Positions 1 to 64,000 of a DNA stretch of 64,000 bases are shown here, in pieces. The DNA is taken from positions 248,001 to 312,000 of the forward strand of contig NZ_CP019606.1 in assembly GCF_001997345.1 (NCBI RefSeq), read 5' to 3'. A program made the translations under genes and the position numbers. Below the pieces are notes generated by a model. That model was given only the letters and a program-made list of their open reading frames with translations, made no database searches and was not told where the DNA came from. Each line of letters begins with the position of its first letter. Within the stretch, counting starts at the first letter, position 1. This DNA is from Tessaracoccus aquimaris (GTDB lineage: Bacteria; Actinomycetota; Actinomycetes; Propionibacteriales; Propionibacteriaceae).

Positions 1-1030
1 AGTTGACGGCGCCGGTGGAGGTGCCGGTGCTCGTGGTGGCGAACAGCGCTGATCCGATGATCCCGAAGCGGGTCTCCTTGCCCTCCATGGCGGCCCCTGC
101 GAGCGCCGGGGCCGCGTCGCGGGCCGTCGACTCAAGGGCGACGAGGATCGAGTACGAGGCCGTGAAGAGCAGCGCCATGACGCTGAGCGTCGCGTAGCCC
201 TGGCGGACGTCCCCGACCATCCGTCCGTAGGCACGGGTCAGTGAGAAGGGGATCACGAGCATCAGGAAGATCTCGAGGTAGTTCGTGAGGGAGCCGGGGT
301 TCTCGAACGGGTGGGACGAGTTCGCGTTGAAGAAGCCGCCGCCGTTGGTGCCGAGCAGTTTGATGACCTCCTGCGACGCGACAGGGCCTCCCGGGATCGC
401 CTGATCGGCGCCCGCGATGGTGGTGATGTGGGTCATGCCCACCAGGTTCTGCGTGACGCCGCCCGCGAGCAGGAGCAGCGCACCGACCACGCTGATCGGC
501 AGCAGCACCCGCAGCAGGCCCCGGGTGAGGTCGACCCAGAAGTTGCCGATCAGGCCGGTGGACCTGGCCGCGAGCCCCCTGACCAGCGCGATGGCCACCG
601 CCATGCCGACGGCGGCCGAGACGAAGTTCTGCACGGTGAGCCCGGCCATCTGCACCAGGTGCCCCATCGTCAGTTCGGGCGAGTAGGACTGCCAGTTGGT
701 GTTGCCGACGAATGAGGCCGCGGTGTTGAACGACAGCGCGGGGGAGACGGGGCCGTGGCCGAGCGACAACGGCAGCCACTGCTGGACGCGCTGCAGCGTG
801 AACAGGATCAACATCCCGACGGCGGAGAACGCCAGCAGGCCGTGCAGGTAGGCCCGCCACGTCTGCCCCTGATCCGGGTCGACGCCCAGGCCGCGGTAGA
901 CCCACCGCTCGACGCGCCAGTGCTTCGTCGAGGTGTAGGTCCAGGCAAGGTAGTCTCCGAGCGGCCGGTAGGCCAGGGCGAGCGGGACGGCGACGGCGAG
1001 CAGCGTCAGGGCTGCGGCCAGTGCGGTCAT
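1..1030 (-). CDS. kdpA: Potassium-transporting ATPase subunit A (KdpA), partial
   Basis: This is the potassium-binding channel subunit of the KdpFABC high-affinity pump in the cytoplasmic membrane. About 343 N-terminal residues are present; the rest lies beyond the left edge. The translation shows repeated membrane segments and the KdpA-like stretches SFNTAASFVGNTNWQSY and LGTNGGGFFNANSSHPFEN, which belong to the selectivity-filter loops. The start is the ATG at 1030, whose first bases overlap the kdpF stop (ATGA). kdpB and kdpC presumably follow outside the window. Confidence 0.95.
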   Translation of the reverse strand, partial: MTALAAALTLLAVAVPLALAYRPLGDYLAWTYTSTKHWRVERWVYRGLGVDPDQGQTWRAYLHGLLAFSAVGMLILFTLQRVQQWLPLSLGHGPVSPALSFNTAASFVGNTNWQSYSPELTMGHLVQMAGLTVQNFVSAAVGMAVAIALVRGLAARSTGLIGNFWVDLTRGLLRVLLPISVVGALLLLAGGVTQNLVGMTHITTIAGADQAIPGGPVASQEVIKLLGTNGGGFFNANSSHPFENPGSLTNYLEIFLMLVIPFSLTRAYGRMVGDVRQGYATLSVMALLFTASYSILVALESTARDAAPALAGAAMEGKETRFGIIGSALFATTSTGTSTGAVN

Positions 1031-1119
1031 GAGAAGCGCTCCGGGCGCACGAGCGCGGCGAGCAGGTAACAGATGGCCGCCACAGCGAGAATAGTGGCGA
1101 CGATGTCGAAGGCGGTCAC
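1027..1119 (-). CDS. kdpF: Small Kdp subunit KdpF
   Basis: A 30-residue, single-span membrane peptide, VTAFDIVATILAVAAICYLL followed by AALVRPERFS, that matches KdpF in size, hydrophobic pattern and charged C-terminal end. KdpF stabilises the KdpABC complex in the membrane. It starts with GTG at 1119, which overlaps the stop of the preceding 27-aa ORF (GTGA), and its own stop overlaps the kdpA start (ATGA). Translation of all three is therefore likely coupled. Confidence 0.9.
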   Translation of the reverse strand: MTAFDIVATILAVAAICYLLAALVRPERFS

Positions 1120-1199
1120 AGCCGTTCGACCCCCTTAGCGAGCAGGCCAACAGCGACGAACAGCGCGATGGTGATGAGCACATAGACGATGTCGAGCAT
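1116..1199 (-). CDS. 27-aa membrane peptide at the head of the kdp operon
   Basis: A 27-residue ORF beginning MLDIVYVLITIALFVAVGLL and ending AKGVERL: one hydrophobic span with a short basic tail. It has the best ribosome-binding site of the operon start (AGGAG at 1209-1205, 5 bases before the ATG) and overlaps kdpF by GTGA. It resembles KdpF in size and topology, so it could be a second KdpF-like subunit or a leader peptide that sets kdpF-kdpA translation. I recall similar short ORFs before kdpF in other actinobacteria but cannot confirm that here. Confidence 0.65.
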   Translation of the reverse strand: MLDIVYVLITIALFVAVGLLAKGVERL

Positions 1200-1228
1200 G
1201 AGGGCTCCTGAGTAGTTGCAGCGCCCTC
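1200..1228 (-). promoter_or_regulatory. Possible hairpin over the kdp ribosome-binding site
   Basis: On the minus-strand transcript GAGGGC (1228-1223) can pair with GCCCTC (1205-1200), which sits directly between the AGGAG and the ATG of the first kdp ORF. The 17-base loop includes most of the Shine-Dalgarno. Folding would limit ribosome access. No known riboswitch core was recognised further upstream (1229-1424). Confidence 0.35.
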
Positions 1229-1472
1229 GATGGGCACACCCACAGCCAACTCCGCCGGCCGCCTGGGCGACAGCGTCCTAACGGCTTCCATACGACCTCG
1301 AGCGTCGGCCTGACGGGTTGCCTACACCCGGGCCTCGTCTTCGGATCTGTGGGGATCCGCCTCGGGCTGGCCGTCCGTCCGGAATCTGTCTCGCCCGGCG
1401 TGTCGGCCAACGGCCGGGCGTAGCGTGAAAACCGGTACACAAGGGCATTCGCCCGCAACGAAAGGGTTTCCC

Positions 1473-2066
1473 ATGACCGAATACGTGGCAATCGTGACCT
1501 TCCCCGCCGTGGCCGACGCCTTCAAGGCCGAGTCCGACCTGAAGGCCTCTCCCGTCTCGAGCGCGGTGGTCGCGGCGGCGCTGATCCAGCGCGACGCCGA
1601 CGGCAGGCTCTCCGCTCCGGAGGGCAGCGACCTCGACGCCGGAGGAGGCTATCTGGGTGGCTCCCTGATCGGACTACTGGTCGGGGAGCTCGGCGGACCG
1701 CTCGGGATGCTGCTCGGCTGGGGCGCTGGCGGGCTGATCGGCGGACTATCCGACCTGGACCGCGCGCAGGACCAGTCCTCCGTGCTCGGCTCGATGGCAA
1801 AGAAGATCGCGCCCGGCCACAACGCGCTGATCCTGCAGACCGACGAGGCCGACACGTCGGCGCTCGACCAGTTCGTCGCTGGCCAGGGCGGCGCCATCAC
1901 GCGCGTCCCGCTCGGCCAGGTGCTCGACGAGTTGGAGGCCGAGCAGGACGCTGCGGAGGCTGCGCGCAAGGCGGCGTCCGAGGAGTTGCGCAAGCAGCGC
2001 AAGGACGAGCGCCACGAGAAGTGGGACGAGCGCGTCGCGGCCCTCAAGGCGAAGTTCGACAAGTAG
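1473..2066 (+). CDS. DUF1269-family membrane-associated protein
   Basis: A 197-aa protein of the DUF1269 type. An N-terminal alpha/beta part (EYVAIVTFPAVADAFKAESD) is followed by a glycine-rich hydrophobic hairpin (GGSLIGLLVGELGGPLGMLL, about residues 70-90) and a charged Ala/Glu/Lys/Arg helical tail likely to form a coiled coil. The start at 1473 is preferred to the upstream in-frame codon at 1425 because AAAGGG lies just before it and the N-terminus then matches the family. It is divergent from kdp. A second DUF1269 protein lies at 51530. Biochemical function is unknown. Confidence 0.75.
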   Translation: MTEYVAIVTFPAVADAFKAESDLKASPVSSAVVAAALIQRDADGRLSAPEGSDLDAGGGYLGGSLIGLLVGELGGPLGMLLGWGAGGLIGGLSDLDRAQDQSSVLGSMAKKIAPGHNALILQTDEADTSALDQFVAGQGGAITRVPLGQVLDELEAEQDAAEAARKAASEELRKQRKDERHEKWDERVAALKAKFDK

Positions 2067-3410
<1,344 letters not shown>

Positions 3411-3414
3411 GGTC

Positions 3415-4110
3415 CTAGCCGGGCACGCCCGCTGCCGCCAACGCCTCCTCGACGTGGATGCGGGTCGTCGGGAAGACCGCGACGTCGACGTCGTCGGGGC
3501 CGACCAGCAGTTCGAGTTCGGTGCAGCCGAGGATCACACCCTGGGCGCCGGCTGCGGCCAGTGACGAGATGATGCCGCGCAGCGCCTCGCGGGAGTCGTC
3601 GCGCACGATGCCGCGGACCAACTCCTCGTAGATCACCCTGTGCACCACCGCCCGGTCGCCCGCCTCGGGGACGAGCACCTCGACGCCTGCCGCGGCAACC
3701 CGCTCCCGGTAGAACGGCTGTTCCATCGTGAATGCGGTGCCGAGCAGCGCGACCGTGCTGACACCGGCGCGCTTGACGGCGGCCGCGGTGGCGTCCGCAA
3801 GGTGCAGCACGGGAATCGTGACGGCGGCGTCGACGGCGTCATAGACCTTGTGCATCGTGTTGGTGCAGATCAGCAGCAGGTCGGCGCCCGCCAGTTCGAG
3901 CGCGGCGGCCCGTGCCGCGAGCGCGCGTCCGGCGTCGTCCCAGCGGGCCTCGGACTGCATGGCCTCGATGTCGGCGAAGTCGACCGAGTCGAGCAGGATG
4001 CGCGCCGAGTGAAGCCCGCTGAGGCGGTCGCGGACCAGTTCGTTGGCGAGCCGGTAGTACTGGGCCGTCGACTCCCAACTCATCCCGCCGAGCATCCCGA
4101 TCCGTAGCAT
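3415..4110 (-). CDS. Aspartate/glutamate racemase family protein
   Basis: A 231-aa member of the cofactor-independent Asp/Glu racemase family, which interconverts L- and D-amino acids by a two-base mechanism. Both catalytic cysteines are present: Cys82 in ICTNTMHK and Cys196 in LGCTELELL. The N-terminus MLRIGMLGGMSWESTAQYY is typical of the YgeA/RacD branch. The ATG at 4110 is preferred over an in-frame start at 4164 because family alignments begin here and GAAGGGG lies just upstream. Whether it acts on aspartate, glutamate or broadly is not decided by sequence. Confidence 0.88.
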   Translation of the reverse strand: MLRIGMLGGMSWESTAQYYRLANELVRDRLSGLHSARILLDSVDFADIEAMQSEARWDDAGRALAARAAALELAGADLLLICTNTMHKVYDAVDAAVTIPVLHLADATAAAVKRAGVSTVALLGTAFTMEQPFYRERVAAAGVEVLVPEAGDRAVVHRVIYEELVRGIVRDDSREALRGIISSLAAAGAQGVILGCTELELLVGPDDVDVAVFPTTRIHVEEALAAAGVPG

Positions 4111-4217
4111 CCAAGTCCCCTTCGTGATGGTGCGGCAAGCCTGCCACAGGGACGGATCGCACACCGGGCCACCCGCGACCCGACAGGCTGCCCGGTCGGC
4201 GGGTCGTCAGCGTCGGG

Positions 4218-5699
4218 TCAGTCGTGGATCCACGGGGGATCGATCCTCGGCGCCGCGGCACGGGGCTCCCAGGTGCGCCACCAGGTGTTCGCGCCGGGCG
4301 GCAGCGGGCTGTCGCTCGCAGATCGGACGGCGTCGCGCAGGGCGGTCTTCGCCGACGCGAGCGCCGCATTCTGGCGCTTGTCCGGCTCGGCGGCGGCCAG
4401 GTAGTCGTTCTCGGCCTGGAGGGCGCGGAGCCGGGCCTCGATGAGTCGACGGTGCCGAGCCTCGGCGGCCGCGTCCAGGTGAAGGTGTTGCTCCGCGGCG
4501 CGCAACCATCCGTACGCCTCGTTGATCGCGATCAGCGCCGGATCGACCGTCATGGCGTCGTGCACGCTCAACTCCGGATAGATCACGATCGAGCCCGCGG
4601 AATGCGCGTAGGCCAGTTCGTCGCGCCCCGCCTCGTCGATCAGGATCTCGGTGGAGCGCATCACGATGGAGAACAGGTCGGCGTCGGCCATCGAGGCCCG
4701 CCGGTGCACACCGGTGGACTGCGAACTGACGATGTAGTTGCGGGCGGCGCCCAAGTGGCCGATGGCCAGTTCGGCGGGCAGGTTCTCACGCGCGCCGCCG
4801 TCGACGTAGGTCTCGGCGCCGATCGGCACCGGCCGGAACACTGCGGGGATCGCGCACGAGGCCAGCACCCCGACTCCCAGGTCGTGGGTAGCGGTGCCGA
4901 CCGGTTGGTTGTTCCGGTCGACCAGGGTGCCCTTCTCCGTCATGAAGCGCAGCTCGCCCGACTCCAGCGCGACCATCGCGATCCGCAGCGTGGCCCCCGA
5001 GGCAGAAACTCGGGCGGGAAAGAACATCTCCTCGCGCAGCAGTTCGACGAGCACCGGCCCGGGGCGGTACATCGACTTGGTGGCGTCGAGGCCGTGCGCG
5101 ATGGCGTTGAGGTCGCTGCCGAGCCGGGGGAGCCGCCCGAGATGCGACGCGATGGTCGACAGCGCGTTCAGCGACCACTCGGAGCGCACCGGCGTCTCCG
5201 AGTCGGGGGTGAGCGCCAGTTCAAGCGGGTTCGGGGCCGTCACCGGCTCAGGGGGCGACGGCGAACTCGTGGCCTCGGTGCGCAGGAACTGCAGCAGCGG
5301 CGGGCGAGGCTTGGGGGGAGCCGGCTTCGGTTCGGGCCGTGCAGGGCGCACCAGCTCCAGCCACTGAGGGCCCTCGGTGGCGAGCCGGTCGTACCAGGGG
5401 CGCGGCGTGAACATGTCGTTCGGCTCCGTCATGGCGTCCCAGATCGACCGCAGCCTGCGCAGGTACTCCCGCTGCCCCTCGCGCTCGGCCGACTGCGCAA
5501 GCGACGACGCGATGATCGAGCCTGCGGAGGCGCCGACGAAGATCGTGGGCGTGAACTGCTCGTCGTGCCGGTAGAGATAGTCCAGCGCGCCAAGTTGGAA
5601 GCTCGCCCTCGACCCGCCACCCGACAACACGCAGGACACCACCTCCGCCCTGGGGGTGAGCGAGAAGAACGGAAGCCCGAACCATCCCTTACCAGCCAT
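4218..5699 (-). CDS. Patatin-like phospholipase
   Basis: A 493-aa serine hydrolase with the patatin Ser-Asp dyad. The oxyanion hole is SGGGSRASFQLGAL (residues 26-39), the nucleophile Ser58 is in GASAG, and Asp300 is in DGGARENLP. Between them is a proline-rich insertion (about residues 118-165, with RPARPEPKPAPPKPRPP) that probably forms a flexible linker. A helical, charged C-terminal region follows the catalytic core. No signal peptide is seen, so it is likely cytosolic and acts on lipid acyl esters. The start at 5699 is chosen because a TAGGCT box lies 7 bases upstream, fitting a leaderless mRNA. Confidence 0.88.
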   Translation of the reverse strand: MAGKGWFGLPFFSLTPRAEVVSCVLSGGGSRASFQLGALDYLYRHDEQFTPTIFVGASAGSIIASSLAQSAEREGQREYLRRLRSIWDAMTEPNDMFTPRPWYDRLATEGPQWLELVRPARPEPKPAPPKPRPPLLQFLRTEATSSPSPPEPVTAPNPLELALTPDSETPVRSEWSLNALSTIASHLGRLPRLGSDLNAIAHGLDATKSMYRPGPVLVELLREEMFFPARVSASGATLRIAMVALESGELRFMTEKGTLVDRNNQPVGTATHDLGVGVLASCAIPAVFRPVPIGAETYVDGGARENLPAELAIGHLGAARNYIVSSQSTGVHRRASMADADLFSIVMRSTEILIDEAGRDELAYAHSAGSIVIYPELSVHDAMTVDPALIAINEAYGWLRAAEQHLHLDAAAEARHRRLIEARLRALQAENDYLAAAEPDKRQNAALASAKTALRDAVRSASDSPLPPGANTWWRTWEPRAAAPRIDPPWIHD

Positions 5700-5706
5700 G
5701 GCGACA

Positions 5707-5712
5707 AGCCTA
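5707..5712 (-). promoter_or_regulatory. -10 box of leaderless patatin promoter
   Basis: TAGGCT on the minus strand, ending 7 bases before the ATG at 5699. No Shine-Dalgarno lies between, which fits transcription starting at or next to the ATG. Confidence 0.5.
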
Positions 5713-5767
5713 GCGACGTGCGCGTCGCGCGGCATGCGACTGAGGGCGCGCCGTCGGTGGCTCGGAG

Positions 5768-5773
5768 TACCCT
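5768..5773 (+). promoter_or_regulatory. -10 box of leaderless pentapeptide-gene promoter
   Basis: TACCCT ending 8 bases before the ATG at 5782, with no ribosome-binding site. It is divergent from the patatin promoter within an 82-base gap. Confidence 0.4.
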
Positions 5774-5781
5774 CTGGGTCC

Positions 5782-6384
5782 ATGAGCATCGACGTGCAGG
5801 ACCTGTTGGAGGACGGCTACATCGAGGGGGTCGACGAGAAGGGGGTCTCCTTCGGGGGCGTCGAGCGGCACGGGCTGCGGATCCTGGACAGCCAGTTCCG
5901 TGACGCGGACCTCAGTGGGGCACGGCTGATCGGCTGCCGCCTCGCCGACGTCGACTTCTCATCCTCGCGCGCCACCGATGTGTCGTTCGCCAAGTCGACG
6001 CTCCAGGATGTGACGGTCGCGGAATGTCGGATCGGCGCGATCCAGGCGTTCGCCGGAACCTGGACCCGGGTGCGGATCGTGGGCGGCAAGATCGACTACC
6101 TCAACCTCCGCGGCACCACCATCAACCGGCTCGAGATCGATCGCGCCGTGGTCGGGGAACTGGACCTGTCGGAGGCGAAGGTGGAGGTGCTGAACTTCGT
6201 CGACGCCACCGTCGGAAAGCTGATCCTCACCAACTCGAAGACCAAGCGGGTCGACCTGCGCGGCGCCCGACTGCAGGGCCTGGAGTCGAACCCGGAGGGC
6301 ATGCGGGGCATCAAGCTCGGCTACGACCAGGCGACCGAACTCGCCCCGGTGCTCGCCGACATCCTGGGGATCACCGTGGCGTAG
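5782..6384 (+). CDS. Pentapeptide-repeat protein
   Basis: A 200-aa protein whose middle is built of A(D/N)Lxx-type five-residue repeats (for example FRDADLSGARLIGCRLADVD and VDLRGARLQGLE), predicted to fold as a right-handed quadrilateral beta-helix. The register is regular in residues 35-75 and again near 165-175, and is looser with more Val/Ile between. There are no membrane segments and no signal peptide. Such proteins range from gyrase-protecting DNA mimics to scaffolds. This one is not notably acidic along its length, so a gyrase role is not supported. The function is unknown. Confidence 0.8.
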   Translation: MSIDVQDLLEDGYIEGVDEKGVSFGGVERHGLRILDSQFRDADLSGARLIGCRLADVDFSSSRATDVSFAKSTLQDVTVAECRIGAIQAFAGTWTRVRIVGGKIDYLNLRGTTINRLEIDRAVVGELDLSEAKVEVLNFVDATVGKLILTNSKTKRVDLRGARLQGLESNPEGMRGIKLGYDQATELAPVLADILGITVA

Positions 6385-6391
6385 GTGCGGC

Positions 6392-6544
6392 CTACTTGCC
6401 GAGCCGCTTCAGCAGTTCGGCGTAGCGGGTGCGCGCCCAGACCGACGAGGCGTCCACGCGCTCGCCGTGCGTGGACTGCCCGCCGGCACTGTCGCCCGGT
6501 TGATCGGGGACGGGCCGCGGGGCGTCGTCTTCTCGTTCGGCCAT
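6392..6544 (-). CDS. Small 50-aa protein downstream of glyQS
   Basis: A short ORF of 50 residues: an acidic, Pro/Gly-rich, probably disordered N-terminus (MAEREDDAPRPVPDQPGD) and a basic helical end (WARTRYAELLKRLGK). It begins 14 bases after the glycyl-tRNA synthetase stop, with GAGGATC upstream, so it could be co-transcribed. It ends 7 bases from the convergent pentapeptide gene. Not recognised; its support is the context, the ribosome-binding site and the actinobacterial codon use. Confidence 0.5.
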   Translation of the reverse strand: MAEREDDAPRPVPDQPGDSAGGQSTHGERVDASSVWARTRYAELLKRLGK

Positions 6545-6558
6545 GGGGTCTCTGATCC

Positions 6559-9500
6559 TCAGCTCAGCGCCGTGTCGAGCGCCTTCCAGTCGATGCCTGC
6601 AGGGGCGGCGTGCAGCAGCGACGCGAGGAGCCCCTGCCGGGCGGCGCGCACCGCCGGATCCTCGGCGTTGACGAGGATCTCCTCGAAGAACTCCTCGGCC
6701 GCGGCCACGGGCGGGTCCGTCAGTTCGACGACGTCGGCCATCGAGCGCGAGGCGACGTCGGAGGGCATCGCCTCGATCGCGTCGGCCAGCGCCAACTCGG
6801 CGGGCTCGGTCAGCTTGGAACGGTCGTAGCTCGGCTTCACCTTCGGAGTCAGGATCCGCGAGATCCGCACCAGCGCCTCAACGAGGTCGCCGAGGCGTTC
6901 GTCCTCGAGGGCCGACAGTTCGCCGAGCAGGCGGGAGGCGCGCCCGGGGGCGTTGGCCGCGGGCAGGATCGCGTTCACCAGGTCGGCGGAGGTGCCCTCG
7001 TCGCGCAGCAGCTGCGCGAAGCGGCCGATGGTGAACTCCAGGGCCGAGTCGACGGCGTCCGGGGCGACGTCGACGCCCTGCTCGGCGAGCCGTGCGACGG
7101 CGTCCTCGAGCCCGGCGCGGATCGTGATGCCCTCCAGCGGGGTGCCCGCGGACTCGCGCAGGATCCGCACGACGCCCAGCGCGGCGCGGCGCAGCCCGAA
7201 CGGGTCGGACGATCCGGTCGGCTTCGCGCCGAGGGCGAACATGGCAGCCAGCAGGTCGAACCGGTCACCGAGCGCGAGCAGTGAGCCGGGCACGGTCGCG
7301 GGGACCGGGTCGGCCGAGGTGTGCGGCTGCTCCATCTCGTACAGCGCGTCGGCGACGGCCTCGGTCTCGCCGAGCCGCACGGCGTACTCCTTCGCGATGA
7401 ACCCGGCGAGCGAGCTCATCTCCACGACCATCTCTGTCGCGAGGTCGAACTTGGCGAGCCGGCCCGCGAGGTCCAGCGTTTCGCGGTCCGCGCCGTCCAG
7501 GCCGATCCGGTCGGCCAGCTTGGCGGCGACGTCGGCGATGCGGCGGGCGCGGAGCCCGACGGAGCCGAGGCGGTCCTCGAACGTCAGCTTCTCCAGCCCC
7601 GGCACGAAGCTGTCGGCGTCGGTGGCCTTGAGGTCGGAGTTCCAGAAGAACAGCGCGTCCTCGTAGCGGGCACGGATGACCGACTCGTTACCCGCGCGGA
7701 CGGTGTCGTCGTCGCACAGGCCGTTGGCCATGGTGACGAAGTGCGGCGCCAGCTTCCCGTCACGGTAGACGGGCAGGTAGCGCTGGTGCTTGCGCATCAC
7801 GGTGGTGAGGATGCGCTCCGGCAGTTCGAGGTAGCGCTCCTCGAAGTGGCCGAGCACGCCGTGCGGGTCCTCGACGAGGTTGGTGATCTCGTCAACGAGG
7901 GCGGCCTCGCCCTCAAGGTCGACGGTGCCGCCGACGGTCGCGGCCAGCCTGGTCGCCTGGTCGCGTACGGAGCCCTGGCGGGCGTCGGTGGCGAGCAGGA
8001 TCGCCCCGTCGGCGATGGTCGGCAGCAGGTCCGATGCGGTGGCGAGGTCGACCTTGCCGACGCGCGCACCGTCAGATCGGGTGCCGTCCTCGCCCGCGAC
8101 GGGGCGCTGCAGGTAGGTGGTGCGGCCCGCGACGAGGTCGGAGACCGCGACGGGCACGACTGCCGGGCCCCACAGGGCGACCAGCCAGCGGATGGCGCGG
8201 GAGAACGACAGCTTCGGGTCGTTCCAGCGCATGTTCTTCTCGGCGCGGAGCCCGCTGACGACGTCGGCGACGATCTCGCCCATCACGTCGAGCACGCCGC
8301 GACCCTCGACAGAGACGCTGATCGCCGCGTGTTCGTTGCCGCCGATCTCGGCCTTGACGACCTGGTCGAGCGTCGCGCCCTGGCCACGGACGAAGCCCTC
8401 GAGCGGCTTGGTCGGGTTGCCCACACCGTCGAAGGCGGCGGCCCACTTGGGCCCCTTGCGAAGCTGATCGGCGTCGGGTTCACGGGCTGCGAGGCCCTCA
8501 ACGATGGCGACGATGCGCCGAGGGGTGCCCTCGACGGTGATCGCGCCATGCGTGAGCCGGGTCGCTGCGAGCTTGGCGGTGAGGGCCTCGCGGACGGCGT
8601 CGACCGTCTGCGGGACGACGTGCGGGGTAGTTCCTCGACGCCGATCTCGAGCGCGAAGGTCTGCGCGTCGGAGGGCAGGTCGACGGGGGCCTCCGGCGTC
8701 GCGGGGGCGGCCTCGACGGCCTCACGGGTGAGAGGGAAGCCCAACTCCTCGCGGCGCTCGATCCAGAGCGCGGCCGTGTCGCGCATCAGGCGGCGCATGG
8801 TGGCGAAGGCCTTTGCGCGCTCGGTGGTGGAGATGGCGCCGCGGGCGTCGAGCACGTTGAACGCGTGGCTCGACTTGAGAATGTAGGAGTGCGCGGGCAC
8901 CGGGAGCCGGGCCTCGACCATCCGGGTCGCCTCCCCGACGTAGGTCTCGTAGAGCCTGCGGTTGGCCTCGACGTCGGCGTCGTCGAGGTAGTAGCGGCTC
9001 ATCTCGTATTCCTGCTGCCCGAACGCCTCACCGTAGGTGACGATGCGGCCGTCCGCGGCGGTGGCGTAGGCGATCTCCTTGAAGTGCGTCACGCCCTGCT
9101 GTGCCATCAGGATGCGCTCGACGCCGTAGGTCAGCTCGACGGGGATCGGGTCCAGGTTCTGGCCGCCGACCTGCTGGAAGTAGGTGAACTGCGTGATCTC
9201 CATGCCGTCGAGCCACACCTCCCAGCCGAGGCCCCACGCGCCGATGGCCGGCTGCTGCCAGTTGTCCTCGACGAAGCGGACGTCGTGCTTGCTGAGGTCG
9301 ATCCCGAGGGCCTCGAGCGAGCCGAGGTACAGCTCCTGCGGGTCGCCCGGCTCCGGCTTGAGGATCACCTGGAACTGCGTGTGGGTCTGCAGCCGGTTGG
9401 GGTTCTCGCCGTAGCGGGAGTCGTCGGGTCGCACCGATGGCTCGACGTAGGCGACGTCCCACGGCTCGGGGCCGAGCACGCGCAGGACCGTCGCCGGGTT

Positions 9501-9605
9501 CATGGTTCCGGCGCCGACCTCCGTGTTGAAGGGCTGCCAGGTCAGGCAGCCCTTGGAGGTCCAGTAGTCGGAAAGGCGGCGTAGGGCGTCTTGCATCGTC
9601 AGCAC
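6559..9605 (-). CDS. glyQS: Glycyl-tRNA synthetase, fused alpha and beta subunits (apparent frameshift)
   Basis: It charges tRNA-Gly. Residues 1-300 are the alpha (catalytic, class II) subunit: RRLSDYWTSKGC, FNTEVGAGTMNPATVLRVLG and YVEPSVRPDDSRYGENPN. A linker rich in Ala/Pro leads straight into the beta subunit (FALEIGVEELP...), which runs to the end. About 1015 aa in total. The frame breaks at a GGGG on the plus strand (8624-8627): one added C on the coding strand restores PPHVVPQTVDAV. The enzyme should be essential, so a sequence error is likely. The GTG start at 9605 has TAGAAT 6 bases upstream (leaderless); an in-frame ATG lies at 9596. Confidence 0.9.
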
Positions 9606-9611
9606 CCGGGC

Positions 9612-9617
9612 ATTCTA
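9612..9617 (-). promoter_or_regulatory. -10 box of leaderless glyQS promoter
   Basis: TAGAAT on the minus strand, 6 bases before the GTG at 9605. It supports GTG rather than the ATG three codons later as the start. Confidence 0.5.
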
Positions 9618-9768
9618 GCCCTCGGCGGCGCCCGGCTCGGCCTCGGCCGGTTCGTCCCAGGGCGGCGCCCGTCCGGGTGCGGCCGCTCGCGGACGCGATG
9701 CCGCACAGACGGACGGTTGGCCGTATGACATGCTGGGAAGTACCGAAGAACACATGGAGGTGGCACGC

Positions 9769-10712
9769 ATGAAGGTCCTGGTCCCCAAGGCTTACCGCGG
9801 CAAGGTCCCGGTCATCGACGGCGTCGAGTTCGTCACGATCGACCACTCGGTCCCCGTGCCGGAGGAACACCTCGACGCCGAGGTGCTGGTCGCCTGGGGG
9901 CAGCCCGCCGACGTGCTGCGTGACTCCGCGGAGCGGCTGACGAACCTCAAGCTCGTGCAGGCGTTCCTGGCCGGACCCGACCCCGTGGTCGCCGCAGGGT
10001 TCCCCGTCGAGGTGCCGATCGCGACCGGCGTCGGGCTCCACGACGGGCCGGTGTCGGAGCACGCCCTCGGCATGATCCTCGCGCTGATCCGCCACCTGCC
10101 GCGCGCACTGCAGAACCAGGAGAGCCGCTACTGGGACCCCAAGCTCTCGGGGGCGATGAAGCTGCGCGCCGACGATGGCCGCGTCACCACGCTCAACGAC
10201 GCGAACGTGACGATCTGGGGCTACGGCTCCATCGGGTCGACGCTCGCGCCGCTGCTCCAGTCGCTCGGGGCGAAGGTCACCGGGGCGGCCCGGACGGCGG
10301 GTGAGCGCGGGGAGTGACGGTCGTCGACTACGACGGCCTCGCCGACGTGCTCGCCGACACCGACATCCTCGTGATGATCCTTCCGCACCACCCCAGCACC
10401 GCCAACGCGATGAACGCGGAGCGGTTTGCTCAGCTCAAGCCCGGCGCGCTGGTGGTGAACGTGGGCCGCGGCAGCACCGTCGACGAGCAGGCCCTCGTCG
10501 ACGCGTTGCGCTCCGGCCACCTCGCGGGCGCCGCGATCGACGTGACGGCGACCGAGCCGCTGCCTCCCGAGTCGCCGCTCTGGGACGAGAAGAACCTGCT
10601 GATCACGCCGCACGTCGCGGGCGGTCGCCCGCAGAACGGCGACAAGTTGTTGGCCCAGAACATCGACGCGGTCCGCACGGGCGGCGAGATCCGCAACCTG
10701 GTCCGCCGCTAG
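9769..10712 (+). CDS. D-2-hydroxyacid dehydrogenase, NAD-binding (apparent frameshift)
   Basis: A phosphoglycerate dehydrogenase-like oxidoreductase of about 314 aa once joined. The first part carries the substrate domain and the Rossmann motif IWGYGSIGSTLAPLL. The second carries NVGRGSTVDEQALVDAL with the catalytic Arg, DVTATEPLP with the Glu and LLITPHVAGGRP with the His. The frame breaks at GGGG 10309-10312: one extra G gives GERGGVTVVDYDGLAD and joins both halves without loss. The ATG at 9769 has GGAGGTGG upstream. The substrate (glyoxylate, hydroxypyruvate or another 2-oxoacid) is undetermined. Confidence 0.85.
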
Positions 10713-10798
10713 GCGACAGCGCCCCGGGGACGCCCTCGGACGCGCCGTAGGCACGCTTTGATTTGTGGGGCCGAGCGCGGGCGTCGAAGATTGAGCGT

Positions 10799-11701
10799 GT
10801 GAGCACCACCCGAGTCGACCTGACCAAGTTCGCCTGGCTGTCCATCGCGGCGGCCCTCGTGACGATCGCGCTCAAGTCGGCGGCGTGGCTGATCACCGGA
10901 TCGGTCGGCCTCCTCTCCGACGCGGCCGAGTCCGTCGTCAACCTGGTAGCCGCGATCGTCGCGCTGATCGCGCTTCGCGTCGCCGCGAAGCCCGCGGACA
11001 AGAACCACCACTACGGCCACTCGAAGGCCGAGTACTTCTCCTCGGCCATCGAGGGCGTGATGATCTTCGTGGCCGCCTCCGTGATCCTGGTGCTCGGCAT
11101 CCAGCGGTTGCTGAACCCGCAGCCGCTCGAGCAGGTGGGCATCGGCCTGCTGATCTCCGTGGTGGCGGCGGCCGTCAACGGGGCGGTCGCGATGGTGCTG
11201 ATCAAGGCGGGGCGGCGCTACAACTCGATCACGCTGCGCGCCGACGGACAGCACCTGATGACCGACCTGATCACCTCGGTCGGGGTCGTGGTCGGCGTCG
11301 GTCTCGTCTGGTTGACGGGATGGAAGATCCTCGACCCGATCGTCGCCATCGCCGTCGGCATCAACATCCTCTGGACGGGCTGGCGGCTCGTCTCTGAGTC
11401 GACGGCGGGCCTGATGGACGAGTCGCTTCCGAAGGAGACCAACGCCCGGATCCGCGAGATCCTGGACACCCACACCGGCGACGAGATCAGGTTCCACGCG
11501 CTGCGCACCCGGGTCTCCGGGGCGAGGGCCTTCATGGAGATGCACATGCTCGTGCCGGGCGCCTGGAGCGTCAAGGAGGGCCACGACGCCATGGAGGACC
11601 TCATCGACGAGATCCGCGACGAGTTCCCCGACCTGCACGTCACCGGGCACCTGGAGCCGGTGGAGGACCCCCGCAGCTACGAGGACGAGCACCTCGACTG
11701 A
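10799..11701 (+). CDS. Cation diffusion facilitator (zinc/metal efflux)
   Basis: A 300-aa CDF-family exporter that trades divalent metal ions for protons. There are six membrane spans in residues 10-210. The metal site is visible in SDAAESVVN (span 2) and ADGQHLMTDLITS (span 5), with the HHYGHSKAEYF loop between spans 2 and 3. The cytosolic C-terminal domain (residues about 215-290) is the family's dimerisation fold. The start is taken as GTG 10799, just after AAGATT (6 bases upstream), giving a normal N-terminus. A TTG at 10763 would add 12 arginine-rich residues not typical of CDF proteins. Confidence 0.88.
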   Translation: MSTTRVDLTKFAWLSIAAALVTIALKSAAWLITGSVGLLSDAAESVVNLVAAIVALIALRVAAKPADKNHHYGHSKAEYFSSAIEGVMIFVAASVILVLGIQRLLNPQPLEQVGIGLLISVVAAAVNGAVAMVLIKAGRRYNSITLRADGQHLMTDLITSVGVVVGVGLVWLTGWKILDPIVAIAVGINILWTGWRLVSESTAGLMDESLPKETNARIREILDTHTGDEIRFHALRTRVSGARAFMEMHMLVPGAWSVKEGHDAMEDLIDEIRDEFPDLHVTGHLEPVEDPRSYEDEHLD

Positions 11702-11712
11702 CGGCCCGCCTC

Positions 11713-12945
11713 TCAGGCCTCGGAAGGGGCTTCGGGGTCCCAGCGCCTCCCCTGTAGCCGCAGCGGTGAGAGCGCGACGATCGCAGTGGCCACGGCAAAT
11801 ACCGCGACGATGCCGAGCAGCGTGCCGCGGTCGCCGATCAGAGTGAGGCAGACGCCCCCGAGCGCAGAGCCGAGCACGGCCACGGTCCGGTTGATGGATC
11901 GCCTCGTCCCGTTGACCCTCCCCAGCAGCCGGTCGGGCGTCAACGCCTGCCAGTAGCCCATCTCGTTGGAGTTCTCGATCCCGGCGGCCAGCCCGTGCAA
12001 CGCGAGCGCGACGAACAGGGCGGGGACCGCTGCCGGCGTGCCCATGGTCAGCGCGACGATCAGCCACGTGACGGCGTACAGCAGGCGGGCACCGATGATC
12101 GTCGGGCCCGGGCCGAGGCGCCGACCCACGGCAGGGGCGAGCGACGCGCCGAGCAGGCCCGTCACCCCGCCTCCGGCGATGAGGAGGCTGAACACCAACG
12201 GCGATAAGCCAAGCGTTCGCAGCGCGATCAGGCTGAGGACGGTGCCGCTCGCGGAACTCGCGAGGAACCAGACGTGGGTGGAGACGGCGAGCGGGCCGAG
12301 CGTCGCGTGCCGATAGGTCCACCCGAAGCCCTCGCGCAGTTGGGCGACCAGACGCGGGCGCTTGGCGTCGACGGATCGCGCCTCGTCGACGCGCAGGCCA
12401 GCGTTGAGGAACGCGTCGACGACGTAACTGGCCGCGTCGACGGCGATCGCGATGGGCGCGCCGAACAGGCCGACGAGGCCGCCCCCGACGAGCGGGCCAG
12501 CGGTCTGGGCCGCGGTGTCGCTCTGGTCGAGACGGGCGTTGGCCCGCACCAGTTCCGAGCGGGGGACAAGGCTCGGCAGGATCGACTGGGACGCGGCGAA
12601 CCCGAACACCGAGAAGGCGCCGAAGCCGATCAGCAACAGGGCAAGCGACCAGGCATGCAGTCCGCCCGCGAGCCAGAGCAGCGGGATCAGCGCGAGGCAG
12701 AACGCCCGGCCGAGGCTCGTGACGACCAGCACCGGCCTGCGCCGCCACCGGTCGACGTAGACGCCCGCGATCAGCCCGAGCACCGCGTATGGCACGAACT
12801 GGGCCGCGTTGACCAGGCCCACCTCGGTCGCGGAGGCGTCCAGAACCTGCACAAGAAGCACCGGAAGCGCGACGCCGCTGACCGCGGAGCCGAACGAGGA
12901 GATCGTCGCTGCGGCCCAGAAGCGGGGAAACGCGCCAGCGGCCAT
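11713..12945 (-). CDS. MFS transporter, drug-exporter type
   Basis: A 410-aa major facilitator of the MFS_3/enterobactin-exporter-like group, with about 12 predicted spans. The loop motif AGVYVDRWRRRPVLVV (between spans 2 and 3) is the MFS signature A, and GFAASQSILPSLVPRSELVRANARLDQ is typical of this branch. The likely role is proton-driven export of an unknown small molecule. The ATG at 12945 is chosen over upstream starts, which would add a region overlapping the divergent gene's promoter. It is convergent with the CDF gene. Confidence 0.85.
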   Translation of the reverse strand: MAAGAFPRFWAAATISSFGSAVSGVALPVLLVQVLDASATEVGLVNAAQFVPYAVLGLIAGVYVDRWRRRPVLVVTSLGRAFCLALIPLLWLAGGLHAWSLALLLIGFGAFSVFGFAASQSILPSLVPRSELVRANARLDQSDTAAQTAGPLVGGGLVGLFGAPIAIAVDAASYVVDAFLNAGLRVDEARSVDAKRPRLVAQLREGFGWTYRHATLGPLAVSTHVWFLASSASGTVLSLIALRTLGLSPLVFSLLIAGGGVTGLLGASLAPAVGRRLGPGPTIIGARLLYAVTWLIVALTMGTPAAVPALFVALALHGLAAGIENSNEMGYWQALTPDRLLGRVNGTRRSINRTVAVLGSALGGVCLTLIGDRGTLLGIVAVFAVATAIVALSPLRLQGRRWDPEAPSEA

Positions 12946-13029
12946 GGCGCCATTGTTCCGGAATACCGGGGCAGGCCCCGTCTGACGCGTAGGCTCCCGG
13001 GAGAGCCAACGACGGCAGATGGAGGACGC

Positions 13030-13887
13030 ATGGTCACCGCACCGCCGCCCGACCCGATCGGCCAGCCCACCCCGGCCCGTCGGCCCAACCCCGCGGGCGG
13101 TTCCGCTCAGGTTCGGCCCGCTCAGGCCGGGCCGCCCCATCTTGCTGGCGCTCCCACCCAAGCCGGCCCTCCCGGCGAGAGCCGACCGCCCGCTCAGGCT
13201 TCCGCGCGCAGTCGCACCGCGGCGCTGCGTCGGGTCCTCGTCGGGGTAGTGGTGGTGGCCTTCGGGATCGCCGCGATCCTCGGGATCGCGACGCTGATCG
13301 TCGGTAGCCTCGGGGAGACGGCGAGCAAGGTCCTCATCACCACCGCCGTCATCGGGGCCTACAGCATCGGGGCGCTGTGCTGCGTGGCGCTCGTGGGGCG
13401 GAGGCTGGAACTCTTCGGCCTGATCGGCGCCCTCGTGGCCGTCGCGTCGGCCGCGTACACGGTGTTCCTGGTGTGGGTGAGCTTCTCGTTCAACGACGCC
13501 GTCTACCAGGTGCTGTGGACGGTGCTATCGCTGACGGTGGCCTGGTCGTTCGCGTCGCTGCTCTTGCTGCTGTCCGACCGGCGCCGCCCCGTCGTGCGGT
13601 GGGGGCTGCGGGCGACGTTGGGGCTGTTCGTCGCGGTGCTGCTGGTGGTGTGGTTCATGATCTGGTTCGAGAACTGGGACAACGACGTGGTGCCGCGCCT
13701 ACTCGGCGTGCTCGCCATCCTTGCGACCCTCGGCGCGATCGTGGTGCCTGTGCTGTCGATCCTGCTTCCCGACCAGAGTCGCGCGGAGGGTGCGCTGCCG
13801 GAGGGGGTCGCACAGGCGCTGGTCGCCGAGGCGGAGCGTCGGGGCGTCAGCGTCGAGGAGTTGGTCCGCCCGATCCTGCGCCCCTGA
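13030..13887 (+). CDS. Multi-span membrane protein with proline-rich N-terminus
   Basis: A 285-aa protein, not assigned to a named family. Residues 1-65 are a Pro/Ala/Gly/Gln-rich, probably disordered cytosolic segment. About six hydrophobic spans follow from residue 69 (VLVGVVVVAFGIAAILGIAT) to about 250. A short soluble tail, EGVAQALVAEAERRGVSVEE, looks like a helical C-terminal motif. The ATG has GGAGG at 13021-13025. TAGGCT at about 12993-12998 could be its -10. It is divergent from the MFS gene and ends beside a repeat cluster. Confidence 0.7.
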   Translation: MVTAPPPDPIGQPTPARRPNPAGGSAQVRPAQAGPPHLAGAPTQAGPPGESRPPAQASARSRTAALRRVLVGVVVVAFGIAAILGIATLIVGSLGETASKVLITTAVIGAYSIGALCCVALVGRRLELFGLIGALVAVASAAYTVFLVWVSFSFNDAVYQVLWTVLSLTVAWSFASLLLLLSDRRRPVVRWGLRATLGLFVAVLLVVWFMIWFENWDNDVVPRLLGVLAILATLGAIVVPVLSILLPDQSRAEGALPEGVAQALVAEAERRGVSVEELVRPILRP

Positions 13888-13890
13888 GGG

Positions 13891-14300
13891 CTGGTTGATC
13901 CAGCTGCGGCGACGAAGTCGCCTGCTGCTGCGTCGAAACCTGTGGCGCCGGTGCTGGGACCTCGTTGGTTGAGCCATGAGGCGCGCGGAGCGTCGCCTCA
14001 TCGGTCGAAACCTCTGGCGTCCGGAGCTGGGACCCCGTTGGTTGAGCCAGCCGCGGCGACGAAGTCGCCTGCTGCTGCGTCGAAACCTCTGGCATCCGGT
14101 GCTGTGACCCGTTGGTTGAGCCAGCCGCGGCGACGTAGTCGCCTGCTGCTGCGTCGAAACCTCTGGCGCCCGGTGTCGGGACTCGGCTTGGGCTTTTGGG
14201 TGCGGGGGTTTCGACCGATGAGGTCCGCTAGCGCGTCCCTCATGGCTCAACCAGCGAACCCGATGAGGTCCGCTGGCGCGTCCCTCATGGCTCAACCAGC
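13891..14300. repeat. Cluster of six palindromic repeats between convergent genes
   Basis: The 404-base gap holds four forward units (starting at about 13891, 13964, 14037 and 14111) and two reverse units (ending at 14255 and 14300). Each is 40-57 bases and bounded by GGTTGAGCC on one side and, in complete units, GTCGAAACC on the other. The interior is a hairpin. One type is GGCGAC-GAA-GTCGCC, the other ATGAGGCG...CGCCTCAT or ATGAGG...CCTCAT. The last reverse unit overlaps the 3' end of the NUDIX gene and supplies its stop. No ORF here is credible. Confidence 0.88.
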
Positions 14301-14837
14301 GGCGGATCTCAGGGCGGCAAGGCCCGCTGCGACCAGGGCGCCGACCTCGGCGCGGACCACCGGGTCGTCGACCGCGAACCAGCGGACGTCCTCGGACTCG
14401 TCCGACACGTGCGGCACCGCGTCCGAGGGGACCCTCGTCGCGAAGCGGATGTCCAGGTGCTCGCGGCAGGTGAACCTGCCGCCCAACTCGTGCGCGTCCA
14501 ACTGCGCGGGCACCAGTGCGCCGTCGACCGGCACCCCGCACTCCTCGCGACCCTCGCGCCGCGCGGCGGCCTCGACGGTCGGGTCGTCGGCCTCTACGTG
14601 CCCGCCGGGCTGCAGCCAGCGCTGCGCCTTCGCGTGGAACACCAGCAGCACGCGCGTGAGGTCCTCGTCGAACGGGATCAGGCTGGCCGTGAAGTGCACC
14701 GGCCCGCCCGACTTCTCCAGCGACGCCTTCCCGTGCTCGGCGGCGAAACGCACGTAGCGCTCAAGCAGGACCGCCTGCTGATCCTCGGACGGGGTCCAGG
14801 CGGCCAGCAGGCGGTCGAGGTCGGTCAGTGCGCTCAC
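14292..14837 (-). CDS. NUDIX hydrolase
   Basis: A 181-aa hydrolase that cleaves nucleoside diphosphates linked to another moiety. The NUDIX box spans about residues 78-100 (PGGHVEADDPTVEAAARREG, then REECGV), with both metal-binding glutamates present. The GTG start at 14837 overlaps the stop of the sugar kinase (GTGA), so it is the last gene of a coupled set. Its final residues Ala-Gly and its stop (GCT GGT TGA) come from the adjacent repeat. In this setting a nucleotide-sugar or dinucleotide substrate is plausible but unproven. Confidence 0.85.
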   Translation of the reverse strand: MSALTDLDRLLAAWTPSEDQQAVLLERYVRFAAEHGKASLEKSGGPVHFTASLIPFDEDLTRVLLVFHAKAQRWLQPGGHVEADDPTVEAAARREGREECGVPVDGALVPAQLDAHELGGRFTCREHLDIRFATRVPSDAVPHVSDESEDVRWFAVDDPVVRAEVGALVAAGLAALRSAAG

Positions 14838-16021
14838 AGGCGACGCGCCGGCCCGCCGGGGCGGGTGACGACGATCGACGCGGTCTGTGCGACCTCGGGG
14901 AACTCGGCGAGGTAGGCCGTCAACCAGCGGTCGCCGAAGGCCTGCGCGTCCGCGACCGGGACGAGTGCCCACACGGAGCCGCCGAACCCGGCGCCGAAGC
15001 CCGCCGAGGCGATCGCGCCGAGTTCGCGGGCGAGCGCCTGCAGTCGGTTGGTCTCGGGAACCTGGTTGCCGAGCACGTCGGCGGCGTTGCGGTGCGACTC
15101 GTCGGCCGCGGCGCCGAAGGCCGCCAGATCGCCGGCCCGCAGAGCCGCGACGGCGCGGGGGATGACGACCTCAGACTCGGTCACGAACGCGCTCAGCCGC
15201 CTGCTCAGCGACGGGTCGTGCGCCGTCACCGCCCGCAGGCCCTCGAGGGCGTCCTCGTCGCTGGCGAGCGCGTCGGCGACCACCGCGTCCTCGCTGCCCG
15301 TCGCGTCGTTCCACGCCTCGACGATCTCGCGCGCGTTGGCAGACAGCGAGTTGTAGTGCTCAAGCGCGGCGCCGGTCTTCTCGGCGAGCACGCCGGAGAC
15401 GGCGACCACGAACGTCAGGTCCTCGGGCAGGTCGACCGATTCGCCCTCGACGATCGGGCAGAACGTGAACTCGGTGAGCTTGCCCGGGTGGCAGCACAGC
15501 ATCGCGGTGTGGTCCTCGGACCCGCCGAAGGTTCCGACGCCCTTCAGGCCCTCCAGCGTGCCGAACGTCAGGCCGTTCTCCATGGTGGCCATGTAGCCGG
15601 CCAGGTCGACGTCGTCGGAGATGTTCGACGTCCATTCCTCGCGTTCCCGCAGGCCGTTGTGGTCGGCAAGGGCGAGCGCGACCGCGACGACGAGCGCGGA
15701 CGACGAACTCATGCCCGACGCTAGCGGGAGGTCGGAGTCGATCACGATCCGCGCGGACCGCAGGTCGCCGAAGTTGGAGGCGAGGCGGTCGAGGACCGCC
15801 TGGACGTAATTGCCCCAGTGGCCGCCTGGCAGGCCGGGGTCGGTGCCCGGCTCGAGCCTGATCTCGCCGGGCAGCGCCGTCGTGGAGGCGACGAAGCCCG
15901 CGTCGGAGTCGGTCACCTCGATGGTGATGCCGCGGTCGACGGCGGCCAGCAGCGAGCGGCCGCCCATGTAGTCGGTGTGCTTACCCAGCACCTCGAGGCG
16001 ACCGGGGACGAACCACTTCAC
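14834..16021 (-). CDS. GHMP-family sugar kinase, galactokinase-like
   Basis: A 395-aa kinase expected to phosphorylate a sugar at C1. Motif 1 is PGRLEVLGKHTDYMGG (residues 6-21), motif 2 the ATP loop PLASGMSSSSALVVAVAL, the catalytic Asp lies in GTFGGSEDHTAML, and motif 3 is GAGFGGSVWALV. The galactokinase signature normally reads GEHTDY; here Lys14 replaces the Glu that contacts the sugar O6, so galactose is probably not the substrate. The GTG start overlaps the nucleotidyltransferase stop (GTGA), which argues for kinase and transferase acting in sequence on one sugar. Confidence 0.85.
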   Translation of the reverse strand: MKWFVPGRLEVLGKHTDYMGGRSLLAAVDRGITIEVTDSDAGFVASTTALPGEIRLEPGTDPGLPGGHWGNYVQAVLDRLASNFGDLRSARIVIDSDLPLASGMSSSSALVVAVALALADHNGLREREEWTSNISDDVDLAGYMATMENGLTFGTLEGLKGVGTFGGSEDHTAMLCCHPGKLTEFTFCPIVEGESVDLPEDLTFVVAVSGVLAEKTGAALEHYNSLSANAREIVEAWNDATGSEDAVVADALASDEDALEGLRAVTAHDPSLSRRLSAFVTESEVVIPRAVAALRAGDLAAFGAAADESHRNAADVLGNQVPETNRLQALARELGAIASAGFGAGFGGSVWALVPVADAQAFGDRWLTAYLAEFPEVAQTASIVVTRPGGPARRL

Positions 16022-16836
16022 AGGACGACCTCGCTGTCGCCGAGCGCGTCGACGACCGATGCGATGTCGCCGCGGTTGCTCATGTCGAGCACGCCGACGT
16101 CGGCGCGCACCACGCGGTACGGGTCGCCGTCTGCGATGGCCTGGCGGACTGCGTCGGTGATCTCGTACTCGCCGCGCGCCGACGGCGGGATGGCCTTCGC
16201 CGCGGCGAAGATCGCGGGCGTGCACAGCCAGCAGTTCATCGAGATGACGGCGTCCGCGCCCAGTCGGGCGGCGGTGGCCTCGTCGGGCTTCTCGACCAGT
16301 TCGTCGAGGTTGCCCTCGGCGTCTGCGGTGGCGAGCGCGAAGGCCGCGAGTCGGTCAGCGGCGATGTTGGAGCGCGTCAGCATCCCCTCGCGGGTGAAGC
16401 CGACGAGCGCGGAGCCGGGCACGTCCTTGAGCAGGTCGAGCGCCTCGGCCGGGTAGTAGTTGTCCGAGTTGATGACGAGCACGCGGTCGTCGCCCGCGAA
16501 CTCCTCGGCCGACAGCACGGCGTTCGCGGTGCCGAGCGGCACCTCCTGGATCGCGTAGGAGATGGTGACGCGGGACTTCTCGACGGTGTCGTAGTAGTCG
16601 CGGATCAGGTCGTGCTCGGGGCCGATCACCAGGCAGATGTCGGTGAAGCCTGCGTCGGCCAGGGCGCTGATCACGTGGTCGAGGAACGGGCGACCGACCG
16701 AGATCATCGCCTTCACGCCGGCGTCTGCCGCCTTGGTCTGCTCATCGCTGAGGGCGACGCCCTCAGCCTCCTTACGCATGCGGGACCCGAGCCCGCGGGC
16801 CAGGATGACGGCTTTGTGGGGTGCCTGGAAGCTCAT
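16018..16836 (-). CDS. Sugar-phosphate nucleotidyltransferase
   Basis: A 272-aa NTP-transferase that would join a sugar 1-phosphate to an NTP. The N-terminal VILARGLGSRMRKEAEG is the nucleotide-binding loop (G-x-G-S-R-M form). VINSDNYYPAEAL carries the metal-binding Asp, and VEKPDEAT the sugar-binding Glu-Lys. The gene overlaps the GHMP kinase start. TAGCCT lies 6 bases before the ATG, so it may have its own leaderless promoter besides read-through from dhaL 40 bases upstream. The nucleotide (U, T or G) and the sugar cannot be assigned. Confidence 0.85.
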   Translation of the reverse strand: MSFQAPHKAVILARGLGSRMRKEAEGVALSDEQTKAADAGVKAMISVGRPFLDHVISALADAGFTDICLVIGPEHDLIRDYYDTVEKSRVTISYAIQEVPLGTANAVLSAEEFAGDDRVLVINSDNYYPAEALDLLKDVPGSALVGFTREGMLTRSNIAADRLAAFALATADAEGNLDELVEKPDEATAARLGADAVISMNCWLCTPAIFAAAKAIPPSARGEYEITDAVRQAIADGDPYRVVRADVGVLDMSNRGDIASVVDALGDSEVVL

Positions 16837-16842
16837 GACACC

Positions 16843-16848
16843 AGGCTA
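16843..16848 (-). promoter_or_regulatory. -10 box before the nucleotidyltransferase gene
   Basis: TAGCCT on the minus strand, 6 bases before the ATG at 16836, in the 40-base gap after dhaL. It fits an internal leaderless promoter. Confidence 0.4.
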
Positions 16849-16876
16849 TTGCCCACGCACCGGAGCGCCGAAAAAG

Positions 16877-17497
16877 CTACGAAATGTGCTGAGCGGCGGT
16901 GCGCAGAATGATGCTCATCGACACCGCGCCCGGGTCGAGGACGCCGACCGACTCGTCCGCGCGAAGGTGCGCCCGGCCGCGCTTGGCGACCATGCCCGCC
17001 GTCGCGTCGCGGCCCGCCTCAGCGGCGTCGGCCGCCTTCGCGAGCGCCGTCTGCAGGTCCTCGCCGTTGCGGGCGGAGGCCTCGAGCGACTCGGCGGCCG
17101 GGATCAGCGCGTCGACCATGGTCTTGTCTCCCGCGTCGGCCTTCCCGCGTGCGACGACGCCGTTGAGGCCCTGGCGCACCGCGATGGCGACGCCTGCCGT
17201 GCTCGGCGGCGACGGCCAGTTCGCCCCGGCGCGCAGCAGGAACGTGCCGAACAGGGGCCCGGAGGCGCCGCCGACGTTGCTGACCAGCGCCATGCCGACC
17301 TGGCGGAGCGCCTCGAAGGCGCGCGCGTTCTCGGAGAGTTGCAGGGATTCGGCGGCCGCGAAGCCGCGCCGCATGTTGGTGCCGTGGTCGCCGTCGCCCA
17401 GGACGCGATCCAGATCGTTGAGCTCATCGAGCCGTTCGTCGAACTCGCGAGCGCACTCGCGCAGCCACTCAAGTACTGCCGTCACGCCATTAGCCAT
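16877..17497 (-). CDS. dhaL: Dihydroxyacetone kinase subunit DhaL (ADP-binding)
   Basis: A 206-aa all-helical DhaL-type protein. The nucleotide and metal motifs are visible: VLGDGDHGTNMRRG (residues 32-45), NVGGASGPLFGTFLLRAG (73-90) and AGDKTMVDAL (121-130). DhaL normally works with DhaK, which holds dihydroxyacetone, and in PTS-type systems with DhaM. Neither is next to it here, so the partner is elsewhere or this DhaL serves another kinase. GGGAGG lies 11 bases before the ATG. It heads the minus-strand cluster with the sugar kinase and nucleotidyltransferase. Confidence 0.87.
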   Translation of the reverse strand: MANGVTAVLEWLRECAREFDERLDELNDLDRVLGDGDHGTNMRRGFAAAESLQLSENARAFEALRQVGMALVSNVGGASGPLFGTFLLRAGANWPSPPSTAGVAIAVRQGLNGVVARGKADAGDKTMVDALIPAAESLEASARNGEDLQTALAKAADAAEAGRDATAGMVAKRGRAHLRADESVGVLDPGAVSMSIILRTAAQHIS

Positions 17498-17535
17498 AGC
17501 CGGGCGACCTCCCTCTTTCCGAGGTCAAGTTTCCC

Positions 17536-17556
17536 ACAGCCCCACGTGTGGGCTGT
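17536..17556. promoter_or_regulatory. Inverted repeat upstream of dhaL
   Basis: ACAGCCC and GGGCTGT arms (7 bp, perfect) flank CACGTGT, in the gap between the stop of the 83-aa membrane gene and the dhaL start, 38 bases before the dhaL ATG. There is no T-run after either arm, so an operator for dhaL is at least as likely as a terminator. Confidence 0.4.
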
Positions 17557-17566
17557 CAAGCTTCGA

Positions 17567-17818
17567 TCAGCGGAGGCCGCGCAGGAAGTCTTCGTCGTCG
17601 TCAGGAGCCTTTGCGGTGGGCGGCAGTTGCCGCGTTTCCTTGACGGGGCGGCCCAGGAAGAGCCAGGAGATCGGGCCGATGACGGGGACGCAGATCACGG
17701 CGAACGCCCACAGCCATCGGGGCATGGAGCGCACCCGGTAGCCCCGTGACTGCGCGACCTCCACGACGCAGTACACGGTGAGCATCACCACAGCGATGAT
17801 GAGCAGGACCCGAGGCAT
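17567..17818 (-). CDS. Small membrane protein with PLDc_N-type domain
   Basis: An 83-aa protein with two hydrophobic spans (about residues 3-20 and 37-57) separated by a basic loop. The end of the second span, PVIGPISWLFLGRP, is typical of the phospholipase D N-terminal-like (PLDc_N) domain found alone in many actinobacteria. The tail is acidic (DDDEDFLRGLR). No catalytic HKD motif exists. Function is unknown. TAGACT lies 6 bases before the ATG. Confidence 0.75.
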   Translation of the reverse strand: MPRVLLIIAVVMLTVYCVVEVAQSRGYRVRSMPRWLWAFAVICVPVIGPISWLFLGRPVKETRQLPPTAKAPDDDEDFLRGLR

Positions 17819-17824
17819 GCCGAC

Positions 17825-17830
17825 AGTCTA
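17825..17830 (-). promoter_or_regulatory. -10 box of leaderless promoter, PLDc_N-type gene
   Basis: TAGACT on the minus strand, 6 bases before the ATG at 17818. It lies in a 35-base divergent gap also used by menE, so the two promoters must overlap. Confidence 0.5.
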
Positions 17831-17841
17831 CGCCCCGTCGA

Positions 17842-17847
17842 TAAGCT
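17842..17847 (+). promoter_or_regulatory. -10 box of leaderless menE promoter
   Basis: TAAGCT, 6 bases before the ATG at 17854, with no ribosome-binding site. It lies 11 bases from the divergent TAGACT box. Confidence 0.45.
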
Positions 17848-17853
17848 GGCCCG

Positions 17854-18861
17854 ATGCAGGATCTGGCAACGTCGGTGGCCCGCTTCCTCGACGGCGGCCC
17901 CGGGCTGTGGCTCGCCGACGGGGATTCGACGGCGCCGGAGGGCACCGTCGTGGTCGCCACCTCCGGATCGAGCGGCGACGCCAAGCTCGTCGTCCTCGGC
18001 CGTGAGGCCCTGGTCGCCGCGGCGCTCTCCTCCGCCGAGCGGCTCGGCTTTGCGGGGCGCTGGCACCTCACCCTCTCACCGCGCTACGTCGCGGGCCTCA
18101 TGGTGCTCGTGCGGGGGCTGCTCGGCGACGGCGTGGTCGCCGCGGACCCGAGCCTCGCGTCGCTTCGCCCCAGCGGCGAGGGCGACTGCGTCTCGATCGT
18201 CGGCACCCAGCTCTACCGCGCGCTGGAGCAGCCCGACGTTGCGGGCGCGCTCGCCCGGTTCGACGCGGTACTCGTCGGGGGCGCCGCGCTGCGGCCCGAC
18301 CTGCGCGACAGGGCCAGACGCGCGGGGATCCGGGTCATCGAGACCTATGGCATGAGCGAGACGTGCGGGGGCGTCGTCTGGGACGGGGTGCCGCTGCCCG
18401 GCGTCGACGTCCGGTTGGGGGAGTTGGGCCGCGTCGCGATCGCCGGGCCGAGCGTCTTCGACGGCTACCTCGGTCGCCCGGAACTGACCGCGGCGACCCT
18501 GGTCGACGGCGCCGTCCTGACCCGCGACCGGGCGCACTGGGAGGACGGAGTCCTGGTGATCGACGGCCGCGTCGACGACGTCGTCATCTCCGGCGGCGTC
18601 AACGTCGACCTCGCGGCGGTGCGCGCCGCGGCCGCCCGGCTGGACCCCGACACCGCGGTGCTCGCCGTCGACGACCCCGAGTGGGGAGCGCGGGTGGTGT
18701 TGTTCGCCCCGTCCGGGTCCCTCGAGCAGTGGCGCGACCGGCTCAGGGCCGGCCTGCCCGCCGCCTGCCTGCCCCGGCAGGTCGTGCTCGTCGACCCGCT
18801 CCCGCGCGGCCTGGGTGGTAAGCCGGACCGGGAAAAGCTCCTACAGTTGGTCGAACCATGA
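17854..18861 (+). CDS. menE: o-Succinylbenzoate-CoA ligase
   Basis: A 335-aa acyl-AMP-forming enzyme that activates o-succinylbenzoate with CoA in menaquinone synthesis. It has the P-loop VVATSGSSGDAKLVVLG (residues 32-48), YGMSETCGG (A5 region, near 167), DGRVDDVVISGGVNVD (A8) and the Lys-containing end GLGGKPDREKL (A10). It is shorter than the usual 450-500 aa because the N-terminal half is condensed, as in other actinobacterial MenE. It is first of a coupled run menE-menA-menC-menD; its stop overlaps the menA start (ATGA). Confidence 0.93.
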   Translation: MQDLATSVARFLDGGPGLWLADGDSTAPEGTVVVATSGSSGDAKLVVLGREALVAAALSSAERLGFAGRWHLTLSPRYVAGLMVLVRGLLGDGVVAADPSLASLRPSGEGDCVSIVGTQLYRALEQPDVAGALARFDAVLVGGAALRPDLRDRARRAGIRVIETYGMSETCGGVVWDGVPLPGVDVRLGELGRVAIAGPSVFDGYLGRPELTAATLVDGAVLTRDRAHWEDGVLVIDGRVDDVVISGGVNVDLAAVRAAAARLDPDTAVLAVDDPEWGARVVLFAPSGSLEQWRDRLRAGLPAACLPRQVVLVDPLPRGLGGKPDREKLLQLVEP

Positions 18862-19736
18862 ACGACACCCTCGCCATCTGGGTGGCGGGCGCACGCCCCC
18901 GCACCCTCCCAGCCGCCGTCGCGCCGATCCTCGCCGGGTCGGCGAGCGCCGCGGCGCTCGGCCACCACGACTGGCTGATCGCGCTGCTGTGCCTCGTGCT
19001 CGCGCTCGCGCTCCAGGTCGGCGTCAACTACGCCAACGACTACTCCGACGGCGTGCGCGGCACCGACGACGACCGCGTCGGCCCCGTCCGACTGGTCGCC
19101 TCCGGGCTGGCGAGCCCCCGCGCGGTGAAGGCCGCGGCGTTCGCGTCCTTCGGCGTCGGCGCCCTCACAGGGCTCGCGGTGGTGGCGCTCAGCGGACACT
19201 GGTGGCTGCTCGCCGTCGGCGCGCTGTGCATCCTGGCCGCCTGGTTCTACACCGGAGGCAGGCGCCCCTACGGATACCTGGGGCTCGGCGAGTTGATGGT
19301 CTTCGTGTTCTTCGGGCTGGTCGCCACCGTCGGCACGACCTACGTGATCGCCGACTCGGCGCCCCTGCACGCCTGGATCGCGGGCGCCGCCGTCGGCGCC
19401 CTGGCCAGCGCGATCCTGGTCGCCAACAACATCCGCGACATCGCCACCGACCGCGAGTCCGGCAAGCTCACCCTCCCCGCCCGCCTCGGCGACGCGGGCG
19501 CCCGACGGTTCTACGCAGCGCTGTGCGCGGTGGCCGCGCTCGGCATCGTCGGATTCGCGGCCCTCACCACGTGGTACGCGCTGATCGCGCTACTGTCGCT
19601 GCTGCTGCTGATCGACCCGCTGCGCCGCGTCCTCGGCGGCGCGATGGGCCCGCGGCTGATCCCGGTGATCCAGTCCACCGGCTTCGCCGAGATCGGGCTC
19701 GGCCTCGGCCTGCTCGTCGGGGTTTATCTCGGATGA
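18858..19736 (+). CDS. menA: 1,4-Dihydroxy-2-naphthoate polyprenyltransferase
   Basis: A 292-aa integral membrane UbiA-family enzyme that attaches the polyprenyl chain to 1,4-dihydroxy-2-naphthoate, giving demethylmenaquinone. The two Asp-rich, Mg-diphosphate-binding motifs are NYANDYSDGVRGTDDD (about residues 55-70) and NNIRDIATDRESGK (about 190-203), among eight or nine hydrophobic spans. It overlaps menE and menC by ATGA on both sides. Chain donor: the polyprenyl synthase encoded at 45564 is a good candidate. Confidence 0.94.
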   Translation: MNDTLAIWVAGARPRTLPAAVAPILAGSASAAALGHHDWLIALLCLVLALALQVGVNYANDYSDGVRGTDDDRVGPVRLVASGLASPRAVKAAAFASFGVGALTGLAVVALSGHWWLLAVGALCILAAWFYTGGRRPYGYLGLGELMVFVFFGLVATVGTTYVIADSAPLHAWIAGAAVGALASAILVANNIRDIATDRESGKLTLPARLGDAGARRFYAALCAVAALGIVGFAALTTWYALIALLSLLLLIDPLRRVLGGAMGPRLIPVIQSTGFAEIGLGLGLLVGVYLG

Positions 19737-20683
19737 GCGCCCCGTTCGTCTACGACATCCCCATGACGGTCGGCTTCCGCGGCATCACGCGCCGCAGCGG
19801 AGTCCTGTTCGAGGGCGATGCCGGCTGGTCGGAATGGAGCCCGTTCCCCGAATACGACGACGACGAGGCGGCCGCCTGGCTGCTTGCCGCCCGTGAATGG
19901 GCCGACCTCGGAGCGCCGACGCCGGTGCGTGACCGCGTCGAGGTCAACGGCATCGTGCCAGCGCTCGACCCCGAAGCCGCGGCCGCCCGCGCCGTCGCGT
20001 CCGGGTGCCGCACGGTCAAGATCAAGGTCGCAGGGCCTGGGAGCGGGCTCGACGACGACGTCGCCCGGGTCGCCGCGGTGCGTGCCGCGCTTCCCGAGGC
20101 GCGGCTACGGGTCGACGCGAACGGCGGGTGGAGCCTCGAGGAGGCGCGGGTCGCCGTCGCCGAACTCGCGCCGTTCGGCCTCGAGTACGTCGAGCAGCCC
20201 TGCGCCTCCGTCGACGAACTGGCCACCCTGCGGGCCATGGACCTTGGCGTCCCGATCGCGGCGGACGAGTCGATCCGGCGCGCCGAGGACCCGATGCGGG
20301 TCAAGCGGGCAGGCGCGGCCGACATCGCCATCATCAAGGTGCAGCCCCTCGGCGGCGTGTCCCGCTGCCTGCGACTCGCCGACGAGTTGGGGCTCCCCGT
20401 CGTCGTCTCCTCGGCGGTCGAGACGTCGGTGGGGCTCGCCGCGGGCGTCGCGCTCGCGGCCGCACTTCCCGACCTGCCGTACGCGTGCGGGCTCGAGACG
20501 CAGCGACTCCTCGCGGCCGACGTCACCGCCGCGCCGCTCGCGCCGGTCGACGGGACGCTCCCCGTTGGGCCCGTCGCCGTCGACCCGGCGCTGCTGGAGG
20601 CCTGCCGAGCGGACGAGGACGTGACCGCCTTCTGGCTCGCCAGGTGGGAGCGCGTGAACCGGATCGTGGAGGGGCGCAGATGA
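19733..20683 (+). CDS. menC: o-Succinylbenzoate synthase
   Basis: A 316-aa enolase-superfamily enzyme that dehydrates SHCHC to o-succinylbenzoate. Catalytic features are visible: TVKIKVAG (Lys-x-Lys), the metal ligands RVDANGGW, EYVEQPC and IAADES, and the second Lys in IIKVQPLGG. The short N-terminal capping domain is typical of actinobacterial MenC. The gene overlaps menA and menD by ATGA, so the four enzymes are probably made in step. Confidence 0.93.
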   Translation: MSAPFVYDIPMTVGFRGITRRSGVLFEGDAGWSEWSPFPEYDDDEAAAWLLAAREWADLGAPTPVRDRVEVNGIVPALDPEAAAARAVASGCRTVKIKVAGPGSGLDDDVARVAAVRAALPEARLRVDANGGWSLEEARVAVAELAPFGLEYVEQPCASVDELATLRAMDLGVPIAADESIRRAEDPMRVKRAGAADIAIIKVQPLGGVSRCLRLADELGLPVVVSSAVETSVGLAAGVALAAALPDLPYACGLETQRLLAADVTAAPLAPVDGTLPVGPVAVDPALLEACRADEDVTAFWLARWERVNRIVEGRR

Positions 20684-22209
20684 GCAGCATCGAACTTGGC
20701 TCGACCATCGTCGACGCGCTGGTGGGGCTCGGCGTCACCGACGTGGTGCTCGCCCCCGGGTCGCGCTCCGCGGCCCTCGCGCTCGCAGTCGACCGGGCCG
20801 ACCGGGCGGGGACGCTTCGGCTGCACGTCCGCGTCGACGAACGGGTGGCCGCGTTCACCGCGCTCGGCCTTGCCAAGGGCTCTGGCCGCGCTGTCGCCGT
20901 CATCACGACCTCCGGCACCGCGGTCGCCAACCTGGTGCCCGCCGCCATGGAGACAACCACCGCCGGGGTGCCGCTCGTCCTGCTGACCGCCGATCGCCCG
21001 GCGCACCACGTCGGCACCGGCGCAAGCCAGACCGGCGAGCAGGTCGGCCTGTTCGGGACCTCGGTGCTCGGCGTCGTCCGGCTGTCGTCCGAGTCGGGGA
21101 CGCCGGAGGCGTGGGCCGCGGGCATCCAGCGGGCCGTGGTGCTCGCCGAGGGTCGCCGCACCAGGCAGCCGGGTGCCGTGCAGGTCAACGTGGAGTTCGA
21201 GACGCCGATGGTGGGGGAGTTGCCCCCGCCCGTCGAGCGGCCGTTCGCCGTGGCGCGCTCGGCCGGACACGAATCCGTCGAACTGGACGGTCGTCGCACC
21301 GTCGTGCTCGTCGGGGACGCGTCGCCCGTGGTCGGCGCCGAGGCGCGTGCCCTGGCAGAGGTGAGCGGTGCGCCGCTGCTCGCCGAGCCGTCGTCGAACG
21401 CGCGGGTCGGCGCCAACGCCAACCCCGGATACCGGCACCTGCTCGCCGACCTCGGCCCGCAGGTCGAGCGGGTCGTCATGTTCGGCCACCCGACGCTCAC
21501 CCGACCCGTCACGGACCTGATCGGCCGCCCAGACATCGAACTGGTGGTCGTCACGGACCAGGCCCGCTGGCACGACCCCGGCCACCGCGCCGCGATCGTG
21601 GCCGACCGGGTGCTGCTCGCCGACCAGGACCCCTCCTGGCTCGCCGCCTGGCAGGCTCCCGTCGAGGAACAGCGCAGGCCCGGATTCACGCAGCGGACGG
21701 TGGCCGACGAGGTGGTCGCCTCGCTCGGAACGGATGAGGACCTGTGGCTCGGGTCGAGTTCGATCATCCGGGCCGCCGACCTTTCGCCGCTGAACCCGAA
21801 CCCTCCGCACGTCTACGCGAACCGGGGGCTTGCCGGCATCGACGGCACCATCGCTTCGGCGACGGGGCTGGCGCTGACCTCGGGTCGCCCCATGACGGTG
21901 CTGCTCGGCGACCTGACGACCCAGCACGACCTCGGCGCCCTGGTGCGGCCGCCGTCCGAGCCGTGGCCGGATCGCCTGCGGGTCGTCGTCGCCGATGACC
22001 GGGGAGGAAGCATCTTCCGCCGCCTTGAGCAGGGGGCCCCGGAGTACGCCGAGAGCTTCGACCGGGTCTTCCTGACGCCGCAAGGTGTCGACCTGGCGGG
22101 CGTCGCGGCGGCGCTGGGCTGGGAGTCGGTCACGGTCACGGACCGGGAGTCGCTGTCGGCGGCGCTGCGGGGGAGCGCTGAGTTCATCGTCGCCCGCGTC
22201 GCTGGTTGA
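20680..22209 (+). CDS. menD: 2-Succinyl-5-enolpyruvyl-6-hydroxy-3-cyclohexene-1-carboxylate synthase
   Basis: A 509-aa thiamine-diphosphate enzyme that adds the succinic semialdehyde unit from 2-oxoglutarate to isochorismate. Seen: VLAPGSRSAALALAVDRA near the N-terminus, HVRVDERVAAFTALGLAKGS with the ThDP-activating Glu, ITTSGTAVANLVPAAMET, and the ThDP/Mg motif GDLTTQHDLGAL (near residue 408). It is last of the men run. Its final Ala-Gly and stop (GCT GGT TGA) are the first bases of the adjoining repeat cluster. Confidence 0.94.
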   Translation: MSSIELGSTIVDALVGLGVTDVVLAPGSRSAALALAVDRADRAGTLRLHVRVDERVAAFTALGLAKGSGRAVAVITTSGTAVANLVPAAMETTTAGVPLVLLTADRPAHHVGTGASQTGEQVGLFGTSVLGVVRLSSESGTPEAWAAGIQRAVVLAEGRRTRQPGAVQVNVEFETPMVGELPPPVERPFAVARSAGHESVELDGRRTVVLVGDASPVVGAEARALAEVSGAPLLAEPSSNARVGANANPGYRHLLADLGPQVERVVMFGHPTLTRPVTDLIGRPDIELVVVTDQARWHDPGHRAAIVADRVLLADQDPSWLAAWQAPVEEQRRPGFTQRTVADEVVASLGTDEDLWLGSSSIIRAADLSPLNPNPPHVYANRGLAGIDGTIASATGLALTSGRPMTVLLGDLTTQHDLGALVRPPSEPWPDRLRVVVADDRGGSIFRRLEQGAPEYAESFDRVFLTPQGVDLAGVAAALGWESVTVTDRESLSAALRGSAEFIVARVAG

Positions 22210-22495
22210 GCCATGAGACGGCGCGGAGCGTCGTCTCATCGGTCGAAACCTCGTGCCCATTCCGCTGAGGCCGGGTCGGCCTTCGGGTGCCGGTGGGTTT
22301 CGACCGATGAAGTCCGCTGGCGCGTCCTTCATGGCTCAACCAGCATGCCGTTGGTTGAGCCAGCCGCGGCGACGTAGTCGTCCGCGGCTGCGTCGAAACC
22401 TCTGGCGCCCGGTGCTGGGGCTCGGGATGCCTTTCGGGTGCGGGTGGGTTTCGACCGATGAAGTCCGCTGACGCGTCCTTCATGGCTCAACCAGC
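22201..22495. repeat. Cluster of four palindromic repeats between menD and the nuclease gene
   Basis: The same family as at 13891-14300. Forward units start at 22201 and about 22350; reverse units end at 22344 and 22495. Stems are ATGAGACG...CGTCTCAT, ATGAAG...CTTCAT (twice) and a long GCCGCGG-CGAC-GTA-GTCG-T-CCGCGGC. The outer units overlap the 3' ends of both neighbouring genes and provide their stop codons (GGTTGA). The gap of 277 bases between the two stops contains nothing else. Confidence 0.88.
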
Positions 22496-24178
22496 GTTGC
22501 GGTCCGCGTCGTCGAAGGCCGTCAGCCAGTCGCGCACGGCAAGCGTTGCGCGCACGTCGTCCTCGTTGTACTCCAGCACCCGCTCGCGGGCCGCCGCGCG
22601 CGCCTCGGCCGAGGCGCCGTCGACCGCCTCGTTGAACCACGTCTGCGACGCCAGGCCGCCGGGCTCCTCGTCCCGCCAGGAGAAGCCGGCGCCGCGCGTC
22701 GCGACGATCTTCAGGCCAAGGCCGTCGACCCCGACGAAGTTGTCGCGCACGTAGCCGAACAGGTCGACGAAGTGGTCACGGATCAGCGCGCACGCCGCGA
22801 GCAGCGTCGGGTCGTCGCTCCGCTCGGCCAACCGCTGCAGGTGGACCGTCTCGTAGTCGCTGTAGTGGAAGACCTTCACCTCGGGGTGCGCCGCGACCAG
22901 GTCGAGCAGCCAGGCGCAGAAGCGGCGCGCCAGGTCGATCTCGCGGACCCCCGAGATGTGGTCGAACTCGCTGAAGCCGACGAACCGGCTCCCGTCGGCG
23001 TCGGTCAGCAGCGCGCCCCAGAGGTACACGGAGCCGTCGTCGGCGGTCTCGATGTCGAGGTCCACCTCGACGGCCGAGCGCGGCACCCCGATGGGCTCGA
23101 CGCTGACCCGCTCCAGGTCCACCCCGGAGGCGAGCATCCTGGCGCGACGCGCGGCCTGCCGGAGCCGCTGCTCCGAGCGGTCCCGGTGCGCGGTCAGCGG
23201 CAGGTAGCCGGGCAGCAGGTCGTCGACGTCCGCCTCCGCGAGTTCGGCGACCGTCTTGATGCCGAGCGACAGGAGCGTCTGCAGTTCCCTCACATCGAGG
23301 GGGGCCTTGGAGATGCGAAGCGACAGGTCGTCGTCGTCGATCTGCGGGCGACACACCTGCCACCAGGCGCACCACTCGCACTCCTTGACGCGGATCGGCC
23401 GCACCACCGGCGGCGGGTCGTCGACGCCTGTGCGCTCGGAGGCGTGTTCGGCGACGTAGACGCGGAACCGGTGCTCGTGGTCGTAGCGCTCCAGGGCGGA
23501 GCGCAGTTTGTGTCCGGCGGTCTTGGAGTAGGTGCGGATGAACTTGGTCGTCAGGTCGACCCAGGTGAGCGTGGGCTCCGCGTCGCCGGCCCGGTCGTCG
23601 CCGACCACCGCGGCGAGCGGCTCGGACGAGGCGAAGCCGCACGACTCGAGCAGTCGCCAGTAGTGGGCCAGTTCCAGCAGCACGCCCTCGCGGTAGACGC
23701 GGTACCGTGCGTCGATCAGCGGGGCCAGCAGTCGCGGTGCCTCGAGCGTCGAGGTGCGCATCAGGTCGGCGCCCATCTGCTTCTCGCGGACGCGGTACGG
23801 CTTGACCTTCAGCGGCCAGTATCCCGGCGCGCCCGCCTCGGTGTCGGCGCCCCTGACGAGGGCATCGGGCCGGCCGCTGCGGTGGCCGTCGAGGTCGAGC
23901 GGCAGGACCCCACCGATCACGACGGCCGCGCCCGAGCCAAGCGCGGCCAGGCACGCCTCGACCCGCTCGTCCCAGCTCGCATCAAGACCGCGCAGGTCGA
24001 CGACACCCTCGCCGTCGGCGAGCCGCCCGAGCACGGCGTCGCGGAAGTCGGAGCCCCCCTGGAACGACTCGCGCAGCGACTCGTCGAGCGGCAGGTCCGG
24101 AAGCGTCGGGTCGAAGGTGTTGAACGTCTTGACCGGGCAACTGCGTGCCGTGTAGGCGTCCAGCACGAAGGGGGTCAC
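22487..24178 (-). CDS. RecB-like nuclease, TM0106 family
   Basis: A 563-aa protein of the TM0106 type: an N-terminal Cas4/RecB-like nuclease region and a C-terminal RNase H-like exonuclease region. Seen: the Cys-rich [11 protein letters not shown], which could hold an Fe-S cluster with a further Cys, the helix-hairpin-helix-like stretch [30 protein letters not shown] with acidic metal ligands, [13 protein letters not shown] and [16 protein letters not shown]. It probably acts in DNA repair. The GTG start overlaps the menG stop (GTGA). Its stop lies in a palindromic repeat. Confidence 0.82.
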
Positions 24179-24873
24179 TGAGCCTTCCAGCCGCGGTGCA
24201 GCGCGACGATTCCCCCGGCGTGGTTCTGCCAACCGATGTCGGTCCAGCCCGCGCGCGCCATCACGTCGGCGAGACCTGCCTGATCGGGCCACGCCATGAT
24301 CGACTCGGCAAGGTAGCCGTAGGCGACGGGGTTGCTCGACAGCTTCGCGATCCGGGGCAGCGCCGCCACCAGGTAGTCGGTGTAGACGTAGCGGAACGCC
24401 CTGTTGGTGGGCGTGGAGAACTCGGCGATGACGACGCGCCCGCCCGGCTTGGTGACGCGCAGCATCTCGCGGAGCGCGGCCTCGGTGTTCTCGACGTTGC
24501 GCAGACCGTACGAGATGGTCACCGCGTCGAAGGTGTCGTCTGGGAAGGGCAGCGCGAGCGCATCGCCCGCGACGAAGTCGATGCCAGGCTGCTGGCGGCG
24601 GCCCTGCTCGAGCATGCCGAGCGAGATGTCGCTTGCGACCACGTAGGCGCCGGTCTCGGCGAGCGCCGCCGACGAGGTGCCGGTGCCAGCGGCGAGGTCG
24701 AGGATGCGCTGCCCAGGGCGGGGGTCGACGGCGGCGACGGTTGCCTTGCGCCAGCCGTAGACCTGGCCGAGGCTGAGCACCGAGTTGAACAGGTCGTAGC
24801 GTTTCGCCACTGCGTCGAACATCGCCGCGACGTCGGCGCGTTGCTTGTCGAGGCCAGCCCGCTGGTTTTGCAT
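24175..24873 (-). CDS. menG: Demethylmenaquinone methyltransferase
   Basis: A 232-aa SAM-dependent methyltransferase (UbiE/MenG family) that performs the last step of menaquinone synthesis. It shows [20 protein letters not shown] near the N-terminus, the SAM loop [13 protein letters not shown] (residues 57-69), [20 protein letters not shown] and [26 protein letters not shown] lies 6 bases before the ATG with no ribosome-binding site. It is divergent from the ABC transporter and translationally coupled to the nuclease gene downstream. Confidence 0.94.
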
Positions 24874-24879
24874 TCGGCC

Positions 24880-24885
24880 AGCCTA
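24880..24885 (-). promoter_or_regulatory. -10 box of leaderless menG promoter
   Basis: TAGGCT on the minus strand, 6 bases before the menG ATG at 24873. Confidence 0.5.
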
Positions 24886-24936
24886 GCGTCGAGTTCCGAC
24901 GGTCGCGTTCGCCACTCGTTTCGACCATCGGCCACA

Positions 24937-25581
24937 ATGGACCCCGTGGCTAAGAAAGACGTCGTCCTCCAAGTGGACAAACTGAAGAAGGGCTACGGCC
25001 CGGTGACGATCGTGGAGGGCTTCTCCATGAAGGTCCACGAGGGAGAGGCCGTCGCGCTGACCGGGCGCAACGGCGCGGGTAAGTCGACGGTGCTTCGCTG
25101 CCTCGTCGGCGCCGACCGCCCCGACGAGGGGTCCGTGACCGTCGATGGGGTCAAGGTGTCGGAGACGAACGCGGCCATCCGCCGCGACGTCGCGACCGTC
25201 ATCGATGACCTCGACTTCTTCCCCGACCTCTCGGTCGTCGAGCACCTGGACCTGTTGGCCCGCGCGCATGGCCTCACCGATCCCGACGCGCTCGTCGACG
25301 AGGTCCTGGAGGAGGTGCAGTTGGTCGCGCAGGCCGGGCAGTTGCCCTCCACGCTTTCGTCGGGTCAGCGTCGCCGCCTCGCGCTCGCGACCGCCTTCGT
25401 GCGGCCCCGCCGACTGCTCGTGCTCGACGAGCCGGAGCAGCGCCTCGACGTCGAGGGCGTCGCGTGGCTCGGCCGCAGGCTGAAGGCCGAGATCGACGGA
25501 GGGCTCGCCATCGTGCTTGCCAGCCACGAACCATCGCTTCTCGAGGCGATCGGCGCGAGGCAGATCCGGCTGGGTTCCTGA
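24937..25581 (+). CDS. ABC transporter ATP-binding protein
   Basis: A 214-aa ATPase with Walker A GRNGAGKST (near residue 48), the signature LSSGQRRRLALA, Walker B RRLLVLDEP and the switch His in ASHEPSLLEA. The signature is LSSGQ rather than LSGGQ, as in other single-domain exporters of this group. The alternative start GTG 24946 has CACAAT 7 bases upstream and may be the true leaderless start. Its stop overlaps the start of the membrane subunit by one base, so the two proteins form one exporter. The substrate is unknown. Confidence 0.88.
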   Translation: MDPVAKKDVVLQVDKLKKGYGPVTIVEGFSMKVHEGEAVALTGRNGAGKSTVLRCLVGADRPDEGSVTVDGVKVSETNAAIRRDVATVIDDLDFFPDLSVVEHLDLLARAHGLTDPDALVDEVLEEVQLVAQAGQLPSTLSSGQRRRLALATAFVRPRRLLVLDEPEQRLDVEGVAWLGRRLKAEIDGGLAIVLASHEPSLLEAIGARQIRLGS

Positions 25582-27212
25582 TGAGCGTCACCGACCCACG
25601 CTTCGGCGAGATGGGCGTCGTCGACGAGAAGCAGCTCAAGCTGCTGATGAAGGACTGGCGTCGGGGCCGCGCCGACCGCAACCTCGGCCAGGTGCTCTCC
25701 GACGGCTACGTGATGGTGTTCAGCATCGTGCTGATCGGCGCCATGATCATCTCCTCGATCGTGCAGGCGCAGCAGGTCGTCGCCGTCTGTGACACCGACG
25801 GCTGCCTCGCGGCCCGTGGGCTGCTGCCCTGGGCCGCCGTCGCGGGCGTCCTGGCCGCCACCCTGGTGCTCGCGCGGATGTTCGGCCCCATCGTCGCCTC
25901 CGCGGCTGAGGGGTTCTGGCTGATGGACGGCCCGACCGACCGTCGCAAGCTCCTGGCGGGCCGCCTCGTCGCGGCGATCAGCCTTGCGCTCGTCGCGGGC
26001 GCCCTGCTCGGCGCGCTGATCGCGGCGCTGACCGGCTCGCCGCTTGCCGCCATCGGCATCTGGGCGCTGGCGGGCGGGCTCGGGTCGGCCGGGCTGCTGG
26101 CCTTCGCCGCCGCCGAGCAGGGGCTCGACCGCACCTGGATCATCACCGCCGTCCAGTGGGTGATCGGCGCGGTCGCCATCGCGACCCTCGTCGCCCTGGT
26201 GGGCGGCGCCGCGGGCTGGTTCTCGCTCGGCGGGCTGACCACGCTGTCGGTCGAACTCGCGTTCATCGTCGCGGGCGTCGGCCTCGTGCTGATGCTCGTG
26301 GCGGGCTACATCGCCTACCTGCGGCTGCGAGGGGTGCGACGCCAGCGCGTCACCTCCGGCGGCTCGCTGCTCTCGGGCCTGCAGGGCGCCGCGTTCGCGC
26401 TCGAGTTCGCGCTGATCCGCGACATCCTCGTGGAGAGCAAGTCGAAGCAGCGCGGCCACGTCAGCCCCACCCGCGGCGTCGGGTTCGGAACGACGGCCCT
26501 GATCATGCGCGACGTGCAGCGGTTGTGGCGCCAACCCCTCCCACTGCTGATCCTCGCGGCCACCGTCATCGTCCCGTACGCCATCCAGGCGCTCGGGCTC
26601 GCGGCACTGAACCCGCCGATCTCGGCGCTGGTGCTGATGACGGCGCTGATCCCGTTCATGAACTCGCTGCGCGTGCTGACCCGCACCAAGGGCCTGCAGC
26701 GGTGCTTCCCGTTCGACCCGAGCAAGATCAAGACGGCCGCCATGGTCGTGCCCGCGATCCTCGCGCTGCTGTGGGCGATCGCCGCCTTCCCGGCGTTCCT
26801 CGGCCTCGCGGGCGGCATCAAGGCGGCCCCGACCGACGCGGCCTCCGCGGCCCTGGTGACCGGCATCGCCGGCTTCCTGGCGGCCGTCCGGTGGATCTCC
26901 GCCAAGCCCGCCGACTACTCCGGCCCGATCGTGGCGACCGGCTTCGGCGCGATGCCCCCAGGGCTCATGTTCTCGCTGCTGCGGGGCTTCGACATGGTCG
27001 CGCTCGTCACGCTGCCGATCGTGTTCGGTTGGTCGCCGTGGATCTCCCTGGTGATCGCCGCGATCGCGTTCGGCTTCCTGCGTTCCGGCCTCGACAAGGA
27101 GTCGATGATGGAGCAGCAGGAGGAGTTGAAGCGACAGCAGGAGGAGGAGAAGCAGCGCCGCGCTGGCACCCTCCCGGGCAAGGAGAAGATCCAGGTTCAG
27201 CGGAAGCGCTGA
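25581..27212 (+). CDS. ABC exporter membrane subunit (DUF6297-like)
   Basis: A 543-aa protein with roughly 12 hydrophobic spans, an N-terminal cytosolic stretch (VDEKQLKLLMKDWRRGRADR) and a long Glu/Gln/Lys tail (residues about 510-543) likely to form a coiled coil. It overlaps the ATPase gene by one base and is the expected permease partner. The pattern resembles the DUF6297 family seen beside ATPases in actinobacteria, but I name that from memory. A strong hairpin terminator follows 13 bases after the stop. Confidence 0.75.
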   Translation: MSVTDPRFGEMGVVDEKQLKLLMKDWRRGRADRNLGQVLSDGYVMVFSIVLIGAMIISSIVQAQQVVAVCDTDGCLAARGLLPWAAVAGVLAATLVLARMFGPIVASAAEGFWLMDGPTDRRKLLAGRLVAAISLALVAGALLGALIAALTGSPLAAIGIWALAGGLGSAGLLAFAAAEQGLDRTWIITAVQWVIGAVAIATLVALVGGAAGWFSLGGLTTLSVELAFIVAGVGLVLMLVAGYIAYLRLRGVRRQRVTSGGSLLSGLQGAAFALEFALIRDILVESKSKQRGHVSPTRGVGFGTTALIMRDVQRLWRQPLPLLILAATVIVPYAIQALGLAALNPPISALVLMTALIPFMNSLRVLTRTKGLQRCFPFDPSKIKTAAMVVPAILALLWAIAAFPAFLGLAGGIKAAPTDAASAALVTGIAGFLAAVRWISAKPADYSGPIVATGFGAMPPGLMFSLLRGFDMVALVTLPIVFGWSPWISLVIAAIAFGFLRSGLDKESMMEQQEELKRQQEEEKQRRAGTLPGKEKIQVQRKR

Positions 27213-27225
27213 CTACACCCGTGAG

Positions 27226-27249
27226 ACGGCCGCCCTTCGGGGCGGCCGT
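27226..27249. terminator. Bidirectional intrinsic terminator
   Basis: A perfect 10-bp stem, ACGGCCGCCC and GGGCGGCCGT, closes a TTCG tetraloop and is followed by TTT. It sits in the 53-base gap between the convergent ABC exporter gene and the isochorismate synthase gene, and could stop transcripts from both sides. Confidence 0.85.
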
Positions 27250-27265
27250 TTCCGCGTCCCTGGCC

Positions 27266-28522
27266 TCAGGAGTCGAGGCCGAGGGCCTGCAGCATCGGGA
27301 CGAGCTTTGCGCCCGTCTCGGCCAGTTCGACGCTCGGGTCGGAGTCGGCGACGATGCCCGCTCCGGCGAACAACTGGATCTCCTGCGGGGTCTCCGGCCG
27401 CACCTGGCCGCCCCGCAGCGCGATGGCCCACTCGCCGTCGCCGTACATGTCCGTCCAGCCGACCGGGCCGGCGTAGCGGCCGCGGTCGAGCGACTCGAGT
27501 TCGCTGATGATGTCGAGCGCCAGGTGGGTCGGCGTGCCGCACACGGCGGCGCTCGGGTGCAGCGCGGCGGCCAGCGCGAGCGCGCCGGTGTCGGGGCCGA
27601 CCGAGCCGGTGATGTCGGTCGCCAGGTGCATCACGTTTGGCAGTTTCAGCACCGACGGCGCCTCGGGAACGTTCATGGCCTGGCAGTACGGCGCGAGCGC
27701 CTCCGCGACCGAGGCCACCGCGAACTCGTGCTCCGAGATGTCCTTCTGGGAGCGGGCCAGTTCGGCCGCAAGTTGCAGCGGGTCGACGGTGTCGCCCTCG
27801 CGCCACACGGTGCCTGCAAGCACGCGCGAGGTGACAAGGCCGCCCTGCCTGCGCAGCAGAAGTTCGGGGGTGGCGCCGATCATCCCGTCGACCAGGTAGG
27901 CCCATGTCATCGGGTAGTTCTCGATCAGGCGGTCGAGCAGGTAGCGCAGGTCGAGCGGTTCGTCGGCCCGGACGATCAGGTCGCGGGCGAGCACCACCTT
28001 GTGGACCTCGTCGTTGCGGATCAGGTCGACGACCTCGCCAACGATCCGCGTCCAGATGTCCTCGCCCATCGCGCCGCCGACGGCGGTCGGGTTGACGGGG
28101 GAGGCCACGCGCTCGCGGCGGGCGGGCAGCGCCATGTCGCCCCGCGCGGCGCCAAGCTTCGTCATCCAGAAGACGCCTCCGCGGCGGCCGATGATGATGC
28201 GCGGGATCACGAGCACCGAGCGGTCCTCGGAGCGGTCCGGGTCGAACGTGAACGAGCCGACCGCGATCGGGCCGGTTCCGAACTCGCCCGGCATCTCTGA
28301 GTCGTGGTCGATCTGGTTGGAGATCTCATCCCACCAGACGTCGGCCGCCTCCAACCGGTCGGTCTCGAACCGCGCCGCCTCACCGAGCCCGACGAAGCCC
28401 TCACCCCTACGGATGAAGGCGGTGCACGGACCGGACTCGGGCAGGAACGCCTCCAACGGACCGGGGTCGTCGATGGCGACGGTCGTGGCGCGCATCCGAG
28501 CGCTGCCGAAGTCCAGAATCAC
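27266..28522 (-). CDS. menF: Isochorismate synthase
   Basis: A 418-aa chorismate-binding enzyme that turns chorismate into isochorismate, the entry step to menaquinone. Seen: EVHKVVLARDLIVRAD, GATPELLLRR, RVLAGTVWREGD, SQKDISEHEFAVASV, HPSAAVCGTPTHLAL and GRYAGPVGWTDMYGDGEWAI, all characteristic of MenF/EntC. An in-frame ATG at 28534 would add four residues, but it lies inside TATGCT, a good -10 box 7 bases before the GTG at 28522, so GTG is preferred. It could instead serve a salicylate siderophore, but the other men genes nearby favour menaquinone. Confidence 0.9.
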   Translation of the reverse strand: MILDFGSARMRATTVAIDDPGPLEAFLPESGPCTAFIRRGEGFVGLGEAARFETDRLEAADVWWDEISNQIDHDSEMPGEFGTGPIAVGSFTFDPDRSEDRSVLVIPRIIIGRRGGVFWMTKLGAARGDMALPARRERVASPVNPTAVGGAMGEDIWTRIVGEVVDLIRNDEVHKVVLARDLIVRADEPLDLRYLLDRLIENYPMTWAYLVDGMIGATPELLLRRQGGLVTSRVLAGTVWREGDTVDPLQLAAELARSQKDISEHEFAVASVAEALAPYCQAMNVPEAPSVLKLPNVMHLATDITGSVGPDTGALALAAALHPSAAVCGTPTHLALDIISELESLDRGRYAGPVGWTDMYGDGEWAIALRGGQVRPETPQEIQLFAGAGIVADSDPSVELAETGAKLVPMLQALGLDS

Positions 28523-28529
28523 CCTCGCG

Positions 28530-28535
28530 AGCATA
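28530..28535 (-). promoter_or_regulatory. -10 box of leaderless menF promoter
   Basis: TATGCT on the minus strand, 7 bases before the GTG at 28522. It overlaps the alternative ATG. Confidence 0.4.
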
Positions 28536-28618
28536 GCCGTGGGCAGGCCAAGGAGCCACCTGAGGCCCGTGTTGAGACGGGTGTCGCGGCACCCATCTCC
28601 GGCCTGACTTCCCGCAAT

Positions 28619-28636
28619 ATATTACGAAAGTAATAT
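28619..28636. promoter_or_regulatory. AT-rich palindrome upstream of menJ-nuo
   Basis: ATATTAC-GAAA-GTAATAT is a perfect 7-bp inverted repeat, unusually AT-rich in this genome. It lies about 130 bases before the menJ start and about 85 bases after the menF promoter. It is a likely binding site for a regulator of menJ-nuo, menF or both. The family is not identifiable: it is not an FNR or Rex consensus. Confidence 0.5.
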
Positions 28637-28695
28637 GTGACTAATTGTTATGCCGAATCCCTTGTCAGATCGGGTTTAGGATCGCGAGTTGTCGG

Positions 28696-28725
28696 TTGGC
28701 CGAAAAACCCGGCCACCCTTAGACT
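28696..28725 (+). promoter_or_regulatory. Candidate promoter of menJ-nuo
   Basis: TTGGCC (28696-28701) and TAGACT (28720-28725) are spaced by 18 bases. A short inverted repeat (TGGCCG...CGGCCA) spans the -35 and spacer. The transcript would carry a leader of about 30 bases with AGGAG at 28755. Confidence 0.4.
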
Positions 28726-28764
28726 GACCCGAGAATCCGGATACGTGTGAGACCAGGAGCGTGT

Positions 28765-30048
28765 ATGTCGTTCGCCAAGCCCGAGGGCGCGGCCGTCGAA
28801 TCTGACGTTGTCGTAGTCGGCGCAGGTCCAGGCGGCTCATCGACAGCCACATATCTGGCGCGTCATGGCCTGAGCGTCACGCTGCTTGAGAAGTCGCACT
28901 TCCCTCGCGAGAAGGTGTGCGGCGACGGCCTGACGCCGCGCGCGACCCGCGCGCTGACCCGCATCGGCATCGACACCTCCGAGTCCAACGGCTGGCTGCA
29001 CAACAAGGGCCTGCGCGTCTACGGCGGTCGCACCGAGCCATTCGAACTGCCCTGGCCCGACCTGACCGACTTCCCGCCGTACGGCCTCGTGCGCCCCCGC
29101 TCCGACTTCGACGACATGCTCGCCCGCCACGCCGTCGCTGCCGGCGCCGACCTGATCGAGGGCGCCAACGTCGACGCCGCGGTCCTCGACGACCGCACCG
29201 GCCGGATCACCGGGGTCACGACGAAGGACGGACGCACCTTCAAGGCCCCCATCGTGGTCGCGGCCGACGGCAACTCCTCACGCCTCGCCGTGTCGATGGG
29301 CATCAACAAGCGCTCCGACCGCCCGATGGGCGTTGCAGTTCGCACCTACTACACGAGCCCCCGCACCAACGACGACTACCTCGAGTCCTGGCTCGAGTTG
29401 TGGGACGGCGAGCGAGGCAAGTCCAACCTGATGCCCGGTTACGGCTGGGTCTTCGGGATGGGCGACGGCACAAGCAACGTCGGCCTCGGAGTCCTCAACA
29501 CCTCCAAGGGGTTCGGGCAGACCGACTACCGGGCACTGCTGAAGCGCTGGGTCGACCACACCCCCGAGGAGTGGGGCTTCCGCGATCAGAACATGGTCGG
29601 CAAGATCCAGGGCGCTGCACTGCCGATGGCGTTCAACCGCCAACCGCACTACGGCCGCGGCCTCGTCCTGGTGGGCGACGCGGGCGGCATGGTCAACCCC
29701 TTCAACGGGGAAGGCATCGCCTACGCGATGGAGGCGGCCGAGTACGCCGCCATGGCCATCGCAGAGGCATCCTCGCGCGGCTTCGGCAGCGCCTCCGCGG
29801 AGAAGGCCATGCGCGCCTACCCCGAACAGATGAAGGCCAGCCTCGGCGGGTACTACCGCCTCGGCACGATCTTCGTGAAGCTGATCGGCGACCCCCGCAT
29901 CATGCATCTGTGCACCCGCTACGGGCTGCCACGCAAGACGCTGATGCGCTTCGTCCTGAAGCTCCTGGCCAACCTCACCGACTCGCACGGCGGTGACGCA
30001 ATGGACCGCATCATCAACGCCCTGTGCAAGGCCGCCCCGTCGGCCTGA
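28765..30048 (+). CDS. menJ: Geranylgeranyl reductase-family menaquinone reductase (MenJ-like)
   Basis: A 427-aa FAD enzyme. The dinucleotide-binding VVVVGAGPGGSSTATYLARH lies at residues 15-34, VCGDGLTPRATRAL follows, and the second FAD motif is LVLVGDAGGMVNPFNGEGIA (near 305-324). In Mycobacterium tuberculosis the homologue MenJ reduces the beta-isoprene unit of menaquinone, which improves electron transport. Placement 20 bases before nuoA, in the same direction, supports this role over chlorophyll or archaeal lipid reduction. AGGAG lies 5 bases before the ATG. Confidence 0.88.
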   Translation: MSFAKPEGAAVESDVVVVGAGPGGSSTATYLARHGLSVTLLEKSHFPREKVCGDGLTPRATRALTRIGIDTSESNGWLHNKGLRVYGGRTEPFELPWPDLTDFPPYGLVRPRSDFDDMLARHAVAAGADLIEGANVDAAVLDDRTGRITGVTTKDGRTFKAPIVVAADGNSSRLAVSMGINKRSDRPMGVAVRTYYTSPRTNDDYLESWLELWDGERGKSNLMPGYGWVFGMGDGTSNVGLGVLNTSKGFGQTDYRALLKRWVDHTPEEWGFRDQNMVGKIQGAALPMAFNRQPHYGRGLVLVGDAGGMVNPFNGEGIAYAMEAAEYAAMAIAEASSRGFGSASAEKAMRAYPEQMKASLGGYYRLGTIFVKLIGDPRIMHLCTRYGLPRKTLMRFVLKLLANLTDSHGGDAMDRIINALCKAAPSA

Positions 30049-30067
30049 CCGGAAGGAACGATTAAGG

Positions 30068-30427
30068 ATGAATCCCTATATCCCCATCGTGGGCATGGTG
30101 ATCCTGGCGACAGTGTTCGTCCTGGTCTCCATGGGGCTGAGCCTCGTGGTTGGCCCGAGGCGCTACAACCGCGCCAAGTACGACAGCTACGAGTGCGGCA
30201 TCCAGCCGACCCCGCAGCCCATCGGCGGCGGTCGCTTCCCGGTCAAGTACTACATCACCGCGATGATGTTCATCGTCTTCGACATCGAGGTCGTGTTCCT
30301 GCTGCCGTGGGCCGTCGCCTACAACCAGTTGAGCATGTTCGCCGTCATCGCGATGATCGTGTTCATCGTGTTGTTCTTCGTCCCCTACTTCTACGTCCTG
30401 CGCCGCAACGGCCTGGACTGGGACTGA
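30068..30427 (+). CDS. nuoA: NADH-quinone oxidoreductase subunit A
   Basis: A 119-aa membrane subunit with three spans. The conserved loop KYDSYECGIQPTPQPIGGGR carries the Cys that moves during turnover, followed by FPVKYYITAMMFIVFDIEVV with the functional Asp and Glu. First of 14 genes in the classical order nuoA to nuoN, most of them overlapping or nearly so. Confidence 0.97.
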   Translation: MNPYIPIVGMVILATVFVLVSMGLSLVVGPRRYNRAKYDSYECGIQPTPQPIGGGRFPVKYYITAMMFIVFDIEVVFLLPWAVAYNQLSMFAVIAMIVFIVLFFVPYFYVLRRNGLDWD

Positions 30428-30447
30428 TCTCGGAAGGATCCTGACAC

Positions 30448-31002
30448 ATGGGTATCGAAGATAAGCTCCCAAGCGGCATCCTCCTGACCACGGTCGAGGG
30501 CGTCTTCGGCTGGCTCAGGAAGGCCTCCTTCTGGCCTGCCACCATGGGCCTCGCCTGCTGCGCCATCGAGATGATGGCCTTCGGCACGCCGCGCTACGAC
30601 TCCGGACGATGGGGCCAGGAGGTCTTCCGCGCATCGCCGCGCCAGGCCGACCTGATGATCGTCTCCGGCCGCGTCTCGCAGAAGATGGCGCCGGTCATCC
30701 GCCAGGTCTACGACCAGATGCCCAACCCGAAGTGGGTCATCTCGATGGGCGCCTGCGCGTCCTCCGGCGGCATGTTCAACAACTACGCGATCGTGCAGGG
30801 CTGCGACCACTTCCTGCCCGTCGACATGTACATCCCCGGCTGCCCGCCGCGCCCCGACATGCTCATCGAGGCCATGTTCAAGCTGCGCGAGAAGGTCCAG
30901 CACCGTCCCATCGGCCCCAACGAGGCCGCCGCCGTCGAGAACGCCGAGCAGGCGGCCCTTGCCGCCCCCGCCAAGATCGAGATGAAGGGCCTCATGCGAT
31001 GA
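30448..31002 (+). CDS. nuoB: NADH-quinone oxidoreductase subunit B
   Basis: A 184-aa subunit holding the terminal [4Fe-4S] cluster N2, which hands electrons to menaquinone. Ligands are the adjacent Cys37 and Cys38 in [10 protein letters not shown], Cys103 in [10 protein letters not shown] and Cys132 in [19 protein letters not shown]-type ribosome site precedes the ATG. The stop overlaps nuoC (ATGA). Confidence 0.97.
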
Positions 31003-31693
31003 GCGAGCAGACCCCCGACGCGAACCTGCCCGCGACCGGCGACGAGGCGAAGGCGCTCCCGGTCTTCGAGACCCGCAAGGGCATGTGGTCCGAGGGATCC
31101 TCCGACACCTCGGGCTACAACGGCATCGTGCGTCACCTGTCGATGCCCGGCCAGAGCGAGCCGCCGTTCGGTGAGCCGTTCGATTCGATCCGCTCCCGCG
31201 CCCTCGAACTGATTCCCGGCCTCGACGAGGGCCGCTTCCTGTTCGACCGCGGCGAACTGACGATCTACGTGCCGCGCGAGCAGTTGCTCGACGTGGCGAA
31301 GGCGTTCCGCGACGACGCGCACCTGCGCTTCGAGGTGTGCGTTTCAGTCTCGGGCGTGCATTACCCGCAGGAGACCGGGGCCGAACTGCACTCGGTCGCG
31401 CATCTGCTGAGCTACACGCACAACCGCCGCGTCCGCCTTGAGACCACGTGCACCGACGATGATCCGCACATCCCGTCGCTCGCACCGGTCTACCCGATGG
31501 TGGACTGGCACGAGCGCGAAACCTGGGACATGTTCGGAATCGTCTACGACGGTCACCCGGCGCTGACCCGCATCCTGATGCCAGACGACTGGCAGGGCCA
31601 CCCGCAGCGCAAGGACTATCCCCTGGGCGGCGTGGACGTCGAATACAAGGGCGCCAAGGTGCCTGCTCCCGACAACCGGAGGTCCTACTCCTG

Positions 31694-31694
<1 letters not shown>
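30999..31694 (+). CDS. nuoC: NADH-quinone oxidoreductase subunit C
   Basis: A 231-aa peripheral-arm subunit (30-kDa family). The signature [25 protein letters not shown] is split over residues about 172-196, followed by [16 protein letters not shown]. The N-terminal 55 residues are extra relative to E. coli and look flexible. It is a separate gene from nuoD, unlike the nuoCD fusion of E. coli. Confidence 0.96.
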
Positions 31695-33039
<1,345 letters not shown>

Positions 33040-33043
<4 letters not shown>

Positions 33044-33783
33044 GCGGCCACTTCGAGAGCCACTTCCCCGACTCGGGCTCGGTCGACTACGCGGACCAGT
33101 CGACCAGCATCGACGCGACCACGATCGCCGAACTGCGCGAACTGGCGGGCCGCTACCCGGAGGCCCGCTCGGCGCTGCTTCCGATGCTGCACCTTGTGCA
33201 GTCGGTCGACGGGCGCGTCAGCCCCCGCGGCATCGAGGTGTGCGCCGAGATCCTCGACATCACCGCCGCCCAGGTCTCCGGCGTCGCGACGTTCTACACC
33301 ATGTACAAGCGTCGCCCGGCGGGCAAGCAGCACGTCGGCATCTGCACCACCGCGCTGTGCGCCGTGATGGGCGGCGACATTCTGCTGGAGCGCGCCAAGA
33401 AGTTCCTCGGCATCGACGAGAACCAGACGACCCCCGACGGCCAGATCTCGCTCGAGCGCATCGAGTGCAACGCGGCCTGCGACTTCGCCCCCGTTGCGAT
33501 GGTCAACTGGGAGTTCTTCGACAACATGACCCCGCAGAAGCTTGAGCACGTCCTCGGCGACCTGCAGGCCGACCGCGAGGTCGTCTCGCCGCGCGGCGCG
33601 ACGATCACGTCGTGGCGCGAGGCCGAGCGCGTGCTCGCGGGGTTCCCCGACGGCCGCGCCGACGAGGGCCCCTCCGCGGGCCCTGCCTCGCTGCTCGGAC
33701 GCGGGATCGCGGCCCAGAACGACTGGACGGCACCGCCCGCCGACGCCAAGCCTGCCCCCGTGGAACAGGGAGAGACCAAGTGA
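33040..33783 (+). CDS. nuoE: NADH-quinone oxidoreductase subunit E
   Basis: A 247-aa thioredoxin-like [2Fe-2S] (N1a) subunit. The four ligands are Cys102 and Cys107 in [12 protein letters not shown] and Cys143 and Cys147 in [11 protein letters not shown]. About 60 residues after residue 190 ([20 protein letters not shown] and on) have no counterpart in E. coli and look disordered; such tails occur in other actinobacterial NuoE. Confidence 0.96.
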
Positions 33784-35093
33784 CCGATCTGCTGACCCCG
33801 GTGCTGAGCGCCAACTGGGGCGAGGACAACTCGTGGAAGCTGTCGCGCTACGAGGCGACCGGCGGCTACCGCGCGATGCGCAAGGCCCTCGAGATGAAGC
33901 CCGAGGACGTCATCACGCTCGTCAAGGACGCGCAGTTGCGCGGCCGCGGCGGCGCGGGCTTCCCGACCGGCATGAAGTGGTCCTTCGTCCCCCAGGACAA
34001 CCCGAACCCGAAGTACCTCGTCGTCAACGCCGACGAGTCGGAGCCGGGCACCTGCAAGGACATGCCGCTGATGATGGCGAGCCCCCACACGCTGGTCGAG
34101 GGCATCATCATCTCCTCCTACGCCATCAACGGCCACACGTCGTTCATCTACTGCCGCGGTGAGGTGCTGCACGTCATCCGCCGCCTCCAGCAGGCGGTGC
34201 GCGAGGCATACGCGGCCGGCTACCTCGGCAAGAACATCCTCGGCACCGGCTACGACCTGGACATCATCGTCCACGCCGGAGCGGGCGCCTACATCTGCGG
34301 TGAGGAGACGGCGCTGCTCGACTCCCTCGAGGGTCGCCGCGGCCAACCGCGCCTGCGCCCGCCGTTCCCGGCCGTCGCAGGCCTGTACGCATCGCCGACG
34401 GTGATCAACAACGTCGAGTCGATCGCGTCCGTTCCCGCGATCCTGGCCAACGGATCCGACTGGTTCCAGTCGATGGGCACCGAGAAGTCCAAGGGCTTCA
34501 CGCTGTACTCGCTGTCCGGCCACGTCAAGAACGCCGGCCAGTTCGAGGCCCCCATGGGCATCACGTTGCGCCAACTCATCGACCTCGCGGGCGGCGTCCG
34601 CGAGGGCCACGAGCTGAAGTTCTTCACCCCCGGAGGGTCGTCGACCCCGATCCTGACGGGCGAATCGCTCGACGTGCCGCTCGACTACGAGGCGATGGCG
34701 GCCGCTGGCACCATGCTCGGCACCAAGGCGCTGCAGATCTTCGATGAGACCACCTCGATCGTGCGCACCACGCTGCGGTTCGTGGAGTTCTACAAGCACG
34801 AGAGCTGCGGCAAGTGCACCCCGTGCCGTGAGGGCACCTGGTGGCTCGTGCAGTTGCTGATGAAGTTCGAGGCGGGCACGGCTCAAGAGGGCGACGTCGA
34901 CAAGCTGCTCGACATCTGCGACAACATCGGCGGCCGCTCGTTCTGCGCCCTGGCCGATGGCGCCGTCGCGTGCGTCACCAGCGCCGTCAAGCACTTCCGC
35001 TCCGAGTTCGAGCAGGGCTACCACACGCCCGCCTGGGAGCTGTTCCCCTACGAGAAGAGCTCGCTGTTCACCGAGGAAGGAGACGCCCGATGA
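33780..35093 (+). CDS. nuoF: NADH-quinone oxidoreductase subunit F
   Basis: A 437-aa NADH-oxidising subunit. The FMN/NADH site is [10 protein letters not shown] (residues 55-64) with [14 protein letters not shown] (167-180). Cluster N3 is held by Cys343, Cys346 and Cys349 in [12 protein letters not shown] and by Cys389 in RSFCALADG. The GTG start at 33780 overlaps the nuoE stop (GTGA) and gives a normal N-terminus. Confidence 0.97.
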
Positions 35094-37488
35094 CCGTCGA
35101 CGCCAAGACCTCAGGTGAGGTGACCCCGAAGCCGGACCTGGTCACGCTGACCATCGACGGCACGCAGGTGTCCGTGCCAAAGGGAACCCTCATCATCCGG
35201 GCCGCCGAGATGATCGGCACCGCCATCCCGCGTTTCTGCGACCACCCGCTCCTCGACCCCGTCGGCGCCTGCCGTCAGTGCATGGTCGAGATCCCCGACG
35301 CGGGCAACGGCCGCGGCTTCCCGAAGCCGCAGGCCTCCTGCACCATGCCGGTCGCCGAGGGCATGAAGGTCAACACGCAGGTCACCTCAGCCGTCGCCGC
35401 CAAGGCGCAGGAGGGGATGATCGAGTTCCTGCTGATTAACCACCCCCTCGACTGCCCCATCTGCGACAAGGGCGGCGAATGCCCCCTGCAGAACCAGGCG
35501 ATGACCAACGGCGCGGGGGAGAGCCGCTACGAGGGTCGCAAGCGCACCTTCCCGAAGCCGGTCAACATCTCCGCGCAGATCCTCCTCGACCGCGAACGCT
35601 GCGTGCTGTGCGCGCGCTGCACCCGCTTCTCCGAGCAGATCTCCGGCGACCCGTTCATCGCGCTCGTCGAGCGCGGCGCGCTGCAGCAGATCGGCACCTA
35701 CGAGCAGGACCCGTACGACTCGTACTTCTCCGGCAACGTCGTGCAGATCTGCCCCGTCGGCGCCCTGACGTCGGCCGCCTACCGCTTCCAGTCGCGCCCG
35801 TTCGACCTCGTGTCGACGACCACGACGTGTGAGCACTGCGCCGCAGGCTGCCAGTTGCGCACCGACCAGCGTCACCACCAGGTCAAGCGTCGCCTCGCCG
35901 GCGACCTGCCCGAGGTGAACGAGGAGTGGAGCTGCGACAAGGGCCGCTTCGGCTTCATGTACTCCCGCGGCGACGACCGCGTCACCCGCCCACTGGTGCG
36001 CCGCGACGGCGTGCTGCAGCCCGCGTCCTGGCCCGAGGCCATCGACGCGGCCGTGCACGGGCTGCGCGACGCGGGGACCGCCGTCGCCGTCCAGACCGGC
36101 GGCCGGCTGAGCGTCGAGAACGCCTACGGCTACTCGAAGTTCGCCCGCGCGGTGCTCGGCACCAACAACATCGACTTCCGCTCGCGTCCCTCCTCCCAGG
36201 AGGAGGCCGAGTTCATCGCCGCCCGCGTCGCGGGCAGGTCGCTGACGGAGTCGGTCACCTACGCCGACCTCGAGTCGGCCAGCCATGTCGTGCTCGTCAG
36301 CTTCGAGCCCGAGGACGAGTCCCCGATCGTGTTCCTGCGGCTCCGCAAGGGCGTGCGCAACGGCGGCCTCAAGGTCACCACCCTTGCACCGTTCGCCTCC
36401 CGCGGCTCCGAGAAGCTGTCGGCGACGCTCGTCCCCGTCGTCCCCGGCACCGAGGCGGTCGCGCTGACCGAACTCGACGGGCTCGACGCGGGCACCGTCA
36501 TCCTGGTGGGGAGCGCGCCGCCGCGCTGCCCGGCGTGCTCAGCGCCGCGGCAGCCAAGGCCGACGCGACCGGGGCACGCCTCGCGTGGATCCCGCGCCGC
36601 GCGGGCGAGATCGGGGCCATCGAGGCGGGCTGCCTCCCGGGCCTGCTGCCCGGCGGTCGCCCGGTCTCCGACGCGAGCGCCCGAGTCGACGTCGCCGCCC
36701 ACTGGGGCGTCGCAAGCCTCCCGGCGGAGGCGGGCCTCACCGCGGATGAGCAGTTCGCGGCACTGGCCGACGGCACCCTGAAGGCGATCCTGGTCGCGGG
36801 CGTCGACCCGTCCGACCTGGAGGACCCGGCCGCCGCGCTCGAGGGCCTCGACAACGCAGGCTTCGTCGTGAGCGTCGAACAGCGGATGAGCCAGGTCACC
36901 GAGCGCGCGGACGTCGTGTTCCCGGCGGCGCTGATGGAGGAGCAGGTCGGCAACTTCCTGAACTGGGAGCACCGCGTCGGCCGCGTCAACAACGTCAACC
37001 GCCAGCCGGTCACCCCGATGACCGACCTGCGCATCCTCGCCGCCCTCGCCGACGCGTTCGGCTCGGAACTCGGCTTCCGCGCCGCCAAGCAGGCCTTCAC
37101 CGACCTGACGGAACTCGGCCAGTGGGACGGGCAGCGCCCCGCGGCTCCCTCCGACGCTCCGGTGGCCCCCGCCGACGGTGTGGTGCTCGCGTCCTGGCGG
37201 GAACTGCTGGACGCCTCGCAGGGCAACGACTACGAGATCGCGCTGCGGGCCACCGCACGCCCGGCCCTCGCCCGCGTGTCGCGCGCCACAGCGGAGCGAC
37301 TTGGCCTCGGCGACATCGCCCGGATCACCGTTGGCGAGCACACCGTCATCCTGCCCGTCGATCCGAGCGACTCCATGGTCGACGACGTCGTCTGGGTTCC
37401 GATGAACCCCAGCCGGACCGATCGCCTCTGGGCGGCCCCCGGTACCCCGGTCACGGTCTCGGCCGTCTTCGCGGACGAAGGAGAGTAA
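35090..37488 (+). CDS. nuoG: NADH-quinone oxidoreductase subunit G (apparent frameshift)
   Basis: The largest peripheral-arm subunit, about 799 aa once joined. The N-terminus holds N1b ([15 protein letters not shown]... plus CTMP), [18 protein letters not shown] for N4/N5 and [18 protein letters not shown] with [10 protein letters not shown]. The molybdopterin-like domain begins with [12 protein letters not shown], a CxxC set also seen where the extra N7 cluster exists. The frame breaks at GGGG 36508-36511: one extra G gives [18 protein letters not shown] and joins both halves. The ATG overlaps the nuoF stop. Confidence 0.93.
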
Positions 37489-37491
37489 GTC

Positions 37492-38847
37492 ATGCCCAAC
37501 TGGTTTTTCAACGACCCCTGGTGGCTGATCCTGATCAAGGTGGTGGCGCTCTTTGTCATCCTCCTGGTCTGGACCATCTTCAACGTCTGGTACGAGCGGC
37601 GCCTCGTCGGCAAGATGCAGCACCGCCTCGGCCCGATCATGAACGGCCCCTTCGGCCTCGGACAGGCCCTGGCTGACGGCGCGAAGCTGCTCGTCAAGGA
37701 GGACTTCCGCCCGAAGAACGCCGACAAGCTGATCTTCTCGCTCGCCCCCGTACTGACGGCAGTGGCGGCCTTCACCTGCTGGACGGTCATCCCGTTCGGC
37801 GGCAAGGTCACCATGTTCGGCGTCGAGACCCGCCTGCAGGTGACCGACCTCCCGGTGGCGGCCGTGTTCATCCTTGCGATCGCCTCGATCGGCATCTACG
37901 GCATCGTGCTCGCGGGCTGGGCAGGCAACTCCACCTACTCGTTCCTCGGCTCCATCCGCTCCACGGCGCAGATGATCTCCTACGAGATCTCGATGGGCCT
38001 CGCGATGGTCGGTGTGTTCCTGATGGCCGGCTCCATGTCGACCCACGAGATCGTCGAGTCGCAGCGCACGGTGCTGACCTTCGTCGTGCCGTTCACCAGC
38101 AACGAGTTCTCCTTCGGGCTGCCCGGCTGGTATGCGCTGCTGCTGTTCCCGTCGTTCCTGATCTACTGCATCGCGATGGTCGGCGAGACCAACCGCGCGC
38201 CCTTCGACCTGCCCGAATGTGAGTCGGAACTGGTCTCCGGGTACATCACCGAATACTCCGGCTTCCGCTACGCGCTGTACTTCCTCGCGGAGTACATCAA
38301 CATGGCGACCGTCTCGGCCGTGTGCACCACCTTGTTCCTGGGCGGCTACCTCACCCCGTGGCCGCTGAACTGGCTCGCGGAGGGAGTGCCGTTCTTCGGC
38401 TTCCTCGAGAACCCATGGCTCGGCCCGCTGTGGTTCGTGCTGAAGGTCCAGTTGCTGATCTCGGTGTTCGTGTGGCTGCGCGGCACCCTGCCCCGCTTCC
38501 GCTACGACCAGTTCATGAACCTGGGCTGGAAGGTCCTCATCGAGATCGCGCTCGCCTGGATCATCATCGTCGCCCTCGTGGCCAACACCCCGTGGCGCAA
38601 CGCCACCATCGGCCTCGGGCTGCTCCTGATGCTTGTCATCTACTGGTTCTTCGGAGGCAACAAGTCTGCCTCGACCGAACCTGCCATCGAGGAACCGCGA
38701 GGCGAACAGGTCTACGACGCGTTCGCCGGCGGCTACCCGGTGCCGCCGATGCCCGGCCAGGTGCTGCCGGAACTGGTCGGCGTGGTGCACGGCACCCGCG
38801 TCGAGGAACCGGCCGACGAGGTCGTCGTTGAAGGGAAGGATTCCTGA
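37492..38847 (+). CDS. nuoH: NADH-quinone oxidoreductase subunit H
   Basis: A 451-aa membrane subunit that links the peripheral arm to the proton channels and forms part of the quinone tunnel. Conserved segments include [29 protein letters not shown] and [20 protein letters not shown]. The last 62 residues (from about 390) form a hydrophilic Pro/Glu/Val-rich cytosolic tail not found in E. coli NuoH. The stop overlaps nuoI by one base. Confidence 0.97.
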
Positions 38848-39401
38848 TGGGTTTCATGGAGCAGTGGGCCGGCTTCGGCATCACGTTCAAGACGATCTTC
38901 CGCAAGACCTTCACGCAGGGCTACCCGCAGAAGGGCAAGGAAAAGGTCACGATGCCGCGCTTCCACGGCAGGCATCAGCTCAACCGCTGGCCCGACGGAC
39001 TCGAGAAGTGCGTCGGCTGCGAGTTGTGCGCCTGGGCCTGCCCCGCCGACGCCATCTACGTCGAGGGCGCCGACAACACCGAGGACGATCGCTACTCGCC
39101 CGGTGAGCGCTTCGGCCACGTCTACCAGATCAACTACCTGCGCTGCATCTTCTGCGGCCTGTGCATCGAGGCCTGCCCGACGCGCGCGCTGACGATGACC
39201 AACGAGTTCAAGATCTCCGACGACACGCGCCTGAAGATGATCTACGAGAAGCAGGACCTGCTCGCCCCGCTGCTGCCGGGCATGGAGCAGCCCCCGCACC
39301 CGCGCCGGCTCGGCGACACCGAGCAGGCCTACTTCCTCGGGTTGCCCGACACAGGCACCCCCGACACCCGCACCGGCTCGACCTCAGGAGCGGCCAAATG
39401 A
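38847..39401 (+). CDS. nuoI: NADH-quinone oxidoreductase subunit I
   Basis: A 184-aa ferredoxin-like subunit with clusters N6a and N6b: [12 protein letters not shown] (near residue 52) and [12 protein letters not shown] (near 99). Electrons pass from NuoG through it to NuoB. The C-terminal 30 residues ([16 protein letters not shown] end) are a flexible tail. ATGA overlap with nuoJ. Confidence 0.97.
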
Positions 39402-40219
39402 CCCCGATGATCCCGCTGGTTGCCGCCAGCACGGTCGCCTTCTGGGTGTGCGCGCCGATCGCGGTGCTGTGCGCCCTCGGGCTGCTGCTTGCGCGCAAGC
39501 CTGTGCATGCGGCCGTGTCCATGGCGGGCGTGATGATCTCGCTCGCCGTGCTGTACGCGGCCCAGGACGCCCCGTTCCTGTTCGTCATCCAGATCGTGGT
39601 CTACACCGGCGCGATCCTGATGCTGTTCCTGTTCGTGGTCATGCTGGTCGGCGTCGACTCCACCGACTCCGCCGTCGAGACGCTCAAGGGGCAGCGGGTC
39701 ACCTCGCTCCTCGTGGCGCTCGGCCTCGGCATCCTGCTGATCTGCGCCGTCGGCCAGTTCACGATGGGCAGGGCCCCCGCGGGCCTCGCCGAGGCCAACG
39801 CCCAGTTCGGCGGCAACATCCAGTCGATCGCCGCCCTCCTGTTCACCAAGTACGTCTTCCTGTTCGAGGCGACCGCGGCGCTGCTGATCACCGCGGCGGT
39901 CGGCGCGATGCTGCTCGCCCACGGTGAGCGCCTCAAGAAGAAGCAGACGCAGCCCGAGCAGATCGAGGAGCGGGTCCGGATGTACGCCGAGGAGGGGGTG
40001 GCACCCACGCCGCTTCCGAACTCCGGCGTGTTCGCCCGCAGCAACTCCATCGCGACCCCCGCGCTGCTGCCCGACGGTTCCATCGCGGAGAAGTCGGTGA
40101 GCAAGACGCTGACCATGCGTGGCGCCGTCGTCAACGTGGAGGAGCTTCGCGCCCCCACCCACGCGGCCTACGCCGTCCTGGAGGCGCGCGACGCCGAGAT
40201 CGAAGGAGACGACGAATGA
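39398..40219 (+). CDS. nuoJ: NADH-quinone oxidoreductase subunit J
   Basis: A 273-aa subunit with five spans in residues 1-170, including [20 protein letters not shown], the pi-bulge helix that changes shape during turnover. A 100-residue hydrophilic C-terminus follows, absent in E. coli NuoJ (about 184 aa) but common in actinobacteria. ATGA overlap with nuoK. Confidence 0.95.
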
Positions 40220-40515
40220 ACCCCGAGGGCTTCCTTGTTCTCTCGGCGATCCTGTTCGTGATCGGCCTGGCGGGCTTCCTGCTTCGCCGCAACGCGATCA
40301 TCGCCTTCATGAGCATCGAGTTGATGCTCAACGCCACCAACCTCGCGTTCGTCGCGTTCGCCCGCTTCCACGGCAACCTCGAGGGGCTCATCGCGGCCTT
40401 CTTCGTGATGGTCGTCGCGGCGGCGGAGGTCGTCGTCGGACTCGCGATCATCGTGGCCGTGTATCGTGCCCGCCGCTCGGCCTCGGTCGACGACGCCAAC
40501 CTGATGAAGTTCTAA
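40216..40515 (+). CDS. nuoK: NADH-quinone oxidoreductase subunit K
   Basis: A 99-aa, three-span subunit of the Mrp-related (MrpC-like) family. The two proton-path glutamates are in [15 protein letters not shown] and [17 protein letters not shown]. Size and motifs fit exactly. Confidence 0.97.
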
Positions 40516-40528
40516 GGGGTTTTCAAGC

Positions 40529-42433
40529 GTGCAACTCCTCGAATCCGTTTCCGCACTGTCGAGCCCCGGCCTGCTGGTCTGGCTGCTCGTCGCCATCCCC
40601 TTGGTCTGTTCGGCGATCCTGCTGCTGGCGGGCAAGGCGACCAACGCGTGGGGCCACTACCTGGCCACCCTCGCGGTGATCGTGTCCTTCGTGTTGGGCC
40701 TTGTGCTGTTCATCCAGCTACTCGGTTCACCCGAGGACGCCCGCGCCGTCAACGTGGTCGTCTACGAATGGATCGCCACGGGCAACTGGTCGATCGAGCT
40801 CGGCTTCCTCGCAGACCAGCTCTCGATCCTGTTCGTGCTGCTGATCACGGGCGTCGGGTCGCTGATCCACATCTACTCGATCGGCTACATGGCCCACGAC
40901 GACCGCCGTCGCCGGTTCTTCGCCTACCTGAACCTCTTCATCGCCGCGATGCTGATCCTGGTGCTTGCGGACAACTACCTGGTCCTGTTCCTCGGCTGGG
41001 AGGGCGTCGGCCTCGCCTCGTACCTGCTGATCTCCTTCTGGGCGCACAAGCCGTCCGCGGCCCGCGCTGGCAACAAGGCGTTCATCGTCAACCGCGTCGG
41101 TGACCTCGGCCTGTCGATGGCGATCTTCACGATGCTCGCGATGTTCGGCTCGGTCCGCTTCGAGGACGTCAACGCCGGAGCCCCCGGTCTGTCGCCCCTG
41201 TGGGCGACGCTGCTCGGCGTCTTCCTGCTCGTCGCTGCCTGCGGCAAGTCGGCCCAGGTGCCGCTGCAGTCCTGGCTGCTCGACGCCATGGAGGGCCCGA
41301 CGCCCGTCTCGGCCCTGATCCACGCCGCCACGATGGTCACCGCCGGTGTGTACCTGGTGGTCCGCTCCAACGCCGTCTACGAGGTGGCGCCCATCGCGCA
41401 GACCGCCGTCGCGGTCGTCGGAACGGTCACGCTGCTGTTCGGCGCCTGGATCGGCACCGCAAAGGACGACATCAAGAAGGTCCTCGCGGGCTCCACGATG
41501 TCGCAGATCGGTTACATGATGCTCGCCGCGGGCCTCGGCCCGATCGGCGCGTCGTTCGCGATCTTCCACCTCATCACGCACGGCTTCTTCAAGGCCAACA
41601 TGTTCCTCGGCGCAGGCTCCGTGATGCACGGCATGAACGACGACGTCGACATGCGCCACTACGGTGCGCTCGCCAAGGCCATGAAGATCACGTTCTTCAC
41701 CTTCGCGATGGGCTACCTGGCGATCATCGGCTTCCCATTCACCGCCGGCTTCTACTCGAAGGACCACATCATCGAGGCGGCGTTCGACAAGAACCTGCTC
41801 TTCGGCGTGCTCGCCCTGATCGGCGCAGGCGTCACCGCGTACTACATGACGCGACTGATGATGATGACCTTCTTCGGTGAGAAGCGCTGGGAGAAGGACG
41901 TCCATCCGCACGAGTCGCCGCTGGTGATGACCGTCCCGCTGATCATCCTGGCCGTGGCCTCGATCGTGGCGGGCCTGCTGATGAACAACTGGATCACCGA
42001 GTGGCTCGCCCCGACCACGGGCCAGCCCGCCATGGAGCATCCGTCGCTGTTCCACTTCACGACGATCGGCTTCATCACGCTCGCCGTCGTCGCGGTGGGT
42101 GTCGCCATCGGCTGGTTCCTGCACAAGGGCACCATCGCCTCGGTGCAGCCCGCCACGAAGAACCCGCTCGTCATCGCGGGACGCAACGACCTGTACGGCG
42201 ACGCGTTCAACGAGTACGCCGTCATCCGCCCGACGATCGGCACCGCCGACGCGTTGGCCACGCTCGACCACGCCGTGGTCGACGGGGCTGCCCGCGGATC
42301 CGCCACAGTCGCCTCCGGGCTCGGCGTGTGGCTACGCAAGGCCCAGAACGGCTATGTGCGCACCTACGGCCTGACCCTCGGGGTCGGGATCGTGGTCCTC
42401 GCGGCCGTCATGCTGCTCGGGCACCTGGGCTAA
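40529..42433 (+). CDS. nuoL: NADH-quinone oxidoreductase subunit L
   Basis: A 634-aa antiporter-like proton pump subunit with about 16 spans. It includes GWEGVGLASYLLISFW, the core HAATMVTAGVYLVVRS, KDDIKKVLAGSTMSQIGYM and the C-terminal lateral helix region. The GTG at 40529 follows AAGGGG. The 13-base gap from nuoK is one of the few non-overlapping joins in the operon. Confidence 0.97.
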   Translation: MQLLESVSALSSPGLLVWLLVAIPLVCSAILLLAGKATNAWGHYLATLAVIVSFVLGLVLFIQLLGSPEDARAVNVVVYEWIATGNWSIELGFLADQLSILFVLLITGVGSLIHIYSIGYMAHDDRRRRFFAYLNLFIAAMLILVLADNYLVLFLGWEGVGLASYLLISFWAHKPSAARAGNKAFIVNRVGDLGLSMAIFTMLAMFGSVRFEDVNAGAPGLSPLWATLLGVFLLVAACGKSAQVPLQSWLLDAMEGPTPVSALIHAATMVTAGVYLVVRSNAVYEVAPIAQTAVAVVGTVTLLFGAWIGTAKDDIKKVLAGSTMSQIGYMMLAAGLGPIGASFAIFHLITHGFFKANMFLGAGSVMHGMNDDVDMRHYGALAKAMKITFFTFAMGYLAIIGFPFTAGFYSKDHIIEAAFDKNLLFGVLALIGAGVTAYYMTRLMMMTFFGEKRWEKDVHPHESPLVMTVPLIILAVASIVAGLLMNNWITEWLAPTTGQPAMEHPSLFHFTTIGFITLAVVAVGVAIGWFLHKGTIASVQPATKNPLVIAGRNDLYGDAFNEYAVIRPTIGTADALATLDHAVVDGAARGSATVASGLGVWLRKAQNGYVRTYGLTLGVGIVVLAAVMLLGHLG

Positions 42434-42449
42434 GGAGAACTTGAGAGAC

Positions 42450-43961
42450 ATGTCACTGATTCTGACCATCCTCGCCCTGCTGCCGATCCTCGGCGCGGTG
42501 GTGGTGTTCCTCCTGAAGGGCCAGGTGGCCCGCGTCGTCGGCTACGGCATCGCGCTCACCACCGCGATCCTCGGCGTGCTCGCCTTCGTGCTCAGCACGC
42601 AGGGCGCCGCGCTGTCGGTCGACCTGAACTGGATCCCCGTGATCGGCGCGCACTACGCGCTCGGTCTCGACGGGATCAGCGCCCTGCTTGTCCTGATGAC
42701 CGTCATCATCGTCCCCGTCGTGCTGCTCGCCGAGTGGCACGTCGGCGACGACGAGGGCGCGCGGTGGGGGAGCAACGTCTTCTTCGGGCTGGCGCTGCTG
42801 CTGCAGGGCTTCGCGCTCTTCGTGTTCATGGCCGAGGACGTGCTGCTGTTCTACATCGCCTTCGAGGCGACGCTGATCCCCACGTACTTCCTGATCGCAG
42901 GCTACGGCGGCCCGAAGCGTCGCCAGGCCGCGATCAAGTTCCTGATCTACTCGCTGGTCGGCGGCCTCGTGATGCTCGTCGCGGTGGCCGGCCTGTACGC
43001 CGTGTCCGCCTCCGCGGGCAACCCGAGCTTCCTGATCAGCGATCTGGCGGCCCTCGACATGGGCACCAACATCGGCCGCTGGCTGTTCGCGGGCTTCTTC
43101 TTCGCGTTCGCCGTGAAGGCGCCGTTGGCGGGCCTGCACACCTGGCTGCCCGACGCGGCAGAACAGTCCACGCCCGGTACCTCGACGCTGCTTGTCGGCA
43201 TCCTCGACAAGATCGGCACCTTCGGCATGATCAAGATCTGCCTGTGGATCTTCCCGGAGGCCTCGCAGTGGGCCACCCCGGTGATCCTGATCTGGGCGAT
43301 CGTGTCTGTCATCTACGGCGCGCTGCTCGCGATCCAGTCGAAGGACCTGCTGCGCCTGGTGTCCTACACCTCGATCAGCCACTTCGGTTTCATGGTGTTC
43401 GGCATCTTCGCCCTCACCACGCAGTCGCTCAGCGGTTCGATCTTCTACATGCTCAACCACGGCCTGTCGACCGCGGCCATGTTCCTCGTCGTCGGATTCA
43501 TGATCCGTCGCCGCGGCACCGCCGACATCGACGCCTACGGTGGCGTCCAGAAGGTCGCCCCGGTGCTTGCTGGTGTGCTGCTGATCTCCGGCCTGACGGC
43601 GCTCGCGCTGCCCGGCATGGGCAGCTTCGTGTCCGAGTTCCTCGTGATGGCGGGCTCGTGGCAGCGCTACCCGATCCACACGGCCGTCATCACGCTCGGC
43701 ACCGTGCTCGCCGCCGTCTATGTGCTTCGGATGTACCTACGCACCATGACCGGCCCGGTCACGGAGCAGGTCGAAACCCACGTCACGACAGACCTCTCGC
43801 TTCGTGAGAAGGCGGTCGTCGCACCCCTGCTCATCCTCCTGATCGCGTTCGGCTTCTTCCCGAAGCCGGTCCTCTCGGTGGCCGATGACTCGGCCCGCGA
43901 CACGATGGTGAAGGTCGGCGTGAGCGATCCCGCGCCGCAGGTCCAGGAAGGCAACCGATGA
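42450..43961 (+). CDS. nuoM: NADH-quinone oxidoreductase subunit M
   Basis: A 503-aa antiporter-like proton pump subunit of the membrane arm. It has LLFYIAFEATLIPTYFLI with the key Glu, HTWLPDAAEQSTPGTSTLLV, and SKDLLRLVSYTSISHFGFM. The ATG at 42450 is preferred. A TTG at 42441 is closer to AAGGAG (42432-42437) and would add three residues. ATGA overlap with nuoN. Confidence 0.96.
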   Translation: MSLILTILALLPILGAVVVFLLKGQVARVVGYGIALTTAILGVLAFVLSTQGAALSVDLNWIPVIGAHYALGLDGISALLVLMTVIIVPVVLLAEWHVGDDEGARWGSNVFFGLALLLQGFALFVFMAEDVLLFYIAFEATLIPTYFLIAGYGGPKRRQAAIKFLIYSLVGGLVMLVAVAGLYAVSASAGNPSFLISDLAALDMGTNIGRWLFAGFFFAFAVKAPLAGLHTWLPDAAEQSTPGTSTLLVGILDKIGTFGMIKICLWIFPEASQWATPVILIWAIVSVIYGALLAIQSKDLLRLVSYTSISHFGFMVFGIFALTTQSLSGSIFYMLNHGLSTAAMFLVVGFMIRRRGTADIDAYGGVQKVAPVLAGVLLISGLTALALPGMGSFVSEFLVMAGSWQRYPIHTAVITLGTVLAAVYVLRMYLRTMTGPVTEQVETHVTTDLSLREKAVVAPLLILLIAFGFFPKPVLSVADDSARDTMVKVGVSDPAPQVQEGNR

Positions 43962-45544
43962 TCAACCTGTTGGAGACTCTCCCGAACATCCCGGCGGTCA
44001 GCCCGGAGTGGATGGCGCTGTCGCCGCTCCTGGTGCTGCTGGGGGTCGGCTGCCTCGGCATCGTGCTCGAGGCGGTGCTTCCGCGTGAGGTCCGCTACCT
44101 GGTCCAGTCCGCGGTCGCGCTGCTCGGCGTCATCGCCGCCCTGGCCCTGACCATCCTGAACTGGATGGACCGCGCCCCCGCGATCGTCGCGGAGGGCCTG
44201 ATCGCCATCGACGGGCCGACCAACGTGTTCTGGTCGATCCTGCTCGTCACCGGCCTCGGCGGCGTCGCGCTGTTCGCGGAGCGGGGACTCGGCAACGGCC
44301 GCTCGGCCTTCGCGTCCTCCGCGTCGACGGTTCCCGGTTCGCCGCTCGAGCGGGAGGCCGACCGCCTCCGCCGCGAGCACACCGAGATCTTCCCGCTGCT
44401 GATGTTCGCGCTGTTCGGAATGATGCTGTTCGCGTCGTCGAACAACCTGCTCGTGCTGTTCGTCGCCGTCGAGATCTTCTCGCTGCCGCTGTACCTGCTG
44501 ACCGGGATGGCGCGCCGCCGCCGCCTGCTCAGCCAGGAGGCCGCGCTGAAGTACTTCCTGCTCGGCTCGCTCGCCTCTGCGATCATGCTCTACGGCATCG
44601 CGCTGCTCTACGGCTACTCCGGTGGCCTGCAACTCTCCGACGTCGACACGGCCATCTCGATGGGCATCGGTAGCCAGTGGCTGCTGCTCGCGGGCCTGCT
44701 GCTCGTCTCGGTCGGCGTGCTGTTCAAGATCGGCGCCGTCCCGTTCCACGCCTGGACGCCGGACGTCTACATGGGCGCCCCGACGCCCGTCACCGCGTTC
44801 ATGGCGGTCGCCACCAAGACCGCCGCCGTCGGCGGCCTGCTGCGCGTCTTCTACGTCGCGCTCGGCGGAGCCCAGTGGGACTGGCAGTTGCTGTTCTCGG
44901 TCGTTGCCGTCGCCACCATGCTGCTCGGCTCGACCGTCGCGCTTGCGCAGAACGACATCAAGCGACTCCTTGCCTACTCGTCCATCGCGCACGCAGGCTT
45001 CATCCTCGTCGGTGTGGTCGGCGCGGTGCAGGGCGGCGTCGGGATCCCCGTCTCGTCGGTCAGCGCCATCGCGTTCTACCTGCTCACCTACGGCATCGCG
45101 ACGCTCGGCGCGTTCGCGATCGTCACCATGGTGCGCCGCGCGGGCGGCGAGGCAAACAGCCTCGACGCGTGGAAGGGCCTCGGCAGGCGTAACCCGTTCA
45201 TCGCGGTGCTGATGACGCTGTTCATGCTGAGCTTCGCAGGCATCCCGCCGACGGCGGGTTTCATCGGCAAGCTGACCGTGTTCTCGGCGGCCTGGGTGGG
45301 CGGCTACGGCTGGCTCGTCCTGGTGGCGCTGCTGACCTCGGCGATCGCTGCGTACTTCTACCTGAAGGTCATCGTCGCGATGTGGTTCCAGGAGGCGGAC
45401 GAGGCGACCGTCGGCGAGGTCACCGACCCGTCGCTCTGGACCTGGATTGTGGTGGTCGTGTCGGCCGCGGCTACGCTGGTGCTCGGCCTGGTGCCGGGTG
45501 GCGTACTGACGCTGCTCGCCAACGCTGCCCAGTTCATCCGCTGA
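43958..45544 (+). CDS. nuoN: NADH-quinone oxidoreductase subunit N
   Basis: A 528-aa antiporter-like subunit next to the quinone end. Conserved parts are LLVLFVAVEIFSLPLYLLTG, FHAWTPDVYMGAPTPVTAFM and NDIKRLLAYSSIAHAGFILV. A charged insert between spans (about residues 110-145, SPLEREADRLRREHTEIFPL) is typical of actinobacterial NuoN. It completes the 14-gene operon. Confidence 0.96.
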   Translation: MINLLETLPNIPAVSPEWMALSPLLVLLGVGCLGIVLEAVLPREVRYLVQSAVALLGVIAALALTILNWMDRAPAIVAEGLIAIDGPTNVFWSILLVTGLGGVALFAERGLGNGRSAFASSASTVPGSPLEREADRLRREHTEIFPLLMFALFGMMLFASSNNLLVLFVAVEIFSLPLYLLTGMARRRRLLSQEAALKYFLLGSLASAIMLYGIALLYGYSGGLQLSDVDTAISMGIGSQWLLLAGLLLVSVGVLFKIGAVPFHAWTPDVYMGAPTPVTAFMAVATKTAAVGGLLRVFYVALGGAQWDWQLLFSVVAVATMLLGSTVALAQNDIKRLLAYSSIAHAGFILVGVVGAVQGGVGIPVSSVSAIAFYLLTYGIATLGAFAIVTMVRRAGGEANSLDAWKGLGRRNPFIAVLMTLFMLSFAGIPPTAGFIGKLTVFSAAWVGGYGWLVLVALLTSAIAAYFYLKVIVAMWFQEADEATVGEVTDPSLWTWIVVVVSAAATLVLGLVPGGVLTLLANAAQFIR

Positions 45545-45563
45545 CCGTTAGGGAGAGTGTGTC

Positions 45564-46528
45564 GTGGCGGAAGCCCCGCTTGAAGACCAGTTGACGGTGC
45601 TCCTCGACTCGTTCGAGGAGCGCCTGGTCGAGGTCGCAGTAGCGAGTTCGCCCTTCGTCACGGAGGCAGCCAGGCACATCATCTCCGCCGGCGGCAAGCG
45701 GTTCCGACCGCTCCTGGTCTTCCTGGCCTCCCGGTTTGGGGAGAGGTTGACGAGCACGACCTGATGCGTGCCGCGATGGTGATGGAACTCACCCACGTGG
45801 CGAGCCTCTACCACGACGACGTGATGGACGTCGCCGACCTGCGCCGCGGGGCACCCTCGGCGAACCGGCTGTGGGGCAACTCCGTCGCGATCCTGGTCGG
45901 CGACTTCCTGTTCGCCCGCGCCTCGACGACCGTCGCCGAACTCGGCGTCGAGTACGTGATGCTGCAGGCCGAGACCTTTGCCCGGCTCGTGCAGGGGCAG
46001 ATCGCCGAGACGAAGGGCCCCGCCGAGGGCGACGATCCGCTTGCGCACTACCTCCAGGTGATCGCAGACAAGACCGGTTCCCTGATCGCGGCCTCCGCGC
46101 AGTTCGGCGGGATGGTCTCCGGCGCCGACCGCGTCACGCTCGACGCGCTGTCCGCCTTCGGAGAGGAGGTCGGCCTGGTCTTCCAACTCTCCGACGACCT
46201 GATCGACATCACCTCCGACACCACGGGCAAGACGCCCGGCACCGACCTGCGCGAGGGCGTCCCGACGCTCCCCGTGCTGATGCTCCGCGCCGAGAACGAC
46301 CCTGCCGACGCCGACCTGCTCGCCCTGATCGACGGCGACCTCTCCACCGACGAGGCGCTGGCCGAGGCGCTCGCCGGGCTGCGCGCGCACCCCGTGATGG
46401 GGCGCGCCAAGGCGGAGGTCGAGAGGCACGCCGATGTCGCGCGTGCCCACCTCGCGCCGCTGCCCGAGGGCGAGGCGAAGGACGCGCTGCTCCAGGTGTG
46501 CAGCGACCTGGTCGACCGGACCAACTGA
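45564..46528 (+). CDS. Polyprenyl diphosphate synthase (apparent frameshift)
   Basis: A trans-prenyltransferase of about 322 aa once joined, which elongates farnesyl or geranyl diphosphate to the menaquinone side chain. Seen: GGKRFRPLLVFLA, the first Asp motif in LYHDDVMDVAD, and the second in QLSDDLIDITSD. The frame breaks at GGGG 45738-45741: one extra base gives RFGGEVDEHDLMRAAMVMEL. The GTG start follows AGGGAG. It lies 19 bases after nuoN, so it is probably part of the nuo transcript, tying chain synthesis to complex I. Chain length is not predictable by eye. Confidence 0.88.
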
Positions 46529-46530
46529 GC

Positions 46531-47091
46531 GTGGCCACCGACGATCGCCGCCTGAGGGGCGAGTTGAGCGTCGAGGACTATGTCACGTTCGACACCTCCC
46601 TCGCCCGCACCCCCGCGGGCAGAAAGCAGCGCTGGGGCCTGTGGGTCGTCGCGCCGCTGATCGTCGGTGCCATCTGCGCGATCCTGCTCGGCCCGGCGCT
46701 TGCGGGCATGGGCTGGCTGACAGGATCTATCGTCGCGGACTCCGTCATCGCCTTCGTCGTCGGCATGCTTGCCACGCTGCTGGTCGCCCGGTTCGTGCCC
46801 CGCTCTTCGACCGGCCCGAACCTGGCGGCCGCCGCCAAGCGCGGCGGCCTGCTGGTCGGCCCCACCTCCTGGCGACTCACGCCCGAGCACGTGATCCAGG
46901 AGGGCGCCCTGATGGACCTCGAGGCGGCCTACGACGCCATCTCCGCCATCGACGTCGCCGAGTCGCTCGCCGCCGTCTACCACGAGGGCAGGATGGCGAT
47001 CCTGATCCCGCTGCGCAGCATTGAGGCGGTCTCCTTCGTCGATGAGTTGCGCCGCCGCGTCGCCGTGGCGCGGGCCGACGAGCCAAGCTAG
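46531..47091 (+). CDS. YcxB-like membrane protein
   Basis: A 186-aa protein starting with GTG two bases after the polyprenyl synthase stop. Two hydrophobic spans (about residues 38-56 and 64-82) follow an N-terminal LSVEDYVTFDTSLAR. The C-terminal part, WRLTPEHVIQEGALMDLEAAY and on to AILIPLRSI, resembles the YcxB-like domain. The function is unknown; it probably ends the nuo-linked transcript. Confidence 0.7.
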   Translation: MATDDRRLRGELSVEDYVTFDTSLARTPAGRKQRWGLWVVAPLIVGAICAILLGPALAGMGWLTGSIVADSVIAFVVGMLATLLVARFVPRSSTGPNLAAAAKRGGLLVGPTSWRLTPEHVIQEGALMDLEAAYDAISAIDVAESLAAVYHEGRMAILIPLRSIEAVSFVDELRRRVAVARADEPS

Positions 47092-47150
47092 CCGCCCCCC
47101 AGGACCCGTCCCGGAGCCCTTCCGTTCGCCGTCGACGGCGCGTGCGAGGG

Positions 47151-47167
47151 TCACCCCGGCTGGGTGA
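47151..47167. promoter_or_regulatory. Palindrome site 1 (TCACCC-N5-GGGTGA), upstream of pepA
   Basis: TCACCC CGGCT GGGTGA, followed by TG, ends 35 bases before the aminopeptidase ATG. It is almost identical over 22 bases to the site at 53604 and shares spacing and arms with the site at 51452. Confidence 0.6.
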
Positions 47168-47202
47168 TGACCCGTCCATGCGCCCGCCGCAAGGCTTGTC
47201 GC

Positions 47203-48693
47203 ATGCACACAGCCCCGTATCCCCCGATCGCCCTACCTGACCGCTCCGTCGAGATCGACGTCGGAACGCTGCCGGGAGTACCGGAGGAGACGGGGGCGGT
47301 CGGCTGGCTGCTGTGTGACTCAGAGACCGCCCCCGAGGCGCTCGGTGTCACGGCGGAGCGGCTCACCGAACTCGCCTTCACCGCAAAGCGCGGCACCTCG
47401 CTCCAACTCGCCGGGCCCAAGGGGCCGATCCAGGTGCTCCTTGGAGCGGGGGAACGCGCCGCCCTGAACGCGGCCGGGGTCAGGGACGCCGCCGCGGTGC
47501 TCGCGCGGGAGGTGCCACAGGCTGCCACGCTGGCGCTCGTGCTGCCTGACGGCGTGGACACGGAGGCCGCGGCTGCGGCTGCCGTCGAGGGCGTCGTCCT
47601 GGCCCGGTACGCGTACCGGATCGGGAAGGCCCCGGACGCCCCGGCGCTCAAGCGGCTGACGCTGCTCACCACGCACGAAGGGCGTCAGGCCGCCGAGGCC
47701 GGCGTGGCCAGGGGACGGATCCTGGTGCGGACGGCCGAACTGGCCCGTGACCTGGCAGGCACCCCTGGAGGAATGCTCACCGCCACCCGGCTGGGCGACA
47801 TCGCCGTCGAGGTGGGCCAGGCAGCGGGGCTCGAGGTCGAACTGTTCGGGGAGAAGGAACTGCTGGAACTTGGCTGCGGGGGGCTGCTCGGCATCAACCT
47901 GGGCAGCGTCGAGCCTCCGGTGATGGTCAAGCTCGTCTACCGCCCCGCCGGGGAGCCGAGCGGGCGGCTGACGCTCGTCGGCAAGGGCATCACCTACGAC
48001 TCCGGCGGCCTCGCGCTCAAGCCCGGCGACGAGGTGCACGCCACCATGAAGAACGACATGACGGGCGCCGGGGCGATCCTGGCGGCCATGACGGCGCTGC
48101 GTGACCTGGGCTGCGCAGCTCAGGTGACCGGCTATCTGATGTGCACCGACAACATGCCCTCCGGCTCCGCGCTGCGGTTGGGCGACATCGTCGTGATGCG
48201 CGGCGGCACCACCGTCGAGGTCATCAACACCGACGCCGAGGGTCGGATGGTGATGGCGGACGCGCTCGTCCTGGCGCGGGAGGAACCCGTCGACGCCATC
48301 GTCGACATCGCAACCCTGACGGGGGCGGCGCTCGCGACGTTCGGGCCGGAGATCGCCGCGATGCTCGGCACCTCCGACGACCTCCTCGACCAGGTGCGCG
48401 CCTCCGCGGACCGCGTCGACGAGCTGGTCTGGGAACTGCCCCTCGTGACGAACTACCGCGACCAACTCGACTCGGTCACCGCCGACCTGCGCAACCTCGG
48501 CGGCCCGACGGCGGGCACCATCACCGCCGCGCTGTTCCTCAAGGAGTTCATCGGCGACGTCCCGTGGGCCCACCTCGACATCGCCGGGCCTGCTCAGGCC
48601 TCGGCGGCGCGTGGGTGGCGCAACCGCGGAACCACCGGATTCGGCGCGAGGCTGCTTCTCGACCTCGCCCTGAACTTCCGGATCCCGGCCTAG
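47203..48693 (+). CDS. pepA: Leucyl aminopeptidase, M17 family
   Basis: A 496-aa two-metal cytosolic exopeptidase that removes N-terminal residues from peptides. The catalytic and metal residues are in VGKGITYDSGGLALKP (Lys261, Asp266) and the signature NTDAEGRMVMADAL (342-355); an MKNDMTGAG stretch lies between. The N-terminal domain is diverged, as usual. The start at 47203 is preferred; a GTG at 47164 would add 13 Arg/Cys-rich residues and would fall within the upstream palindrome. Confidence 0.92.
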   Translation: MHTAPYPPIALPDRSVEIDVGTLPGVPEETGAVGWLLCDSETAPEALGVTAERLTELAFTAKRGTSLQLAGPKGPIQVLLGAGERAALNAAGVRDAAAVLAREVPQAATLALVLPDGVDTEAAAAAAVEGVVLARYAYRIGKAPDAPALKRLTLLTTHEGRQAAEAGVARGRILVRTAELARDLAGTPGGMLTATRLGDIAVEVGQAAGLEVELFGEKELLELGCGGLLGINLGSVEPPVMVKLVYRPAGEPSGRLTLVGKGITYDSGGLALKPGDEVHATMKNDMTGAGAILAAMTALRDLGCAAQVTGYLMCTDNMPSGSALRLGDIVVMRGGTTVEVINTDAEGRMVMADALVLAREEPVDAIVDIATLTGAALATFGPEIAAMLGTSDDLLDQVRASADRVDELVWELPLVTNYRDQLDSVTADLRNLGGPTAGTITAALFLKEFIGDVPWAHLDIAGPAQASAARGWRNRGTTGFGARLLLDLALNFRIPA

Positions 48694-51346
48694 CCGGACA
48701 CCCCGACGTCGTAGAGGAGGCCGGCCGCACGGGCGACGCGGACGGCCTCCCTACGGCTTCCAACCGACAGCTTCCGGTAGATCGACTTGAGGTGCTGCTT
48801 GATGGTGTTCTCCGACACGCACAGCGCGCTCGCGATCTCCGCGTTCGAGGCCATCGTCGGAAGGTAGAACAGGACCGCGCGCTCCCGCTCGGTCAGCGGC
48901 AGCAGCGTGCGCACCTCCTCCTCCGGATCCGTCGCGATGGTGGCCAGCGCCCGCTCGACGAACTCGCGGTGCGTCCCCACCAGGTCGAGGTGTCGCCGCA
49001 GCGCCATCGCCAACTGGTAGTTCGGGCGGACCAGCGGCAGCGCGACGTCGTCGCTCGCGGCCAGGTTCAGCGCCTCTGCCATGGCCTCGACGGCCTGCGA
49101 ATCGCGACGCAACTGGTCCTCCGCTGCCGACACGGCCACCCAGGCCCGGACGGCGGGGAAGCCGACGGTGCCAAGGGTCTCCGCGACCGCGTCGCGGACC
49201 CCTGCCGGGTTGCCGGTGCTGAGCAGCAGCCGTGCCCGGGCGACCTGCACGAGGTGCGGGTTGCCGACCTCGCGGTCGTGGCCGCGTTCGTGCGTGTCGA
49301 GCAGTTGCGCCGCCCGCTCGGAGTCGTGCTGCGCCAACGCAAGGTCGACCTGGAGGCCCACCAGTTGCGGCCGAAGCGACTCGATCCCGCGCCGCGCCTC
49401 CAGCTCGCCTCCCGCGGCCCGAGGCGGCGTCGGGCACCGATCGGGTCTCCGGTGGCGAGGGCATGTCGGGCGGCGAGCAGGTTCAGTTCGACGCGGACGA
49501 ACGGGCTGAACTTGGCGCCCGCCACCTCTGCGCACCGCTGTCGCGACGCCCTGGCGGCCTCCAGGTTGCCTGCCCGAAGCTGGGCGGCCGAGCGTGCCAA
49601 CCAGGCCCACTGGGTGTCGGAGCGCGAGGCGTGCCCCTCCCGCTCCGCGACCTCGATCGCCTCCTCCGCGGTCGCGCGCGAACGGTCGACCCAGCCCGCC
49701 ATGCCCTCCGCGACGGCGATCAGGCCGCGCGTGTAGACCTCGGTGAATGCGGTGTGCTCCTCGAGGGGCAAGGTGGCTGCGCCCTCGTTGAGACGCGCCA
49801 ACGCCGAGTAGGGATTGCCCGCCCACAGGTCGGCGACACCGCGGATGGTCGTGGTCAACCCGCGGTGCTCCGACCAGCCGGGCGCGTCGATGCCCCGGAT
49901 GCCGGCGAGCAGGTTGTCCGCGAGCGTCGCGGAGCGGCGCAGCGCCACCCCGTCGCTGTCGCGGTGCGCCTGGCCGGCGGTGATGAGGTGGACCGCGAAG
50001 GCCGCGATGCTGCGCCGCGGCTCGGGCAGCGTGTCGACGCCCGGCGACGCCCTGTCGAGCAGCACCGCGACCGTGGTCGCGTCGCGCTGGGTGTACGCCG
50101 CGGCCGCGAGCGTCACGGCGAGTTCCGGGTTGTCGATGGTCGCGGCGCCGGGGATCGTGGCGACCAGGTCGAGGAAGCGGTGCCGATCGGCGCCGAACAG
50201 AGCGACGGCGCCCGAACGGACCGCCAGCGCGCCCGCGAAGTCCCAGTCCTCCGAGGCGACCGCGTGCGTCAGGGCCTGCATCCACTGGCCGTGCCGCTCG
50301 TACCAGAGCGCGGCGATGCGCTGCTGCTCCTGCTCGAGCTGGGGGCGGGTGGCCTTCAGCCTGGCGTGCAGCAGCGTGTTCAGCAGCGAGTGTGCCCGGT
50401 AGCAGCCTGTGTCTGCCAGCTCATGGCTGAGCAACTGCTCGCGGGACAGGTTCTGCAGCATCTGGGCCGCGCCTGCCTCGCCGCTCAGCTCGGCCGCCAG
50501 CGGCGCGCACAGCTTGGAACACACCGAGGTGCGCTGCAGGAACTCGTTGTACGAGGACGGCAGGTTCTGCAGCACCTCCTCCCACAGGTACTCGGAGATC
50601 GGGAACGCGATCCGGCCGAAGCGGGCGATGGTCTCCGCAGGATCCGAGGCGGAACGCAGCCGAGCCGCCACCAGCCGCAGCGCGGCGGCCCATCCACCCG
50701 TACAGGTCATCAACTGGTCGAGCGTCGAGCCCTGCAGGTGGACGCCGCCCTCCGCGAGCAGCGCTCGTCCCTCGTCGCGGGTGAAGGTCAGGTCCTGGAA
50801 GCGAACCTCCGCGACGGCCTCCTCCAGGCGCATCCGCTGCAACGGCAGCGGCGGCTCATGGCGCGTCACCAGCACGATGTGCAGCCCCTCCGGCGGCCAT
50901 CGCAGGAGGTCCTCCAACCACTGGATGGTGGTGCCCGACTCGATGGCGTGCGCGTCGTCGAGGACGAGCGTCAGGCGCCCCACCCGGGCCGCGATGTCCT
51001 GCAGGAACGCGGACTCGGGGTTCAGGTGCTTGCGCAACTCGGACATCGTCTCGGGGCTTGCGATCCGCAGCGCGGCAAGCATCGATCCCCAGAACTTCGT
51101 GACGCTCGCATCGCCCTTGTCGAGGGAGACCCACGCGACGGTGCCAGCCTGGGTGCCTTGCCTGGTCCAGTCGGCCACGGCAAGCGTCTTTCCCGTGCCG
51201 GCAGGACCGGAGACAACGGTGAGCGGCAGGTGTGCGCTCTGGTCGAGTTGGGCCGTGAGTCGTGGTCGGTGGACAAACCGTTCTGTACTGATCGGGATGC
51301 GGAAACGCACCTCGTTGTATGGACGCTCACCGTAACGCTCGGCCAC
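48690..51346 (-). CDS. Large ATP-binding LuxR-type (MalT/LAL) regulator (apparent frameshift)
   Basis: About 885 aa once joined. The N-terminal STAND NTPase has Walker A GPAGTGKT (residues 47-54) and Walker B-like RLTLVLDDAHAI. A long TPR-like helical sensor fills the middle. The C-terminal LuxR helix-turn-helix is LTERERAVLFYLPTMASNAE with SENTIKQHLKSIYRKL. The frame breaks near CCC 49411-49413: one extra base gives GPRGGELEARRGIESLRPQL. The GTG at 51346 has GGGAGG 9 bases upstream and is preferred to the ATG-like start at 51394. It is convergent with pepA and divergent from the second DUF1269 gene; it likely binds the nearby palindromes. Confidence 0.88.
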
Positions 51347-51451
51347 GGAAAATCGCCTCCCTGCCGGGTAGAGATGAAAGATTGTACGTCGCATGGGCGC
51401 GCTCCGCGCCGCGACTTTTCACCATTCTTGGGCCTACCGGGCCGGAGCGGA

Positions 51452-51468
51452 TTACCCGTGTGGGGTGA
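51452..51468. promoter_or_regulatory. Palindrome site 2 (TTACCC-N5-GGGTGA) in the regulator's divergent promoter region
   Basis: TTACCC GTGTG GGGTGA followed by TG: same arms (one mismatch), same 5-base spacer and same trailing TG as sites 1 and 3. It lies 61 bases before the DUF1269 ATG and 105 bases before the regulator's GTG. Confidence 0.55.
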
Positions 51469-51529
51469 TGCCCCAAAGGGTGGCCGCGACAAGGGTTGAC
51501 ACACCCAAAGGTAGGGAGAAGAGACCAAC

Positions 51530-52018
51530 ATGTCCGAACTAATCATCATCGGATACCCCGACCACGACACCGCGGATCGGGCCAACGCGGCGGTGTTGCA
51601 GCTCCAGCGCGACCGGATCGTGAACCTCACGGGGCTCGCCGTCGTCCGGGTCGATGACGACGGCAAGCAGCACATCGACACTCCGACCAGGGTGGTCGCG
51701 ACCAGCGCGGTCGGCGGGGCGTTGTGGGGGATGCTGATCGGGTTGCTCTTCCTGGTCCCCGCGATCGGGCTGCTCGTCGGCGGCGCCTGGGGCGCCGTCG
51801 CAGGGGCGGCGGCACGGGCCGGCATCAACAGGGGCTTCCGCGAGAAGGTCGACGGGCTCCTCGAACCGGGCCTGGCGGCGGTCGTCATCCTGACCACGAA
51901 GGTCACGGGCGACAAGTTCGCGGCCGCGATGGCACCGTTCGGAGGAACGGTGCTCAAGACGTCCCTGACGGACGAGGACGAGCTGGCGTTGGCCGACGGA
52001 TTGTCGGCGACGGAGTGA
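51530..52018 (+). CDS. DUF1269-family membrane-associated protein (second copy)
   Basis: A 162-aa paralogue of the protein at 1473. N-terminal ELIIIGYPDHDTADRANAAV, a long glycine-rich hydrophobic hairpin (AVGGALWGMLIGLLFLVPAI, about residues 65-100) and a short C-terminal domain. It lacks the charged coiled tail of the first copy. AGGGAGA lies before the ATG. The gene precedes a permease by 24 bases and is probably co-transcribed with it. The function is unknown. Confidence 0.8.
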   Translation: MSELIIIGYPDHDTADRANAAVLQLQRDRIVNLTGLAVVRVDDDGKQHIDTPTRVVATSAVGGALWGMLIGLLFLVPAIGLLVGGAWGAVAGAAARAGINRGFREKVDGLLEPGLAAVVILTTKVTGDKFAAAMAPFGGTVLKTSLTDEDELALADGLSATE

Positions 52019-52042
52019 TCCACTAGTGGGGGAGTTGGGCTG

Positions 52043-53599
52043 ATGTCCGACAGCCTGATCACCCTGCTCGTGCTCGCCGTCACGGTGGTGCTGTTCGTCA
52101 TCGACCGGCTCCCCGTTGCAGGGGTCGCGATGCTCGTCCCGGTGGCGCTGTGGGCGACCGGCGTGCTGAGCCTCGAGGACGCCGTCCGCGGCTTCGGCGA
52201 CCCGACGACGCTGTTCGTGGCGTCGCTCTTCGTGGTCAGCGAGGCGTTGGAGGCGACCGGAGTGACCGCATGGGTCGGCGACTTCATCATCGAGAAGGGC
52301 GGCGACTCGCGCGCACGGCTGCTGATCACCGTGATGCTCGCCGTCGCGCTGTTGACGGCGCTGATCAGCCCCAACGGGTCGGTGGCGGCACTGACTCCCG
52401 TGGTCGTCGTGATCGCCGTGCGGGGCGGAAGGTCCCCGTCGGAACTGCTGTTGCCTACCGCGTTCGCCGCCCATGCGGGCTCGCTGCTGCTGATCACCGG
52501 CTCTCCCGTCACCGTGCTCGTCTCGGACGCGGTCGAGGAGGTGGACGGCGGACGGATGGGGCTGTTCAGCATCTCGGTGGTCGGGGTGGTGCTGCTCGTC
52601 CTGACGATCACGGTGTCGGTCCTGTTCGGTGGCAGGCTGATCCCGACGCGGAGCCCAGAACGCTCGCTGCGCGACTTTGGAGGCCACGCCGAGGTGCTTG
52701 CCCAGCACTACCAGGTTGAGGGCGAGCCGCTCATGGACCGGGGCAGCGGCGCGGCGGAGTTCATGATCGGCCCCCGTTCCGAGTTCGTCTCCGACCTGGT
52801 CTACCGCGGGATGCACACCTCAAGCGGCGAACTGGTGGTCGCCGCGATGCACCACAAGGGCCACGACGTGCGAAGCCCCATGCGGCTCGGCGTCGGTGAC
52901 ACCGTGCTGCTGCAGGGACCGTGGGAGGCCCTTGAGCGGGCCGCCGCCGACCCCAACCTGATCGCCGTCGATGACCCGGAACACGTGCGCCGCCAGGCGG
53001 TGCCGCTCGGGGCAGGCGCGAAGCGGGCCCTCGCGGTGCTCGCCCTGATGGTCGTCCTGCTTGCCACCGGCGCCTTCCCTCCCGCCGCCGTCGGCATCAC
53101 CGCGGCCGTGGCGATCGTCCTGCTGCGCGTGCTGAGGGTCGACCAGGCCTACCACGGCATCTCCTGGACCACCGTCATCCTGGTCGGCGGCATGATGTCG
53201 CTGTCGGCCGCCATGCAGGACAGCGGGGCAGCGGAGCAACTGGCCACCGGGCTCGTCGACCTGATCGGCGACGCGGGCCCGTACGCGCTGCTCGCGGGCC
53301 TGTTCGTCATCACGGCCGTCTTTGGACAGTTGATCAGCAACACCGCCACCGCGCTGATCGTGATCCCGGTCGGCATCTCGGCCGCGACGCAACTCGGCAT
53401 CTCCCCGGTTCCGGTGCTGGTGTCCATCGCCGTCTTCGCCGCCGGGGCGCTACTGACGCCGGTCGCGACCCCCGCCAACCTGATGGTGATGGAGGCTGCC
53501 GGCTACCGGTTCGGGGACTACTGGCGCCTCGGCTTGGTGCTGCTCGTGCTCTACGGGGCCGTCGGCATCCTGCTCGTGCCCTTGATATGGCCTATGTGA
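52043..53599 (+). CDS. SLC13/CitT-type permease with TrkA-C-like domain
   Basis: A 518-aa permease of the ion-transporter superfamily: two membrane halves of about five or six spans each (residues 5-205 and 330-515) with a cytosolic domain between them, GRGMHTSSGEL-like and ending LRLGVGDTVLLQGPW, that matches a single TrkA-C fold. The re-entrant SxT-type loops ISPNGSVAALTPVVVV and LISNTATALIVIPV are visible. Substrates of the family include di- and tricarboxylates, sulfate and arsenite, so the cargo is open. GGGGGAG precedes the ATG. Confidence 0.82.
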   Translation: MSDSLITLLVLAVTVVLFVIDRLPVAGVAMLVPVALWATGVLSLEDAVRGFGDPTTLFVASLFVVSEALEATGVTAWVGDFIIEKGGDSRARLLITVMLAVALLTALISPNGSVAALTPVVVVIAVRGGRSPSELLLPTAFAAHAGSLLLITGSPVTVLVSDAVEEVDGGRMGLFSISVVGVVLLVLTITVSVLFGGRLIPTRSPERSLRDFGGHAEVLAQHYQVEGEPLMDRGSGAAEFMIGPRSEFVSDLVYRGMHTSSGELVVAAMHHKGHDVRSPMRLGVGDTVLLQGPWEALERAAADPNLIAVDDPEHVRRQAVPLGAGAKRALAVLALMVVLLATGAFPPAAVGITAAVAIVLLRVLRVDQAYHGISWTTVILVGGMMSLSAAMQDSGAAEQLATGLVDLIGDAGPYALLAGLFVITAVFGQLISNTATALIVIPVGISAATQLGISPVPVLVSIAVFAAGALLTPVATPANLMVMEAAGYRFGDYWRLGLVLLVLYGAVGILLVPLIWPM

Positions 53600-53603
53600 A
53601 CGG

Positions 53604-53620
53604 TCACCCTGGCTGGGTGA
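53604..53620. promoter_or_regulatory. Palindrome site 3 (TCACCC-N5-GGGTGA), upstream of second permease
   Basis: TCACCC TGGCT GGGTGA followed by TG, 4 bases after the stop of the previous permease gene and 70 bases before the next start. Over GGTCACCC-yGGCTGGGTGATG it differs from site 1 by one base. Confidence 0.6.
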
Positions 53621-53690
53621 TGCGTGCAGGGGAACCCGCCCCCGAACCTGGAAACTCGCTTGTTTTCTGACCTCATTTTGAAGGAACCCC

Positions 53691-54899
53691 ATGAACGCGG
53701 TACTCGCATTCGTCATCGTGATGGCCATCTGGACCGTCAGCGATCTGGTGGCCAAGAAGACGAACTCCAAGCTCTCCTCGCTGTTCGTCGCCTCCATCAT
53801 CTTCCTCACCGGCTTCCTCACCGGCATCTTCCCCGACGACCTGCTCTCCTCCTCGTCGCTTCTGGCGCTCGGCGGCGTCTCCGTCGGCTTCATCATCGTC
53901 CACCTCGGCACCATGATCAGCCTTGCCGACTTCAAGGCGCAGTGGCGGACCTTCGTCGTCGGCGTCGCGACGGTGATCGGCATCGGGGTGGCGCTGCTCG
54001 TCGCCGGGCTGATCATCGGCGGCGGCGTCCACCAGGGCCGCTACGAGGGGGTGGCGCAAACCATGGACTATGTCGTGGCGGGCATCGGCGCCCTCTCGGG
54101 CGGCACCATCTCCGTCCTCATCGTGCAGGAGGCGGCGCTCGGCGTCGGCCTCACCACGGTCGCCGTCTTCCCCGTCCTGATCGCCGCGCTGCAGGGCCTG
54201 ATCGGCTTCCCGCTCGCCACTCCCATCCTGCGCCGCGAGGCCCAGCGCCTCCAGGGCGAGTACCGCGCCGGCCGACTCACCGCGGCCGACACGTCTGAGG
54301 CCGACGAGGGCAAGGTGGCGTCGAAGCTGCCCAAGTTCCTCACAACCACCGCCGGGACCCTCGTCGTGGTCGGCCTCGTGGTGCTCGCGTCGATCGGGAT
54401 CGACCGGTTGACCGGCGGCATCCTCAACACCTTCGTGGTGGCGCTGATCTTCGGCATCGCGCTGCGCGCCCTCGGCGTGTTCAAGCCGGGCGTCCTCGAC
54501 GGCATCGACGCGTACGGCCTGATGATGATCTCGATCCTGATCCTGATCTTCGCGCCGCTCGCCAACGTCGACCTTTCCGACGTCGCCTCCCTTGCCGTGC
54601 CGCTGCTTGTCGCCTTCGCGGTCGGGGTGCTCGGCATCGTCGTGTTCGCGGGCCTCGCCGGCAGGCTGCTCGGCTTCAGCTTCCCGATGGGCATCGCGAT
54701 CGGCCTGACGGCCCTGTTCGGCTTCCCCGGCACGATGATCCTTTCCCAGGAGGCCGCGCGGGGTGTCGGCGAGAACGACGCGGAGGTCGCCGCCATCGAG
54801 GGCGCGATCCTGCCGAAGATGATCATCGCCGGCTTCTCGACCGTCACCATCACCTCGGTGATCGTGACGGGCCTGATCGCCTCGCAGATCGGCCGCTGA
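53691..54899 (+). CDS. Permease resembling sodium:glutamate (GltS-like) symporters
   Basis: A 402-aa protein with about ten hydrophobic spans in two halves separated by a hydrophilic loop (REAQRLQGEYRAGRLTAADT, about residues 183-215). The glycine-rich ALSGGTISVLIVQEAALGVG and ALFGFPGTMILSQEAARGVG sit at equivalent places in the two halves, suggesting an inverted repeat with re-entrant loops as in GltS/CitS-type carriers. AAGGAA precedes the ATG. Family assignment is tentative and the cargo unknown, probably an amino acid or organic acid. Confidence 0.65.
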   Translation: MNAVLAFVIVMAIWTVSDLVAKKTNSKLSSLFVASIIFLTGFLTGIFPDDLLSSSSLLALGGVSVGFIIVHLGTMISLADFKAQWRTFVVGVATVIGIGVALLVAGLIIGGGVHQGRYEGVAQTMDYVVAGIGALSGGTISVLIVQEAALGVGLTTVAVFPVLIAALQGLIGFPLATPILRREAQRLQGEYRAGRLTAADTSEADEGKVASKLPKFLTTTAGTLVVVGLVVLASIGIDRLTGGILNTFVVALIFGIALRALGVFKPGVLDGIDAYGLMMISILILIFAPLANVDLSDVASLAVPLLVAFAVGVLGIVVFAGLAGRLLGFSFPMGIAIGLTALFGFPGTMILSQEAARGVGENDAEVAAIEGAILPKMIIAGFSTVTITSVIVTGLIASQIGR

Positions 54900-54920
54900 G
54901 CGGCGCCGACCCAACCAGCG

Positions 54921-56866
54921 CTACCAGATCGTGACGCGTGCCTCGGGGTCGAGCCACAGGTCGTCGTCGGCGGTGACGCCGAAGGCCTCGTAGAAGGCTC
55001 CGAGGTTGCGCACGATCTGGTTGCAGCGGAACTCGTTGGGGGAGTGCGGGTCGGTCGCGAGCAGCACCTTCGCGGCCTCGGGGCGGCGCTTGCCGCGCCA
55101 GGCCTGCGCCCAGCCCGTGAAGAAGCGCTGCGCGGGCGTCAGGCCGTCGATCGGCTCGCCGTCGGGGTCGCCGCCCGCGAGCATCCACGCCTCGTAGGCG
55201 ATGTCCAGGCCACCCAGGTCGCCGATGTTCTCGCCGACCGTCAGCTTGCCGTTGACGCTTCCGCCGTCGACGCCCTCGGGGACGAGCCCGTCGTACTGGT
55301 CGATCAGCCTGTCGGCGAGCGCCTCGAAGGCCTCCCGGTCGGCGGGTTGCCACCAGTCGCGCAGCCGGCCGTCGCCGTCGCAGGTGGAGCCCTTGTCGTC
55401 GAAGCCGTGCCCGATCTCGTGGCCGATCACCGAGCCAATCGCGCCGTAGTTGACGGCGTCGTCGGCGTCGGCGTTGAAGAACGGCGGCTGCAGGATCGCG
55501 GCGGGGAAGACGATCTCGTTGCGCAGCGGATGGTAGTAGGCGTTGACCGTCTGCGGGAACATCTGCCACTCGCCCTTGTCGACGGGGGCGCCGATCCTGC
55601 CGAGCGTGTAGTCGAGCTCGAAGGAGTTGGCCGCGAGCACGTTGGCGACCAGGTCGTCGCCGACCTCAAGGGCCGAGTAGTCGCGCCACTGATCGGGGTA
55701 GCCGATCTTCGGCGTGAACTTCGCGAGCTTGCGCAGCGCCTCCTCGCGGGTGGCGTCGGTCATCCATTCGAGCTTCTCGATGGAGGCGCGGTAGGCGGCG
55801 AGCAGGTTGCCGACCAGGGCGTCCATCGCCGCCTTCTTCTCCGGCTGGAAGTGCAGGCCGACGTAGCTGCGCCCGACGGCCTCGCCGAGCACCCCCTCGA
55901 CGAGCGCGACGCCGCGCTTCCAGCGTGGCCGCTGCTCCTCGTTGCCAGAGAGCGTCTTCTCGTAGAAGTCGAAGCGCTCGTCGACGAACGCGCGCGACAG
56001 GTAGCCGGAGAGGGCGGAGATCGCCTTCCAGCGCGCCCAGGAGCGCCACGCCTCCACCGGGGTCGACGCCACGAGCTGCGCGGCGCCCTCGAGGAAGGAC
56101 GGCTGCGAGACGATCACCTCGGCCAGCTTCTCGCGGGGGATGTCGCCGCCCTCGAGGTAGGCGTCCCAGTCGAAGCCTGGGGTTGCCGCCACGATGGCGT
56201 CGAGCGACATGGGGTTGTACATGGCGCGCAGGTCGCGCAGCCGCACGCGGTCCCAGTGGTGGGCCGCGATCCGTGTCTCGAGGTCGAGCACCGCGTCGGC
56301 CTGCTCGGCGGCGTCGGCGAAGCCCGCCAGGTCGAAGACGCGGGTCAGGTGCGCGAGGTAGGCGTCGCGGATCTCGGCGTGCCCGTCCTCGCGGTAGTAG
56401 GCCTCGTCGGGGAGGCCGAGGCCCGTCTGCGTGCTGAACACCGCGTAGCGCTCCGGGTCGCCCGGGTCGGACTCCTCATACAGCGCAACCAGCGGGCTCA
56501 GGCCGTGCCGCAGCGACCAGCCAAGGTGGGCGGCGAGCGCGGAGGGGAGTCGATCGCGTCGATCCGGGCGAGCACGGGAGCCAGCGGCTCGGCGCCCAGG
56601 TCCTCGACGCGCTGCTCGTCCATGAACGAGGCGTACAGCCGGGCGATCAGCGCGTCGTCGGAGTCTGCGTCGGTCGGGGTCAGGCCCTCGATCAGGTCAC
56701 GGACATCCAGTTCGGCCGCGTCGCGCAGGTCGATGAAACCGCCCGCCGACGACTTGTCCGCGTCGATCGTCGCCGTTGCCAACCAGGCGCCGTTGACGTG
56801 GCGGAACAGGTCGTCCTGGGGGCGGATCGCGGGGTCGGAGTTGGCGAACTGGATGGCTTCGGTCAT
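54921..56866 (-). CDS. pepO: M13 family metalloendopeptidase, PepO-like (apparent frameshift)
   Basis: A neprilysin-type zinc peptidase of 648 aa once joined, the usual bacterial length. The zinc motif HEIGH lies at residues 483-487, the third ligand Glu in GENIGDLGG (near 545), and the substrate-binding NAYYHP upstream. No signal peptide is present, so it is cytosolic and would cut short peptides. The frame breaks at GGGG 56544-56547 (plus strand): one extra C on the coding strand gives DSPSALAAHLGW. TAGGCT lies 7 bases before the ATG. It is convergent with the second permease. Confidence 0.9.
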
Positions 56867-56873
56867 GCCGGCC

Positions 56874-56879
56874 AGCCTA
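56874..56879 (-). promoter_or_regulatory. -10 box of leaderless M13 peptidase promoter
   Basis: TAGGCT on the minus strand, 7 bases before the ATG at 56866, with no ribosome-binding site between. Confidence 0.5.
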
Positions 56880-56917
56880 GTGGCCGGCCCAAGCCACGCA
56901 TCGGGGGACGCCGCGCG

Positions 56918-58153
56918 TCACACGCGCCAGATCGGCGCGACCTGGTCCTCGGAGGAGCCGAGCACGTTCGCCCGCACCGTGACGACCGCCTGCTCGCTCT
57001 GCTCGGGCTGCCGGCCGCCGTCCAGCAGCGTGTAGCCCAACGTGTACTGCACCGTCACGGTCATCTCGGCGACGCTCTGGTCGCTCGAGGTCAGCGCGGG
57101 CCGCGCGGTCGTCCACGGGGAGTTGGTGATGGTGCGCTTGATGCTCGACTCGTCGACCGGAGCAGCGGCGCTCATCCCGATCGGGCAGTCGGCGGGGGCC
57201 TTGCGTTTCACCGCCATGCACTTCTCGAGGCTGGCGTTCGCGGCGCTGATGAACGCGCTGCGACCCTCCTCGGTGAGTTGCGGCGTCGGGGAGAACTCCT
57301 GCGCCTCGGTGGCCTGCAGCGTCACCACCGTGATCGTCGAGGCCTCCGAGTACGCGATGAACGGCAGCCCGGTATCCAGTTCGTAGACGCCCGGCACCAC
57401 CTCGTAGACCTGGCCCTGGTCGATCGCGACGCCGTTGACGACAAGGGGCACCGAGTCGCCGCCGGGGATGCTGATCCGGATCGGGACGGTGGTTCGCTTG
57501 AGTTGGTACTCGCCCGTGTCGAGCCGGTCCAGGTCGATCTGCGCCTCCACCGGTCGACCGGAGACGGTGTAGCTCACCTGCACCCTCGTCGCGTCCTGCT
57601 CCGGGGTGCGGATCTGCACGTTCGCGATCTTGGTCTTGCCGTGTGTGGTGGCGTAGGCGGCCTCGGTGATGAGCCGCTCCGAGCCGTTGCCGCCGCGCGG
57701 GCCCATCGCGAGCGCCCGTTCGATGTCGCCGTCGGCGAGCGCCTGGAAATAGGCCGTCACGATCTCCTGCGGCGTCTGCGCCCGCACCTGGTTGGTCGCG
57801 GTGCCCGTCGGCTTCGCAAGCACCTGCGGGTCGACCGCGCGCTGGCGCAGGTAGGTGACGTAGACGAAGCCTGCGAGGACGCCGACCACCAGGACCCCGA
57901 CGAAGCCGATCAACAGGGCGCGGAGCGGGAAACTGCGCGCCTCGAGTTCCGGTTCGATCTCTGGCGCGACGAAGCGGCTCTGGTCCCGCGCGCGGGTCAG
58001 CGCCGACTGCAGGCCGATGGCGTCGAAGCGCGGCTCACCGTGGGTGACGGCGGCCTCCTCCGCCGGACGCGGAGGCGTCGGCTGGGTCTGCGGCCCGGAT
58101 GCGGGGCGGGCGCCGGGCACGGCTGGACGCCATCCCCGCTGCCCGTCGCTCAT
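56918..58153 (-). CDS. Single-span membrane protein of unknown function
   Basis: A 411-aa protein, not recognised. Residues 1-75 are hydrophilic and Pro-rich at first, one span follows (about 77-101, AALLIGFVGVLVVGVLAG-like), and about 310 residues lie outside. The outer part has an NTF2-like look at its start (TPQEIVTAYFQALADGDIER) and two cysteines (KCMAVKRKAPADCPIG) that could form a disulfide. The ATG overlaps the korB stop (ATGA), so it is co-translated with the oxidoreductase. A role with KorAB is not evident; secretion-linked or cell-wall roles are possible. Confidence 0.65.
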   Translation of the reverse strand: MSDGQRGWRPAVPGARPASGPQTQPTPPRPAEEAAVTHGEPRFDAIGLQSALTRARDQSRFVAPEIEPELEARSFPLRALLIGFVGVLVVGVLAGFVYVTYLRQRAVDPQVLAKPTGTATNQVRAQTPQEIVTAYFQALADGDIERALAMGPRGGNGSERLITEAAYATTHGKTKIANVQIRTPEQDATRVQVSYTVSGRPVEAQIDLDRLDTGEYQLKRTTVPIRISIPGGDSVPLVVNGVAIDQGQVYEVVPGVYELDTGLPFIAYSEASTITVVTLQATEAQEFSPTPQLTEEGRSAFISAANASLEKCMAVKRKAPADCPIGMSAAAPVDESSIKRTITNSPWTTARPALTSSDQSVAEMTVTVQYTLGYTLLDGGRQPEQSEQAVVTVRANVLGSSEDQVAPIWRV

Positions 58154-59192
58154 CGCTCGTCGGCCTCCCACGTGTCGTTACCGGCAATGACCGAGGCTAG
58201 CGCCGTGCCGGGGTCATCGGCGCACACCGTCGCGATCTGTTCGCGGGCGAGGTCGTCGTAGGTGGGGCGCTCCACGTTGCGGAAGATGCCGATCGGGGCC
58301 TGGCGCAGCAGGCCGGGCTCCGTCAGGCGCGACAGGGCGAAGGCCTGCGACGGGTCCTGGCGGGTCTCGTCGTGCACCACGATCGACGCCGGGTCGACAT
58401 CGGCCGTCGGGGCGACCACCAGTTCGCCGGTCGGCTTCCTGGTGACGCAGTACTGGCCGTCGGCGAACACGATGGGTTCGCCGTGGCGCAGCGCGATCAG
58501 GGCGCCGTCGGGGCCCTTCAACGTCTCGAACGCGTCGTCGTTGAAGATCGGGCAGTTCTGGTAGATCTCGACGAGCGAGGTGCCCCGGTGCTGCGCGGCG
58601 GCGGTCAGCACCTCCGTCAGGTGCTTGCGGTCCGAGTCGATGCTGCGGGCCACGAAAGACGCCTCCGCCCGATCGCGAGCGAGACCGGGTTGAATGGCGT
58701 GTCGAGCGAGCCGTACGGCGTCGACTTGGTGACCTTGCCCAACTCGGAGGTCGGCGAGTACTGGCCCTTGGTGAGGCCGTAGATGCGGTTGTTGAACAGC
58801 ATGATCGTCATGTTCACGTTGCGGCGAAGCGCGTGCATCAGGTGGTTGCCGCCGATCGACAGCGCGTCGCCGTCGCCCGTGACGACCCACACGTTCAGGT
58901 CGGGACGCGTCATGGCGACCCCGGTGGCGATCGCGGGCGCACGGCCGTGGATCGAGTGCATGCCGTACGAGTCGACGTAGTACGGGAACCGCGAGGAGCA
59001 GCCGATGCCGGAGATGATGACGGTGTTCTCACGCTTGATGCCGAGCGTCGGCATCAGCGACTGGAACGCGGCGAGCACCGCGTAGTCGCCGCAGCCGGGG
59101 CACCAGCGGACCTCCTGGTCGCTGGTGAAGTCCTTCTTGGTGAGTGGCTCGATGCTCAGCGGCACGCCTGCCAGGCCGGAGGGGGCGCTCAT
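58150..59192 (-). CDS. korB: 2-Oxoacid:ferredoxin oxidoreductase beta subunit (apparent frameshift)
   Basis: The thiamine-diphosphate and Fe-S subunit, about 347 aa once joined. Seen: [16 protein letters not shown] and [16 protein letters not shown] with cluster ligands, and the ThDP/Mg motif [15 protein letters not shown]. With KorA it oxidises 2-oxoglutarate to succinyl-CoA and reduces ferredoxin. The frame breaks at CCC 58668-58670: one extra G on the coding strand gives [15 protein letters not shown]. The ATG at 59192 overlaps the korA stop by one base. Confidence 0.9.
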
Positions 59193-61060
59193 CAGTTCTC
59201 CTCCTTCAGGGAGTCGATCTCTGCGATCAGGTCGGACTCGAGTTCGGTGATCGAGATGGGGAGCCCGCGGACCCGCGAGTAGGTGGTGACGTCGACGAGG
59301 TAGCGGGCGCGCAGCACCGTCGACAGTTGCCCGAGGTTCATCTCGGGGACGATGACGCTGTCGTAGGCGCGCAGCACCTCGCCGAGGTTGGCAGGCATCG
59401 GGTTGAGGTGACGCAGGTGCGCCGTCGCGACGTCTCGGCCCGTCTTGCGGACCCGTCGCGCGGAGGCGGTGATGGGGCCGAACGTCGAGCCCCACCCGAG
59501 CACGAGGACCTTCGCGGCGCCGCTCGGGTCGTCCACCTCGACGTCGGGGATGTCGCGGACGATGCCCTTGATCTTGGCGTGCCTGGTGCGCGTCATCAGT
59601 TCGTGGTTGTCCGGGTCGTAGGACACGTCGCCGGTCAGGGCGGCCTTCTCGATGCCGCCGATGCGGTGCTCGAGGCCGGGGGTGCCAGGCACGGCCCAGG
59701 CGCGGGCAAGCGTCTCGGGGTCGCGCTCGTACGGCATGAAGTGCGGCTTGCCCGCGACCTCGCCGTTGATCTCGGTGGCGAAGTTCGGCTCGATGGGCGC
59801 GATGTCGTCGAGGTTCGGGATCTTCCACGGCTCGGCGCCGTTTGCCAGGTAGCCGTCAGAGAGCATGATCACCGGGGTGCGGTACTTCACCGCGATCCGG
59901 CAGGCCTCCACCGCGGTGTCGAAGCAGTCGGTCGACGACTTCGCGGCGATCACCGGGACGGGCGACTCGCCGTTGCGGCCCCAGATCGACTGCATCAGGT
60001 CGGCCTGCTCGGTCTTGGTGGGCATGCCCGTCGACGGGCCGGAGCGCTGCACGTTGACCACCACGAGCGGCAGTTCCGTCATCACGCCGAGGCCGATGGC
60101 CTCGGCCTTCAGCGCCACACCCGGGCCCGACGTCGACGTGACGCCGAGCGCCCCCGCGAAGGACGCGCCGACCGCGGCGCCGACCGCGGCGATCTCGTCC
60201 TCCGCCTGGAACGTCATCACACCGACGTCCTTGCGCTTGGACAACTCGTGGAGGATGTCCGAGGCGGGCGTGATCGGGTAGGAGCCGAGGAACAACTGCA
60301 TCCCCGCCTTGTTCGCGCCGACCATCAGGCCGTAGGCGGTGGCGAGGTTTCCGGAGATCTGGCGGTACTGGCCCTTCGGCATCGGGGCCGGGTCGACGTG
60401 GTACTGCACCTCGAAGACCTCGGTGGTCTCCCCGTAGGCGTAGCCGGCCTTGAACGCCGCGATGTTGGCGTCGCGGATGACCGGCTTCTTCGCGAACTTC
60501 TCGGCGAGGAAGTCGACGGTGCCATCTGTGGGCCGCGAGTACAGCCAGCTCAGCAGGCCGAGCGCGAACATGTTCTTGGTGCGCGACGCGTCCTTGCGGC
60601 TCAGCTCGAACTCGGCGACCGCGCCGGTGGCCAGGCCCGTCAGGTCGATCGCGTGCACCGAGTAGTTGCTCAGCGTGCCGTCCTCGAGCGGGTTCGACGC
60701 CCACCCGATCTTGGCGAGGTTGCGCTTGGTGAAGTCGGCGGTGTCGACGATGATGACGCCGCCGCGCGGCAGGTCGCGCAGGTTGGCCTTCAGCGCGGCC
60801 GGGTTCATGGCGACAAGCACATCTGGAACGTCGCCCGGGGTGACGATGTCGAAGTTCGCGAAGTGCAACTGGAAGCTGGAGACGCCTGGCAGCGTGCCCT
60901 GTGGGGCGCGGATCTCCGCTGGGAAGTTGGGGAGGGTGGCGATGTCGTTGCCGAAGATGGCGGTCTCCGCGGTGAAGCGGTCGCCGGTCAACTGCATTCC
61001 GTCGCCGGAATCACCTGCGAATCGGATGACGACTCGTTGCAGGGGGAGCGTTTCAGGCAC
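59192..61060 (-). CDS. korA: 2-Oxoacid:ferredoxin oxidoreductase alpha subunit
   Basis: A 622-aa fused gamma-alpha subunit, as in actinobacterial KorA. The gamma domain begins [20 protein letters not shown]. The alpha domain follows from about residue 205, with [40 protein letters not shown] and [20 protein letters not shown]. The start is GTG 61060 with GAGGAAAG upstream. The upstream ATG at 61099 lies inside a TAGAAT -10 box and cannot be transcribed from that promoter. Together with KorB it can replace 2-oxoglutarate dehydrogenase in the TCA cycle. Confidence 0.93.
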
Positions 61061-61097
61061 TGCGGTCTTTCCTCGATGTCTCGTGGGCGTCCCCGCC

Positions 61098-61128
61098 ATT
61101 CTAGGCCCGCCGCGGCACCCAGCCTCAA
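61098..61128 (-). promoter_or_regulatory. korAB promoter
   Basis: On the minus strand TTGAGG (61128-61123) and TAGAAT (61103-61098) are spaced by 19 bases. The transcript would have a leader of about 30 bases with GAGGAAAG before the korA GTG. Confidence 0.45.
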
Positions 61129-61158
61129 TGCCCGTTGCGCCGACAGTGAACGCCCCCG

Positions 61159-64000
61159 TTAAGGGCTGAGCAGGCCCATGATGTCGTCGGCGCTCAGCGG
61201 GGCGCTCGCGTCGGACCCGGTCCCGACGACCGAGTCGAACAGGTCGCGCTTGCGCTGCTGCAGCGCCACCACCTTGTCCTCGATGGTGTCGGCGGAGACG
61301 AGCCGGTAGACGTTGACCGGCTTGTCCTGCCCGATCCGGTGCGCCCGGTCGATGGCCTGGTTCTCCGCGGCAGGGTTCCACCACGGGTCGAGGATGAACA
61401 CGTAGTCGGCCTCCGTCAGCGTCAGGCCGAAGCCGCCTGCTTTGAGGCTGATCAGGAACACCGGAGCCTCGCCCTCACGGAACGACGCGATCCGCGCGGC
61501 CCGGTCGCGGGTGCGGCCGTCGAGGTACTCGTAGCCGATGCCCTCCCGGTCCAGGCGCTCGCGCACGAGGGCCAGGAAGCCGGTGAACTGCGAGAAGACC
61601 AGGGCGCGGTGCCCCTCCGCGACGATCTCGTCGAGCATCTCGACCAGTGCGTCGATCTTGGCGGAAGCGGCCGCCGCTTCGCCGTCGACCAGCGCCGGGG
61701 AGAGGCTGAGTTGCCGCAGCATCGTCAGCGAGGAGAGGATCGTGATCCGGTTGCGCGACAGGTCGCCGAGCAGGCCCAGCACCTTCTGGCGCTCGCGCGC
61801 CAGGTAGCGGTCGTAGGTGCGCCGGTGCCCCGGCGCCAGCTCGACCGGCACGATCTGTTCCTGCTTGACCGGCAGTTCTGCGGCGACTGCGGACTTGGTC
61901 CTGCGCAGGATCAGCGGGCGGATCCTGCGCCGCAGCCGGGCGAGCGCCTCCGAGTCGCCGGCCTCGATGGGCTTGCGGTAGTCGGTGGTGAACTGCCTCG
62001 GGTCCGGGAACAGTCCGGGGGCGGTGATCGACAGCAGCGACCACAGGTCCATCACGTTGTTCTCGAGCGGGGTGCCCGTCAGCGCCACCTTGACGCGCGC
62101 GTCGAGGGCCCGCACCGCGTGGTAGGCCTTCGACGCGTGGTTCTTCACGAACTGGGCCTCGTCGAGCAGCACCGCCGACCAGGGAAGCGCCGCGTAGGCG
62201 TCGGCCTCGAGGCGAAGCAGCGTGTACGACGTGATGACGAGGTGCGCGCCGTCGACCGCCTCCGGGAGCGGGACGCCGCGCTTGGCGCCGGTCGCGGAGA
62301 TCGTGACGACCCGCAGGTCGGGCGCGAAGCGGGCCGCCTCGGCCGACCAGGTGCCCATCACGGAGGTCGGCGCGACCACCAGCATCGGGCGGGTCAGTTC
62401 GCCCGCCTCCAGGGCGGCCTGGGCGGCGGCCAGCGCCTGGACCGTCTTGCCGAGGCCCATCTCGTCGGCGAGGATCCCGCCGAGCCCGGTGCGCCACAGG
62501 AACCTTAGCCAGCGGAAACCCGTCTCCTGATAGGGCCGAAGCGTCGCGTCCAACCCTGCAGGCACCGGCTCGTCCGGCAGCGACTCAGGGTCGATGAGCG
62601 CGCCGACGGCGTCGCGCCACGCGTCGGCCTGATGGGTGACGATCCCCAGCCGGACCAGTTCCTCCCACAGCCCCGCATGTTCAGGGCGCAGCCGGAACGT
62701 GTCGTCATCGGTGTCGGCGATCAGCCGGGCCTCCTCGATGAGCTGACGCAGTTCCCCGAACTCCGGCGCGTCGAGCGCGAACCAGGTGCCCGACGCCAGC
62801 AGCAGATGGTCGTCCCCTGCGGCGAGGGCCCGCATCAGGTCGGCAAGCGGGACCGCCTCGTCCCCGACGCGCACATCGATGTGCAGGTCGAACCAGTCGC
62901 CCGCCACCGGCTGGCTGACCGAGAGCCGCACCTGGGCGGGCTCGTCCGCCTCCCGGTAGCGCGGCGGTTCCACGTTGACGTCGACCTCCACCCGGTCGTC
63001 CGCCCGCAGTGCGGGCAGCGCCGATGACACGAACTTGATCAGGCCGCGCCCCGTCAGGAACGCGGGAAGTAAGTCGTCGCCGGACTTCCACGTTCCCTGC
63101 GGGACCGCGGCGCTGAGCTCGGCCTCGGCGCGCGGGTCGCGCGCGATCTTGTCGTCGCCGCCCGCCAGGCCCACGTCGATCGTGCGTTCGCCCAACCGGT
63201 ACCTGAAGCCCCAGTGCACCGAGGCGGACGTCTCACGGAACTCGACGCGGCACAGCAGATGCGGGGCGCTCGGCTCCGGCAGGTCGAGCGTCTCGTCGAC
63301 CGCGACGCTCATCCGGGCGCGCAGCCGGGGCAGGAACCTGGTCGCGAAGTCGTCGATGTCGGAGGCGGGCACCGAGACCCGGATCTGCTGGAAGAGCGCC
63401 TGCTGAGCGGGGTCAAGCGTGCGGGACAACGGTGCGAGCCACATGGAGTCCCCGACGGCGAACGCGACGCCGTGCGCGGGCCTGCCGAGGTAGGCCCGCG
63501 GGGGAGCGGGATGACACCGAGCGGCGTGGAGAGCATCGGGTCGACCGTCAGCGACCCTGCGGGCCCCGGAAGGATCGCGGCGATGGGTTCGAACGGGTCG
63601 GGCGAGAGCGTCGGATCGGGCAGGTCGCGCCCAGTGACCGAGGTGCCAGCGACCAGCGCGACGCCCGCGTCGACGGCCCTGCGGAGTGCGGGCCAGAACG
63701 CGGGGAGCAGGTCGGTGATCAGCAGCGAGTCGGTGCGCGGCCGAAACGGTCCTCCGGTGCGGCACTCCAGCAGCGCAAGCAGCGCGTCGCGCTGAACGGG
63801 GACGAAGTCGCCTCCTTGGGTGGCGACCTCGTCCCAGGTGGCGCCCGTGCGGACCCAGTTGCCTCGGGCCCCCTTGCGCAGCGGCCGCAGCGCCAGGTTG
63901 GCGCCCTCCTCGGTGACCTGCAGCGCGAGCGGCTTACCCGTCACCGACGCGGTGCCCGCGAACGGGGAGAGGATCTGTTGCCAGGTCGGCGCGGTGCGGT
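61159..64000 (-). CDS. SNF2-family DNA helicase, partial (apparent frameshift)
   Basis: A superfamily 2 ATPase whose N-terminus lies beyond the right edge; about 947 residues are visible. The helicase core is complete: motif I LADEMGLGKTVQALAAAQ, motif II VLLDEAQFVKNHASK, motif III ALTGTPLENNVMDLWSLL, motif V LISLKAGGFGLTLTEADYV and motif VI DRAHRIGQDKPVNVYRL. An acidic N-terminal region of about 450 residues precedes it. The frame breaks at GGGGG 63500-63504: one extra C on the coding strand gives IPLPPRAYLGRPAHG. It may act in transcription recycling or repair, as bacterial RapA/HepA relatives do. Confidence 0.88.

Follow-up and report, generated by a model that had tools for sequence, protein, structure and literature searches.

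A palindrome predicted to be the operator of a MalT-like LAL regulator in Tessaracoccus and distant actinobacteria

MalT is an activator and a catabolic regulator. According to the available text of PMC6099782, MalT boxes are arranged as a direct repeat. Among actinobacterial LAL proteins, SCO6993 of Streptomyces coelicolor is described in PMC9628970 as a repressor; its footprints fall on palindromes that share no consensus. The palindrome protected by BldM of Streptomyces, TCACcCgnncGgGTGA, is 16 bp long and has the half-sites TCACCC and GGGTGA (PMC4125116, available text), and a glutaminase (YbaS/GlsA) together with GadC is reported to provide acid resistance in Escherichia coli, Lactobacillus reuteri, and Brucella (PMC6250119, available text). 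LAL regulators are numerous in actinobacteria, and the operator is known for few of them.

We analysed a window of 64,000 nucleotides from Tessaracoccus aquimaris, in which a MalT-like regulator gene lies among genes for an aminopeptidase and two permeases (Table 1). A pattern scan of the window located TYACCCNNNNNGGGTGATG at 47151, 51452, and 53604, always on the + strand, and bore out the original prediction of three intergenic palindromes 35–70 bp from start codons: the 17-mer ends 35 bp before the ATG of pepA, 61 bp before that of the DUF1269 gene, and 70 bp before that of the second permease gene, palindrome 2 being located between the divergent regulator gene and the DUF1269-SLC13 pair. 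The chance expectation for the three sites was 0 (100 dinucleotide shuffles of the window). Across the whole genome (3,934,699 bases scanned), TYACCC-N5-GGGTGATG occurred three times, all in the window, and the backwards pattern used as a control was absent; the motif is thus not scattered at background frequency. The relaxed 17-mer TYACCC-N5-GGGTRA occurred at five genomic places, three of them within this 6.5 kb, and its backwards control at one. An extra relaxed site (G000:2745082, in the T. aquimaris genome) precedes a luciferase-like monooxygenase gene; the copy of this 17-mer in G011 sits inside an unrelated gene, so conservation of that site is not established. The viral contigs searched gave no match.

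Table 1. Features of the locus, in positions of the window
Feature	Position	Strand	Details
Palindrome 1	47151..47169	+	TCACCC-CGGCT-GGGTGA plus TG; 35 bp upstream of pepA
pepA, M17 leucyl aminopeptidase family	47203..48693	+	Pfam PF00883, 337 bits
MalT-like (LAL) regulator, two frames	48690..51394	-	NF003420 196 bits, AAA_22, GerE
LuxR/GerE-type helix-turn-helix of regulator	48732..48899	-	residues 463-518 of window:48690-50285:-
Palindrome 2	51452..51470	+	TTACCC-GTGTG-GGGTGA plus TG; 61 bp upstream of DUF1269
DUF1269 protein	51530..52018	+	PF06897, 97 bits
Permease of CitMHS/SLC13 (DASS) type	52043..53599	+	PF03600, 253 bits; TIGR00785, 123 bits, under cut-off
Palindrome 3	53604..53622	+	TCACCC-TGGCT-GGGTGA plus TG; 70 bp upstream of second permease
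Second permease, membrane protein	53691..54899	+	no Pfam or NCBIfam match

In this assembly, the coding sequence of the regulator breaks into two frames, the frameshift lying at about 49,376–49,418. The first piece is the N-terminal ATPase part, with AAA_22 at 32.3 bits (cut-off 27), and the MalT model NF003420 covers residues 30–450 with 196 bits, below its equivalog cut-off of 537. The second piece is the C-terminal part with the LuxR-type helix-turn-helix (GerE, 54.6 bits; cut-off 23.5). Two features of LAL membership, an N-terminal nucleotide-binding ATPase domain and a C-terminal LuxR-type helix-turn-helix, are present; a third would be an uninterrupted gene of about 900 codons, which here runs in two frames. 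An intact relative of 885 aa (P0121), with GerE at residues 817–872, matches the two pieces at 98% and 99.6% and overlaps at the frameshift position, and the gene is intact in G011, G013, G016, G021, and G030. Given that intact, near-identical copies exist, the frame break must be recent or an error of assembly; the neighbouring M13 peptidase is also split, which favours the latter.

For the second permease, 968 relatives were obtained among 7,996 candidates scored, and one of them (P0010), among the 120 matches listed, is named a Na+/glutamate symporter by its source. The predicted structure of the second permease had a mean pLDDT of 48, and a search of PDB sequences with its alignment gave no matches at E up to 1. 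Matching records include Tessaracoccus lacteus and T. bendigoensis, both of the same genus.

To evaluate orthologous promoters, we scored the 250 bp upstream of each gene using a matrix derived from 12 sites, for which the 99th percentile of random windows was 10.4, some degenerate true sites being included in those windows. All 11 DUF1269/SLC13 promoters scored 14.1–21.5 at 61–94 bp from the start, with 14.1–15.3 for the three that had not contributed to training, in G011, L055, and L058; eight of nine second-permease promoters, five of them outside the training set, scored 15.3–21.5 at 66–98 bp, these promoters being related and the counts not independent. The ninth, in G016, scored 10.4, and the regulator locus of that genome contained no strong site. 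Within 250 bp of pepA, one of nine promoters was strong (G000, 21.5), with G013 at 10.4, L055 and L058 at 7.9, and the remaining five at 2.7 or less; a second cluster in G008 carried an exact site 247 bp upstream of its pepA match. One of three AbgT promoters had a site, 58 bp from the start of an AbgT-PepA-glutaminase operon in G011. These scores identify DUF1269-SLC13 and the second permease as core targets and pepA as a variable one. The palindrome is therefore conserved at orthologous promoters, and of the aminopeptidase and two permeases originally proposed as targets, the permeases stood firm and pepA proved the weakest. The regulator's own promoter was strong in 1 of 10 cases, G000 alone, in which regulator and DUF1269 share the site, and autoregulation was rejected as a general feature; the M13 peptidase was also rejected as a target on its orthologous promoter scores.

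Scanning named genomes with a regulator alignment yielded 26 loci, and in 5/9 family loci (L050, L051, L054, L055, and L058) genes for glutaminase, AbgT, and PepA follow the regulator. Pfam analysis identified AbgT in L046 and L055 and glutaminase in L046, L058, and L037, and the glutaminase of these relatives reached 304 with TIGR03814 (cut-off 255.4). The glutaminase operons beside the regulator showed weak or no sites in G019, G021, G030, L055, and L058. With an AbgT transporter and a glutaminase added by related loci, the extent first given to the regulon was too small.

The motif search was extended to 60 genomes, 36 of them in the genus; the regulator scan covered 39 genus genomes, including these 36, with presence called at E up to 1e-40. 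The regulator was present in nine of the 36 (G000, G008, G011, G013, G016, G019, G021, G027, and G030), and the motif occurred in 9/9 genus genomes with the regulator and in 1/27 without it (G032), absence being weaker than presence because at most 23 candidates were scored in the regulator scan (Fisher p = 1.1e-7; 3.8e-7 leaving out the discovery genome G000). Co-occurrence with the regulator, one of the checks originally suggested, was obtained. In G027 the regulator match is remote, at 37% identity along roughly half the protein, and the palindrome was absent from the 20 kb around it. The motif was also found in three genomes of other families among the 60, the co-occurrence count being one of genus genomes.

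In a class-wide sample of 296 genomes, CTCACCC-N5-GGGTGAG was present in 46, at 90 places, compared with five for the backwards control. One distant LAL protein, used as a query against the same sample, matched 45 genomes at E up to 1e-50, and identity was 46% or more in 15 genomes, all of one family (f23), this cut having been picked after inspection of the list. Within f23, the motif occurred in 13/15 genomes with the regulator and in 0/7 others (p = 2e-4), absence again being weaker than presence because only three candidates per genome were scored. Of the 11 f23 genomes compared, 10 had a site no more than 120 bp from the regulator gene, the exception being G195 (1,187 bp); outside that comparison, a G260 site lay 17 bp beyond the gene and G268 had sites on other contigs only, while G145 and G251 carried the regulator and lacked CTCACCC-N5-GGGTGAG. 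Counted genome-wide, TCACCC-N5-GGGTGA was concentrated at the regulator in G215 (10/11 sites, in 17.4 kb) and G351 (2/2, in 2.3 kb), with 3/6 in G350, 6/15 in G205, and 6/17 in G225; in G030 (0/2) and G021 (none) the T variant is used. The backwards control was 0 in all seven of these genomes.

Candidate distant targets were genes whose starts lie close to 66 strict sites, with 30 proteins picked from 72 candidates for Pfam analysis. The families found were DUF308 (HdeD-like), DUF7144, DUF6325, DUF6069, DUF1269, SHOCT, and PLDc_N, together with SulP, AI-2E, MscS, aquaporin, P-type ATPase, HAD, sulfatases, and alkyl sulfatase; L061:9133-9861, L106:10672-11001, and L111:9629-10912 had no Pfam match, and the match in L115 was marginal. 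One distant target is a GadC equivalog (NF053662, 698.5; cut-off 640). With these envelope/acid-stress type genes behind the same palindrome, the originally proposed regulon appears too small at this distance as well. DUF1269 is common to the distant targets and Tessaracoccus. The Tessaracoccus and distant regulons are linked by the Tessaracoccus genome G030, where a strict site remote from the regulator precedes a DUF308 gene by 55 bp, with an alkyl sulfatase gene next in line. A second strict site in G030 lies between genes with no clear target.

Regarding signal and physiological role, which we infer, the genes that the palindrome marks next to related regulators in many other actinobacteria appear to concern the handling of glutamine/glutamate and stress of the cell envelope or by acid, and the regulon may well serve glutamine/glutamate acquisition and turnover within an acid/envelope stress response. 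Candidate signals are acid/envelope stress and the supply of glutamine peptides; the peptide or organic acid originally suggested as what the regulator senses stays conjectural. In this family, the core targets would be DUF1269-SLC13 plus the second permease, joined in some species by pepA and the AbgT-PepA-glutaminase operon. The same regulator and operator could instead serve nutrition, namely the uptake and hydrolysis of peptides containing glutamine/glutamate or of dicarboxylates with no link to stress, a reading that we consider possible, though somewhat less than probable. Targets comprising an aminopeptidase, transporters, AbgT, and glutaminase are consistent with nutrition, as is the catabolic function of MalT, whereas the distant targets (HdeD-like DUF308, DUF7144, DUF6325, SHOCT, a mechanosensitive channel, SulP, and a GadC-type protein) and the G030 site before the DUF308 and alkyl sulfatase genes argue against it. 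More broadly, and tentatively, one ancient LAL regulator-operator pair (TCACCC-N5-GGGTGA) might run an undescribed acid/envelope-stress regulon in many actinobacteria, composed mostly of unnamed membrane families (DUF1269, DUF6325, DUF7144, DUF6069, DUF308, and SHOCT) with transporters and sulfatases, of which the Tessaracoccus version would have been rebuilt around glutamine/glutamate supply.

Position relative to promoter elements was examined in 54 promoters, which are likewise related and give counts that are not independent, using an assumed -10 matrix. Hexamers resembling -10 elements were concentrated 17–28 bp past the palindrome (37% of promoters per 8-base window), with peaks at 23–24 and 31 bp, compared with 0–11% of promoters at the comparison offsets 1–20 and 37–56; scores climbed again at 57–76 bp, where the start regions lie. 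The peaks would place the palindrome centre near -44 or -52, beside or over the -35 region, and a location next to -35 would be that of activators with a LuxR-type helix-turn-helix. A LAL protein that binds the sites as a repressor and is freed by a ligand is unlikely, although SCO6993 is reported in the available text of PMC9628970 as a LAL repressor with palindrome footprints. The palindrome lies just upstream of the -10-like elements, about where such activators sit, and for a repressor, overlap with the -10 element or the start would be expected more often. MalT itself, moreover, is an activator. Activation thus remains our preferred reading: the LAL regulator would bind the palindrome as a symmetric dimer via the half-site GGGTGA and most likely activate transcription from beside the -35 region.

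Spacer specificity was determined in loci fetched by protein similarity to the regulator alone. In 12 family loci, TYACCC-Nk-GGGTRA occurred 12 times at k = 5 (7/12 loci) and was absent at all other values of k in the range 0–12. The 16 distant loci include 11 from Microbacterium, so that counts are not independent; in them, TCACCC-Nk-GGGTGA occurred 18 times at k = 5 (8/16 loci), with single occurrences at k = 0 and k = 7 and none at the remaining spacers. Direct repeats of the half-site numbered at most one at any spacer in the LAL loci. Genome-wide, palindromes with spacers of 2–8 were present in 36/39 genus genomes, with N4 the commonest; in the 12 genomes with full place lists, the five bearing the regulator had 12 N4, 9 N5, and 5 N6 palindromes, and the seven without it had 11, 3, and 8, respectively. 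Because N2–N8 palindromes are widespread in the genus, bare half-sites are not diagnostic.

The genus-wide N4 excess fits a BldM-type regulon, and together with the identical half-sites in the Streptomyces footprint (PMC4125116, available text) it raises the idea that an orphan BldM-type response regulator, and not the LAL regulator, binds the palindrome. We regard this as very improbable: all three sites here, like those of the LAL loci, have a spacer of 5, and N4 is 0 in those loci, which led us to reject a spacer-4 BldM site; motif presence follows the LAL gene, with sites hugging that gene in the distant family. An explanation of the palindromes by transcription termination, RNA hairpins, or chance is highly improbable and was rejected, since, although sites 1 and 3 come after upstream gene ends and some other palindromes in the genus (L148-L150) look terminator-like, at gene ends and with longer stems, no T-run follows any of the three sites, distance is kept to the downstream start (66–98 bp at 8/9 second-permease promoters) and not to the upstream stop, and three copies, the only ones in the whole genome, stand against none in 100 shuffles.

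Taken alone, the claim that the LAL regulator uses TYACCC-N5-GGGTRA as its operator is very probable, as judged from sequence comparison; operator, activation, and the proposed role would together be at most fairly likely. The original proposal of a local regulon tied to the MalT/LuxR-type regulator gains support from co-occurrence, orthologous promoters, the spacer control, and distant relatives, and its error lay in the unit, which was drawn too small. In the open PubMed Central literature, the exact N5 palindrome had no match apart from ACCCNNNNNGGGT, and a search for these gene families together found only unrelated papers. A fixed, searchable palindrome for one LAL branch would make regulons readable directly from genomes, and would place several functionally uncharacterised families under shared control and in a physiological setting that can be tested.

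Among actinobacterial LAL proteins, TpdR differs from the regulator described here in its proposed operator, a 15-nt direct repeat (TnnAAnnGCGGAnTC), and the palindromes of SCO6993 do not match the operator here, although both are actinobacterial LAL proteins whose promoters have been studied, as far as the available texts describe them. The acid-resistance system is resembled by the glutaminase in relatives and by the GadC equivalog behind the palindrome in one distant genome; the two together behind the palindrome were not found in any examined locus. Like MalT, the regulator is a large ATPase with a C-terminal LuxR-type helix-turn-helix, and its half-site GGGTGA is one base off the MalT box core GGA[TG]GA given in the available text of PMC9628970. 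It differs from MalT in its inverted repeat with a fixed 5-base spacer, as opposed to a direct repeat, in its score (196 bits against the equivalog cut-off of 537), and in the lack of maltose genes here. Although BldM, as described in the available text, has a spacer of 4 where ours is 5 and is a small developmental response regulator and no LAL ATPase, its group I site has the same half-sites, its helix-turn-helix is also of LuxR type, and it provides the closest known site to the palindrome described here.

The gene encoding the MalT-like regulator undergoes a frame change at window positions 49,376-49,418, and an intact copy of 885 aa with 98% identity is present elsewhere. The M13 peptidase gene is likewise in two frames, which suggests indel errors in the T. 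aquimaris assembly. In another Tessaracoccus genome (G008), the whole module was found in two copies (loci L042 and L041), each carrying palindromes and both containing numerous frame breaks. The second permease family has hundreds of relatives across actinobacteria, with 69-77% identity over most of the matches listed.

The second permease and the adjoining gene (window coordinates)
Feature	Position	Observation	Context
Second permease	53691-54899	No Pfam or NCBIfam model for the family	
M13 peptidase gene	54921-56866	Split into two open frames	Adjoins the second permease

Among palindromes with the same half-sites in 39 genomes of the genus, the 4-base spacer was the most frequent, a pattern that would be expected were a BldM-type regulator also active there.

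Exact palindromes also occurred away from the module. An additional copy in the source genome (G000:C1:2745082, equivalent to L144:7083) lies immediately upstream of a luciferase-like monooxygenase gene; no conservation of this site was found. In a third Tessaracoccus genome (G030), a palindrome at L147:7556 is located 55 bp upstream of a gene of the DUF308 (HdeD-like) type, with an alkyl sulfatase gene coming next, which resembles the situation in distant actinobacteria.
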